Below, one piece after another: positions 1 through 49,824 of a DNA stretch of 49,824 nt. A program made the position numbers and the translations under genes. The notes beneath the pieces were generated by a model. The model was not told the origin of the DNA, made no database searches, and worked only from the letters and a program-made list of their open reading frames with translations. The DNA comes from Candidatus Dadabacteria bacterium. GTDB lineage: Bacteria > Desulfobacterota_D > UBA1144 > Nemesobacterales > UBA2774. Each line of letters opens with the position of its first letter. Within the stretch, counting starts at the first letter, position 1. The stretch lies in NCBI GenBank assembly GCA_020849425.1, contig JADLGH010000050.1:1-49824 (forward strand), in the 5' to 3' direction.

Positions 1-186
<186 letters not shown>

Positions 187-197
187 AACCCGCGCCC

Positions 198-1010
198 TCA
201 GGCGGGACGGCCGGCGCCCCGCTCTTCGAATTCGGCGATGAGGCGCTTCAGCCCGGGAACCGCGCTTTCCGCGGCTTCTCTGCCGACTTCGATTATGGAA
301 CGTCCCCTGTGGAAGTCGAGCACCCTTACGTGCAGGAGACGAGGGGATATCACGACATCGGGCGGGCATTCCCTGAAGCTGTACTCAGTAAGCCTCTTCT
401 GGGCTATTATCGAGCTCCTCTGGATTATATCCACGAAAGTGAAGTCGGCCATCGTGCGGTCGCCTGAGAAATTGCCCAGGAGATCCACGGCAACGATGAC
501 GTCCGCGCCGAGCTCCCTCAGCACCTTCACCGGGACGGGCTCGAGAACCCCCCCGTCGACGAGAAGCATGTCCCCCTGTACGACGGGTTTGAAGAGACCG
601 GGAATAGCCATGCTGGCGTGGACGGCGGTACGGAGGCTGCCGCTCGTGAAGGTTACGACCTCCGCCCTGTTGACGTCCACCGCCACGGCCGCGAACTGCT
701 TCCCGAGGTCTTCTATATCGTCGATCCCGATTATCTCCCGGAGGAGCCTCTCGACGTAGTTCCCCGAGAAGAGGCCCCTCGCCGGCCAGGTCGGGCCCAA
801 GAGGAAAGGAATGTCTCTGAATCCGTATTTAAGCGAAGCGTCTTCGAGACGCGGGAGCTTCCCCGCGGCATACACGGCGCCGACCAGCGCGCCTATGCTC
901 GTCCCCGAAACCGCGTCGAATTCTATACCCGCTTCGGAAAAGGCCCTTAGCACCCCGATGTGTGCGTATCCTTTGGCCCCCCCTCCCCCGAGCGCTAGGC
1001 CCATTTTCAT
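198..1010 (-). CDS. Patatin-like phospholipase family protein (RssA-like)
   Basis: A 270-residue serine lipase of the bacterial patatin family. The N-terminus carries the glycine-rich oxyanion motif G-G-G-G-A-K-G (residues 8-14), then the nucleophile elbow G-T-S-I-G with Ser38, and the catalytic Asp in D-G-G (Asp152), so the Ser-Asp dyad is complete. Family members hydrolyse acyl esters of phospholipids; substrate here is unknown. There is no signal peptide, so it is probably cytosolic or peripheral to the membrane. Two in-frame ATGs (1010 and 1004) are possible starts; GGAG about eight bases upstream favours the first. It lies 21 bases after metX on the same strand and may be cotranscribed with it. 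Confidence 0.88.
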   Translation of the reverse strand: MKMGLALGGGGAKGYAHIGVLRAFSEAGIEFDAVSGTSIGALVGAVYAAGKLPRLEDASLKYGFRDIPFLLGPTWPARGLFSGNYVERLLREIIGIDDIEDLGKQFAAVAVDVNRAEVVTFTSGSLRTAVHASMAIPGLFKPVVQGDMLLVDGGVLEPVPVKVLRELGADVIVAVDLLGNFSGDRTMADFTFVDIIQRSSIIAQKRLTEYSFRECPPDVVISPRLLHVRVLDFHRGRSIIEVGREAAESAVPGLKRLIAEFEERGAGRPA

Positions 1011-1031
1011 TTTGGCCGCTCCGTCCGCGTA

Positions 1032-3568
<2,537 letters not shown>

Positions 3569-3601
3569 TCAGGACTTTTTGCGTATATCTCCCGTGCCGT
3601 C

Positions 3602-4072
3602 CTAGTACGGCAGCCACTTGGACCTCTTGGAAGAGAGGAAGCCCCTGTGTACGCCGATAAAATTAATCCCGCCGAAAAGACGCGCGTGCTCTATTTTCAT
3701 ACAGCGGTTCATAACGACTTCGAGCCCCGCGTCCCTGGCCTTTTTCGCAGCCTCCTCGTTAATAACGCCTATCTGCATCCACACCACCCTGGCGCCTATC
3801 TTTATAGCGTCGTCTACTATGGGCGGAACGTCGGCGGGTTTTCGGAAGATATCCACGACGTCCACCTTTTCCGGAATGTCGAGAAGGCTCGGGTAGCATT
3901 TCTCTCCGAGTATCTCCTTCTGCCCGGGGTTGACCGGGATTATTTTATACCCGTGGTCCTTGAGATATTTCGCTGCGAAGTTGCTGGGTCTGTGCCACTT
4001 GTCCGAGAGTCCCACAATCGCTATGGTTTTGTTCTCGGCCAGAATACGGCGCAATGTTTGTATATCTTCCAT
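3602..4072 (-). CDS. CoA-binding protein (YccU family)
   Basis: A 156-residue protein consisting of a single CoA-binding Rossmann domain like that of succinyl-CoA ligase alpha. It shows the nucleotide loop A-I-V-G-L-S with a following R-P-S-N (residues 20-34), then I-I-P-V-N-P-G, I-V-D-D-A-I-K-I-G-A and V-W-M-Q-I-G-V. Members bind CoA in vitro but their cellular role is not established. The ATG at 4072 is chosen because AGAGGAAG lies just upstream; a longer in-frame start at 4153 lacks one. It is transcribed in the same direction as metY but separated from it by 114 bases. Confidence 0.85.
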   Translation of the reverse strand: MEDIQTLRRILAENKTIAIVGLSDKWHRPSNFAAKYLKDHGYKIIPVNPGQKEILGEKCYPSLLDIPEKVDVVDIFRKPADVPPIVDDAIKIGARVVWMQIGVINEEAAKKARDAGLEVVMNRCMKIEHARLFGGINFIGVHRGFLSSKRSKWLPY

Positions 4073-4205
4073 TATGTCTTCCTCTGTCTGCGTGCGGGGA
4101 TTACCATACAATTTACCCAAATTATGGAATTTCGCACGTAACCGGGGCCGCAACGGGGTCGTTCGATCCGGGAAACGGTACGAAACATCCTTGAAACAGT
4201 GAGTC

Positions 4206-5057
4206 TCAGTCCCTTATCTTTTTCATATAGTGAAAATATGCGAGGAGGGCGTCGAGGTCGCTTTCGGTCAGGTCCGGATTGTCGGGCATGTGTGTGTAGC
4301 GGTACCTGGACGGGTGTTTTATGAACTCCTTTATCATATAGGCCGGGCGATATTCGACGATGCTTTTAGGGGCGTTAAGATCGGGGCCGACTTTGCCGCC
4401 CTCCCCGTTCATCGAATGGCACCTGACACACCTTCCCTTGAAGAGCTCGTAGCCCTTGTAAGCCGCGGAATCCGCGGCCGCCCCCTTCGGGAACACGAGC
4501 GGGTACTGGTCCTGAAAGCGCATGAGGTTAACGGCTGCTATCTGCCAGGGCCATGGGTACTCGTTTACGGGGGTCTGCCCTTTTCCGGTCCAGACGAGGT
4601 AAAAAGGCCCCGGGTCGGTTCCCTGCTTTCCCACGGGCTCCCACTTGCCGGAGTCGAGGTCGGAATAGACTATGTAACCGCCCGGCTCCCGGATCCTGGA
4701 TAAAGCGGCTACGGCGTTGTAACCGTCGAGCGCGATAAAGGCAACGTCCGTATATTCCCCGCTTTTCAGATTCTCACCGAAGGCGAGCCTGAGAATATCC
4801 CCGAGGGGGAACCCTTCGTACCTCTTTGTCTTTCCGTATTCGATGTCGTAGAGCTCGATGCGCTGCGGCTCGAGCCTTGACTTCAGATCAGTAAGCGTGA
4901 ACGCATTCAGAGGCTTTCCCGCGATTTGAAATTCGATCGAGGGGTCGGGATTCCGGGCGCCCGCGAGCCGGGGAAGGAAGATGAAAACAGTAAATGCGAA
5001 TAGAGCGAGCGAGAAGCGGCGAAGGAATCCGGCGCGGATTTTCATCGGACCGTGCAC
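4206..5057 (-). CDS. Secreted c-type cytochrome with N-terminal sulfite-oxidase-like domain
   Basis: A 283-residue exported protein. An N-terminal hydrophobic segment (about residues 10-33, ending L-A-G-A) is a signal peptide. Residues about 40-185 look like the oxidoreductase molybdopterin-binding fold used as a stand-alone domain (T-L-T-D-L near its start, then F-P-L-G-D-I-L); no molybdenum-binding Cys is obvious. A cytochrome c domain follows, with one C-V-R-C-H heme site, and M-P-D-N-P supplying a probable axial Met. The GTG at 5057 is favoured: GGGAGG is five to six bases upstream, whereas the next ATG (5045) is too far from it. It starts three bases after the pbpC stop, so it is probably cotranscribed. 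A periplasmic electron carrier is likely; its partner is unknown. Confidence 0.78.
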   Translation of the reverse strand: MHGPMKIRAGFLRRFSLALFAFTVFIFLPRLAGARNPDPSIEFQIAGKPLNAFTLTDLKSRLEPQRIELYDIEYGKTKRYEGFPLGDILRLAFGENLKSGEYTDVAFIALDGYNAVAALSRIREPGGYIVYSDLDSGKWEPVGKQGTDPGPFYLVWTGKGQTPVNEYPWPWQIAAVNLMRFQDQYPLVFPKGAAADSAAYKGYELFKGRCVRCHSMNGEGGKVGPDLNAPKSIVEYRPAYMIKEFIKHPSRYRYTHMPDNPDLTESDLDALLAYFHYMKKIRD

Positions 5058-5060
5058 GGC

Positions 5061-7424
5061 TCACCTCCCGACGACTTCGACGTGGCCGGTTTTTTCGACC
5101 CTGTAGGTTACACTGTCGGACCTGCCGGACGAATCCACGACGACGAGGTCGTGGGCGCCCGCTTCGAGCGGAATAAACACCCGCTTGTAGGGTTTCGAGG
5201 ACGCTATCAGCTTTCCGTCCTGGTACCAGTAGAGCATGTTCACCTCCTCGGCCACCCTCGCTATGAGCTCGACCCTCTGGTACTCGGAGGGCATGCCGTT
5301 TAAGACGCGGTAGGGGGTGGTTCTGTCGGGCGATACGATCCTGGGCGGGCTCTCGGACGGGACGTCCTTGCATAGGGGGCTCAAGGGAGGCATTGTCTCG
5401 ACGGATTTCCCCTCGGCCATGCGCCACGCCACGAGCTCCGCCGGGTAGGTCGTCACTGTCCGCGCCTCGTGCGGGCGCTCGCCGATGCACTGCCCGAGGA
5501 GGAGCTCGCCCGTTTCCTTATCCACGAATATCTGTTTCGAATAGGTATCCCTCTTCAGACGGGAGACGCCCTTCACATACGTCACCCTGTCCCTCTGCCC
5601 GCAGTAGGGCGTCGGCAACATGTGGCTCGACCTGCAGACCTCTATCGTCCCGAGGTTGAGCCCGTCGGGCATCGCTATACGGGCGCCGTCCCCCTCTATG
5701 CCCCGGAAGAGGTCGAAGAGTATGGGGGCCGCGTGCCCGCCTCCCGAAATGCCTTTCTGCCCCCTCCCCCCGGGATTGCCGACCCATACGCCTATCGTGT
5801 AGCGTGTCGAATAGCCGAGTGACCACGCGTCCCTGTGCCCGTAGGACGTGCCGGTCTTCCATGCGACCTCGGGTACGTCCCTCGTGAGCGCCCACGTATT
5901 CGAAGACATATCCGGCCGCTTGAGCTCTGTGAGGGCGTCTGTCGTGAGGAATGCCGCTTCGGGTGAGAATAATCTCGTTTCGTCGTGGTTTCGCACGCCG
6001 TCATCTATCACCCGGAGCGGGCGGTGAACCCCTCCCGAGGCGAGCGTGGCGTAGAGGTTCGTGAGGTCGAGGAGCGTCACCTCGCCCGAGCCGAGTATAA
6101 GCGGAAGGCCGTACTTGCCGGACGGCCTGTCGAGCGTCGCGAGGCCGCCTTTGAGGAGAAGCTCGTGAAACTCCCCGAGGCCGACCTGCGCGAGGAGCCT
6201 GACGGCCGGGGCGTTCAGGGACAGGATGAGGGCATATCTCAGCGTAATCCGGCCGCGGTAGGTGCCGTCGTAGTTCTCGGCGACGTAGCCCGAATAATCC
6301 GTGGGTACGTCGAGGACGTACGTGTCCGGGATGACGATGCCCCGGTCTATGGCCATCGCGTAGAGAAACGGCTTTAAGGCCGATCCCGGCGAGCGCCGGG
6401 CCAGCGCCAGGTTGACCTGTCCCGAGCTTTTCTTATCGAAGTAGTCTGCCGAGCCGACGAGGGCCTTTAAGCTCCGGGTCTCGTTATCTATGACGACTAT
6501 GGCGAGGTGTTCTATGCCGTCCCGCCTGAGGTTGTCTATGTGCCTTGCGGCTATCTCCCCCGCTATCCGCTGTATCGAGGAATCGAGGGTCGTTTGCGCG
6601 CCCCCGCCCCGGGAGACCTTTTGATAGACGTACTCCGAGAAATGGGGGGCCGAGAACGGCTGGAGCCTTCTCTTTTCGGGCACAGGCTCCCCGGCGTATC
6701 TCTCCGCGTCTTCTTCCGTGAACACGCCGATTTCGGCGAGCTGACGGAGGACCTTGTTCCTCTCGCGGAGCGCGGACCCGGGATTACGAGTCGGGTCGTA
6801 CGCGACGGGCGATCGCGGGAGCGCCGTCAGGAGCGCGATCTCGGCCGGCGACAGGACGCGCGGGGACTTGCCGAAATAAAAATAGGAAGCGGCCGCGACG
6901 CCCTCTATGTTGCCTCCGTAGGGAGCGATGTTGAGATATATTTCGAGGAGCTCGTCGTCTTCGTAGCGCCACTTGAGCTGGAACGCGCGGAAGGCCTCTT
7001 TTATCTTCGACGCCACGTTTCGGCTCTTGGGCTCGGCCATGCGCGCTCTCTGCATCGGTATCGTCGAGGCTCCGGAGACGACCCTGCCGGCCCTGACGTT
7101 AACGTAGAACGCGCGTACGAGGGCGAGCGGGTTCACGCCCGGATGGTGGCGGAACCACCTGTCCTCGGAGGCTATGACGGCCTCGACGAGCCCGGGCGAT
7201 ATGTCTTCGAGCCCGACCTCAAACCGCCAGCGGTTGTCCTCGGGCAGGAAGAACCTGAGCGGCCTTCCCCGGCTGTCCGATATGACGGCGGCCGTCTTTC
7301 TGTGCATCGAGGCCTCGGGAAACGGAAATAGATAGTCGGCCGCGAGGAACAGCAGGAACGCATCGGCGGCAAGTATCAATACCGCTACGCAGGCTCCCGC
7401 TGTCCACTTCAGATATCGGCTCAT
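5061..7424 (-). CDS. pbpC: Penicillin-binding protein 1C (peptidoglycan glycosyltransferase/transpeptidase)
   Basis: A 787-residue bifunctional class A PBP. A single N-terminal transmembrane segment (residues 6-30) is followed by a GT51 glycosyltransferase domain with E-D-R-W-F-R-H-H-P-G-V, then a transpeptidase domain with S-A-L-K (SxxK), S-L-N and K-T-G-T-S motifs, all intact. The last ~90 residues form the PBP1C-specific C-terminal domain. It polymerises and crosslinks murein in the periplasm. The ATG at 7424 has AAGGA seven bases upstream; another in-frame ATG at 7445 lacks a good site. It follows the alpha-2-macroglobulin gene by 34 bases, the classical pairing in which the macroglobulin protects the periplasm while PBP1C repairs the wall. 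Confidence 0.95.
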   Translation of the reverse strand: MSRYLKWTAGACVAVLILAADAFLLFLAADYLFPFPEASMHRKTAAVISDSRGRPLRFFLPEDNRWRFEVGLEDISPGLVEAVIASEDRWFRHHPGVNPLALVRAFYVNVRAGRVVSGASTIPMQRARMAEPKSRNVASKIKEAFRAFQLKWRYEDDELLEIYLNIAPYGGNIEGVAAASYFYFGKSPRVLSPAEIALLTALPRSPVAYDPTRNPGSALRERNKVLRQLAEIGVFTEEDAERYAGEPVPEKRRLQPFSAPHFSEYVYQKVSRGGGAQTTLDSSIQRIAGEIAARHIDNLRRDGIEHLAIVVIDNETRSLKALVGSADYFDKKSSGQVNLALARRSPGSALKPFLYAMAIDRGIVIPDTYVLDVPTDYSGYVAENYDGTYRGRITLRYALILSLNAPAVRLLAQVGLGEFHELLLKGGLATLDRPSGKYGLPLILGSGEVTLLDLTNLYATLASGGVHRPLRVIDDGVRNHDETRLFSPEAAFLTTDALTELKRPDMSSNTWALTRDVPEVAWKTGTSYGHRDAWSLGYSTRYTIGVWVGNPGGRGQKGISGGGHAAPILFDLFRGIEGDGARIAMPDGLNLGTIEVCRSSHMLPTPYCGQRDRVTYVKGVSRLKRDTYSKQIFVDKETGELLLGQCIGERPHEARTVTTYPAELVAWRMAEGKSVETMPPLSPLCKDVPSESPPRIVSPDRTTPYRVLNGMPSEYQRVELIARVAEEVNMLYWYQDGKLIASSKPYKRVFIPLEAGAHDLVVVDSSGRSDSVTYRVEKTGHVEVVGR

Positions 7425-7458
7425 TCTATATCCTTTCCGTGTCATGCGTTCCCGTCCG

Positions 7459-10400
7459 TCACTGCTTGAGCTTCACCTCGAACGGCTCGCCGAGCTTGCC
7501 GGTGAACCTGATGTTGGGCGAGTACATTGCCTCGGCCTGTACGGGCGGGACGGCGAACGTCCCCGGGTTCACGACGCGAAGGAGGGCGTAGAAGTTATAC
7601 CACTTCGCATCCGGGAGGTCCGTGAATATGAGAATCCTGTCGTCCCTTATGTCCATGTACTCGGGCTCCGTCGTATTGCCGGTCGCCCATTTCAGGGTTT
7701 CGGTCGTTTTGAGGCGCGGGTTCTCGACCTCGAATCCCGAGGGAAGGAGGTTCTCTATGACCACGTTTTCGAGCGGCCCCGCGCCGCTCTGGATCTTCGT
7801 CCGGACGACTATGAGGTCGCCCTGCGCAACATTCTCCGGGTCTACCGGGGCGCCGTCTCTCGTCAGGAACTCCCTTAGAATCGAAAGCCCTTCCTCGACG
7901 GGCTTGAACCCTTTCGGTGTCGGCGTGCCGCTCGTGAGGACAGTGAAGAAGGCGCTCCCGTCCTTGTACTCCTCGTCCATGTTTATGACTATCGGCTGGT
8001 CGCCCTCGATGCCCGTGAGCGAGAGTATCTTGCCGCTCTTGAACGTCGCCACCTGCTTTCCGTCCATTGTGACAGTGCCGACGAACGGCGGCGCTTCGGC
8101 CTGCTTCTTTACAAACTCGCCTATCGCGAGGAGGGCGAAGGAGCTTTCCTGCGTCGTCCACCACCGGTTGAGACGCGCGTCCCTCGACAGCCTGTCGACG
8201 AGGGCCGGGACCCTCGGGTCGTCGGGGTTGAGGTCGAGTATAGCGAGGAGGAGAATCGCCCTGCTTCTTATGGTCGAGTTGAAGTTGCCGCCGGTTTGCC
8301 TGGCAATCTCCTCGACGTCGCTTATTCCCTTGAGGAGCTGCTCCAGCGCCGAGGCGTCGCCCGCGCCTGCATACGCCCCGCCGAGGAGGGCCTTCGACTC
8401 GACGGTGAGCTCGTCCTTGTAGCGGTCCCTTATGAAGTCCATGGCCCCCATGTCGGGCTTGCCGTCGCGGCTGAGGACGTAAAGGGCGTAGACGGCGAGC
8501 TCGAGCTCGTTAGTGCCGAGCTCGGGCTGCGCCCTGGCCATCGTCCTCGCGTAGCCGACGGCGTTCGAGTAAAGCGATTCGTCGACGAAGTAGCCGGCCT
8601 TCCTGGCCTCGACGAGGAAGTGGGCAGCGTATATGCTGGCCCACGGCTCGGCCGAAGCGCCCCCCGGCCAGAGAGAAAATCCGCCGCCGTCCACCTGCAT
8701 CGAGGCGATCTGCCGGATGCCGTCCTGGACCAGAACGGCCGGGTCGGCCTTCTCGAAAAGAGAGGGGTCTATCTCGCGGGCGATGTCCGAAAGATATATG
8801 AGCGGGAAGACGCGCGAGGTTATCTGCTCGAGGCATCCGTAGGGATACTGAAGGAGGTAGTCGAGCTTCCCGGAGAACTGTATGAGCGGGAGCCTGCTGA
8901 CGTATAGGTCGCGTCTTATCGTCCCCGGCCTGTAGGAATCGGAGGCGACGTGAATCTCGAATTCATCCGAGTCTATCCTGCCTATATTCTCCTCCCTCTT
9001 CGCCGGGAGATCGGGCAGGACAGGGACGTCCAGGTTAGAGGAAATCGATTCGCCGTTGCCCGAAGCCGTGACCTCCATGGCAATCGCTCCCGTGGCGTCC
9101 TCCGTATCGACGACGAAGTAGACGGTCCTCTCGCCGCCGTCGGGTATCTCGACCTCGAGCCCGGCCTCCTTCGACCCCGGGGAGACGCCCTTCTTGCCGG
9201 CGCCGTCCATGACCCCGGCAGAGGCCGGGCCTTCGATCTTCATATTCACGGTAATCGCGCCGTCTTTTTTGGTATCGTTCCTTACGGAGATCGGAATTAC
9301 GACGCTCTCGTTGAGGGAGAAGAACCTCGGCACCGTGGGGAGCAGAACTATCGGGGACTTCACCCTGGTGAACTTCTCGGCGGAGCCGAATTCCTCACCC
9401 CTCGCCGCTACGGCCATAACCCTGACCGCGCCCTGGAATTGCGGCATGTCTATTTTGTAGGAGACGTTCCCCTGGCCGTCAGCCTCGAGCGGGCCGGACC
9501 AGAACGCAACCGGCTTTACCCTCCTTATGCCCTGGGTGCTCAGGAACTGCATCTCCTTTCTCGCTCCGAAGCCCCCACCCTCGGGGGAGAGGCCTATGGA
9601 GATGTCCGGCAGAAGGAGCGAGAACGTGTCGTAGGACGCGACTTCCAGGGCGAGCTTTCTGTAAAAGAACGTGAAGGGGTCGGCGGTCTTCTGATCGATC
9701 AGCTGGAGAATCCCCTCGTCGACGACCGCCACCGTGACCGTAGCCCCGGGAAGTGTTTTGACCCCCACTTCGAGGGGGGTGAGCGGCCTTATCCCCTCGG
9801 GCGCCGTAATCTCTACAGGGGCCTTGTTCGCCGTGCGATCGACGTTTATCGGGACGGCGCCGAACGCCCTTCCCGCAGAGCCCGGCTCGAGCTCGTTCAC
9901 GCCCCGGACGAGCGTCGCCGTGACGTAGGCGTTCGGCCTGTACTTGTCGCTTACGGGGATATTTATGGCGGCGGTGTTGCCGTCTACGCTGTAAGTTTCG
10001 GTGTAATAGACCTCGTCCCTCTCGACAGTGACGAGGAGCTTCCCGGAAAACGGCGCTCTCACCTGCAGGTTAGCCGTTTCGCCCGGCATGTATTCCTTCT
10101 TTTCGAGGCCGAGGTCGAGCCGCGCCGGATTCTCGACGGCCCACGGAGAGAAGCCCCAACCGCTCGCGTAGAACTGCACCTGCGTCGACGAGCCGCCCTT
10201 AGGGTCGGTCAGCACCACCCTGTAGCTGCCGAATTCGGGAGGCGTGACAGTGAAGCCCCCCTTCGGCGAGCCGCCGTCTATCGAGAAGGAGTTCACGAGG
10301 ACGGAATCGCGCTTGGATTCGTATTTGTAGTTTCCGGACGGGGTTTGCCTGAGGACGGTGTTCCACACGTCCTTATAGAACTCTGCCTTTAGCTCGCCGG

Positions 10401-12978
10401 TGTTCACTTCTTCCGTGCCGTCGCCACTGGTTGCAAGGGCGACGTATTCGAGCTCGACTTCCTTTCCGGGCTCGGCGTACTTCTCGGGCTCTTTCAGCTT
10501 GAGACCTATGTAATAGGGATAGGGATCGACGTTCACCCGGCGCATCGCGTTTACGCCGCGCCCCCCCGTTTCCTGAACGCGCGCCGATATCTGCGCCTGT
10601 AGCGAGGACGGCGGCCGCAGTCCGTCGGGTATGGACGCGGTGAAGCTCGTGTTGCCGTTCGCGTCGAGAGTGCCTTCGCCCCTGAAAATCTCCTTCGATT
10701 CGAACGTTCTGTCCGGGTTAGTGAAGACGTAGCCCTTGTAATCCTCGGGGAGGAACGGCCTCTCGACGAGGTCGACCAGGGTCTCGACGGAGAGCCCCGA
10801 AGCCGGCGGCCCGAAGAGATACGCGCTCGTAACGTCGTACCTGAGCTCCTTCCCTACACCTACGGCGGACTCGTCCGTCCCTATACTGACCTTGATACGG
10901 TCGGGTATGAACTCCTCGACCTGGAACATGTACTGCCCGATGACCTCGTCACCGACCCTGACCTCGATCGTGTTGTTACCGGTGGGGGCGAATTCGGGAA
11001 TGTCGATGGAGAAGGGAGCCATCCCCGCGGGGCTCAGGGTTTCTTTTATGGTCCTGGCAACGCGCCCCCTTGCGTCTATCTGCTTAAGTATTATCGGCAT
11101 GGGCGCGGGGGTGTTGAGGTTGGAATCCCTTACTAAGGCGACGCCCTCGGCGGTTTCGCCCGGCCGGTATATGTCCCTCTCGCCGTATACGTACGCGCTG
11201 TAGCCCTGGAGCGACGGTACCGCGCCGCCGACGTCGAGGCCGGACGTGTCTATGAGCATGTTATCGAGGAGGAGAAAGCTGAAGTCGCCGCCCTTTTGAA
11301 CGGTGACCATGTAGGGCTTTCCCTTCTTTTCGTCCCCCGCCGCCTCGTCCGTTTCGAATATGCCTTTCGAGTCCGTCGTGCCCTGCGCCATGACCTGGTT
11401 CTTGTCGCTGATTATCTTTACGACCGCCCCGGAAACGGGATCGAGAGTCGAGAAGGAGCTCGTCCACACGAGGAATCCGTCCTTGCCCTTCTTGGCGACT
11501 ATGCCGATGTCCGTTATGAGCACCCACTTCTGTACGCCCTGGTATTGCCCCTGCGGCAGTATGCCGACCTGGTAGAGCCCGGGCTCTGACGGTATATATT
11601 TCTTGAGGTCGAGAACGGTCCTGACCTCCTGGTTTTGCTTGTCTGCTATCTTGAACCCGTACGCCTCCGAAACCCTTCCCCCGAAATAATCCCCGATGGA
11701 GCCCTGGTAGAACTCGTCCCGCCAGACCGAATATCCGTAGGACTGAAAGAGGAAGAAAAGGTTATTGAGGTAGACCTTGTCCACCGTGAGGTCCACGGTA
11801 TTTATGTTTATGGATTTGAGCGCGACGGCCTTTGTGCCCTTCGAGTCGAGGAACATACCCGGGCTTTCGAATTCTATGCTCGGGTCCAGGTTCGCGAACT
11901 GGATTTCCTTTGTAAATTCCTCCCTCAAAACGGCGTCGTCGAGCGCCGGCATGCCCTCTGCGATCTTGAGGTTGTATTTCTTTCCGGGGACGAAATCGCC
12001 GGTCAGAATCAGATCGTTGCCGACCCTCTTGACCGTATAGGTCACTTTGGGCTCGACGGATATATAATCGGACGCGATTTCGGGGCTCACGAAGGAAGAG
12101 AGCCCTATGGTTACGGACGACTTCGGATAAACGGATTTAGGCTCGGCGCCCCTGACGGCGAGCCTGTCCCTGGAGCCGAGGGTTATCTTCTCTATGAAAT
12201 CGCCGCCGAGCGTGACGTTGCCGTCCGTGGGCGTAAGGTCGCCGACTATGACGAGCTCGAACGTCCTCTCGCCGGCAGCTTTTTCGAGCGGGCCGCTCCG
12301 CCATCTCATAGTGTTGTGCCAGTACTCGGTAATGAGCTTTACAGGCACTTCCCTGGGCCCTTCGCCCCCGCCTCCGACTTCTCTCAGGGATATCTTTCTC
12401 GCGAGGACCTTGGGATCGACGGGATAGTTGAAATCCACGGCGCCGTTCAGCGTGACCGTGTTCCTCTCGTCGGGGACGGGCTCTTCAGAGACCGAGGCCT
12501 TTACGACCTTGAACTTGTCGGTCCGTATGCTGAACTCTGTTTTTCCGCCGAGCGTTTCACCGGATTTTAAAAAGTTCTCCGGGTTGAGCTTGATCCTGTA
12601 ATCGGTGGCCATGTTGAACCTGTAGGAGGCCTGGAAGGTGAGGACATTAGGGGACTTCCACTGCCAGGCGCCGTTTACGGATGGGGTAATCGTAGCCGGG
12701 TCGCGCCCGAGTATCTCGCCCGTGTCGTCCTTCCCGACGGGCTTGTTGAATATGATATCGACGAAGGAGTTATTATCCTTGTCGAACCGGACCTCGACGA
12801 CGGACACGCTGCCCGGCGCCGGCGGCTGCTCGGCTGCTTTTTCCGGCCCCTTCACAGATATCTCGCCCCTTAAGAGAAAGAACCCCATTAGGAGGGCTAT
12901 CAGGACCAGCAGCGCTATGGCGATATTTTTCGGGTCTTTATACTGCGGCTTTCCCGCGTTACCAGGACGGCTTTCCAT
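7459..12978 (-). CDS. Bacterial alpha-2-macroglobulin family protein (thioester type)
   Basis: An 1839-residue envelope protein, the length expected for bacterial alpha-2-macroglobulins. It begins with one transmembrane anchor (about residues 17-39) and no lipobox Cys, so it appears to be held by the inner membrane. Repeated beta-rich MG domains fill the first two thirds. The thioester motif C-L-E-Q is intact with Cys1382, inside Y-P-Y-G-C-L-E-Q, followed by the helical toroid domain and a C-terminal beta domain. Family members trap invading proteases after bait-region cleavage. The RBS GAGAGGA precedes the ATG. It is first in the unit with pbpC and the cytochrome gene. Confidence 0.94.
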   Translation of the reverse strand: MESRPGNAGKPQYKDPKNIAIALLVLIALLMGFFLLRGEISVKGPEKAAEQPPAPGSVSVVEVRFDKDNNSFVDIIFNKPVGKDDTGEILGRDPATITPSVNGAWQWKSPNVLTFQASYRFNMATDYRIKLNPENFLKSGETLGGKTEFSIRTDKFKVVKASVSEEPVPDERNTVTLNGAVDFNYPVDPKVLARKISLREVGGGGEGPREVPVKLITEYWHNTMRWRSGPLEKAAGERTFELVIVGDLTPTDGNVTLGGDFIEKITLGSRDRLAVRGAEPKSVYPKSSVTIGLSSFVSPEIASDYISVEPKVTYTVKRVGNDLILTGDFVPGKKYNLKIAEGMPALDDAVLREEFTKEIQFANLDPSIEFESPGMFLDSKGTKAVALKSININTVDLTVDKVYLNNLFFLFQSYGYSVWRDEFYQGSIGDYFGGRVSEAYGFKIADKQNQEVRTVLDLKKYIPSEPGLYQVGILPQGQYQGVQKWVLITDIGIVAKKGKDGFLVWTSSFSTLDPVSGAVVKIISDKNQVMAQGTTDSKGIFETDEAAGDEKKGKPYMVTVQKGGDFSFLLLDNMLIDTSGLDVGGAVPSLQGYSAYVYGERDIYRPGETAEGVALVRDSNLNTPAPMPIILKQIDARGRVARTIKETLSPAGMAPFSIDIPEFAPTGNNTIEVRVGDEVIGQYMFQVEEFIPDRIKVSIGTDESAVGVGKELRYDVTSAYLFGPPASGLSVETLVDLVERPFLPEDYKGYVFTNPDRTFESKEIFRGEGTLDANGNTSFTASIPDGLRPPSSLQAQISARVQETGGRGVNAMRRVNVDPYPYYIGLKLKEPEKYAEPGKEVELEYVALATSGDGTEEVNTGELKAEFYKDVWNTVLRQTPSGNYKYESKRDSVLVNSFSIDGGSPKGGFTVTPPEFGSYRVVLTDPKGGSSTQVQFYASGWGFSPWAVENPARLDLGLEKKEYMPGETANLQVRAPFSGKLLVTVERDEVYYTETYSVDGNTAAINIPVSDKYRPNAYVTATLVRGVNELEPGSAGRAFGAVPINVDRTANKAPVEITAPEGIRPLTPLEVGVKTLPGATVTVAVVDEGILQLIDQKTADPFTFFYRKLALEVASYDTFSLLLPDISIGLSPEGGGFGARKEMQFLSTQGIRRVKPVAFWSGPLEADGQGNVSYKIDMPQFQGAVRVMAVAARGEEFGSAEKFTRVKSPIVLLPTVPRFFSLNESVVIPISVRNDTKKDGAITVNMKIEGPASAGVMDGAGKKGVSPGSKEAGLEVEIPDGGERTVYFVVDTEDATGAIAMEVTASGNGESISSNLDVPVLPDLPAKREENIGRIDSDEFEIHVASDSYRPGTIRRDLYVSRLPLIQFSGKLDYLLQYPYGCLEQITSRVFPLIYLSDIAREIDPSLFEKADPAVLVQDGIRQIASMQVDGGGFSLWPGGASAEPWASIYAAHFLVEARKAGYFVDESLYSNAVGYARTMARAQPELGTNELELAVYALYVLSRDGKPDMGAMDFIRDRYKDELTVESKALLGGAYAGAGDASALEQLLKGISDVEEIARQTGGNFNSTIRSRAILLLAILDLNPDDPRVPALVDRLSRDARLNRWWTTQESSFALLAIGEFVKKQAEAPPFVGTVTMDGKQVATFKSGKILSLTGIEGDQPIVINMDEEYKDGSAFFTVLTSGTPTPKGFKPVEEGLSILREFLTRDGAPVDPENVAQGDLIVVRTKIQSGAGPLENVVIENLLPSGFEVENPRLKTTETLKWATGNTTEPEYMDIRDDRILIFTDLPDAKWYNFYALLRVVNPGTFAVPPVQAEAMYSPNIRFTGKLGEPFEVKLKQ

Positions 12979-13135
12979 AATCTATCCTCTCGTTAATTTG
13001 ATGACGGCGCTTATAATATTAACCCCAGGAGCCCGCTCCTCGAATGAGATTATATAACACCTCTAATGAAAGCTGAATACCGCGGGGAGAGATAATCCGG
13101 ATGCCCCGCAACGAATTCGACAGGAGTTTAAGGTA

Positions 13136-13164
13136 TTGATTAAATACGAATCTCGACCATAATT
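13136..13164 (+). promoter_or_regulatory. Candidate promoter for the SDR gene
   Basis: TTGATT at 13136-13141 is followed 16-17 bases later by CATAAT/ATAATT (13158-13164). A start near 13171 would give a leader of about 24 bases carrying AGGTGA before the ATG at 13195. Read by eye only. Confidence 0.35.
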
Positions 13165-13194
13165 ACCCTTAAACATTATCCAGGTGATAATCCC

Positions 13195-13950
13195 ATGAAA
13201 CTTCTCGAAGGAAAGACCGCCCTTATAACGGGCGGCGGCTCAGGTATAGGCAGGGAAACGGCGCGGCTGTTCGCGGAAGAAGGGGCGAACGTCGTCATAA
13301 CCGGGCGGAAGGAAGAGAGTCTCATCGAAGCCGCGGCCGCGGACAGCGGCGCTATCGGTTATCTCGTAAACGACGTATCCAAAGAAGAGGACTGTAAGGC
13401 CGCCGTCGAATTCACCCTGGATAAATTCGGCAAGCTGGACATCCTTTTCAACAACGCCGGGGTTATTTACAAGGCGGAGACGCACGACACGACGACGGAG
13501 CAGTGGGAAACGACTTTCGACACGAACGTGAGGGGAATGTTCCTCATGTCGAAGTACGCCATACCTCACATGCTCGAACGGAAATACGGCTGTATAGTCA
13601 ACAACTCGTCCATACTCGGCCTCAAGGCGTCGAAAGGGTTCGCAGCGTATAACTCCTCCAAGGGCGCGGTCAGTCAGCTCACCAAAAGCATGGCGCTCGA
13701 ATACGCGGCGCTCGGCATACGCGTTAACGCCATCTGCCCCGGAACCATTTACACCCCCATGGTCGAATATGTCTTCGAGGCGTGGGGGGACAGGGAAATG
13801 GCGAGACAAAGGTACCTTTCAGTCCATCCTATAAAGCGCTTCGGGGATACGAGCGAGGCCGCCCGGGCCGTGCTTTTCCTCTGCGACGACAGGGTAGGAT
13901 TCGTTACAGGCGTCCTTCTCCCTGTGGACGGCGGCCTGAGCGCGAAGTAG
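13195..13950 (+). CDS. Short-chain dehydrogenase/reductase (SDR) family oxidoreductase
   Basis: A 251-residue classical SDR. The cofactor loop T-G-G-G-S-G-I-G is at residues 12-19, N-N-A-G at 86-89, and the catalytic Ser138/139, Tyr152 and Lys156 (Y-x-x-x-K) are all present. T-G-R-K after the second strand suggests NADP(H) preference, but that is only indicative. The C-terminus ends with the usual P-V-D-G-G-L. The substrate cannot be inferred: these enzymes act on sugars, ketones, steroids or acyl chains. It stands alone, divergent from the alpha-2-macroglobulin gene, with its own likely promoter. Confidence 0.9.
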   Translation: MKLLEGKTALITGGGSGIGRETARLFAEEGANVVITGRKEESLIEAAAADSGAIGYLVNDVSKEEDCKAAVEFTLDKFGKLDILFNNAGVIYKAETHDTTTEQWETTFDTNVRGMFLMSKYAIPHMLERKYGCIVNNSSILGLKASKGFAAYNSSKGAVSQLTKSMALEYAALGIRVNAICPGTIYTPMVEYVFEAWGDREMARQRYLSVHPIKRFGDTSEAARAVLFLCDDRVGFVTGVLLPVDGGLSAK

Positions 13951-14036
13951 CATACTCCTTTTAATTCCGGCGAGGCAATAATGGCCGGACACGGGAACTA
14001 CTGCCGATTTCAATATAGAGAGCGGGCTAAAAAAGC

Positions 14037-14048
14037 ATGTCCGGACAT
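14037..14048. repeat. 12-bp perfect palindrome
   Basis: ATGTCCGGACAT reads the same on both strands. It lies about 70 bases upstream of the candidate promoter at 14110 and could be an operator half-site pair; nothing else supports a function. Confidence 0.4.
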
Positions 14049-14109
14049 TAATACTTTGGTATTAAGCAATACAGCTATGTAATTCTTTTAAAGTACCGGA
14101 AATTAAGTC

Positions 14110-14139
14110 TTGATGGGGCCGCCGTCTATAGACTATCCT
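14110..14139 (+). promoter_or_regulatory. Candidate promoter of a leaderless small transcript
   Basis: TTGATG at 14110-14115 and TATCCT at 14134-14139, 18 bases apart. The predicted transcription start is at or one base before the ATG at 14147, and a strong terminator follows at 14271-14309, defining a transcript of roughly 160 bases. Confidence 0.4.
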
Positions 14140-14146
14140 TAATACT

Positions 14147-14236
14147 ATGGGACGGATTCACAAGACGTACGGGTTTCTGGACCTGGCGCTCTATTCGATA
14201 CTGTTCGCGGCTTTCTTCATAGCATTATTTGCGTAG
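14147..14236 (+). CDS. Putative 29-residue hydrophobic peptide, possibly leaderless
   Basis: A 29-codon frame in an otherwise gene-free 361-base gap. The product starts M-G-R-I-H-K-T-Y-G-F and continues as one hydrophobic helix (about residues 10-29), so it could be a single-pass inner-membrane micropeptide with the positive end in the cytoplasm. No Shine-Dalgarno is present; a -10-like TATCCT ends seven bases before the ATG, as expected for a leaderless mRNA. A rho-independent terminator lies 35 bases after the stop. The alternative is that the transcript is a small non-coding RNA and the frame is incidental. Confidence 0.4.
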   Translation: MGRIHKTYGFLDLALYSILFAAFFIALFA

Positions 14237-14270
14237 GCTTAACTACATCTTGCCTTTTGCTTCTCTTAGG

Positions 14271-14309
14271 CCCTCCCCCATTCCAAACCGGATGCGGGAG
14301 GGTTTTTTT
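14271..14309 (+). terminator. Rho-independent terminator
   Basis: Arms CCCTCCC (14271-14277) and GGGAGGG (14296-14302) pair perfectly, the 18-base loop can add CAT-TCC/GGATG pairs, and seven T follow (14303-14309). It ends the small transcript described at 14147 and sits three bases before the stop of the opposing GNAT gene. Confidence 0.85.
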
Positions 14310-14311
14310 CG

Positions 14312-14878
14312 TCAATTGTCCTCACTACCCGGATTCCATTCCTTTCTCAGCATGCTGTAGACCACGTGATCGACGTAGTGGTCGTAGAGCCATTCGGCTT
14401 CTCTGAGCGTGCCCTCTTCAGCGAGACCCAAACGCTCGGGAACCGCCCTGCTCCTGCCGTTCCCCGGGGCGCATCTTATCTCTATCCGGTTAAAGCCGAG
14501 GCTGCCGAAACCGTAATCCATGAGTGCCCGGCAGGATTTTGTGACTATTCCCTTCCCCTGGTAGCTCTCGCCGAGCCAGTAGCCTATGCTTGTCGAGTGA
14601 TTCAGCCAGTCTACCTTGTGAAAGCCTATCACCCCGGCGATCTTCCCCCTGTACATAATCGCCAGAGTAAGGGATACGCTCTCTTTGAACTGCTTCCGAC
14701 TGAAGATAATAAAGTCTATAGTGTTTTGGAGGTACCTGTTATTGTCGAGCCAGGGGAGCCATTTTTTCAGGTATTCCCTGTTACTGTCGATAAGCCTGAA
14801 GAGCTCGGCGGCATGGTCTTCCCGAAGTAGCTCAAGCTCGAGATAACTCTCGGCTCTCAGAATAAGCTTGTCGTCCAT
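14312..14878 (-). CDS. GNAT family N-acetyltransferase (RimJ/RimL type)
   Basis: A 188-residue acetyltransferase. L-R-E-D-H-A-A-E-L-F near the N-terminus, I-G-Y-W-L-G-E-S-Y-Q-G-K-G in the middle (acetyl-CoA pyrophosphate loop about residues 95-107) and N-R-I-E-I-R-C-A-P-G-N-G-R-S follow the RimJ/RimL pattern, ending with L-Y-D-H-Y-V-D-H-V-V-Y-S-M-L. Such proteins acetylate ribosomal-protein N-termini, antibiotics or small amines; the target is not predictable. No Shine-Dalgarno precedes its ATG, but it lies 16 bases after the membrane-protein gene at 14895 and may be translated with it. Confidence 0.88.
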   Translation of the reverse strand: MDDKLILRAESYLELELLREDHAAELFRLIDSNREYLKKWLPWLDNNRYLQNTIDFIIFSRKQFKESVSLTLAIMYRGKIAGVIGFHKVDWLNHSTSIGYWLGESYQGKGIVTKSCRALMDYGFGSLGFNRIEIRCAPGNGRSRAVPERLGLAEEGTLREAEWLYDHYVDHVVYSMLRKEWNPGSEDN

Positions 14879-14894
14879 GTGAAGCTGCCGCGCG

Positions 14895-15353
14895 TTATCT
14901 CTTCTTCGAAAGCGCGGCTCCTATCGCGGCATCGAGACCGGTCGGGTCGTCGGTGCCTATTCTGAATTTCCTTCCGTCCACCATGGCTATCTCCACGGCG
15001 TCGAGGCCGGATACGTTGTAGAGCCATCCGATGGGGATCCTTCTCAGACCCCAGCCGTAATACCACGGATTCCGTACTGCCGAGTGCGACTCGATCTCCG
15101 ATAGCGGGAATCTCTTTCGGATAAGCCCGACGCCGAAGCTGAGCGAGACCTCTTCATCGTCCACCCTGACCGAGAGGACGCAAAAGAGAAGAAGGCACAA
15201 TACCAGGGCCGCGAGAATGACGAGGAGAAACGGGTTTGTCTTGCCGCTAAGGTAGAAATAGTTGAGTACGAGCAATATGCCGACGGAGATGAACGCCAGC
15301 ATAAGATATCCGATCTGAGTGTGTTTGTACTCCGTCAATTCCCGGCCCTCCAT
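14895..15353 (-). CDS. Small membrane protein with PH-like C-terminal domain
   Basis: A 152-residue protein of unknown function. Two transmembrane helices (about residues 13-32 and 40-62) are followed by a soluble stretch with V-D-D-E-E-V-S-L-S-F-G, F-P-L-S-E-I-E and a W-Y-Y-G-W-G-L-R-R loop, ending in D-G-R-K-F-R-I-G-T-D-D-P. That pattern matches the bacterial PH-like domain seen in many two-helix membrane proteins, as I read it. It follows the next membrane gene by 12 bases and precedes the GNAT gene by 16, suggesting one leftward operon. Confidence 0.7.
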   Translation of the reverse strand: MEGRELTEYKHTQIGYLMLAFISVGILLVLNYFYLSGKTNPFLLVILAALVLCLLLFCVLSVRVDDEEVSLSFGVGLIRKRFPLSEIESHSAVRNPWYYGWGLRRIPIGWLYNVSGLDAVEIAMVDGRKFRIGTDDPTGLDAAIGAALSKKR

Positions 15354-15365
15354 GGGTATGATAAT

Positions 15366-16055
15366 TTACCGTGTTATGCCCGGCGCCGCGAACGGGTTAT
15401 TGTTTTCGTAAGCCGTCCGGCCAACGGGGATTTCGCTCCCGGAAGACAGTTTCCTGTAAACGTAAGCAATGGCGATCATGGTTGTCGGTATGGTAGCGAA
15501 GAGTCCGACGAGGAAAACGAGCGCCCCGGCAATATTGATGAGCCCAAGCAGTACGAGAAACCAGAAGAGCGGCCACTTGACCCCTGAAGTTATTCTCCCG
15601 CTCTCCGAAAACGCCCCGCCTATCGGCGAGTCCTTGTCTACAATCAGGTATGGAACGTACTGGTATTTAATCATCCATATGAGTCCCGGCACTATCAGCA
15701 ACAAAAAGCCCGCAAATACCAAGAGCATGTAGAGGATATTCCCCAGAATGAATCTCAAGAATTGCGGCAAGGAGAATTGAAGCAGCTCCGAGACGTTGAG
15801 CGCTATCCCGCCGCATATGTTAAGGGCGACCCTGATAAAAATAAAGTTGATCGCGAAGCTGGCCAGAATGCTTCCGATGGAAAAAAGAAGGGAAAAGACC
15901 GGGAGCCGCTCTTCGAACAGATCCGCGAAAGTTCCGAAAAAGAGGTTAATGAGCCAGCTGACCATGAGAAACACTATGAAAAACGCGAGGTTTTCCCTCA
16001 TCCTGTCCCAGCCGAACCTTATGGCTTCCTTTATCGAGAATCCTTTCTTCTCCAT
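15366..16055 (-). CDS. Polytopic membrane protein (DUF975/YciC-like)
   Basis: A 229-residue integral membrane protein with a charged amphipathic N-terminus (K-E-A-I-R-F-G-W-D) and about five or six transmembrane helices. The phrase L-L-L-I-V-P-G-L-I-W-M-I-K-Y-Q-Y-V-P-Y-L-I followed by S-x-G-A-F-x-E-S is typical of the glycerophosphoryl-diesterase-membrane-domain/DUF975/YciC superfamily, in which the helix break VPG-I-W is conserved. The function of that group is unknown. GGAGGA lies eight bases before the ATG. It is the first gene of the small operon with the PH-like membrane protein and the GNAT enzyme. Confidence 0.72.
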   Translation of the reverse strand: MEKKGFSIKEAIRFGWDRMRENLAFFIVFLMVSWLINLFFGTFADLFEERLPVFSLLFSIGSILASFAINFIFIRVALNICGGIALNVSELLQFSLPQFLRFILGNILYMLLVFAGFLLLIVPGLIWMIKYQYVPYLIVDKDSPIGGAFSESGRITSGVKWPLFWFLVLLGLINIAGALVFLVGLFATIPTTMIAIAYVYRKLSSGSEIPVGRTAYENNNPFAAPGITR

Positions 16056-16154
16056 ATGGGCATCCTCCGAATATTATCGATACCGCTTGTGCGCTTATAC
16101 TTGTGCGCTTATAAATGTATACCCGTACGTTCCGTTGCGAATACCGGCAGCGCC

Positions 16155-16925
16155 TTAATCCGGCCGGCCGGCCCTGAACCCCGAAAAGAATATGCGTCTG
16201 AATGGATAGAACACCGGCCCTTCCGGGTAGAGCTTTTCGAGCTTTTCCATGAGGGCGTCCCTGAAAGCCTCGTCGAGCGGCGGCTGGAGACGGCTGAAAT
16301 AAGACAAAAGCACCGTGCCGGAGAGCCATTCGAGGACGGCCCGGGCATCGTCCAGGGCATGCGGGAATACCTTTTCGAATACTGTAATGCCGGTGCACCC
16401 GTTCTCGTAAAGAAGCTCGGCGTATTCCGTAATGGTGAGCACCGACGGTTGCCTCACCCATCCACCGAGGGCGCTTCTGAAAGGCTCTTCCCCGGCGGTT
16501 TCGCCGGCGAGGAGCTGGGTTATATGCACGTGGTTCGACGGGACCTGTACGGCAATCTGGCCCCCGGGTTTTAGAAGCGATATCAGCCGCGGTACGAGCC
16601 TCGGGTGGTCGGGGACCCACTGGAGAGCGGCATTCGAGAAGACGAGATCCCATTCTCCGCCCAGGTCCTGTACGGGCAGGAGCTCGAAATCGAGCCCGGG
16701 CCTTACCCTCGGCGCGGCCTTACCGAGCATCTCAGGCGAGGAATCTATTCCGAGAACGCGGCTTCGGGGAAGCATATCCGAGAGCCTGCGCGTCAGCTCG
16801 CCCGTACCGCAGCCGAGATCGACAACATCTATACCTTCCCTTATTTCCACGAGACCGCTCAGGTCTTCGAAAGGCGCGAATCTCTCTTTCTGAAATTTCC
16901 CGTAGAGCTCTGGATTCCATGCCAT
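16155..16925 (-). CDS. tam: Trans-aconitate 2-methyltransferase (class I SAM methyltransferase)
   Basis: A 256-residue methyltransferase. It begins M-A-W-N-P-E-L-Y, as Tam proteins do (W-x-P-x-x-Y), followed by F-A-P-F-E-D-L. The SAM motif I is V-V-D-L-G-C-G-T-G-E-L-T-R (about residues 34-46), motif II G-I-D-S-S-P-E-M-L, and F-S-N-A-A-L-Q-W-V-P-D-H is the family post-II motif. Tam methylates trans-aconitate, which inhibits the citric acid cycle, in the cytoplasm. GGAGG lies eight bases before the ATG. Other small-acid methyltransferases remain possible. Confidence 0.85.
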   Translation of the reverse strand: MAWNPELYGKFQKERFAPFEDLSGLVEIREGIDVVDLGCGTGELTRRLSDMLPRSRVLGIDSSPEMLGKAAPRVRPGLDFELLPVQDLGGEWDLVFSNAALQWVPDHPRLVPRLISLLKPGGQIAVQVPSNHVHITQLLAGETAGEEPFRSALGGWVRQPSVLTITEYAELLYENGCTGITVFEKVFPHALDDARAVLEWLSGTVLLSYFSRLQPPLDEAFRDALMEKLEKLYPEGPVFYPFRRIFFSGFRAGRPD

Positions 16926-16997
16926 GAAGTAAAACCTCCGGACCGGGCGTCTGTAGTCATATTACTCTATACGTCTTTCAAGACATAACATTTACTA

Positions 16998-17019
16998 TGA
17001 TATCATTTTCCTGATATCA
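16998..17019. repeat. Two tandem TGATATCA palindromes, 14-bp period
   Basis: TGATATCATTTTC occurs twice with a 14-base period; each copy contains the palindrome TGATATCA (16998-17005 and 17012-17019). They lie 37-58 bases before the crcB ATG and overlap a possible -10 (TATCAT, 17015-17020), so they could be a repressor operator for crcB. No known fluoride riboswitch is seen. Confidence 0.5.
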
Positions 17020-17055
17020 TTTTCAGAATCCTGTCGAAAACGGAGGCCAGGGTCG

Positions 17056-17442
17056 ATGTCGAACCTCGTTTATATAGCTGCGGGCGGCGTAATCGGAGCC
17101 ATACTCAGGTATACGGTCACGGGGGCGGTCTTCAGGCTCGTTCCGGGCGCGTTCCCCTGGGGGACGCTTCTCGTGAACATCACCGGCTGCCTCGCAATCG
17201 GCGCAGTGTGGCACCTTTTCGAGGGTTTCTACATTACTCCCAACATGAGGCTTTTCCTTATGGTCGGCCTGCTCGGTGCTTATACGACTTTCTCGAGCTT
17301 CGGCCTTGAAACCCTTAACCTCCTGAGGGAAGGCGAGGTCGGCCATGCGCTCTTCTATGTCCTTGCGAGCAACATCATAGGCGTAGCAGCCGTATACGCC
17401 GGAATCCTCGTGACCAGAGGTCTCACAGGGCTTCTCAGGTAA
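17056..17442 (+). CDS. crcB: Fluoride ion channel CrcB/Fluc
   Basis: A 128-residue membrane protein with four transmembrane helices, the standard Fluc length. Signature elements are G-G-x-I-G-A-I-L-R near the N-terminus, G-T-L-L-V-N-I-T-G-C (with the conserved Asn), and T-T-F-S-S-F-G-L-E. Fluc works as an antiparallel dimer exporting fluoride; the Gly-rich first helix and FSSF region line the pores. GGAGG lies nine bases before the ATG. Upstream are two tandem palindromes but not the fluoride riboswitch that often controls this gene. Confidence 0.94.
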   Translation: MSNLVYIAAGGVIGAILRYTVTGAVFRLVPGAFPWGTLLVNITGCLAIGAVWHLFEGFYITPNMRLFLMVGLLGAYTTFSSFGLETLNLLREGEVGHALFYVLASNIIGVAAVYAGILVTRGLTGLLR

Positions 17443-17474
17443 TATTTACCGCTCGCATGCAGCCTGGCATCTCC

Positions 17475-17503
17475 TTGAAGGGTGCCCGCATCTTAATTAC
17501 ACT
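17475..17503 (+). promoter_or_regulatory. Candidate promoter giving a leaderless rpiB-like mRNA
   Basis: TTGAAG at 17475-17480 and TACACT at 17498-17503, 17 bases apart. Expected transcription start near 17510, with the ATG at 17513 and no Shine-Dalgarno in between. Confidence 0.45.
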
Positions 17504-17512
17504 ACTCGTACT

Positions 17513-17956
17513 ATGAAAATCGCCGTTGGAAGCGACGAGCGGACGTATCTCACGGACTTCGTCATGGAAGAACTGGTTAAAAGGGGCATAGAGGTCGAGC
17601 CCCACGGCCCTCTCGCGGGCGAAGGTCTTCAGTGGGCGGACGTCGCCGAGGAGGTCTCCAGGAGGGTCGCCGATGGGGAATGCGACCAGGGGATACTTTT
17701 CTGCTGGACGGGTACGGGCGTCAGCATAGCGGCGAACAAGATTCCAGGCATACGCGCAGCCCTTTGCCAGGACGCCAAAGCGGCCGAAGGGGCGCGGAGG
17801 TGGAACGATGCGAATGTCCTGGCGATGAGTCTCCGGGCAGTGTCGCCCGTCGTGGCGGGCGAGATATTAGACGCATGGCTTACGACCTCGCCCGAGGAAA
17901 ACGAGCGGGAAAATATAGAGAAGGTAGGAAAGCTCGAAAAGAAGTATTGCAGATAG
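17513..17956 (+). CDS. RpiB/LacA/LacB family sugar-phosphate isomerase
   Basis: A 147-residue protein of the ribose-5-phosphate isomerase B family. M-K-I-A-V-G-S-D-E opens the Rossmann-like fold, and the active-site loop reads F-C-W-T-G-T-G-V-S-I-A-A-N-K with the catalytic Cys; the usual Gly after that Cys is Trp here. I-R-A-A-L-C-Q-D and W-N-D-A-N-V-L follow the family pattern, with Trp where ribose enzymes commonly have His. These changes point to a subfamily with a different sugar, so I do not assign rpiB. No ribosome site precedes the ATG; the -10 box is nine bases upstream. asd follows after 42 bases. Confidence 0.82.
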   Translation: MKIAVGSDERTYLTDFVMEELVKRGIEVEPHGPLAGEGLQWADVAEEVSRRVADGECDQGILFCWTGTGVSIAANKIPGIRAALCQDAKAAEGARRWNDANVLAMSLRAVSPVVAGEILDAWLTTSPEENERENIEKVGKLEKKYCR

Positions 17957-17998
17957 AAAGCTTTAGATGTGATGATAAGAAAGAATTCGGAGGAATAA

Positions 17999-19021
17999 AT
18001 GAAGAGCGGTGGTTATAACGTTGCAATAGCCGGCGCGACGGGCGCAGTGGGGCAGGAGATGATGGACATCCTGAGGGAGAGGAACTTTCCCGTAAAGGAG
18101 CTCAGGCTCCTTGCATCCGAGAGATCGGCGGGAAAGAAGATGCAGTTTAACGGCACTGATATAGAAATAAAGAAACTGGACAAGGATTCGTTTTCGGGGA
18201 TAGACATAGCCCTCTTTTCGGCCGGCGGTGGGAGGAGCAAGGAATTCGCGCCCGCCGCGGTCGAGGCCGGGGCGGTCGTCGTCGATAACAGCTCCGCCTT
18301 CAGAATGGAAGAAGACGTACCTCTCGTCATTCCGGAGATAAATCCCGGGGCGGCGGCCGGTTACAGGAAAAGGGGGATCATCGCAAACCCCAACTGTACG
18401 ACCGCGGTTACCCTCATGGCCCTTAAGCCGCTACACGACATCGCGCGAATAAAGAGGGTCATCGCATCGAGCTACCAGGCCGTGTCGGGCGCGGGCGCCC
18501 AGGCGATAGAGGAGCTCCGGCAGGAAACCCTCGCGTGGGCCGGCTCGGGCGATATGAAGCCGTCGGTATTCCCGCACCAGATAGCGTTCAATATAATTCC
18601 GCACATCGATACCTTTCTGGAGAACGGTTACACGAAAGAGGAAATGAAGCTCCATCACGAAACCAGGAAAATATTCGGGGATAATGAAATCGCGGTTACG
18701 GCGACTACCGTCAGGGTGCCGGTATTCAGGGCGCATTCGGTGGCAGTGAATATAGAAACCGAGAAAAAGATATCGGCAGGCGAGGCGAAAGAGGCCCTTT
18801 CCCGCTTCCCCGGAGTCAGGGTAGTGGACGAACCGCAGAACCTTAGATATCCGATGCCGATAGACGCCGCGGGGCTCGACGAGTGCCTCGTCGGAAGGAT
18901 AAGGGAGGACTATTCGACGCCAAACGGGCTTTCGCTGTGGGTGGTCGGCGACCAGCTCAGAAAGGGCGCCGCGCTCAACGCCGTTCAGATAGCGGAGCTT
19001 CTTATCGGGGAGTATATATAG
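17999..19021 (+). CDS. asd: Aspartate-semialdehyde dehydrogenase
   Basis: A 340-residue NADP-dependent enzyme that reduces aspartyl phosphate to aspartate semialdehyde, the branch point to lysine/diaminopimelate, threonine and methionine. The dinucleotide loop is A-G-A-T-G-A-V-G-Q-E (residues 11-20), followed by L-L-A-S-E-R-S-A-G-K. The catalytic Cys133 lies in N-P-N-C-T-T, and the substrate Arg/His region R-x-P-V-F-R-A-H-S is intact. GGAGGAAT precedes the ATG. Its stop overlaps the next start by one base (TAGTG). Its product feeds dapA downstream and metX/metY elsewhere in the window. Confidence 0.96.
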   Translation: MKSGGYNVAIAGATGAVGQEMMDILRERNFPVKELRLLASERSAGKKMQFNGTDIEIKKLDKDSFSGIDIALFSAGGGRSKEFAPAAVEAGAVVVDNSSAFRMEEDVPLVIPEINPGAAAGYRKRGIIANPNCTTAVTLMALKPLHDIARIKRVIASSYQAVSGAGAQAIEELRQETLAWAGSGDMKPSVFPHQIAFNIIPHIDTFLENGYTKEEMKLHHETRKIFGDNEIAVTATTVRVPVFRAHSVAVNIETEKKISAGEAKEALSRFPGVRVVDEPQNLRYPMPIDAAGLDECLVGRIREDYSTPNGLSLWVVGDQLRKGAALNAVQIAELLIGEYI

Positions 19022-19578
19022 TGGCCATAGCAGGAGTGCTCAAGGGGCTTGTCGAAAAGCTCCAGGGCGGAAGTTTTACAGAGCCCCCGGACGGTATCGC
19101 CGAAGGCGTCAGAAAGCGCCTCGGCGAGGGTGAGGAGATACGCTTCACGCTCCTTAACTGGAGGGCCATGCACAAGGCCCCGACGTTTACGGATAGCAAC
19201 ACTTACTTCAGATCCTGGTTCATACTGACAACCCGGCGGATCATAATCGCGAGGAATTCTTCGGAGCTCAAGACGTTCAGGGAAATCCCGCTCAACGGGG
19301 TAACGGACATACATTACGAGCTCGACCGCGGCGAGCCCAGGGTGACGATTACAACCCCGGGAAACGTGGATAAAATAGAATTCCCGAAAAGGGCCGCGGG
19401 GCATACCGCGGAGCTCGAAGAGCTCCTCGCCTCGGCGATCGCCGAGGCGAGGAGTGCGGCGCCCGTTACAGCCGAAGCCAGGATCGTGTTATGCGGGGGC
19501 TGCGGAAGCCGTATTCCGGGAACGAGCCGCTTCTGCCCGGAGTGCGGAGTGAGAATAATCCTCCGGGACAGTATATGA
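19021..19578 (+). CDS. Uncharacterised protein: PH-like domain plus C-terminal zinc ribbon
   Basis: A 185-residue protein starting with GTG, whose first base is the last base of the asd stop codon. Residues about 35-140 resemble a bacterial PH-like (YokE-type) domain: W-F-I-L-T-T-R-R-I-I-I-A-R, then I-P-L-N-G-V-T-D-I-H-Y and R-V-T-I-T. The end carries a four-Cys zinc ribbon, C-G-G-C-G then C-P-E-C-G. No signal or membrane helix. The coupled start suggests cotranslation with asd, though no functional link to lysine synthesis is evident. The function is unknown. Confidence 0.75.
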   Translation: MAIAGVLKGLVEKLQGGSFTEPPDGIAEGVRKRLGEGEEIRFTLLNWRAMHKAPTFTDSNTYFRSWFILTTRRIIIARNSSELKTFREIPLNGVTDIHYELDRGEPRVTITTPGNVDKIEFPKRAAGHTAELEELLASAIAEARSAAPVTAEARIVLCGGCGSRIPGTSRFCPECGVRIILRDSI

Positions 19579-19695
19579 ACCTGCCGCAGAAGCCACGCCG
19601 AAAGAGCCGGATAATTCGCCGCCGTCTCGTATAAACCTTGAATTGACCAAAAGCTCGAATATAATGAATTCTGCCGGACCAAGGAGGCTTTGCCG

Positions 19696-20574
19696 ATGAT
19701 TCACGGCTCGCTTGTCGCCATTGTCACGCCATTTAAGAACGGGAAGATCGACGAGGACGCGTTAAAAAAGCTTATAGATTTCCAGATCGAGAACGGTACG
19801 CACGGCATCGTTCCGTGCGGCACGACGGGGGAATCCCCTACTCTCACGCACGAAGAGCACGAATACGTCATAGAGCTTACCGTAAAGGCGGTCGGCAAGC
19901 GGGTCCCTGTCGTCGCGGGGACGGGCTCCAACAGCACGAAGGAGGCCATAAGGCTCACCCGATTCGCCGAGGAAGTCGGCGTCGACGCCGCGCTTCTCGT
20001 CGCGCCTTATTACAACAAGCCGACCCAGGAGGGCCTCTACCTCCACTTCAAGCAGATAGCGTCTCAGGTAAAGATACCGCTTATCCTGTATAACATCCCG
20101 GGGCGCTCGGTCGTCAACATACAGCCCGAAACGGTAGCGAGGCTGGCGAAGGACTGCCCCAACATCATAGGGATAAAGGAGGCGTCGGGGTCACTGGTCC
20201 AGGCGAGCAGGATATTCAGTCTATGCGGAAGGGATTTTCTGGTCCTCTCCGGCGAGGATTCGCTCAACTTCCCGCTCATGTGCATAGGGGCGCAGGGATT
20301 CATCACCGTGACGGCGAACGTGGCGCCGAGGGACGTCGCGGACCTGTATAACCATTATGCGGCCGGGGACATAGACAAGGCCCGGGACCTTCATTACAGG
20401 CTTCTCCCGCTCAACGAGGCGCTCTTCCTCGAAACGAACCCGATCCCGGTCAAGGCGGCGCTCAGCATGATGGACAAGATAGCTTACGAATACCGGTATC
20501 CGCTCTGCCGGATGTCGGAGAAATACTACGAAGAGCTCAGGGGAGCTCTCGCCGGTTACGGACTGGTTAAATAG
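19696..20574 (+). CDS. dapA: 4-hydroxy-tetrahydrodipicolinate synthase
   Basis: A 292-residue class I aldolase, exactly the usual DapA length. It condenses aspartate semialdehyde with pyruvate in the diaminopimelate/lysine pathway. Seen are C-G-T-T-G-E with Thr43/Thr44, Y-N-I-P-G-R with Tyr132, and the Schiff-base Lys161 in G-I-K-E-A-S-G. AAGGAGG is eight bases before the ATG; an in-frame TTG six bases earlier is too close to that site. It lies two genes after asd, whose product is its substrate. Confidence 0.96.
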   Translation: MIHGSLVAIVTPFKNGKIDEDALKKLIDFQIENGTHGIVPCGTTGESPTLTHEEHEYVIELTVKAVGKRVPVVAGTGSNSTKEAIRLTRFAEEVGVDAALLVAPYYNKPTQEGLYLHFKQIASQVKIPLILYNIPGRSVVNIQPETVARLAKDCPNIIGIKEASGSLVQASRIFSLCGRDFLVLSGEDSLNFPLMCIGAQGFITVTANVAPRDVADLYNHYAAGDIDKARDLHYRLLPLNEALFLETNPIPVKAALSMMDKIAYEYRYPLCRMSEKYYEELRGALAGYGLVK

Positions 20575-20602
20575 ACCCGATCCGCCGGCGAGCGGGGTAA
20601 GT

Positions 20603-21322
20603 GTGAATTTAAATCTTCTCGGGATTTACTCGGACGACATGGCTCCGCCGGACTTTACTATAGAAAAAGGGCTCTGGTCCAGGGGAAAGACCCCCGCCGG
20701 TATAGACGAGGCAGGCAGGGGGCCCCTTGCAGGCCCCGTGGTCGCGGCGGCCGTGATTCTCCCCGCCGGGTGCGAGCTCGGCGGCATCGACGATTCCAAA
20801 AAATTATCCGAGGCATCGAGAAATGAGGCGTGGGAAGCCATAACCGGGACTGCCGTCGCTTACGGCATAGGCATAGTCGAGCACGACGTCATAGACAGAA
20901 TCAATATCCTCCGCGCGGCCCTGAAAGCGATGGAAATCGCCGTCGGCAATCTTCGCACGCGTCCGGATTTCCTCCTCATAGACGGAAACCAGGGCCTTTC
21001 AATACTCGTTCCGCAGGAAACGATCGTCAAAGGGGATGCGAGATGCTCGTCCATAGCCGCGGCATCGATCCTTGCAAAGGTGACGAGGGATTCGATAATG
21101 GCGCGGTACCACGAAACCTACCCGCAGTATAACTTCGGCTCGCATAAAGGTTACGCCACGAGAGAGCACCTGGACGCCCTTAGAGCGCACGGCCCCTGCC
21201 CTATACACAGAAGGACGTTCAGCGGCGTATTGACCGGGATGCCCGAGAGGCAGTCGCCGAATGGAGACCCACCCGGCGAAACCGGAATGCCCGTTATTCA
21301 GCGACCTTTACGGATTCGATAA
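20603..21322 (+). CDS. rnhB: Ribonuclease HII
   Basis: A 239-residue RNase HII that cuts RNA in RNA/DNA hybrids and starts ribonucleotide excision. [14 protein letters not shown] gives the catalytic Asp35-Glu36 pair; L-L-I-D-G-N and the D-S-I-M-A-R-Y-H region supply the other acidic residues; H-K-G-Y-A-T-R-E-H follows. The start is uncertain: GTG at 20603 has a weak GCGGGGT upstream, and an ATG at 20639 has none. A 30-residue tail after the conserved core runs into the oppositely oriented cyclophilin gene, so the two overlap by 29 bases tail to tail. Confidence 0.93.
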
Positions 21323-21965
21323 CCACGTCTTCGGTGGGAACGTCGCCGTGCATGCCCTTGTTGCTCGTAGGGACCGCGGCTATGGCGTCCACCACGTCCA
21401 TGCCGTCTATGACCTTCCCGAAGACGGCATATCCGAAGTCTCTTGCGCCGTTGTTCAGGAAATCGTTATCGACGACGTTTATGAAGAACTGTGACGTCGC
21501 GCTGTCGACGACCTGGGTACGCGCCATTGCAAGCGTGCCCCTCTCGTTTTTGAGTCCGTTATCGGCCTCGTTCTTTATCGGGGACTTTGTGGGCTTCTGG
21601 GCGAAGTCTGGCGTGAACCCGCCGCCCTGTATCATGAAATTAGGGATGACCCTGTGAAAGACGGTGCCGTCGTAAAATCCGTCGTTTACGTAGGAAAGAA
21701 AATTCTCGACCGTTACGGGAGCCTCGTTCTTCAAGAGCTCGACCTTTATATCGCCTTTGGACGTGGATATTATTACCACCGGATTGCCTCCTTTTGTTTC
21801 GCTCGTATCCCCGGCAGGAGCGCTTTGCGCCGTATTCTGTGCGGAATTATCCTTTTGCTTGCAGGCCGCGGTAACCAGCATCGCCGGCATGAGAACGGCC
21901 ACCAAAAGAAGCTTTACGGCAATGCCCGACATACCGGCATAGAAGTCGATACTTCCGAGTTTCAT
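21294..21965 (-). CDS. Peptidyl-prolyl cis-trans isomerase, cyclophilin type, lipoprotein
   Basis: A 223-residue secreted cyclophilin. The N-terminus has a hydrophobic signal ending L-V-T-A-A-C, so Cys35 is probably lipidated; a Ser/Ala/Gln-rich linker follows. The cyclophilin domain (about residues 60-223) shows [19 protein letters not shown] and S-Q-F-F-I-N-V with [12 protein letters not shown], including the catalytic Arg and Phe. It speeds proline isomerisation during folding of envelope proteins. GGAGG lies eight bases before the ATG, with a promoter further upstream. Confidence 0.92.
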
Positions 21966-21999
21966 ACTTTAGTCCTCCGGGTTTTCTATGAGGGAACTA

Positions 22000-22028
22000 A
22001 AGTTATAATATTACTTGCACGGTGTCAA
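22000..22028 (-). promoter_or_regulatory. Promoter of the cyclophilin gene
   Basis: On the minus strand a consensus TTGACA (22028-22023) is followed after 17 bases by TAACTT (22005-22000); TATAAC two bases earlier is an alternative -10. The start would fall about 28 bases before the ATG at 21965, leaving room for the GGAGG site. Confidence 0.55.
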
Positions 22029-22117
22029 ACGGCCACTTTTCCGTGGAAATTTTTCGGAAACCCGTGGACAGTCAATAGACACAGATTAAATGAAAAATGC
22101 TTTAAACGGGGAGAGAA

Positions 22118-23050
22118 ATGCCGGGAATAGACTTTGGAGTCGTCCTCCGTCAGCAGAAAATAGAATTCTCCGAGATAAGGGATGCGGCGGAGCTGTGCGA
22201 CGAGCTCGGATACCATTCCGTCTGGTTTTACGACCACCTTCTCGGGCAGGGCGGGCTCGACCTCGACATATACGAGGCGTGGACGCTCATGTCCGCCCTT
22301 TCCACCGTGACGAAAAGGGTGAGGCTCGGGGCCATGGTTCTTTGCAGCGCCTTCAGGCCCCCCTCCCTCCTGGCGAAGATGGCCTCGACTCTGGACGTCG
22401 TGAGCGGCGGGAGGCTCGAATTCGCTATCGGGGGCGGGTGGTTCGAGCCCGAATTCAGGGCGTACGGATATAATTTCCCCGATACCCGGGCGAGGATAGA
22501 GGAGCTCTCGGAAGCGGCGGCGATAATAAAGTCCATGTGGACCGAGGAAAAACCGAGCTTTAGCGGCAAATATCACTCCATAGAGGGCGCGTACTGCAAT
22601 CCGAAGCCCGTGCAGAAGCCCCATCCGCCCGTCATAATCGGCGGCTCCGGGGAGAAATATCTTCTCAGGGCTGTAGCCGAGCTTGCGGACGAATGGAACT
22701 GCCCGGCGAGCAGCGCGCTCGAGTACGAGGGAAAAATCGCCGCCCTCAAGAAGCACTGCGCCGAGATCGGACGGGACCCGTCCGGGATAAGGATATCGCA
22801 GCAGACGGTTTGCGTCCTCGCGGAGAACGAATCCGGCATACCGGAAAAGCTGGAGAAGGCCCGGAGGCGCTACGGGTTCTTCGGCGATATCGAGAAAATA
22901 GGAATAGTCGGGACCCCGGGGCAATGCATATCGAAAATCCGCGAGAACGAGAAAAAGGGCATTACGAAATACACCATCTTCTTCTCGGACGTTATGGACC
23001 CGGGAACGCTCCGCCTCTTTGCCGAAGAGGTCATGCCGGCCTTTAAGTAA
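22118..23050 (+). CDS. LLM class flavin-dependent oxidoreductase (luciferase-like, possibly F420-dependent)
   Basis: A 310-residue TIM-barrel enzyme of the bacterial luciferase-like family. F-G-V-V-L at the start, Y-H-S-V-W-F-Y-D-H, L-G-A-M-V-L-C-S-A-F-R-P-P-S-L-L-A-K and G-G-R-L-E-F-A-I-G-G-G-W are the usual LLM blocks, followed by P-P-V-I-I-G-G-S-G. Such proteins use FMN or coenzyme F420 to oxidise or reduce varied substrates; the subclass resembles F420-type members, but cofactor and substrate cannot be settled by eye. GGGGAGAG lies just before the ATG. It converges with the GldC-like gene. Confidence 0.86.
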   Translation: MPGIDFGVVLRQQKIEFSEIRDAAELCDELGYHSVWFYDHLLGQGGLDLDIYEAWTLMSALSTVTKRVRLGAMVLCSAFRPPSLLAKMASTLDVVSGGRLEFAIGGGWFEPEFRAYGYNFPDTRARIEELSEAAAIIKSMWTEEKPSFSGKYHSIEGAYCNPKPVQKPHPPVIIGGSGEKYLLRAVAELADEWNCPASSALEYEGKIAALKKHCAEIGRDPSGIRISQQTVCVLAENESGIPEKLEKARRRYGFFGDIEKIGIVGTPGQCISKIRENEKKGITKYTIFFSDVMDPGTLRLFAEEVMPAFK

Positions 23051-23066
23051 AGCCGATAGAAGGAGA

Positions 23067-23405
23067 TTACCTGTTGGCGAAGGCCTCCACGCTTTTTGCG
23101 AATTCGAGCGCGAAGGCCCTTATCTTTTCAGACGTGGCGTCGTCGTTAGTCGCCCTTTTGTAGGTGTCCGCCATCTTCATGAACATGTGGTAGAAATGAG
23201 CGCCCATCTCGCCTACTTCCATGCGCGGGGTCCAGAGCTCTATGCCCATGCTGTTCCTGGCGCTCTTGTCCCACATTGATATCATCAGAGATTCGCAGGG
23301 TGCATAACCCTCTTCGCCGGAATCGGTGGCGTTCCAGTATATCTCTTCGGGCGCGGCCTTATCGTCGAGCTTGACGAGAAATTTTATTTCGGCTTCTTTG
23401 GGCAT
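23067..23405 (-). CDS. GldC-like protein
   Basis: A 112-residue protein that matches the gliding-motility protein GldC in layout: K-E-A-E-I-K-F-L-V-K-L-D at the N-terminus, P-E-E-I-Y-W-N-A-T-D-S-G in the next strand, then E-S-L-M-I-S-M-W-D, I-E-L-W-T-P-R-M-E-V-G-E-M and M-A-D-T-Y-K-R-A-T. GldC was named in Bacteroidetes, where it is an accessory of gliding. No other gliding gene is in this window, so a general role is more likely. It follows the enoyl-CoA hydratase gene by 16 bases and is probably cotranscribed with it. Confidence 0.75.
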   Translation of the reverse strand: MPKEAEIKFLVKLDDKAAPEEIYWNATDSGEEGYAPCESLMISMWDKSARNSMGIELWTPRMEVGEMGAHFYHMFMKMADTYKRATNDDATSEKIRAFALEFAKSVEAFANR

Positions 23406-23421
23406 CTACTCTCCGTCCGGT

Positions 23422-24282
23422 TTAATCTACTCCCCAGAAATCTGGCTTCCTCTTTTCGAGAAACGCCGTCGCACCCTCGACCATCTCGGGGGCCTTCATG
23501 AAGAAGCGGGCGAGCTCGAGACCGTGCGTAATCTGCGGATGGGCCATGTCGGAGACGAAGTTGATCTGGAGCTTGGCTATCCTGAGGGACTGCCTGCTCT
23601 TTTCGAGGAGGCTCTTGCACCAGGCCTCGACCTCTTCGTCGAGCTTGTCCTGGGGAACGACCTTGTTGACCCAGCCCATCTTCATTGCCTCTTCGGCCGT
23701 GTAGCGGTTGCAGAGATAAACTATTTCGCGCGCTTTCTTATCGCCTACCGAGTGCTGGAGCTGCTGAAGGCCGTACCATATGGGCGCGCTCCCGACGAGA
23801 GGGCCGGCCTGTGCGAATATGGACGTATCGGAGGCAATAGTGAGGTCGCAGAGCATGTTGAGCTCGTTCCCACCGCCGACGCAGTACCCGTCTACCCGCG
23901 CGATAATCGGCTTTCCGCAGCAGCGCATCGCCGTCGCGAGCCTGTAATGGACGAGCATGTATTTTGCATCGACCTTCTTTTTGGGATCGACTATCCAGGA
24001 GAGGTCGCCGCCGGCCGAAAATGCCTTGCCGCCGGCACCCGTAAGGACTATCACGCCTATACCGTCGTCGAGCCACGCGTCTTCGATGGCAATCGCGAGC
24101 TCTTCCCTGACCTCGGAGTTAAGGGCGTTACGAACCTCGGGTCGGTTAATGGTGACGTAAGCGACCTTATTCTTCTTCGAGTAGAGGATGTACTCGAGCT
24201 GAAGTCCGGACTTTTTCTTCGCGGGCCCGGCGGCAGCCGCTGTTTTTTTCGTAGTGGTTTTGGTAGTTCTATCCTTGGCCAT
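23422..24282 (-). CDS. Enoyl-CoA hydratase/isomerase family protein (MenB-like)
   Basis: A 286-residue crotonase-fold protein. F-S-A-G-G-D-L (about residue 90) and G-G-G-N-E-L-N-M-L-C-D-L-T-I-A form the oxyanion hole and CoA pocket; Q-A-G-P-L-V-G-S and the terminal K-P-D-F recall 1,4-dihydroxy-2-naphthoyl-CoA synthase (MenB) and related ring-acting members more than beta-oxidation hydratases. Residues 1-26 are a Lys/Thr/Ala-rich, probably disordered extension. AGGAGG lies about five bases before the ATG. Without other men genes nearby I do not assign menB; the exact substrate is open. Confidence 0.82.
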   Translation of the reverse strand: MAKDRTTKTTTKKTAAAAGPAKKKSGLQLEYILYSKKNKVAYVTINRPEVRNALNSEVREELAIAIEDAWLDDGIGVIVLTGAGGKAFSAGGDLSWIVDPKKKVDAKYMLVHYRLATAMRCCGKPIIARVDGYCVGGGNELNMLCDLTIASDTSIFAQAGPLVGSAPIWYGLQQLQHSVGDKKAREIVYLCNRYTAEEAMKMGWVNKVVPQDKLDEEVEAWCKSLLEKSRQSLRIAKLQINFVSDMAHPQITHGLELARFFMKAPEMVEGATAFLEKRKPDFWGVD

Positions 24283-24344
24283 GAGAGCCTCCTGTAATTA
24301 TATGAATCGAGTCATACAATTTTTGCCTCGGACGGCCCCGGATG

Positions 24345-24599
24345 TCAAATCCCTCCGGCGGGAGCAGAGAGGCGAGGCTGCACGGAGAAGGGATTTTCCC
24401 CGGGCTCCTGCCGGCGTCGAAAACGACGCCGGAGCGGACAGCGCCGCCCTGACCAGGGGAGCTTGTTCATGAGAGGGGCAATCTGCGGACCGAAAAGCGC
24501 AACGGCCGCTATGAGCGCGATAAATCCCGCCACACTGGTGCAGAGCGACATAACCACCATGGTGGCTATCTTATCGAGCTTTCTTGCGTCCAAGTCCAT
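24345..24599 (-). CDS. Small membrane protein at the end of the act operon
   Basis: An 84-residue frame starting three bases after the actF stop, with GGAGG nine bases before the ATG, which argues that it is translated. Residues about 10-40 form one or two transmembrane helices (M-V-V-M-S-L-C-T-S-V-A then F-I-A-L-I-A-A-V-A-L-F). The last ~35 residues are Arg/Pro-rich and pass through a strong inverted repeat (24411-24432), so that tail looks non-conserved. It may be a small accessory subunit of alternative complex III, as single-helix subunits are known in the complex, or an unrelated protein. Confidence 0.55.
   Translation of the reverse strand: MDLDARKLDKIATMVVMSLCTSVAGFIALIAAVALFGPQIAPLMNKLPWSGRRCPLRRRFRRRQEPGENPFSVQPRLSAPAGGI
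24411..24432 (-). terminator. Strong hairpin near the end of the act operon
   Basis: Nine perfectly paired bases, CCGGCGTCG and CGACGCCGG, around a four-base loop (TTTT on the minus strand). It lies in the last gene of the operon and could slow or end transcription or protect the 3' end, but no T-run follows, so it is not a standard rho-independent terminator. Confidence 0.4.
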
Positions 24600-24601
24600 T
24601 A

Positions 24602-25849
24602 TCAATGTCCTCCGTGTCCCGACGATTTACCGCCGAAGAACGGGTCCCCGACCGGTATGGATGGGAACGCCCTCATGAATATGAGGAACGCTGCGATAAA
24701 CGCGCCGAGGAATCCGAGCGATACGAGTATCTGCGTAAAGCCGATGTCTATCGCGTTTGAGAGCGACGGCACTATGAGAACGTACTTCTCAAGCCAGAAT
24801 CCCGTAAGGGATACGGCGGATATGAAAATCACTACGGGTTTAATGATTTTGTTGGTTCTCGGTATGAGTGCGGTAAAGGGAAATATAAAACAACACCACA
24901 TAACGACCCAGGAAAGAGTCCTGTAGGGCTCATCCTTTAGCCTCGCTATTACGAAGACGGTTTCCTCGGGCATGTTTCCATACCATATCGGCAGGAACTG
25001 TGAGAAGAAGAAGTAAACCCAGAAGAGGGAGAAACCCTGAAGCATCTTGCCCATATCGTGATACTTGTTGTCGTCGAGGTATTCTTCGAGCCCGAGCCTT
25101 CGTCTAAGCATTATGGACAGGATAATCGTCATGGCTATCGCGCACACGAAGCTGCCCATGAAGTAAAACGGCCCGAAGAGCGTGCTGAACCAGTGGGGGT
25201 CGAGGGACATCATGAAATCCCATGCAAAGAAGCTGAATACAATCGAGTAGAGAAGGATTACGGCCGGGGCGAACTTGCCGAGCTTGAGCCATATAGCCTT
25301 TCTCTCGTCCTCTCCTTTCCAGGCCGATGCAACCCATCCTGCAAGACCCGTGAGCTTCTCGCCGGCGCCGCCCAGGTCCTGCCTGAGCGAGTAGTAGACG
25401 TAAAGACTGCTCACGGCGAAAAGGATTAGAAAGCCGATGAAGTTACGACCGAAAACGAACTCCATGTTGAGCCATACATCTTTCGGATGATGGTAGTGAT
25501 GCGTCGCATAGGGGAGAATATAATCCCTCCCGGCGAAGACGACGAGAAGAAGCACGATCGCGATGGGAAGGAACGCCCCCAGCGCTTCGCTCGTACGGAG
25601 GAGAGGCCTTGCCCACCTTGCGTTCGTTATACGCATGATGCAGGAAAAGACGATGCCCGCCTGCGCTATACCGGTCCAGAAAAGGAAGTTGATGAGGAAT
25701 ATTTCCCAGATGTTGCCGGGACTGTCGCCCAGTACGGTGATTACGAACGAACCGAACCCTACTACGGCCAGGGCGAGGAAAACGTACACCCACAAAGCCG
25801 GTATGTACGTTCTCTTTTGAAGTATCTCTTCTCTGATTTGCTGATCCAT
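24602..25849 (-). CDS. actF: Alternative complex III, membrane subunit ActF (quinol:cytochrome c oxidoreductase)
   Basis: A 415-residue integral membrane protein with about ten helices, the expected length for ActF, the shorter, second NrfD/PsrC-like subunit of alternative complex III. Early phrases W-V-Y-V-F-L-A-L-A-V-V-G-F-G-S-F and F-L-I-N-F-L-F-W-T-G-I-A-Q-A-G are typical, as is the segment L-P-I-W-Y-G-N-M-P-E-E-T. It pairs with ActC to form the membrane core that oxidises quinol and passes electrons to the cytochrome subunits. It begins two bases after the actE stop. Confidence 0.92.
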   Translation of the reverse strand: MDQQIREEILQKRTYIPALWVYVFLALAVVGFGSFVITVLGDSPGNIWEIFLINFLFWTGIAQAGIVFSCIMRITNARWARPLLRTSEALGAFLPIAIVLLLVVFAGRDYILPYATHHYHHPKDVWLNMEFVFGRNFIGFLILFAVSSLYVYYSLRQDLGGAGEKLTGLAGWVASAWKGEDERKAIWLKLGKFAPAVILLYSIVFSFFAWDFMMSLDPHWFSTLFGPFYFMGSFVCAIAMTIILSIMLRRRLGLEEYLDDNKYHDMGKMLQGFSLFWVYFFFSQFLPIWYGNMPEETVFVIARLKDEPYRTLSWVVMWCCFIFPFTALIPRTNKIIKPVVIFISAVSLTGFWLEKYVLIVPSLSNAIDIGFTQILVSLGFLGAFIAAFLIFMRAFPSIPVGDPFFGGKSSGHGGH

Positions 25850-25851
25850 GA

Positions 25852-26520
25852 TTACTGAGCGCTCTCCTGTTCAGTGTTCGTCTCTTCGGACGAAGTATCA
25901 TTCGGCGCCGTCTCTTCGGGCGCCGCCGGTTCCGGTGTCGAGTCTTCGGGTGAGGCTTCCTGCTGTGCCGCCCCTTCCGGGGCCGCAGGGGGCTGCGCCT
26001 GGGCCGGAGGATTACCCTGTAGTTTTCTTACGTAGTTGACCACGTCCCACGCGCCTTCGGCCGTTATATTTTCACGGTAGCTCGGCATCATGACCTTCCC
26101 GCCGTACCTGATGTATGCGTAGATGTAGCCGTCAGTCCTGGCGATTACCGGCGCCGAGGTGATGTTCATCGGGTAGAAGCCTCTCTTGATTACGGGGCCG
26201 TCGCCCTTCCCCTCCATACCGTGGCAGACGAAACAGTAGGTGTCGTACAGGTGCTCTCCGTTCTTGAGCGATTCTTCAGTCGCGGGACCGGGATTCTGCG
26301 TCATGGATTCGAAATCCTCCCGGGGCTCGGGCGCTATCCTGAGGCCGGTCGTCGTTACGGACCAGAGAGGATAGGGCACGGGCAGCTCGTAGGGCAGTAT
26401 AGACGGCTGTATCCACATATCGAAATTCCACGGGAACGCATGGGAGCGGGGCGCCCACAACATTCCCGAAAGGACAAAAAACAGCAGATAAAATTTCATA
26501 TTTTTGAATAACACTCCCAT
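25852..26520 (-). CDS. actE: Alternative complex III, monoheme cytochrome c subunit ActE
   Basis: A 222-residue exported cytochrome. A signal or anchor helix (residues 9-27, ending S-H-A-F) is followed by W-N-F-D-M-W-I-Q-P-S, common to ActE, then the heme site C-F-V-C-H-G and the axial-Met region G-G-K-V-M-M-P-S-Y. The final ~55 residues are a Pro/Ala/Glu/Gln-rich acidic tail not needed for the heme domain. AGGAGG immediately precedes the ATG at 26520; a longer in-frame start would overlap actD. It accepts electrons within the complex in the periplasm. Confidence 0.92.
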   Translation of the reverse strand: MGVLFKNMKFYLLFFVLSGMLWAPRSHAFPWNFDMWIQPSILPYELPVPYPLWSVTTTGLRIAPEPREDFESMTQNPGPATEESLKNGEHLYDTYCFVCHGMEGKGDGPVIKRGFYPMNITSAPVIARTDGYIYAYIRYGGKVMMPSYRENITAEGAWDVVNYVRKLQGNPPAQAQPPAAPEGAAQQEASPEDSTPEPAAPEETAPNDTSSEETNTEQESAQ

Positions 26521-26540
26521 TACCTCCTGAAAGACACGGC

Positions 26541-27050
26541 TCAAATACCGTCGACCTTTATTTCCTCTGCGCCGTGTGAATTCAGAATATCCTGCACCTT
26601 TTCGACATTGCCCTTGTCGCATGCGACCATGATCCCGAACTTGTCTTCGGAGAATCTCGGGTCGTACATATCGATGGGGGCATTTTTTCTTAGCCTGGAA
26701 TTTACCAGCAGGCCGATCAGCGTCGAGAGCGCGCCGATAAGGATCGTGAGCTCGAAAATAATGACGATGAAGGGCGGTATCGAGACGATCGGCTTTGCGC
26801 TCACGGGCAGCGGCCAGTCCATGGACGTCAGGACCGTGAACCCTACGCCGCAGCTCGCTCCGAGCATGGCGCCGAAGAGCGTGAAGAACCGCACTACGCT
26901 TTCGGGCTCGTCCATCACGCCTTCTATCTCGTGATTAGGCAGGGGAGAGAAGACCCTTATAGTCTTAAAGCCCTCTTCCTTCAGCTTCCTTACGGCGTTG
27001 ATCGTAAGGTCGAGGTATGAAAATATCCCCAGTACACCCTGGTTATTCAT
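26541..27050 (-). CDS. actD: Alternative complex III subunit ActD (DUF3341)
   Basis: A 169-residue membrane protein. A soluble N-terminal domain (G-V-L-G-I-F-S-Y then A-V-R-K-L-K-E-E-G-F and V-F-S-P-L-P-N-H-E-I) is followed by two transmembrane helices (about 57-77 and 95-118) and a short domain ending with E-D-K-F-G-I-M-V-A-C-D-K, the DUF3341 plan. ActD lies between the ActC and ActF cores as a structural subunit without cofactors. AAGGAGG is nine bases from the ATG at 27050 and three from an ATG at 27056, so the second is preferred. The start lies inside the actC end. Confidence 0.9.
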   Translation of the reverse strand: MNNQGVLGIFSYLDLTINAVRKLKEEGFKTIRVFSPLPNHEIEGVMDEPESVVRFFTLFGAMLGASCGVGFTVLTSMDWPLPVSAKPIVSIPPFIVIIFELTILIGALSTLIGLLVNSRLRKNAPIDMYDPRFSEDKFGIMVACDKGNVEKVQDILNSHGAEEIKVDGI

Positions 27051-28380
27051 GACCATTCGCCTCCTTCCTCGGCACGGGCAGAATCTCTTTCATTTCGGCG
27101 ATGGACACGGCCGGGAGCGTCTTGATGAATATAAGGAAGAACATGAAGAACCATGCAAAACTCCCGAGCGTAATACCCATTTCGACCCAGGACACTTTAT
27201 ATATACCCCAGGACGCCGGATCGAATCCTCGCGAAAGCGATATGACGATGATGTTGAATCTCTCGAACCACATTCCGATATTTATAAAGATGGAAATGAT
27301 AAAGAGCGCCTTGATATTCCTTCTTACGCTCTTGAACCAGAGCGGAATCGGTATGAGCACGTTACAGAAGATCATTATCCAGTAGAAGAGCGCGTACTCG
27401 CCCGTCGCCCTGTAGTAGAACTGGCCCCATTCGGCGGGGTTACTGCTGTACCACGCCATGAAGAACTCGACCCCGTACGCATAGCCGACGATGAGCGAAG
27501 TCACGATAACGAGCTTGGCCAAGCCGTCGTAGTTGTCGAGCGTTATGTATTCTTCGAGCGAGAATATTTTTCGTATCGGAACCGTAAGCGTTATAACCAT
27601 CCCGAGACCCGAGAAAATTGCGCCCGCGACGAAGTAAGGCGCGAAAATCGTCGTATGCCACCCGGGGAGGTTGGCCATCGCGAAGTCCCAGGAAACGACG
27701 CTGTGAACAGAAAGAACGAGCGGCGTCGCGAAGGCCGCGAAGAAGAGATAGGCCCTCGTGTAGTGGAGCCATTCCCAGTTGCTGCCCTTCCATCCGAGCG
27801 AAAGTATCGAATATATAATCTTGCGGGGTTTTTCCGTTACCCTGTCCCTGATCGCGGCTATGTCCGGGATCATTCCCACGAAGAAGAAGACGGAGCTTAC
27901 TGTAAGGTAAGTGCTGACAGCGAAAACGTCCCAGACGAGAGGAGACTTGAAGTTAATCCAGAGCTCCCTTTGGTTCGGGTACGGAAAGAGCCAGTAAAAA
28001 AACCATGGCCTACCCAGGTGAATTATGGGGAACAAGCCCGCCGTCAAAACCGCGAAAACCGTCATCGCCTCTGATATTCGATAGATCGACAACCTGAAGC
28101 TCGCCCGGAACAGATACAGGACAGCGGAGATGAGGGTCCCGGAGTGCGCGATACCGACCCAGAAGACGAAGTCCGTAATGTAAACGCCCCAGTATACGGG
28201 GTGCCTGTATCCGGCGGCGCCGAGGCCGGTGTAGACCTGATAAAGGAAGCAGAAAAGCCCGAAGCCCACGATACCCAGGGTCGGCACGAAGAGGGCAAGC
28301 CACTTTACAGTCGGCTTGTCGAGCATTCTTATGACGTCTTCGTTTACTTTCGCGTAGGTTAACGACGTTTGCTGACTCAT
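27043..28380 (-). CDS. actC: Alternative complex III, NrfD-like membrane subunit ActC
   Basis: A 445-residue polytopic NrfD/PsrC-family protein with about ten helices. Residues Y-W-G-V-Y-I-T-D-F-V-F-W-V-G-I-A-H-S-G-T and L-G-R-P-W-F-F-Y-W-L-F-P-Y-P are hallmark sequences of ActC and carry residues of the quinol site. It is the main quinol-binding subunit in alternative complex III. Its ATG shares one base with the actB stop (TAATG) and its end overlaps the actD start by eight bases, so the genes are tightly coupled. Confidence 0.94.
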   Translation of the reverse strand: MSQQTSLTYAKVNEDVIRMLDKPTVKWLALFVPTLGIVGFGLFCFLYQVYTGLGAAGYRHPVYWGVYITDFVFWVGIAHSGTLISAVLYLFRASFRLSIYRISEAMTVFAVLTAGLFPIIHLGRPWFFYWLFPYPNQRELWINFKSPLVWDVFAVSTYLTVSSVFFFVGMIPDIAAIRDRVTEKPRKIIYSILSLGWKGSNWEWLHYTRAYLFFAAFATPLVLSVHSVVSWDFAMANLPGWHTTIFAPYFVAGAIFSGLGMVITLTVPIRKIFSLEEYITLDNYDGLAKLVIVTSLIVGYAYGVEFFMAWYSSNPAEWGQFYYRATGEYALFYWIMIFCNVLIPIPLWFKSVRRNIKALFIISIFINIGMWFERFNIIVISLSRGFDPASWGIYKVSWVEMGITLGSFAWFFMFFLIFIKTLPAVSIAEMKEILPVPRKEANGHE

Positions 28381-31310
28381 TATGCCTTATCCCATTTCAC
28401 TTTTTTTAGATAGGTGATAGAAGACTGCGTGTTGAGCGTGTGCAGCACCTTGTAGCCTCTCTCGTTTTTCGAAAGCCTGGACGCTTTGGATTCGGGGTCT
28501 TTCAGGTTCCCGAAGACTATCGCGTCGGAGCCGCAGGCCTGGGCGCACGCTACCTGCACCTCGCCGTCGAGGACGTCCCTTCCCTTGTCCTTGGCCTGGT
28601 CCTTGGCGTAATTGATCCTCTGTACGCAGAAAGTACATTTCTCCATTACTCCCACGCCCCTGACCGTGACGTCCGGGTTGAGCTGCCAGTCGAGAGGCTC
28701 GGGGAATTTGTACTGGAACCAGTTGAACTTCCTTACGCTGTAGCTGCAGTTGTTCGAGCAGTACCTGGTGCCGACGCAGCGGTTGTAGACCATACCGTTA
28801 AGCCCCTCGGGGTTGTGGTAAGTGGCGTATACCGGGCAGACGGGCTCGCAGGGCGCGTTACCGCAATGCTGGCAGAGCATCGGAAGGAACCGGGTTTCAA
28901 ACCCTGCCTTGTTGTCAGATTTTTCGAAGTATCTTTCTATCTTTATCCAGGCCATGTCGCGTCGCTTGGCCACGAGCTCTTTCCCGACGAAGGGGATGTT
29001 GTTCTCGGCGTAGCAGGCCGTTATGCACGCGCCGCACCCGGTGCATTTCTGGAGGTCTATCGCCATTCCCCAGCGGTACTTCGCATACTCTTTCGGCGGA
29101 TAGAAACCGGGCAGCTCGTGATCGACGGGAGGAAGCCCTTTCTGCATCTCGGTCAGCGTGACCTCCTGGGCGATACCCCTGTCGTGCTGGTGCGTCGTAT
29201 ACTGGGTCTGAACGAACTGGGCGTGCTTCCCGGTCCTGGTAAGCTTGACTTTCGATGTGAACCACGCGAATCCGCCCGAGAGCTTGTCTGTCGCGAGCGG
29301 CAGGATGCCGACGGGGTTTACGCCCCTGTCCTTCGCGTACCTGCCGTAGCTCGTATGGCCCTGGCCTATCATCACGGCGACCGTGTCCGGCCTGATGCCG
29401 GGATAGGGATAGACCTGCGTTTCGATGCTGCCCTGCGGGGATTCAATGACTACGTAATCGCCGAGCTCTACCCCGAGCCTGGAAGCGGTGTCGGGGTGAA
29501 CCTCCACCCACGAATCCCATACGCCCGTAGAAAGCGCGTCGGGCAGCTCCTGGAGCCAGGGCTTGTTGGCGCCCCTTCCGTCGTAGTATTTGTAGGACGG
29601 GTATGCGATTAAGAAGTAATCGCCGTCGCCGCTGAACTCGGCCTCGGGGAGCGCCGCACCGGAGAGCCCGCCGGACAGGGAGACCTGCACGGGCTGGACG
29701 TCCGAATAATAACCGCCGTTTTCGAGGGCCTTGTTCCAGAAGGAGTCGAAGCTGAGCCCGGCCTGGCTTGAATAGGCCGTTTTCCAGGACTCCCTTAAAT
29801 AATCGTAGTACGAGGCTTCTTTGTATTTTTCCTTTAAATCTTCGATGTTGGCCGTGACGGCGAGTATTACGTCTCCCGTGCTCTTCGTGTTGAAGACAGG
29901 AGTCATGGCCGGCTGGATGAGGCCGTGTATTCCGGCGCTCGGAATAAAATCGCCCCAGCTCTCGATAGTGGTGTTATCGGGCATTATGAGGTGGGCCTTT
30001 TCGGTCGTTTCGTCCATGAAGCTGGAGAAGCTGACCACGAAAGGCACCCTGGAGATCGCGTCCTCGAAGCCCGCCGACTTTGGAAGCGTAAACACGGGGT
30101 TTACGTTGTAGACCATGAGGAGATCGACCCCGCCGTCAGACATCGAATCGACGAGCGAAAGGATATCCCGGAACGGGCTTATGCCGTCCGTGTTGAGCGT
30201 GCGGCCGAAGTCTATGGTTACGCCGATATTCCCGGCGACGTAGTTCAATATATTTATCGCGATCAGTGTTTCGGTCGCGTTGGTGGAGGTCATCGCCGTG
30301 CCGCCGCCTATCGCGAGGCTGGGCTGCATGGAGGAGAACTCCCGCGCTATCTGTCTTATCGTGTCGGTGGAGACCCCGGTCGCCTCGGAGACCTTGTCTA
30401 TGGCGTAGCCCCCGAGAAGCCCGGAGAGCTCGCCGCCCCTCTGCGAAAGGCCTTCGCTGACTATGACGTTCGCTATGCCGAGAGCGAGCAGGCCCTCTGT
30501 GCCCGGGGTTATGGAAACCCATTCGTCGGCGTTTACGCCCGTGAGCGAGGCCCTCGGCTCGACGTGGACGAACTTGCCCATCGAGCCGTCCCTGAAGCTG
30601 TGCATGTCGCTGAACTGCGTCGTGTAGTAGGTCGGCGAGAGCCACGTTTCCATGAAATCGGCGCCGAACGAAAGGAGGTACTTCGCCTTGTCTATGTTGT
30701 AGGTTGGAATCTTGTCGATCCCGAAGGTTCTTTTGTTGGCTTCTCTCAGCGGCTCGTAGGCGTAGGTTTCGTAGGAGATGTGCACCCCGCCTATCGCTTC
30801 CATCCAGTCGTCGATGAGTGCACCGAGGGTGCCTGTAACGTTGTCGGAAAGGAATACGATCCTGCCGTTTTGTCCCTTTTTCCTTATTTCGTCGATCTTC
30901 TCGGCGAGGAGCGTCTGGGCGTTTTCCCAGCCCGTCGGCCTGCGTTTACCGAGATCGTTCAAAAGGAGCGGGGACCTCGTGCGGTCGGGGTTGTAGAGGC
31001 CCTGAAGCATGGCCTGCCCCTGGGCGCAGCTGGCGCCCTTATTGACCGGGTGCTTCGGATTGCCCTCTATCTTTATTGCCCGCCCTTCGCGGTTCTTGAC
31101 GAGGATACCACAGCCCGCCGGACATTCCCTGCAGGTGCTCGCATACCAGTTGGGTACCCCGGGGATAATGCCCTCGGGCGGAATGACGTATGGGATCAGC
31201 TGCTCGACAGGCTCGGAGCATCCGCCGGTTACGGCAGCGGTGCCGCCGGCGACCCCGATAATCTTGAGAAAATCCCGTCTCCTGATACCACCCTTTTTGT
31301 CTTGAGACAT
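28380..31310 (-). CDS. actB: Alternative complex III, Fe-S/molybdopterin-like subunit ActB (Tat-exported)
   Basis: A 976-residue protein fusing a molybdopterin-oxidoreductase-like domain (about residues 45-720) with a four-cluster ferredoxin domain (about 750-960), as in ActB. A twin-arginine signal R-R-R-D-F-L-K (residues 10-16) and a following G-G-C suggest Tat export with possible lipidation. The Mo-type domain keeps a C-x2-C-x3-C ... C set. The ferredoxin part shows C-T-G-C-G-A-C, C-Q-H-C-G-N-A-P-C-E-P-V-C-P and C-T-F-C plus A-C-A-Q-A-C. It conducts electrons from the quinol site to the cytochromes. GGAGGAGG directly precedes the ATG at 31310. Confidence 0.95.
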   Translation of the reverse strand: MSQDKKGGIRRRDFLKIIGVAGGTAAVTGGCSEPVEQLIPYVIPPEGIIPGVPNWYASTCRECPAGCGILVKNREGRAIKIEGNPKHPVNKGASCAQGQAMLQGLYNPDRTRSPLLLNDLGKRRPTGWENAQTLLAEKIDEIRKKGQNGRIVFLSDNVTGTLGALIDDWMEAIGGVHISYETYAYEPLREANKRTFGIDKIPTYNIDKAKYLLSFGADFMETWLSPTYYTTQFSDMHSFRDGSMGKFVHVEPRASLTGVNADEWVSITPGTEGLLALGIANVIVSEGLSQRGGELSGLLGGYAIDKVSEATGVSTDTIRQIAREFSSMQPSLAIGGGTAMTSTNATETLIAINILNYVAGNIGVTIDFGRTLNTDGISPFRDILSLVDSMSDGGVDLLMVYNVNPVFTLPKSAGFEDAISRVPFVVSFSSFMDETTEKAHLIMPDNTTIESWGDFIPSAGIHGLIQPAMTPVFNTKSTGDVILAVTANIEDLKEKYKEASYYDYLRESWKTAYSSQAGLSFDSFWNKALENGGYYSDVQPVQVSLSGGLSGAALPEAEFSGDGDYFLIAYPSYKYYDGRGANKPWLQELPDALSTGVWDSWVEVHPDTASRLGVELGDYVVIESPQGSIETQVYPYPGIRPDTVAVMIGQGHTSYGRYAKDRGVNPVGILPLATDKLSGGFAWFTSKVKLTRTGKHAQFVQTQYTTHQHDRGIAQEVTLTEMQKGLPPVDHELPGFYPPKEYAKYRWGMAIDLQKCTGCGACITACYAENNIPFVGKELVAKRRDMAWIKIERYFEKSDNKAGFETRFLPMLCQHCGNAPCEPVCPVYATYHNPEGLNGMVYNRCVGTRYCSNNCSYSVRKFNWFQYKFPEPLDWQLNPDVTVRGVGVMEKCTFCVQRINYAKDQAKDKGRDVLDGEVQVACAQACGSDAIVFGNLKDPESKASRLSKNERGYKVLHTLNTQSSITYLKKVKWDKA

Positions 31311-31323
31311 CTCCTCCTCCAAA

Positions 31324-31896
31324 TTAATAATGACAGGTCAAACAGTCTTTCAGGCTGGTCAGCTCTTCGTGGCTCCTGGCGTTTTCCGTATGACAGGTTA
31401 TACAGAAGCCCATGTTGAACCTGTTGACCCTATGCACCTGGTCCATGTCGGCGACGTCACCGTGGCAAACGGCGCAATCGAACCCTCTCTTGATATGCCT
31501 CTTGTGATTAAAGTGGACATATCCCGGCATGGAGTTGACCTTGATCCAGGGTATGGGCTCTTTCTTGGCCCAGAAATCCCTTACCTTGGCGATCTCGGCC
31601 TGGATGTTGATCGTAGTTCCGTTGAAGTCGTAGTCGACATCGCGTCCCGCAATATGCGTATGGCAACCCATGCATCTCTGAACGGACGGGATGCCGGGGT
31701 TCGGGGACACATCGACAAAGCTATGGCAATACTGACATGGAATCTGATCCTCGCCGGCGTGTATCTTGTGGCTGAATCTTACAGGTTGAACGGGTCCTTT
31801 GTCGCTGCTCTCTGCATTTCTGTCGGAGAAATAAAATCCGGCGAAAACGAAGATAGACAGTACAGGTACTAAAAGCAATTTTATCCGTCTACGCAT
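31324..31896 (-). CDS. actA: Alternative complex III, pentaheme cytochrome c subunit ActA
   Basis: A 190-residue exported cytochrome, first gene of the operon. One N-terminal anchor helix (about residues 5-23) precedes five C-x-x-C-H sites: C-Q-Y-C-H, C-M-G-C-H, C-A-V-C-H, C-I-T-C-H and C-L-T-C-H, with F-S-H-K-I-H and F-N-H-K-R-H supplying distal His ligands. This matches the pentaheme ActA that wires ActB to the outer cytochrome ActE or to an oxidase. The frame extends 19 codons upstream, but the ATG at 31896 with AAGG upstream starts at the anchor helix. Confidence 0.93.
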   Translation of the reverse strand: MRRRIKLLLVPVLSIFVFAGFYFSDRNAESSDKGPVQPVRFSHKIHAGEDQIPCQYCHSFVDVSPNPGIPSVQRCMGCHTHIAGRDVDYDFNGTTINIQAEIAKVRDFWAKKEPIPWIKVNSMPGYVHFNHKRHIKRGFDCAVCHGDVADMDQVHRVNRFNMGFCITCHTENARSHEELTSLKDCLTCHY

Positions 31897-31966
31897 CCTA
31901 TTTACCTTAGCTATGGAGTGTGTCCATGTGGAAGTGTAAAGCTCAAAACTCAAAAAACGCCTAGTA

Positions 31967-31994
31967 TGTATATCATAACGTGGGAATCTGTCAA
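31967..31994 (-). promoter_or_regulatory. Promoter of the act operon
   Basis: On the minus strand a perfect TTGACA (31994-31989) is followed after 16 bases by TATACA (31972-31967). The start would fall near 31960, giving a leader of about 65 bases before actA. No operator was recognised inside it, but a cluster of palindromes lies 45-70 bases upstream. Confidence 0.6.
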
Positions 31995-32037
31995 GTTTGC
32001 GGCGGCCCCCGGCCGGGGGAGTGCCAAACAGGTGTAA

Positions 32038-32066
32038 AAGCGCTTAAACGCGTTATACGCGCGTAT
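32038..32066. repeat. Three consecutive palindromes between bioD and the act promoter
   Basis: AAGCGCTT (32038-32045), AACGCGTT (32047-32054) and ATACGCGCGTAT (32055-32066) follow each other almost without spacing; all are perfect. They lie 19 bases after the bioD stop on the minus strand and upstream of the act promoter. They may form an operator array or a hairpin at the end of the bioD transcript. Confidence 0.5.
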
Positions 32067-32084
32067 TAAAGGCTCAGAAATGAT

Positions 32085-33421
<1,337 letters not shown>

Positions 33422-33559
33422 GTATGAATTTTTACGAATGCCTATAACAATAAGCATACATAGCCGCCGGCGCATACCAAACCCCGGAGGCCGTTCGCCC
33501 CGGGCCGCGGCGGCTCAACGTGAAAACCGGAGACCGTGCACGGCGCGGAAATCCCCCCG

Positions 33560-34078
33560 TTAGAGCGCGGCCCTGACGGCGGATATTGCGGCATCGTAGT
33601 CGGGCTCGCTCGCGATCTCGGGGACTATTTCTACGTCCTTTACCTTGTCGTCCTTATCGACGACGAATATGGATCTAGCGAGCAGCCTGTTCTCCTTTAT
33701 CAGCACGCCGTAATTTTCGCCGAAGGAGGCGTCCATGTAATCGGAGACGGTTTTCACCCTGTCTATTCCCTCGGCGGCGCAGTAGCGCTTTAGCGCGAAG
33801 GGGAGGTCCATGCTTATCGTGAGTATCTCGACGTCGCCGCCGAGATTCGCCGCCTCTTCGTTGAACTTCTTCGTCTGAACGTCGCAGACGGGCGTATCGA
33901 CGGAGACGACGACGTTGAACACCTTCACCTTGCCCTCGAGGTCGTGGAGCCCGACGGGGACCCCCGGCATGGAGTGGAGCGTAAAATCGGGGGCGCTGTC
34001 CCCGGGTTTTACCTCGTGTCCTACGAGCGTCACGGGGTTACCCCTCATCGTGACGAGATTCGCTCTTTCTTCAGGCAT
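33560..34078 (-). CDS. tpx: Thiol peroxidase, atypical 2-Cys peroxiredoxin
   Basis: A 172-residue Tpx that reduces hydrogen and organic peroxides using thioredoxin, the partner of the trxB seen at the start of the window. The peroxidatic Cys65 is in S-V-D-T-P-V-C-D-V-Q-T-K, and the resolving Cys100 in K-R-Y-C-A, so the atypical 2-Cys layout is complete. The N-terminal R-G-N-P-V-T-L-V-G is conserved. AGGAGGA is just upstream of the ATG, behind a leader with two inverted repeats and a consensus-like promoter. Confidence 0.95.
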   Translation of the reverse strand: MPEERANLVTMRGNPVTLVGHEVKPGDSAPDFTLHSMPGVPVGLHDLEGKVKVFNVVVSVDTPVCDVQTKKFNEEAANLGGDVEILTISMDLPFALKRYCAAEGIDRVKTVSDYMDASFGENYGVLIKENRLLARSIFVVDKDDKVKDVEIVPEIASEPDYDAAISAVRAAL

Positions 34079-34090
34079 TATATTCCTCCT

Positions 34091-34134
34091 CGGAATTTAT
34101 TCCGTTCGTGTTCGCGGCCCCCGGCGCAGGGGCC
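34091..34134 (-). promoter_or_regulatory. Two hairpins in the tpx leader
   Basis: CGGAAT-TT-ATTCCG (34091-34104) sits next to the tpx ribosome site, and GGCCCC ... GGGGCC (34116-34134, seven-base loop) lies further upstream, both between promoter and start. They could affect mRNA stability or be an operator; there is no known riboswitch match. Confidence 0.4.
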
Positions 34135-34144
34135 GGCACTCCCA

Positions 34145-34173
34145 ATCCTATATAGTGGGGCATTCGTTGTCAA
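34145..34173 (-). promoter_or_regulatory. Promoter of tpx
   Basis: Minus strand: TTGACA (34173-34168), 17-base spacer, TAGGAT (34150-34145). The start would be near 34138, about 60 bases before the tpx ATG. It is back to back with the candidate cold-shock promoter. Confidence 0.55.
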
Positions 34174-34210
34174 ACCCGCCGGAACCCCGCATGAATTTTA
34201 CTTATTTCTG

Positions 34211-34238
34211 TTGACTAAATATTAAAAATATGTACTCT
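34211..34238 (+). promoter_or_regulatory. Candidate promoter of the cold-shock gene
   Basis: TTGACT at 34211-34216 and TACTCT at 34233-34238, 16 bases apart, in an A/T-rich tract directly before the csp gene. The leader would be only about 25 bases, unlike the long cspA leader of E. coli. Confidence 0.35.
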
Positions 34239-34269
34239 TGGATTGACATTATTCTTCGGAGGAATTGCT

Positions 34270-34470
34270 TTGAAAGGCAAGGTAAAATGGTTTAACGAGT
34301 CGAAGGGTTTCGGGTTTATCGAGCAGGATAACGGCAAGGACGTTTTCGTCCACTACAGCGCCATCGAAGGCGCCGGATTCAGAACCCTTGTCGAAGGCGA
34401 CGAGGTAGAATTCGAGGTAGTCGAAAGCCCCAAGGGTCTTCAGGCCAGCAAGGTCAACAAGGTTTCCTGA
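34270..34470 (+). CDS. Cold-shock domain protein (CspA family)
   Basis: A 66-residue protein, the canonical CspA length, made of one OB-fold. It shows K-G-K-V-K-W-F-N at the start, RNP1 K-G-F-G-F-I-E and RNP2 D-V-F-V-H-Y, all needed to bind single-stranded RNA or DNA. The start is TTG at 34270, with GGAGGA six bases upstream; an earlier in-frame TTG at 34243 adds nine residues and has no such site. Cold-shock proteins melt RNA structure; induction by cold is not shown by the sequence. A short inverted repeat overlaps its stop. Confidence 0.95.
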
Positions 34471-34480
34471 CGGACCTTGT
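34457..34480 (+). repeat. Inverted repeat over the csp stop codon
   Basis: ACAAGGT and ACCTTGT (seven pairs, ten-base loop) span the csp stop codon. No T-run follows, so it is a 3'-end hairpin rather than a standard terminator. Confidence 0.4.
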
Positions 34481-34630
34481 CCGAGTATCTCCAGGAAGCT
34501 CCCGTATGTAATTCTTTACACAGACTGGACTTCTTGTTTGTAATTCGCGCCGGGCGGCCCCGGCACGAGCGGGAGGTTTTCCGTGCAGCGTTTCAGGACG
34601 CGGCGCGGCAGGCCCACCGGGAGGCGTCCC

Positions 34631-35005
34631 TCATTCCCGGCCGGGCTCTACTATCAGCTTCCCCCTGTACATGGCCATCTGGCAGGTAAATTCGTACTCC
34701 CCGGGGCTTTTCGGTGTGAATTCGACTTCGCGCGGTTGCCCGACGGGGAGTTCCGCGCTTACGTCGAGCCCGCTGAAAATCACCTTTTCGGCGCAGGGAC
34801 TCTTATCCTTTCTAAGGAATCTCAGCCTCAGCGGTTTCCCGGCCGCGGCGCGTATGACCGAGGGCTGGTACACCCCGCCGTCAACGATTATGTCGAGTGC
34901 GCCGGCGCCGGCTTTTGCCTCGGGCAGGTTCTTCGAAAGCCAGAACCACCAGACGATGAAGGCCGCGGCGGCCAGACCGAGAATATTGACCAGTAGCGTC
35001 GTCAT
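34631..35005 (-). CDS. Membrane-anchored cupredoxin-domain protein
   Basis: A 124-residue protein with an N-terminal transmembrane anchor (residues 5-24) and a small beta-barrel domain. V-Y-Q-P-S-V-I-R-A-A-A-G-K-P-L-R-L-R-F opens the cupredoxin-like fold; C-A-E-K-V and F-T-C-Q-M-A-M-Y-R-G provide Cys and Met residues where copper ligands lie in this family. It begins 22 bases after copA and has GGGGA before its ATG, so the pair is cotranscribed. It probably binds copper at the outer face of the membrane, as a chaperone or sensor for the exporter. Confidence 0.8.
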   Translation of the reverse strand: MTTLLVNILGLAAAAFIVWWFWLSKNLPEAKAGAGALDIIVDGGVYQPSVIRAAAGKPLRLRFLRKDKSPCAEKVIFSGLDVSAELPVGQPREVEFTPKSPGEYEFTCQMAMYRGKLIVEPGRE

Positions 35006-35027
35006 TTCGAATCCCCTTTAATATTTT

Positions 35028-37256
35028 TCATGGCTTGAACCACCTGAGACGGTTGGCGTTGGTTACGACCGTGAAGGACGAAAGGGCCATCGCCGCGCCG
35101 GCTATTATCGGATCGAGGAGCATCCCGGTGAAGGGGAACAGCACGCCCGCCGCAACGGGGATCGCGAGCGTGTTGTAAGCGAAGGCGCCGAAGAGGTTCT
35201 CCTTTATATTCCTTACCGTGGCGTTCGAAATCTTTATTGCGTCGGCGACGCCGTGAAGCGAGCCCCGCATGAGCGTTATGTCGGCGCTCTCGATCGCGAC
35301 GTCAGTCCCGCTTCCTATGGCGAAGCCGACGTCGGCCCCGGCCAGGGCCGGGGCGTCGTTTATGCCGTCGCCCACCATGCCTACTATCTCTCCATTCGCC
35401 CGGAGCTTTGAAATCTCGTCCGATTTCCCGTCCGGCAGGACCTCGGCGATGAACTCGTCTATGCCCGTTTCCTTAGCCACGGCCCCGGCCGTGACGCGGT
35501 TATCGCCCGTGAGCATTATGACCTTGAGCCCCATTTTTTTGAGCCTTTCGACGGCCTCTTTCGAATCGGGCTTCAGCGGATCGGATATGCCTATGAGCCC
35601 CGCGAGCGCGCCGCCGGACGCGAGGAAGACGACCGTCTTACCCGTCCGGGAAAGCTCTTCCAGGCGGGCTTCGCCCTCCCCGAGCGTAACGCCGTTGTCC
35701 ACCATGAGCTTCCTGTTGCCGAGAAGGACGGTTTTGCCGTCGTATACGGCCTTTACGCCGTGGCCCGACACTGCCTCGAAAGAGGTTACCTCCCTCGGCG
35801 CTCCGCCCTTTATTTTCGCCGCTTCGAGAACGGCCTCGGCGAGGGGATGCTCGGAGCCGGCTTCGAGCCCGGCGGCGAGGGAGAGAACGTCCTCTTCGCT
35901 CGTCCCGCCAAGGGGTTCGACGGCCGTCACTACGGGCCTGCCCTGCGTTATAGTCCCGGTCTTGTCGAGCACTATCGCCGTCAGCCTCCCGGCCTGCTGG
36001 AGCGCGTCGCCGTTCCGGATGAGGACGCCGTGTTCCGCCGCCTTGCCCACGCCGACCATGACGGATATGGGGGTTGCGAGCCCGAGAGCACACGGGCAGG
36101 CGATTATGAGAACCGCGATTGCCGTTACGAGCATGTAGGTCAGCCTGGGCTCGGGGCCGAAATTGAACCACGCGAGCAGCGTGAAGACCGCCGCCAGCAG
36201 AACGGACGGAACGAATATTCCCGACACCCTGTCCGCGAGACGCCCGATCGCGGGCTTTGAGTTCTGGGCCTTTCTTACCATCTCGATGATGCGTGCGAGG
36301 GCCGTCTCTTCGCCGACCCGCGTGGCCCTGAAGAGAAAGCTCCCGGACTTGTTTATGGTGCCGCCGACGACTTCGTCTCCAGCCCCTTTTTCCGCGGGCA
36401 TGGGCTCGCCCGTGAGCATGGATTCGTCAACCTGCGAGGAGCCGTCGGTTATGACGCCGTCCACCGGTATCTTCTCGCCGGGACGGACGCGTACGACGTC
36501 GCCTGGAACGACCTCCGAGATAGGGACGTCGGTCTCGGCCCCGCCCCTTACGACCCTGGCCGTCCTCGGCTTGAGGCCTATGAGGCGTTTAATGGCCTCG
36601 GACGTCTTGCCGCGCGCCCTCATTTCTAGCGCCCCGCCCAGGTCTATGAGAGCGATGATTATGGCCGCCGTTTCGAAGTAGAGATGCCCGGCGAGATCCC
36701 CGACGGCGCCGGGGAAGAGGACGACGAACGTGGAGTAGGCCCACGCGACCCCCGTGCCTATGGCGACGAGCGTGTCCATGTTGGCGCTGTGGTTGCGGAA
36801 GGACTTGAGCGCCCCCTTGAAAAACCTCCCGCCGCCGTAGATCAGCACGAAAAGCGTGAGGAGCGATACGGCCCCCCACGAGAGCCTGCCCGCCGCCGTA
36901 TCGAGCGCGGGGAGGATGCCCGTCATGCTGACCACGACTATGAAGGCGGCGAGGACGCCCGAGATTATCGTGCGCTTAAGGAGGTCGCGGTATAATTCGG
37001 CCTCTTCGCTCTCCTTTTCGGACTCGGAGTCTTCGCCCTTCAGAACGGAGGCCGTGTAGCCCGCCCCCCCGACCGCCGAGACGAGCGTATCGGGGGACAC
37101 CTCGCCCGTGACCGTAGCCGTCTTGTCGGCGAAATTGACCTCGGCAGATTTTACGCCGGAGACGGAGCTCAGTGTCCTCTGCACCGTATCGACGCACCCG
37201 GCGCAGCTCATGTCTTTTATGTGAAGCCTGTGGGTCGTTTCGCTTGCGGTTTTCAT
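35028..37256 (-). CDS. copA: Copper-translocating P1B-type ATPase
   Basis: A 742-residue P-type ATPase. An N-terminal heavy-metal domain has M-S-C-A-G-C (Cys18, Cys21). Eight membrane helices follow; the sixth holds C-P-C in [12 protein letters not shown], the signature of Cu(I) transporters. The phosphorylation site D-K-T-G-T, the ATP-binding S-E-H-P-L-A and the hinge G-D-G-I-N-D-A-P are all present, and T-G-E-P is in the actuator domain. It exports Cu(I) from the cytoplasm. GGAGA lies six bases before the ATG. A related silver pump cannot be excluded. Confidence 0.95.
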
Positions 37257-37316
37257 GTTATCTCCGTTTTCATCGTGTATAGACGGCCGAACGGCGAAAA
37301 AGACGCAAAGGTCTTA

Positions 37317-37328
37317 CCCCGGCCGGGG
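37317..37328. repeat. 12-bp GC palindrome before copA
   Basis: CCCCGGCCGGGG is a perfect palindrome between the protease stop (37334) and the copA start (37256). It may form a hairpin at the end of the protease mRNA, without a T-run, or serve as an operator; neither is shown. Confidence 0.3.
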
Positions 37329-37333
37329 CGGCG

Positions 37334-38428
37334 CTACCAGGCCCTCGTTCTTTTCTCGGACACTGCGGCCTGTATCCTCATAAACTCGCCGACGTTGTCC
37401 ATGGTCAGAAGACCTACGAGGCCGCCGTTCCTTACGACAGGGACCGTCATGAGGTCGCTCGACTGGATGCGCATGAATGCGGTTTCGAGCATCTCACACG
37501 GGTCGAGCACCTGGAACTCGCGGCGAATGACCCTGCCGGCGGTGGCGCTTTCGCCGTACTCCGAGAGCCCCTTTATGAGGTCCTGGTGCGTTACCATGCC
37601 GACTATCCCCGAGCTGTCCGATACCGGGTAGTCCTGCTGGGAGCCGGACATCGTGAGCTCGATGAGGCGGCTCAGTGGATCGTCGGGGCTTACGGTTTTG
37701 AAGTCGGTCAGCATGGCCTTTTCGACCGGCACGCCGCCCAGCGCCGACCTGACCTTTACCATCGTGGCCTCCTGCGCGGCCCCTATCCATACGAAGAGAG
37801 CGATGAAGACGAGAAAGGGGTTAGTAAAGAGGCCTATGAACCCGAAGAGAAGGGCGATACCCTGCCCTATCGAGGCGGCGGTCTGCGTGGCGCGTGTGTA
37901 GTCTGTCCGCAGGGCGAGAAGCGCCCGGAGCACCCGCCCGCCGTCCATCGGGAATGCGGGAATGAGGTTAAAGACGACGAGGAAGATGTTGACCAGCATG
38001 AGCCGCTCGGCGAAGGAGCCCTGCGTAAGCGTGAGGTCGCCGAGGGGACCGAGGCCCCGCGTCAGGATCAGCCATGCGTAGAGGAGGACGGCGATGACGA
38101 CGTTTACGGCCGGGCCCGCGAGGGCGACCTTGAGCTCCTGCATCGGGTCGTCGGGCATGCGCTCGAGCCTGGCGACGCCGCCTATCGGCAGGAGCGTTAT
38201 GTCGCGCGTTTTTATGCCGTAGCGCCGGGCCGTGAGGGCGTGGCCGTACTCGTGGAGGACGACGCAGAGAAAGAGGGCCAGGACGAAAATCACCCCGCCT
38301 ATGATGGAGGAAAGTGTCTCGCCGCTCGTCCAGTGGACGAGGACGACCCACGCGATGATGAGAAGGAAGGTCGCGTGGATGTAGACCGGAATACCGCCGA
38401 ATTCTCCGAGCTTCCAGGACCATTTCAT
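37334..38428 (-). CDS. Site-2 protease family membrane metalloprotease (M50) with CBS domains
   Basis: A 364-residue membrane protein. Helices in the first ~210 residues contain the zinc site H-E-Y-G-H and the second site N-L-I-P-A-F-P-M-D-G-G-R, as in the SpoIVFB/Rip3-type branch. The last ~130 residues hold two CBS motifs (M-L-T-D-F-K-T-V-S-P-D-D and D-S-S-G-I-V-G-M-V-T), which usually bind adenine nucleotides. Such enzymes cut proteins within the membrane; the substrate is unknown. GGGGG precedes the ATG. It lies upstream of copA in the same direction with a 77-base gap, so a shared transcript is possible. Confidence 0.9.
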   Translation of the reverse strand: MKWSWKLGEFGGIPVYIHATFLLIIAWVVLVHWTSGETLSSIIGGVIFVLALFLCVVLHEYGHALTARRYGIKTRDITLLPIGGVARLERMPDDPMQELKVALAGPAVNVVIAVLLYAWLILTRGLGPLGDLTLTQGSFAERLMLVNIFLVVFNLIPAFPMDGGRVLRALLALRTDYTRATQTAASIGQGIALLFGFIGLFTNPFLVFIALFVWIGAAQEATMVKVRSALGGVPVEKAMLTDFKTVSPDDPLSRLIELTMSGSQQDYPVSDSSGIVGMVTHQDLIKGLSEYGESATAGRVIRREFQVLDPCEMLETAFMRIQSSDLMTVPVVRNGGLVGLLTMDNVGEFMRIQAAVSEKRTRAW

Positions 38429-38581
38429 CTATATTACCCCCGCGCCTTTATATGCGGCCGAATACTGGTACTGTGCGGCGCTTTCACACCCGACGCACCC
38501 GCCCGGGATGCGCCGGAACGACGCGGCCGGGAACGGGCCGGCTACCGGCAGCCGTATAGATTAATATACACGAAAGGCCTG

Positions 38582-38599
38582 CCCGCCGCTCGCGGCGGG
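38582..38599. repeat. GC-rich hairpin in the gap before 38709
   Basis: CCCGCCGC-TC-GCGGCGGG is an almost perfect 18-base palindrome in the 280-base gap between the protease and the next gene. The rest of this gap holds smaller GC-rich inverted repeats and no open frame with a ribosome site. It might be the end of a transcript or a structured element; no T-run follows. Confidence 0.35.
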
Positions 38600-38691
38600 G
38601 CCATACCCGGCCGATATAATTAACAAAAACCGGGGTCGCGCGGCTCCGGGAGCTCGACTACAGCGAGGCTATTCTTTTTATATGAAAAATA

Positions 38692-38700
38692 TGGTATATA
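38692..38700 (+). promoter_or_regulatory. Extended -10 directly before the small RHH-like gene
   Basis: TG-G-TATATA (38692-38700) resembles an extended -10; TATACT (38697-38702) is an overlapping option. No good -35 is visible. A start near 38708 would make the mRNA leaderless. Confidence 0.35.
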
Positions 38701-38708
38701 CTTAAAAT

Positions 38709-38921
38709 ATGGTTACCCGGAAAAAGGAAGGCCGGAAGAAAGAAACGCTCGACAAGGCTATATACGTCAAGGCCTCGCAGGAATTCGTGGACATGCTGAA
38801 CGAATCGCAGTGGCATTTGCAGATGAGGCCGGCGCAGATAGTGAGGGAAGCCGTATACGAATACCTTAAGCGCCATCTTCCGAAAGAAACCAGGGACAAG
38901 TATTTCAAGGCGGCGAAGTAA
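38709..38921 (+). CDS. Small basic protein, possible ribbon-helix-helix DNA-binding protein
   Basis: A 70-residue protein. A basic N-terminus (K-K-E-G-R-K-K-E-T) is followed by a short strand, D-K-A-I-Y-V-K-A-S, and two helices: Q-E-F-V-D-M-L-N-E-S and R-P-A-Q-I-V-R-E-A-V-Y-E-Y-L-K. This arrangement resembles CopG/Arc-type ribbon-helix-helix proteins, which dimerise and contact DNA through the strand. No toxin gene accompanies it. There is no Shine-Dalgarno and the -10-like element ends six to nine bases before the ATG. The function is unknown. Confidence 0.7.
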   Translation: MVTRKKEGRKKETLDKAIYVKASQEFVDMLNESQWHLQMRPAQIVREAVYEYLKRHLPKETRDKYFKAAK

Positions 38922-38963
38922 ACCCCGGCGCGAACCCAGCACACCCAATCGGTTTTCCCTATA

Positions 38964-38969
38964 TATAAT
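38964..38969 (+). promoter_or_regulatory. Candidate -10 for gmhB
   Basis: TATAAT at 38964-38969, 100 bases before the gmhB ATG, without a good -35. The leader would contain a hairpin AACGCC-AGGAAA-GGCGTT (38987-39004) of unknown role. Confidence 0.35.
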
Positions 38970-39068
38970 GTAGCGCTATATGACGTAACGCCAGGAAAGG
39001 CGTTCGAAAGCCCGCACGGAAACGTACGTTCACGTGTTATTCAGGGTGACGGGCGCAAGGAGAAAGAA

Positions 39069-39635
39069 ATGAGCTCGAAAGCGGTATTCCTCGACAGGGA
39101 TAAGACCATACTACTCCCGGACGGAGGGGAGAAGTATATCTACAGGATCGGGGATTTTTACATACCCGAGGATTACATAGAAGCCCTCAAGCTCCTTTCG
39201 AAGAGCGGGTATCTCCTGTTCGTCGTGACGAACCAGAGCCGCGTCGCGAGCGGGCATCTTACGGAGACGGACGTAAACGAGCTTCACAATTACCTGGACG
39301 TCATACTCGAGGAGAGGGGCGTTTACATCGAGGAATACGCGTATTGTCCGCACAATCCGAGGGGGACGGTTCCGCCGTACAACATCGCGTGCCTGTGCCG
39401 TAAGCCCCGGACCGGGATGATAGATGCGCTGGCGAAAAAGCACGGCGTAGACAGGCCGCGGTCGTGGATGGTGGGGGATTCGGACATAGACATGATCGCC
39501 GGGAAGAAGGCCGGGCTCAGGACCGTTCAGGTGCTCACCGGGTGGGACATGTATTCGCATTACGCCGACTATATCGAAAGGGATTTCGCGGCCGCCGCGG
39601 AGAGGATAGCGGCCGAGGGCGTGCGGACGGATTAA
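39069..39635 (+). CDS. gmhB: D-glycero-D-manno-heptose 1,7-bisphosphate 7-phosphatase
   Basis: A 188-residue HAD-superfamily phosphatase acting in ADP-heptose synthesis for lipopolysaccharide. Motif I is F-L-D-R-D-K-T (usually D-R-D-G-T, so a Lys replaces Gly), motif II V-V-T-N-Q-S and motif IV M-V-G-D-S-D-I-D. The zinc loop C-P-H-N-P ... C-L-C-R-K-P specific to GmhB is present. AAGGAGA is seven bases before the ATG. The substitution in motif I and the absence of other heptose genes leave some doubt about whether histidinol phosphatase-like use is possible. Confidence 0.87.
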   Translation: MSSKAVFLDRDKTILLPDGGEKYIYRIGDFYIPEDYIEALKLLSKSGYLLFVVTNQSRVASGHLTETDVNELHNYLDVILEERGVYIEEYAYCPHNPRGTVPPYNIACLCRKPRTGMIDALAKKHGVDRPRSWMVGDSDIDMIAGKKAGLRTVQVLTGWDMYSHYADYIERDFAAAAERIAAEGVRTD

Positions 39636-39684
39636 TAGAGAAGTGCGGGCGGATTAATAGAGGAAGTGGGGGGTGGATTAATAG
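39629..39684 (+). repeat. Three copies of GGATTAATAG after gmhB
   Basis: GGATTAATAG occurs at 39629-39638, 39651-39660 and 39675-39684, with spacings of 22 and 24 bases. The first copy contains the gmhB stop codon. The flanks also repeat imperfectly (AGAAGTG / AGGAAGTG), so this is a decayed tandem duplication of the end of the gene. Confidence 0.7.
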
Positions 39685-39739
39685 CAGCTTCGGGGAAGGT
39701 CAGTAGATAGCGGGGGGTAAACGTGGAAAGGCGGGCGCA

Positions 39740-40017
39740 CTAATCCCAGCCGGCGTTCTTGTTGAGGTGGTTGTACATGACGAATTTTGCCCTTACGCTG
39801 TCGTAACCGAGGACTTCCGTAAGAAGGCGCATGACGAGGGACTTGGCCTTTTCGACGTCCCTAGACCGGAGGGCGGCTTCCATGTCGAGGAGGTACTTTT
39901 CGAGGAGTTCGTCTCGTGGGGACCGATGCCTTCCCTGTCGGCTATGCCGCAGACGAGGCCCGTCATATCCCCGAGCCTTTCAAGCGCCTTGTCCCCTGTA
40001 AGAAACGGTCCGCTCAT
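39740..40017 (-). pseudogene. Frameshifted small gene of unknown function
   Basis: Two frames together give one coherent ~92-residue protein. The start, M-S-G-P-F-L-T-G-D-K-A-L-E-R-L-G-D-M-T-G, reads to G-I-G-P; after a run of four C (39921-39918 on the minus strand) the sense continues in the -1 frame as R-D-E-L-L-E-K-Y-L-L-D-M-E-A-A-L through to N-K-N-A-G-W-D and a stop at 39740. One extra C would restore a single frame. The un-shifted frame becomes Ser/Pro/Thr-rich and ends at 39793. Either the gene is broken or one base was lost in sequencing. The helical protein is not recognised. GGGGGA lies before the ATG. Confidence 0.7.
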
Positions 40018-40228
40018 GAGTCCCCCGATTAGAGAATAGTCTACACCGTTTCGGCGAAATCAAGAACGCGCCGCCCTTTGACGCGGAATCCAGATCGAAG
40101 CGAAGAGCATCAGAAAAGTCGCGGGGGTGGGGACGCCGAGCCGGTTTGCAAACGACGGGCTTCCGGAAATCGGGCCCTTTAAAAGGCGAAAACGGTGATT
40201 ATATTGATTTTTAGAAGGAGAACACGAT

Positions 40229-40459
40229 ATGCATAGAGAACCAGGCGGATTTACCGCGACACAGAAAGAAAACGGCTTTCACGTCAATTTTCACGACGAA
40301 GTGGAAGAGTTCGAGGTTTCCATAGGCGATCTGAACGAATTCGCGAACAGGTACGCCAAGGAGATGCTCGAAGGGCGGAAGCCCGAGCTCAGCAGGAAAG
40401 AAGAGGTTATGTTCTCGCTATGGGAGATGGTCCTCATACCGAGCGACATAGTTCACTGA
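40229..40459 (+). CDS. Small hypothetical protein
   Basis: A 76-residue acidic, soluble protein, supported by AAGGAGA eight bases before its ATG. G-F-H-V-N-F-H-D-E-V-E-E-F-E-V looks like two beta strands, followed by helices (D-L-N-E-F-A-N-R-Y-A-K-E-M-L and E-E-V-M-F-S-L-W-E-M-V-L). No family is recognised. It stands alone between the frameshifted gene and two oppositely oriented secreted proteins. The 211-base gap before it shows an A/T-rich tract with TATATT (40200-40205), a possible -10, and no other open frame. Confidence 0.65.
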   Translation: MHREPGGFTATQKENGFHVNFHDEVEEFEVSIGDLNEFANRYAKEMLEGRKPELSRKEEVMFSLWEMVLIPSDIVH

Positions 40460-40502
40460 GCGCGGGTCGTGGACGTTATTATGAAATCAGCGTTGATTAA
40501 AC

Positions 40503-40547
40503 CAGGCAGGCGGGAGCGTGAGCCCTTGGGGGTTTATCTCCTGCCTG
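40503..40547 (-). repeat. Inverted repeat at the 3' end of the secreted-protein pair
   Basis: CAGGCAGG-CG-GGAG (40503-40516) pairs with CTCCTGCCTG (40538-40547) with a two-base bulge and a ~21-base loop. It spans the stop of the gene at 40534; on the minus strand GGTTTAATC follows, so it may be a weak terminator. Confidence 0.4.
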
Positions 40548-40965
40548 CGTATCTGCACGCCATGGCGGCGAGCTTCGCTCCGAGCGCCTCGTCGGATTTA
40601 TATTCTTCCTTTATCCTTTCGTCGCTTTTCCCCGTAAGCATCCCCTCGGGATTGTAGTATTCCTCACCGATACGATAGAGAGTCCTGTCGAAACAGTCTA
40701 CTTCCCAGTAGCCCGTCTGCCGTATGAACGTGTCGCCCGTATTCCCGGGCTTTTTGCCGACGTAACGTATCCAGAACTTTCTGGTGTTGTCGTTTATTTC
40801 GATGCTCTTGAGATCCATGTAAACGGCCACGGGTTTTTCGTTTTCGTCGGCGATTTTGGCGACGAACTTCCATTTGTCGTCGGGGCCGGATTCGCTTTTA
40901 CACGAAATCATCGGCACGGACGCAAGAACGGAGAAGACCAGTGCGGCTATAATTTTCATAGTCAT
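40534..40965 (-). CDS. Secreted lipoprotein-like hypothetical protein (surface-adhesin-E-like)
   Basis: A 143-residue exported protein. A signal segment (residues 4-21) ends M-I-S-C, so Cys22 may be lipidated, though Met at -3 is unusual. The mature part reads W-K-F-V-A-K and V-Y-M-D-L-K-S-I-E-I-N-D-N-T-R-K-F-W-I-R-Y, then Y-W-E-V-D-C-F-D-R-T-L-Y-R, the strand pattern and Cys pair of the small surface-adhesin E-type beta domain. Its ATG overlaps the stop of the preceding gene as ATGA. The function is unknown; it may be a paralogue of that neighbour. Confidence 0.7.
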   Translation of the reverse strand: MTMKIIAALVFSVLASVPMISCKSESGPDDKWKFVAKIADENEKPVAVYMDLKSIEINDNTRKFWIRYVGKKPGNTGDTFIRQTGYWEVDCFDRTLYRIGEEYYNPEGMLTGKSDERIKEEYKSDEALGAKLAAMACRYAGRR

Positions 40966-41405
40966 GGGCCACCTTTTGCGTTGTCGTTAAAGGAATCGCA
41001 GACGAAGCCGAGCACGGCCCCGCTGATCGTTTCGGGAATAACGGGTTTGAACCCGGACGCCCCGCCCGAGGAGTAGTTGTCGACTATGGAGCCGTCGGGG
41101 GCGTAGAAGACGGCTTCGAGGTTGGAGTCTGTCCCGGCAGCGCAGTCGACCGCCTTGCCTATCGTTATTCTGACGTAGGATTTACCCGACGGGAGCGGCT
41201 GCTCCTCGTAAAAGACGTGCCCCTGCCAGAACCTGGTCTTGCCGGCGACGGTTTTTATGCTCCCGGTGTCTATGAAGACGTCGAAGCGCGAGGAGTCGTC
41301 CAGGGTGCCGTAGCCTATGGGCGTCCATTCGACGGAGCGGGCGGCGAGGCTCCACGACAGGGAGACAAGGACGGCGGCGAAAAGGATGCGGGCGAAGTCT
41401 TTCAT
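40962..41405 (-). CDS. Secreted hypothetical protein, paralogue-like partner of 40534
   Basis: A 147-residue protein with a clear signal peptide (residues 5-22, S-L-A-A-R). The mature region follows the same plan as its neighbour: W-T-P-I-G-Y-G-T-L-D-D-S-S-R-F-D-V-F-I-D-T-G-S-I, K-T-R-F-W-Q-G-H-V-F-Y, A-V-D-C and a late C-D-S. Two Cys could form a disulfide in the periplasm. It is first in a two-gene unit coupled by ATGA. The function is unknown. Confidence 0.7.
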   Translation of the reverse strand: MKDFARILFAAVLVSLSWSLAARSVEWTPIGYGTLDDSSRFDVFIDTGSIKTVAGKTRFWQGHVFYEEQPLPSGKSYVRITIGKAVDCAAGTDSNLEAVFYAPDGSIVDNYSSGGASGFKPVIPETISGAVLGFVCDSFNDNAKGGP

Positions 41406-41491
41406 GACGGACGTATCGGAGCCTATATTCTAGCCGAAAAAAGCGGGCTTAGAAACCGGCCGAGGAGCATGCGGGCGCGGCGATGGCCGGA

Positions 41492-42853
41492 TCATTGCCT
41501 CAGGCGCTCGAGCTCGTGCGGGAGGTACTTTTTCGTCTCCTCGACTACGACGCGGGAGAGCCCGAGGAGGCCGACCAGGTTCGGGAATGCCATTAGGCCG
41601 TTCATGATGTCGGCGAACGCCCAGACAAGCTCGAGCTTGGCGATGGCCCCGACGAATACGACCAGGGTAAACAGCACCCTGTAGGGCTTGATCACCCCTT
41701 CTTTGAACAGGAATTCGATCGCCTTTTCACCGTAGTAGCTCCACCCGACGAGTGTCGAGTACGCGAAGAACGCGAGGCTTATGGCGAGCACCGCGGCCCC
41801 GAGCTTGTGGGACATGCCCAGCTCGAAGGCCGACGAGGAAAGGACCGCGCCGGTTTCGCCGTTGGACCAGAGCCCGCTCGAAATTATCACTATGCCCGTG
41901 AACGTGCAGACGATGATCGTATCTATGAACGTCTGGGTCATGGATACGAGGGCCTGTCCGACGGGGTTTTTCGTCTTCGCCGCCGCAGCCGCGATAGGCG
42001 AGCTGCCGAGCCCGGATTCGTTGGAGAAGATGCCGCGCGCTATGCCCATACGCATTGTCAGCGCAATCGTCGAGCCGAGGAAGCCCCCCGCGGCCGCCGT
42101 CGGGTTGAATGCGTAGTGGAAAACGAGTCCGAAAGCGTCGATTATATTTGCCCTGAAGGCTATGAGGGCTATCACGGAGCCGACGATGTAGAAGATTATC
42201 ATGAACGGCACCATGGCGCTCGTAACCCTGGCTATGCTCTTTATGCCGCCGACTATGACGAGACCGGTCCCTATGCAGAGAACGATCCCGGTTATCCAGA
42301 CCGGGATGCTGAAGGTATCGCTCATGGCCTGGGCCACGGAATTGGACTGGACCATGTTGCCTATGCCGAACGTAGCGAAGACGGTGAAGACGGCGAACAT
42401 TACGCCGAGCTTCCTGAAGCCGAGGCCGTTTGAAATGTAGTACATCGGGCCGCCGCTCATCATGCCGAATTTATCGACTTCCCTGTACTTTACGGCGAGG
42501 ACGGCCTCGGAGTACTTTGTAGCCATTCCGAGGAGGCCGGTAACCCACATCCAGAAGAGGGCCCCGGGGCCGCCGACGGCTATGGCCGTAGCGACGCCCG
42601 CTATGTTGCCCACGCCTACCGTCGCCGACAGGGCGGTCATGAGGGCCTGGAAGTGGGAGATGTCGCCCTCGGCGTCCTGTTCCTGGTATTTCTTCATGAA
42701 TGCGAGCCTGAGCGCGGGCCACAGTGTCCATACCTGCATGCCCCTCAGGATTATCGTGAGGTATATGCCCGTCCCGAGAAGGAGAAGAATCATGGGGAGA
42801 CCCCACACGTAACCGCTTATCGCCACCAGAATCTCTGTTATTCGCTCGTGCAT
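41492..42853 (-). CDS. Alanine/glycine:cation (sodium) symporter family protein
   Basis: A 453-residue transporter of the AGCS family with about eleven helices. Typical segments are S-A-T-V-G-V-G-N-I-A-G-V-A-T-A, G-G-P-G-A-L-F-W-M-W, S-G-G-P-M-Y-Y-I and N-E-S-G-L-G-S-S-P-I-A-A-A-A-A. These proteins import alanine or glycine with sodium or protons; the exact amino acid is not predictable. The open frame extends 31 codons further, but the ATG at 42853 starts at the usual N-terminus. No firm ribosome site; GGGAG is 11-16 bases away. It is monocistronic, divergent from the MoxR gene. Confidence 0.91.
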   Translation of the reverse strand: MHERITEILVAISGYVWGLPMILLLLGTGIYLTIILRGMQVWTLWPALRLAFMKKYQEQDAEGDISHFQALMTALSATVGVGNIAGVATAIAVGGPGALFWMWVTGLLGMATKYSEAVLAVKYREVDKFGMMSGGPMYYISNGLGFRKLGVMFAVFTVFATFGIGNMVQSNSVAQAMSDTFSIPVWITGIVLCIGTGLVIVGGIKSIARVTSAMVPFMIIFYIVGSVIALIAFRANIIDAFGLVFHYAFNPTAAAGGFLGSTIALTMRMGIARGIFSNESGLGSSPIAAAAAKTKNPVGQALVSMTQTFIDTIIVCTFTGIVIISSGLWSNGETGAVLSSSAFELGMSHKLGAAVLAISLAFFAYSTLVGWSYYGEKAIEFLFKEGVIKPYRVLFTLVVFVGAIAKLELVWAFADIMNGLMAFPNLVGLLGLSRVVVEETKKYLPHELERLRQ

Positions 42854-43042
42854 GAAGTCGTCGTCTCCCGTGTAATGGAACCACAACATATCACATTTTG
42901 AGGCCGATTGTAAACCCGTACGGCTTAGTGGACGGCCGTTTTTCAAACGGGCGGGCCGGAGGCGGCTTTTATTGCAAAAAAAACACCCCTTATGTACAAT
43001 TAATGACAGCTAGAGGAAACATACCGGAGGCACAACCTAAGT

Positions 43043-44005
43043 ATGAGCACAGAGAATCCGTTCGTAGCCCTCAAAGAAGAGATGGACAAGCTGGTAGTGG
43101 GGCACGAGGAAGTGAAAATAGCGCTCCTCCTGGGAGTTATAGCGAGGGAGCATATTTACGTGGAAGGCCCGCCCGGGACCGCGAAGACGATGCTCGCGGA
43201 AATTATATCGGGAGCGGCGCAGCTGAAATTCTTCTTTTATCAGCTCCACAGGGACACGAGGCTCTCGGAGCTTCTGGGTGACCTCGTGATATCCAAAGAG
43301 CTGACCGAGACCGGGGAGGTCATAAAGCAGAGGGTCGTCAAGGGCGGTATATTGACGGCCGAGATATGCCTCCTGGACGACATATCCCGCGCCCCCGGAG
43401 AGTCGCTCAACGTACTTTTACGAATACTCAACGAAAGAAAATTCTTCGACGACAGCATTCCGCTTTTGACCGCTATCGCCACGAGCAACCCGACGGCCGA
43501 CGAGTATTACAACGAGCCGCTCGACCCGGCGAACCTGGACAGGTTCGTGCTCCAGATAAGTTCGCAGGGGCTTTCCTACGGAAAGAAGTGGGACGAGGCG
43601 AAGGAGGTCATAAGGCTCTACACAGAGAGGCCGGCCGAGTACCAGGTGCCGCCGAGGGTCAGCAAGGAAGTCTTCGACGAGTACTACCAGAAGCTGGGGA
43701 GCGTCGCTATTCCGGAAGAGGTGCAGGAAGCGCTCGCCAATTTCGTGGCGACGCTCATCGAGGATTACGGGTGCGACGAGTCGAACTCCATGATTTCCGA
43801 CAGGACGTTCTTCGTGAAATCGCTCAAGATAATGAGGTCGCACGCCCTTCTCCACGGCAGGGAGGTCTGCACGCTCGAAGATCTGAACGCCCTTAAATAC
43901 ATGACGGCTTTCCGTATCCCTGAAGAGGTCTTTTTACAGCTCGACCAGATAATCGAGGACCTCACGACCAAAAAAAAAAAGACAGGGACCGGGGGAACGA
44001 GCTAG
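43043..44005 (+). CDS. MoxR/RavA-type AAA+ ATPase
   Basis: A 320-residue AAA+ ATPase. Walker A is G-P-P-G-T-A-K-T (residues 42-49). Walker B is L-L-D-D (110-113), with Asp where the catalytic Glu is normal. I-L-N-E-R-K-F and N-L-D-R-F-V-L resemble RavA, and the C-terminal helical lid ends at a run of Lys. MoxR ATPases act with VWA proteins to assemble metal cofactors or complexes. The 0 frame ends at 44005 just after A11-G (43970-43981); a VWA frame continues in -1. See the finding on frameshifting. CGGAGGC precedes the ATG. Confidence 0.92.
   Translation: MSTENPFVALKEEMDKLVVGHEEVKIALLLGVIAREHIYVEGPPGTAKTMLAEIISGAAQLKFFFYQLHRDTRLSELLGDLVISKELTETGEVIKQRVVKGGILTAEICLLDDISRAPGESLNVLLRILNERKFFDDSIPLLTAIATSNPTADEYYNEPLDPANLDRFVLQISSQGLSYGKKWDEAKEVIRLYTERPAEYQVPPRVSKEVFDEYYQKLGSVAIPEEVQEALANFVATLIEDYGCDESNSMISDRTFFVKSLKIMRSHALLHGREVCTLEDLNALKYMTAFRIPEEVFLQLDQIIEDLTTKKKKTGTGGTS
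43970..43981 (+). promoter_or_regulatory. Candidate -1 frameshift site, A11-G
   Basis: Eleven A then G. In the ATPase frame the heptamer is A-AAA-AAG (43975-43981), the same as the slippery site of E. coli dnaX. A -1 slip skips the stop at 44003-44005 and joins the VWA frame. GAGGA (43955-43959) lies about 15 bases upstream as a weak internal Shine-Dalgarno; downstream, CAGGGAC (43983-43989) can pair with GTCCTCTG (44019-44026) with one bulged base. Confidence 0.55.
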
Positions 44006-45162
44006 AGCAGCAGGAACCGTCCTCTGAATTCGATCAGGACCTGCCCGGGGAGGAATCCAAGCAGGAGATACCCGACGAGCAGGCCAGGAAGGAATCGCAG
44101 AAGGACGACCTCTCGGAAGCCCGCAAGACCTTTTTCCAGGCCTTGAAGGAGCTCAAGGACAACATCCAGAAAGAGACCAGCATGGTCCCGCCCGAGGACC
44201 TGAACATCCCGTCCGATGCGACGGGCGAGACCACGGACGACGGGCAGAAGCGGGACGAGAAGGAACCCCCGAAATCCAACAAGGTTTTCGCCAGCAAGTC
44301 TCCCGACCCGGGCGACGAGGAAGATTACTGGATCGGCGGGAAGAAGAACCTGGAATCCGCCGACAACGTAAAGGTCATAATGAAGGTTCTCGAAGGGAAC
44401 TTTCAGCGTAACATCGCGCTCCGCGGCGACCATCCGGGCGGGCTTCCGAGGAAATGGAAGCGCATGAGCCATTTCGACGAGGTGGAGGACGTGGACCCCT
44501 CGGAGATCATGATCTGGAGCGAGCACACGACCCCGAGCCTCCCCCGCGTGCACAGGCGAGAAAAGGAGATGATGGGCGGCGAGATCGCCATTCTCCGGGA
44601 CGTCAGCACGTCGATGATGGGCGTCTACAGCGAGTGGTCGTCTTCCGTCGTAAGGGGCGTCATCGAGCTTGCGAGGTCGAAGAAGATGCGCGTCGGGTAT
44701 ATAGAATTCAACCACCGCTCGTATAAATACAAGAGGAACTCGAAGTTCTTCACCAGGGATTACAACTGGATGATGGAGCTCGCCTCGAAGACCGAGTGCT
44801 CGGGCAACACGAACTACGAGGACGCGCTCAAGGACGCGCTTACGGAGTTCAGGGGAAGGGGCCTTCGGAACAAGCACATACTGTTCATCACCGACGGCAT
44901 ACCGACCTCGGGCGACTGCGACGTTCTCGCCGAGAGGGTGAGGGCGAAAAAGCTCGGCGTGTGCATACATTCGATATTCATCGGATCGAAGAACTATCCG
45001 CGCATTCTCCAGAAGATTTCGGGCGAGACGAGCGGGACCCAGTTCATCGCCACGCGGAGAAAGGACGGGACCATACGCATCGAGAGAAGGGACAAGAGCT
45101 ATATCGTCCCGATACACGACGAGAAGTCGCAGGTGGACCCGTTCAGCAAGGTCTTCGCGTAA
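43981..45162 (+). CDS. VWA-domain protein, probably made as a -1 frameshift extension of the MoxR ATPase
   Basis: The -1 frame is open from 43924 to the stop at 45162 with no ATG before 44182, and the TTG at 44143 and ATG at 44182 lack ribosome sites. Read from the slippery site it adds 393 residues: an acidic, Gln/Glu/Asp-rich linker (~130 residues), then a VWA domain with an intact MIDAS, D-V-S-T-S (Asp codon 44599-44601), and F-I-T-D-G-I-P. The fusion would be ~706 residues, the AAA+/acidic linker/VWA plan of chelatase D subunits. If translated alone it would be a ViaA/CoxE-like partner of MoxR. It ends 88 bases before mltG. Confidence 0.8.
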   Translation, partial: DRDRGNELEQQEPSSEFDQDLPGEESKQEIPDEQARKESQKDDLSEARKTFFQALKELKDNIQKETSMVPPEDLNIPSDATGETTDDGQKRDEKEPPKSNKVFASKSPDPGDEEDYWIGGKKNLESADNVKVIMKVLEGNFQRNIALRGDHPGGLPRKWKRMSHFDEVEDVDPSEIMIWSEHTTPSLPRVHRREKEMMGGEIAILRDVSTSMMGVYSEWSSSVVRGVIELARSKKMRVGYIEFNHRSYKYKRNSKFFTRDYNWMMELASKTECSGNTNYEDALKDALTEFRGRGLRNKHILFITDGIPTSGDCDVLAERVRAKKLGVCIHSIFIGSKNYPRILQKISGETSGTQFIATRRKDGTIRIERRDKSYIVPIHDEKSQVDPFSKVFA

Positions 45163-45249
45163 AGGCACTTCGCATCGGGGGCGGAAGCGCTGGAGCCGCA
45201 CCGGGCCAGTCCGGCGAATCCGGACTGAAACGAGGCGGGCGGGCTGCGC

Positions 45250-46257
45250 TCAGCGCCGGCGCTGGTAGCGGTTGACTGCGTTTACGTGGTCGCGGTAGCT
45301 GGTCGAGAAGACGTGGGTGCCGTCGCCCCTCGAAACGAAGTAGAGATAATCGACCGGCGCGGGATTCAGCGCCGCCTCTATCGAACCCTTTCCGGGATTG
45401 GCTATGGGACCGGGCGGAAGGCCCTTTATGACGTAAGTGTTGTACTGTGTCATCGTGCGAAGGTCCCCCCTCCTGAGGTTCCCGTCGAAATCGTCCCCCA
45501 TGCCGTATATGACCGTGGGATCGCTTTCGAGCCTCATTCCGGCCTTTAGCCTGTTGTGGAAGACGGCCGAGACGAGGGGGCGCTCCTTTACGTCGCCCGC
45601 CTCTTTTTCTATCATCGACGCCAGGATTATTATTTCGTTGTCCGTGAGATTGACCCGGTTTTTCATTCCGTCGAAAGACGCGTAGACGGACCTGAACCTG
45701 TCGGTCATCATCCCGGCGAATTCTTCGGGCGTAACCCCTTTTTTGTACGTGTAGGTTTCGGGGTAGAGATACCCCTCGGCCCCCGTTAAGGGTGGACCCG
45801 GGAGGCCGGCGACGAGGGAAGAGTCGGAGGCCGCGGCAAGGAAATCTGTACTCGGAAAGAGGCCCTTTTTGTCGAGCAGCGCGGCGGTTTCCTTTACCGT
45901 AAGGCCCTCGGGAATGGTGACCCTGTGAAGGAGGACGTCGCCCTTTGTTATCTTGGCGAGGACGTCGGAGAGGGTCGCTCCTTTTTTAAACTCGTATTCC
46001 CCCGCCTGGAGCCTGTTCTGGACCCCCGACGCGACAGAATAGTAGAGAAAGAGCCGGCCGCTCGCAACCACCCCCTCGTCTTCGAGCATGGAGGCTATGC
46101 CCCGGACGCCCTTCCCTTTCGGTATGTCCACGACGGTATCCGTCTTTACGGAGGGAACTTCGTTGATGTAGTAGTAGAGACCGAGCGCGGAGGCCCCGGC
46201 AAGGAGAAAAAGAGCAAATACGAGAATAAGAAGAAGCTTTAATTTACCTGAGCGCAT
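45250..46257 (-). CDS. mltG: Endolytic transglycosylase MltG
   Basis: A 335-residue inner-membrane murein lytic enzyme that cuts nascent glycan strands and sets their length. One transmembrane helix (residues 7-29) is followed by a LysM-like region (V-D-I-P-K-G-K-G-V and Y-E-F-K-K-G) and the YceG catalytic domain: L-T-G-A-E-G-Y-L-Y-P-E-T-Y, I-L-A-S-M-I-E-K-E-A with the catalytic Glu, and L-E-S-D-P-T-V-I-Y. The terminal Y-F-V-S-R-G-D-G-T-H-V-F is typical. It follows proB by 20 bases and has no Shine-Dalgarno, so coupling to proB is likely. Confidence 0.95.
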   Translation of the reverse strand: MRSGKLKLLLILVFALFLLAGASALGLYYYINEVPSVKTDTVVDIPKGKGVRGIASMLEDEGVVASGRLFLYYSVASGVQNRLQAGEYEFKKGATLSDVLAKITKGDVLLHRVTIPEGLTVKETAALLDKKGLFPSTDFLAAASDSSLVAGLPGPPLTGAEGYLYPETYTYKKGVTPEEFAGMMTDRFRSVYASFDGMKNRVNLTDNEIIILASMIEKEAGDVKERPLVSAVFHNRLKAGMRLESDPTVIYGMGDDFDGNLRRGDLRTMTQYNTYVIKGLPPGPIANPGKGSIEAALNPAPVDYLYFVSRGDGTHVFSTSYRDHVNAVNRYQRRR

Positions 46258-46277
46258 ATACGGAACGGCTTAATAGT

Positions 46278-47417
46278 CTACCCGGCGATTATGACGAGGT
46301 CGTCCCTGTGAATGACCTCGTCGCTGTACTTGTGGCCGAGAACGGCTTCTATGTCGCGGGTGCTCCTACCCATGATGAGCTTTATGTCCTCCGAGCTGTA
46401 GGATGTGAGCCCGCGCGCTATCTCGGCGCCGGATTCGTCGACGCACGTGACCGATTCACCGACGCCGAACTTTCCCTTTACGTCCTTTATGCCCGAGGGG
46501 AGAAGGCTCTTACCTTTAGAGGATATCGCATTCCTCGCCCCGTCGTCGATTATTATCTGCCCGGCCGATCTGAGTGTGAACGCTATCCAGTGTTTTCTCC
46601 GGCTGAGGCTCGCCGCCGAGGGGAGAAAGAGCGTCCCGACTTCCTTGCCGGCGAATAAATCTTCGAGCGTCGATTCTTCCTTGCCGTTCGCGATTATCGT
46701 CGGCACGCCGAACGCCGCGGCCGTCCGCGCGGCCTGTATCTTCGTCTTCATGCCGCCCGTCGTCGTGCGGCCGGACGTATCGCCGGCTATTGACTCGACG
46801 TTTTTATCTATGCGGTCGATGAGGGCTATGAGCTCGGCGTCGCGGCTGCGGCGCGGGTCTTTGTCGTAGAGCCCGCCGATGTCCGTGAGGAGTATGAGGA
46901 GGTCGGCCTCGACGAGGGACGTTACGTGGGCCGCCAGGTTGTCGTTGTCGCCGAGCATGATTTCCTCGACCGCCACTGTGTCGTTTTCGTTTATGATGGG
47001 GATTATGCCCATGCCGAAGAGCGTGGTCAGGGTTTTCCTCGCGTTGAGAAAGCGCTTCCTGTCGGTGAGGTTGTCGTGCGTGAGGAGTATCTGGGCGACC
47101 TTTTCGCCGTAGGACGAGAAGGCCCTTTCGTAGTTTCGTATGAGTGTGCTCTGGCCGCATGCGGCTATGGCCTGCTTCATGGAGACTTCGGTCGGCTTGC
47201 GCGTGAGGCCGAGCTTTTTCATCCCCGAGGCTATCGCCCCGGAGGAGACGACGGCGACGTCGCGCTTCTGGTTTTTGACGGCCGATATGTCCTTCGCCAG
47301 GCGGTCGAAAGCGGACTCGTCCAGTATGCCCCCGTCGTCCGTGAGGACGCTGCTGCCTATCTTTATGATCGCCCTTTTCGTCCGCGATATAATCGCTTTT
47401 CTGTTCGTATTATTCAT
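46278..47417 (-). CDS. proB: Glutamate 5-kinase with PUA domain
   Basis: A 379-residue enzyme that phosphorylates glutamate in the first step of proline synthesis. The amino-acid-kinase domain shows I-I-K-I-G-S-S-V-L, V-V-S-S-G-A-I-A-S-G and I-P-I-I-N-E-N-D-T-V-A, then L-L-T-D-I-G-G-L-Y-D-K-D-P-R and G-G-M-K-T-K. The last ~80 residues are the PUA domain, ending G-H-K-Y-S-D-E-V-I-H-R-D-D. The ATG at 47417 begins the usual N-terminus; the frame continues upstream without a ribosome site. Proline commonly inhibits this enzyme. It is divergent from the tRNA. Confidence 0.95.
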   Translation of the reverse strand: MNNTNRKAIISRTKRAIIKIGSSVLTDDGGILDESAFDRLAKDISAVKNQKRDVAVVSSGAIASGMKKLGLTRKPTEVSMKQAIAACGQSTLIRNYERAFSSYGEKVAQILLTHDNLTDRKRFLNARKTLTTLFGMGIIPIINENDTVAVEEIMLGDNDNLAAHVTSLVEADLLILLTDIGGLYDKDPRRSRDAELIALIDRIDKNVESIAGDTSGRTTTGGMKTKIQAARTAAAFGVPTIIANGKEESTLEDLFAGKEVGTLFLPSAASLSRRKHWIAFTLRSAGQIIIDDGARNAISSKGKSLLPSGIKDVKGKFGVGESVTCVDESGAEIARGLTSYSSEDIKLIMGRSTRDIEAVLGHKYSDEVIHRDDLVIIAG

Positions 47418-47471
47418 GTCGTCTCGGCCATATACATGTGTTCGGATATAAAACTCGTTACGCAAGAGCGC

Positions 47472-47500
47472 TTGACAACGGTCCTTAATCTGGCTATCTT
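47472..47500 (+). promoter_or_regulatory. Promoter of tRNA-Gly
   Basis: TTGACA (47472-47477), 17-base spacer, TATCTT (47495-47500). The transcription start would lie about seven bases before the mature tRNA end at 47514. It is the clearest sigma-70-type promoter in the window. Confidence 0.75.
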
Positions 47501-47513
47501 AATCATCCGTTCA

Positions 47514-47590
47514 GCGGGAATAGCTCAGCTGGCTAGAGCGTCTCCTTGCCAAGGAGAAGGTCGCGGGTTCGAATCCCGTTTCCCGCTCCA
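47514..47590 (+). tRNA. tRNA-Gly (anticodon GCC)
   Basis: A 77-base tRNA including encoded CCA. The acceptor stem pairs GCGGGAA (47514-47520) with TTCCCGC (47580-47586), discriminator T, CCA at 47588-47590. D-arm GCTC/GAGC, anticodon stem TCTCC/GGAGA around TTGCCAA with anticodon GCC (47548-47550), and a T-arm with GTTCGAATC. GCC decodes GGC and GGU. Encoded CCA is common but not universal in bacteria. Its own promoter lies directly upstream. Confidence 0.97.
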
Positions 47591-47604
47591 ATTTACCCTC
47601 TGCA

Positions 47605-48210
47605 CTAATCTTCCATCCTGATGAAACCCGGGCGGGATTTTATCCTGTCGCACCAGAGAACGACGCTGGAATAAGGCGAGAGGTCTATTCCGCCTTCCGG
47701 AGCGAGATCGACGTAGGGAAAGCACGCGATATCGGCCATGGAGTAATCCCCGGCGAGGAAGTCGGAGTGTTCGAGGTGGTCGTCGAGCACCTGGAGGACG
47801 GCGTTGCCCTGGGTTCTTAATTCGCCGAGTCTTTTCTCGTCGACGGATTCGGGCGGCAGGAATTTCGTCATGAACCTCGCAACGGCGAGGCTCGGGTCTA
47901 TGGAAGTTTTGCCGAAGAAAAGCCACTGCGCCATTTTGCCGAATGCGGAAAGGTCTTCGGGATAGAGGGGATTCGGGGAGTATTTCTTCCCGAGGTAGAG
48001 CAGGATGGCGTTCGATTCCCACATGCTGAAGCCGCCGTCGACGAGGACGGGTCTCTTCCTGTTGGGATTTACGGCCTTATAGTCCCCCGAATGCTGTGCG
48101 CCCTCGAATATGTCGAGGTAGAGCTTTTCGTATTCTATGCCGAGCTGACGGAGCGCGAGCCTCACCTTGTAACAGTTTCCGGACAGCGGATGGTCGTATA
48201 GCTTCATCAT
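47605..48210 (-). CDS. Glutathione S-transferase family protein
   Basis: A 201-residue protein with a thioredoxin-fold N-terminus: M-K-L-Y-D-H-P-L-S-G-N-C-Y-K-V-R-L-A-L, N-P-N-R-K-R-P-V-L and W-E-S-N-A-I-L-L-Y-L (the cis-Pro and glutathione-binding Glu-Ser). The all-helical domain follows, with F-L-A-G-D-Y-S-M-A-D-I-A-C-F-P-Y, the N-capping box of GSTs. The Ser or Cys near residues 10-13 would be the active residue. The substrate is unknown. GGAAGA lies before the two adjacent ATGs; it starts just before the end of the thioesterase gene's stop codon region (one base apart). Confidence 0.9.
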   Translation of the reverse strand: MMKLYDHPLSGNCYKVRLALRQLGIEYEKLYLDIFEGAQHSGDYKAVNPNRKRPVLVDGGFSMWESNAILLYLGKKYSPNPLYPEDLSAFGKMAQWLFFGKTSIDPSLAVARFMTKFLPPESVDEKRLGELRTQGNAVLQVLDDHLEHSDFLAGDYSMADIACFPYVDLAPEGGIDLSPYSSVVLWCDRIKSRPGFIRMED

Positions 48211-48211
48211 A

Positions 48212-48706
48212 TCAGTCTTCCAGGTATTGCGTGAATTTGGGAGTGAACCTTTCCTTGCCCATTATCCTCATCGTCACTTCCTTCTTCGGGATAATATAAT
48301 CTACGCTGCTCTTCGTGCAAAGCTTGCCCGAGGGGGAGATAATCCTGACGTCGACGCCTATCTTGCGCCCCTCCTCGCGTGCTATCCTGCCCGAGACGGT
48401 GAGCTCGCCGGAAAGGCCGACGGGGCTCATGAACTCCATGTCGATGTTGGTCGTGAGCGCTATCTTCCTGTACTTGTCGAACATCGTCCAGAAGGCCACC
48501 TCGTCGACGAGGGCGCATTGTATGCCGCCGTGGAGTATGCCGGGGAAGCCCTGGAGATGGCCGTCGGGGGTTATCTTCGTAAAGACTTCGCCCTTTTCGT
48601 CGTCGGCGAAGAATTCGAGCTTGAGGCCGTGGCTGTTATCGGGGTCGCACGCGAAGCAGCCGTAGCCGGGGAAATCGAGGAATATATTTTCTACCTTACG
48701 TATCAT
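48212..48706 (-). CDS. PaaI-type hotdog thioesterase
   Basis: A 164-residue hotdog-fold protein. N-S-H-G-L-K-L-E-F-F, H-L-Q-G-F-P-G-I-L-H-G-G-I-Q-C-A-L-V-D-E-V-A and M-E-F-M-S-P-V contain the family HGG motif and the catalytic Asp. C-F-A-C-D-P-D at residues ~17-23 is seen in a subgroup with a Cys pair. Such proteins cleave acyl-CoA esters; the acyl group is unknown. It lies between gyrA and the GST gene, ten bases after gyrA, and has no Shine-Dalgarno. Confidence 0.87.
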   Translation of the reverse strand: MIRKVENIFLDFPGYGCFACDPDNSHGLKLEFFADDEKGEVFTKITPDGHLQGFPGILHGGIQCALVDEVAFWTMFDKYRKIALTTNIDMEFMSPVGLSGELTVSGRIAREEGRKIGVDVRIISPSGKLCTKSSVDYIIPKKEVTMRIMGKERFTPKFTQYLED

Positions 48707-48716
48707 TTTCCGGAGG

Positions 48717-49824
48717 CTATTCCGACTCGAGCGGCTCGACGGCCGTATCCTGCTCTTTTTCGACTACCTTGGCGATAGCGGCGACCCTTTCGTCGGGCTC
48801 GAGCCCTATGAGCTTTACGCCCTGCGTCCCGCGCCCGTATATGCTTATACCGGACGCGTTCATGCGGATGACCTTGCCGGACTGCGTCGTGATAATCATT
48901 ATCTGCGTATCGTTCGTCACCTGGAAGGCGCCCACGACCCTGCCGTTCTTGTCCGTGGTTTTAACCGTGATTATGCCCTTTCCGCCGCGGCCCGTAATCC
49001 TGTATTCGGAGACGAGGGTTCTCTTGCCGTAGCCCATTTCGGTTACGGTGAGTATCTGTGCCTCGGGGTTTTCGATGACTTCCAGGCTTACGACCTTGTC
49101 GCCCTCGTCGAGCCTTATGCCGATTACGCCCGTCGCCGTCCTGCCCATGTCCCTGACCTCGTCTTCCCTGAACCTTATCGCCTGGCCGAAGTAGGAGGTG
49201 AGGAGGATTTCGTCGCTCCCGCTCGTGAGACGGGCTTCGATGAGCTCGTCGCCCTCGCGGATGTTGAGCGCTATGATGCCGCCGACTCGCGGGTTGGAGT
49301 AGGCCATGAGCTCGGTCTTTTTCACGGTGCCGTTCCTTGTGGCCATCATGATGTAGTTGCCTTCCTTGAACTCCTTTACCGGGAGGACCGCGGCGACCTT
49401 CTCGCCCGAGGTGAGGTTCAAGAGGTTGACGAGGGCCTTGCCCCTCGCGGCCGGGCCGGCCTCGGGGAATTCGTGGACCTTTTTCCAGTAGCATCTGCCG
49501 AGGTTCGTGAAGAAGAGGACGTAGTTGTGCTTGGACGCCGTGAAGAGGGTTTCGACGAAGTCGAGCTCTTTCGTAGTAATGCCCGTGCGGCCCTTGCCGC
49601 CCCTCTTCTGGCTCCTGTAGATGCTGAGCGGGGTAGTTTTGATGTAGCCCTCGTGGGTTATCGTGACGACCATGTCCTCGTCGGCGATGAGGTCTTCGAG
49701 GGAGAGTTCCTCGAGGCTGTCGAGTATCTCGGTCCTGCGCTCGTCGCCGTATTTATCTTTTATCGCGGAGAGCTCGTCGGTGATGATTTCGAGTATGAGG
49801 CGCTCGTTGGCGAGTATTTCCTTG
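48717..49824 (-). CDS. gyrA: DNA gyrase subunit A, C-terminal part
   Basis: About 369 residues, running off the right edge of the window. The N-terminal part shown, I-L-A-N-E-R-L-I-L and G-D-E-R-R-T-E-I, is the end of the coiled-coil of the breakage-reunion domain. The beta-pinwheel follows with the GyrA box as Q-K-R-G-G-K-G-R-T-G (canonical Q-R-R-G-G-K-G), which lets gyrase wrap DNA and distinguishes it from topoisomerase IV. Repeated blades such as G-Y-G-K-R-T and G-R-G-G-K-G-I follow, ending in an acidic tail. The catalytic Tyr is outside the window. Confidence 0.96.
   Translation of the reverse strand, partial: KEILANERLILEIITDELSAIKDKYGDERRTEILDSLEELSLEDLIADEDMVVTITHEGYIKTTPLSIYRSQKRGGKGRTGITTKELDFVETLFTASKHNYVLFFTNLGRCYWKKVHEFPEAGPAARGKALVNLLNLTSGEKVAAVLPVKEFKEGNYIMMATRNGTVKKTELMAYSNPRVGGIIALNIREGDELIEARLTSGSDEILLTSYFGQAIRFREDEVRDMGRTATGVIGIRLDEGDKVVSLEVIENPEAQILTVTEMGYGKRTLVSEYRITGRGGKGIITVKTTDKNGRVVGAFQVTNDTQIMIITTQSGKVIRMNASGISIYGRGTQGVKLIGLEPDERVAAIAKVVEKEQDTAVEPLESE

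Follow-up and report, generated by a model that had tools for sequence, protein, structure and literature searches.

A single gene of a Candidatus Dadabacteria bacterium probably encodes two proteins, a MoxR AAA+ ATPase and a longer product that joins this ATPase to a VWA domain, by means of programmed slippage of RNA polymerase on a run of eleven adenines. The gene lies in a stretch of 49,824 nucleotides (contig JADLGH010000050.1), hereafter the window. A sequence-only reading of the window had proposed that one gene yields MoxR and MoxR-linker-VWA products through -1 frameshifting. The slippage part of this proposal is strongly supported by about 59 genomes, while the -1 ribosomal mechanism was not established.

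Two domains and a slippery run at their junction

The reading frame that begins with ATG at 43043 encodes a MoxR-class AAA+ protein (Table 1). The Pfam profiles PF20030 (E=7e-22), PF07728 and PF07726 all scored above cut-off, and the motifs GPPGTAKT and LLDD are conserved. Downstream, the profile PF00092 (E=2e-8) identified a VWA domain with an intact MIDAS motif. The zero-frame codons over the A11 tract and the G that follows it are AAA AAA AAA AAG ACA GGG ACC GGG GGA ACG AGC TAG, so that the stop falls seven codons past the tract and the short product ends in TGTGGTS. Meanwhile, the -1 frame has no stop from 43924 to the TAA at 45160-45162, and its earliest ATG, GTG or TTG codons after the tract are TTG at 44143 and ATG at 44182. 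Neither of these has a Shine-Dalgarno match (duplexes of -2.5 and -2.9 kcal/mol versus a random-site mean of -3.3). The peptide encoded in the VWA frame between the tract and the first start codon includes GNELEQQEPSSEFDQDLPGEESK. A product of 706 aa results if the frame slips once by -1 at the tract or if the tract gains an A. The zero-frame A-AAA-AAG, the open -1 frame of about 1.2 kb lacking a plausible start, and its acidic linker followed by a MIDAS-containing VWA domain had all been described in the sequence-only reading, and each is borne out.

Table 1. Coordinates of the MoxR-VWA gene and its features in the window
Feature	Position	Strand	Evidence
GGAGG ribosome-binding site of the MoxR reading frame	43026..43030	+	Anti-Shine-Dalgarno duplex -9.5 kcal/mol
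Zero-frame reading frame, 320-aa MoxR AAA+ ATPase, TAG stop	43043..44005	+	Pfam bpMoxR, AAA_5, AAA_3 and AAA_lid_8 above cut-off; RavA in PDB search
Walker A GPPGTAKT	43166..43189	+	Identical in 55/56 relatives
Walker B region CLLDDISRAP (Asp-Asp, usually Asp-Glu)	43367..43396	+	DDISRAP in 56/56 relatives
Putative A11 slippage tract, contains A_AAA_AAG	43970..43980	+	A9-A11 in all readable relatives
Zero-frame TAG ending the short product	44003..44005	+	Position common to 12/12 aligned family members
TGA shutting the third (+1) frame	44025..44027	+	44 nt past the tract
-1 frame: acidic linker and VWA domain, TAA stop, proposed to be accessed by slippage only	43972..45162	+	Third-position substitution bias from the tract onward
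Conserved linker motif LSEARKTFFQALKELKDNIQKE in the VWA frame	44110..44175	+	Alignment; begins upstream of every post-tract start codon in frame
VWA domain	44584..45045	+	PF00092, residues 205-358 of P0001
MIDAS motif DVSTS (DxSxS)	44599..44613	+	DxSxS in 56/56 relatives

No other homopolymer of at least nine bases occurs in the window, and the whole 2.0-Mb draft genome holds just six A/T runs of at least nine, which argues that a run placed exactly at the domain junction is not due to chance. The two other MoxR-like genes of this genome were examined, and neither has a comparable run. They also differ at Walker B, where both read ADEINRA, with the catalytic Glu in its position; in the window's protein (43376-43396) and in essentially all of the 56 relatives, the motif is LDDISRAP, and Asp takes the place of the catalytic Glu that MoxR proteins have. 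Upstream of the MoxR-VWA gene, an A8 run (42976-42983) lies within a promoter-like match (42972-43000), and several relatives have an A9 at about -67 from the start. This upstream run may serve as a promoter element, or slippage may occur there as well, close to initiation.

The MoxR protein scored 68.9 bits with the NCBIfam RavA equivalog, for which the cut-off is 681, indicating a relative of RavA and not RavA itself. The Mg/Co chelatase profile PF01078 gave a partial match over 39 residues (E=1.5e-4), much weaker than that of bpMoxR, and the BchD-ChlD profile gave 19.7 bits against a cut-off of 499.55. The chelatase large subunit (CobN/ChlH, PF02514) exceeded its cut-off in 2 of the 58 phylum genomes and in none of the window's family, with positive controls detected; its gene is absent from 55 of the 58, and the 56th genome has only a sub-cut-off fragment. 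The likeness to chelatase I and D subunits that had been drawn from the sequence thus stands as an analogy, and membership in that family does not. The full CobN-type gene is found only in the phylum's two f5 genomes, L127 and L128 (G019 and G023), where the VWA protein is also extended at its end. A stand-alone relative of the VWA domain at E 1e-15 or better was found in none of 387 genomes; the domain occurred only with this MoxR. A plasmid search was negative. An AlphaFold2 model of an in-frame fusion reached a mean pLDDT of 42 from an alignment of 8 rows and was left unused.

The run is universal, and the frame relation is not

The MoxR gene is present in 54 of 58 phylum genomes, including 43 of the 43 good ones. 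In two of the 54, the contig ends short of the junction, leaving 52 readable junctions, all of which carry A9, A10 or A11 at the MoxR end. Outside the phylum, a sample of 387 genomes and small follow-up searches yielded seven genomes from three further phyla, in which MoxR and VWA are fused in frame and the run, A10 or A11, is again present (7/7). The run is therefore found in every one of the roughly 59 readable genomes. In 41 genomes, all of them from the phylum, the VWA frame is at -1. In 15 it is in frame, namely in the seven outside the phylum and in eight within it, which belong to families f4 and f2 and have single reading frames of about 700 codons. Two genomes (G047 and G019) have the VWA frame at +1 and an A9, but their close relatives have A10 and these assemblies consist of few contigs; we suspect a homopolymer deletion in assembly, and both were kept out of the evidence. 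In the comparison of junctions that the sequence-only reading had called for, the conserved A-run was confirmed and the constant frame relation was not.

The context of the run varies. All three codon phases (0, 1 and 2) and a following G, C or T are represented among the relatives, many of which have no AAG at the run. Both the window and the listed -1 relatives carry a zero-frame A_AAA_AAR heptamer. The mltG (yceG) and proB genes lie downstream on the opposite strand (45250-47465), as they do in L033 and in L037, an in-frame relative, the names being read off the translations. By this comparison, the MoxR-VWA gene stands alone, in a conserved neighbourhood with no obvious functional link. 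A second copy in one of the seven genomes outside the phylum (L071 in G153) is an in-frame MoxR-VWA paralogue with no A-run, a natural control from which it follows that a MoxR-VWA protein does not require the run.

Homopolymers are error-prone and the assembly is a draft of 113 contigs, so an error of sequencing or assembly, or a decayed gene, has to be weighed. We regard this as extremely unlikely. Twelve more genomes of the window's family, each assembled independently, have the same A11 and the same frame relation, and all other readable genomes have A9-A11, which rules out a sequencing slip at the tract. Decay is opposed by purifying selection on both the MoxR and the VWA parts. One locus, L062 (G042:C6), the last of the 52 readable in the phylum, has both parts broken by several stops and shifts, in an assembly of 7 contigs; this breakage probably reflects poor assembly quality.

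The distribution of run lengths also bears on phase variation, in which slippage during DNA replication would alter the run, so that some cells have the fusion switched on and others have it off. Contingency loci do rely on long homopolymers, and the run does vary from A9 to A11 between lineages, but neither its length nor its frame relation changes within a family: all 13 readable genomes of f1 have A11, and every intact genome of f6 has A10. A switch should leave both states among close relatives. We consider such a switch very unlikely.

Selection maintains the run

The lysine codons in the core of the run are AAA in 56 of 56 sequences, compared with 29-80% AAA at 13 other conserved lysine columns. 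We mapped the run on a tree of the 56 genes, built from the protein minus most of the linker; this is a quick tree and some of its forks are weak. The frame relation changed at least five times on it (three without the two +1 cases) and the run length or flank 13 times, with zero losses of the run.

Past the run, only the VWA frame is open in every genome, and the two other frames are shut within about 50 nt. These stops are nearer than expected from positions elsewhere in the same genes (P ~2e-4 for 11 lineages combined; P ~0.003 for the in-frame lineages alone), the P values being approximate, as lineages were treated as independent and represented by a typical value. In the in-frame lineages outside the phylum, the -1 stop comes 0-8 nt past the run (19 nt in one). 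If the short product is conserved, the in-frame genomes need an out-of-frame stop close to the run. The third-frame stops of the out-of-frame lineages were no nearer than chance (P=0.34).

A run that is never lost, AAA codons in its core, and other frames that close soon after it indicate that selection acts on the run and preserves the capacity for slippage, no matter which of the two products is made by default. Together with the open new frame at the junction, this is the pattern of a slippage gene.

The linker is reached from the MoxR frame

In family f1, differences in the VWA frame from the run onward amount to 0.23, 0.15 and 0.53 at codon positions 1, 2 and 3, and f6 and f8 show the same pattern. 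The linker motif LSEARKTFFQALKELKENI is common to out-of-frame and in-frame genomes and starts ahead of any start codon in the VWA frame. In three relatives (L022, L050 and L052), the stretch from the run to the VWA match contains no start codon whatsoever. These comparisons indicate that the linker is coding in the VWA frame and that ribosomes must arrive there from the MoxR frame.

The same observations weigh against two separate proteins, that is, a MoxR and an independently started VWA protein expressed by translational coupling, with the run being incidental. MoxR and VWA partners are usually encoded by separate genes, as in RavA-ViaA, NorQ-NorD and CbbQ-CbbO. Here, however, the three relatives offer no start, the first starts in the window have no Shine-Dalgarno, the conserved linker lies upstream of them, and there are 15 genomes with in-frame fusions and a run that is universal. 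Relatives with a separately started VWA gene and no run, which would have spoken against a shared gene, did not occur among the readable relatives. Separate initiation is thus highly improbable.

RNA polymerase or ribosome

We propose that the unslipped mRNA of the window's genome would be translated into the 320-aa MoxR ATPase. Where RNA polymerase inserts an extra A into the transcript (A12), or drops two, translation would run on normally into the VWA frame and yield the 706-aa MoxR-linker-VWA protein, which would share its ATPase domain with the short product. In relatives whose DNA is in frame, slippage would have the opposite effect and yield the short MoxR, since neither of the other frames extends far past the run.

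Several features favour polymerase slippage over a -1 ribosomal shift. The run has at least nine A's in all relatives, as in transcriptional slippage of the Thermus dnaX type; its phase and flank vary; and it is kept in the in-frame genes. For 25 downstream regions, folding z-scores ranged from +1.6 to -3.8, with no consistent structure that could act as a stimulator hairpin, and the relatives compared have no conserved Shine-Dalgarno stimulator near the run. Finally, tRNA-Lys(CUU) is encoded beside tRNA-Lys(UUU) in the window's genome, and in members of f1, f4, f5, f6 and two other phyla (pattern search and ARAGORN); a pattern search did not find tRNA-Lys(CUU) in f8. The presence of this tRNA was given as the reason why Thermus thermophilus dnaX, a case of transcriptional slippage, may use the polymerase and E. 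coli dnaX does not (reviewed in PMC5009743).

The ribosome could also produce the same two proteins, through a programmed -1 frameshift at A_AAA_AAG or A_AAA_AAA as in chlD or E. coli dnaX; we give this possibility less credence. Every trustworthy out-of-frame assembly needs a -1 shift and holds a zero-frame A_AAA_AAR heptamer, A_AAA_AAG is a classic ribosomal shift site, and the immediate -1 stops of the in-frame lineages outside the phylum recall dnaX gamma. Six or seven A's suffice for ribosomal slippage, yet the run is 9-11 long. In chlD cassettes in E. coli, however, shifting rose from 10% with A7 to 40% with A9 and 63% with A11 (PMC3711429), so run length does not cleanly separate the two mechanisms. 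The constant need for -1 in nearly all out-of-frame genomes fits ribosomal slippage, although one added A predicts the same, and the two +1 genomes, which would oppose a ribosomal shift, have doubtful assemblies. Against the ribosome stand the missing stimulators, a tRNA-Lys(CUU) expected to weaken slipping on AAG, the retention of the run in the 15 in-frame genomes, its varying codon phase and next base, and the many relatives with no AAG. The polymerase reading is itself weakened by the third-frame stops, since these are needed only for transcript slippage and lie no closer than chance in the out-of-frame lineages. Polymerase and ribosome slippage may both act.

A proposed role in the AAA+ ring

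MoxR ATPases act together with VWA partners. If the gene works as proposed, mixed hexamers would be expected, mostly of plain MoxR with one or a few subunits bearing a VWA arm, a composition like that of the NorQ hexamer, which binds one NorD (PMC9976466). The arm would hold the client through its MIDAS site. A finger of the VWA partner is inserted into the ring (PMC13036017). With plain subunits in the majority and VWA-armed ones in the minority, such a ring would need no second gene, and slippage could set the number of VWA-bearing subunits per AAA+ ring. We lean towards an ancient device, kept in four phyla, in which RNA polymerase slippage on the A-run sets the VWA-armed share of the ring; the default product would swap and the slip site stay, making slippage, and not the frame, the conserved trait.

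To our knowledge, few cases of recoding in cellular genes are conserved across a whole phylum. If our reading is true, the MoxR/VWA gene would add to them a case from a class of chaperones, and it makes testable how the ratio of AAA+ subunit to VWA partner is set in MoxR machines. The flips between in-frame and out-of-frame states at a constant slip site offer a natural experiment for telling transcriptional from ribosomal slippage. Automatic annotation will report such genes as a MoxR gene plus a truncated VWA gene, or label them as frameshifted.

Comparison with known systems

We found no prior report of slippage or frameshifting in MoxR/VWA genes in the open-access literature. The principle is known from dnaX and chlD; the gene family differs. 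The chlD frameshift genes of Mg and Co chelatases (PMC3711429, PMC9227772) likewise have a zero-frame AAA+ ATPase, slippage on an A-run at its end (A7-A11 tested), a longer -1 product, one gene for the small and medium subunits, and in-frame fusions in other species. In contrast, the ATPase described here is MoxR-class (bpMoxR, RavA-type lid), nearly all genomes have no CobN/ChlH partner, no downstream structure is conserved, and the run is retained in the in-frame fusions too.

Thermus thermophilus dnaX (PMC5009743) resembles the in-frame relatives, with an A9-type run, the long product in frame, early stops in both other frames and two tRNA-Lys. It belongs to another protein family, and the default of the window's family is the short product, with slippage predicted from sequence. 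E. coli dnaX shares the zero-frame A_AAA_AAG and an AAA+ protein made with and without a C-terminal part, but here the roles of the long and short products are reversed, there is no conserved hairpin or upstream Shine-Dalgarno, and the cognate tRNA-Lys(CUU) is present. NorQ-NorD, CbbQ-CbbO and RavA-ViaA combine a MoxR hexamer, which for our proteins is expected only, with a MIDAS-bearing VWA partner. In those systems the partner is a separate gene product with no ATPase domain, whereas the VWA domain described here is attached to a subunit with the same ATPase domain as the short product.
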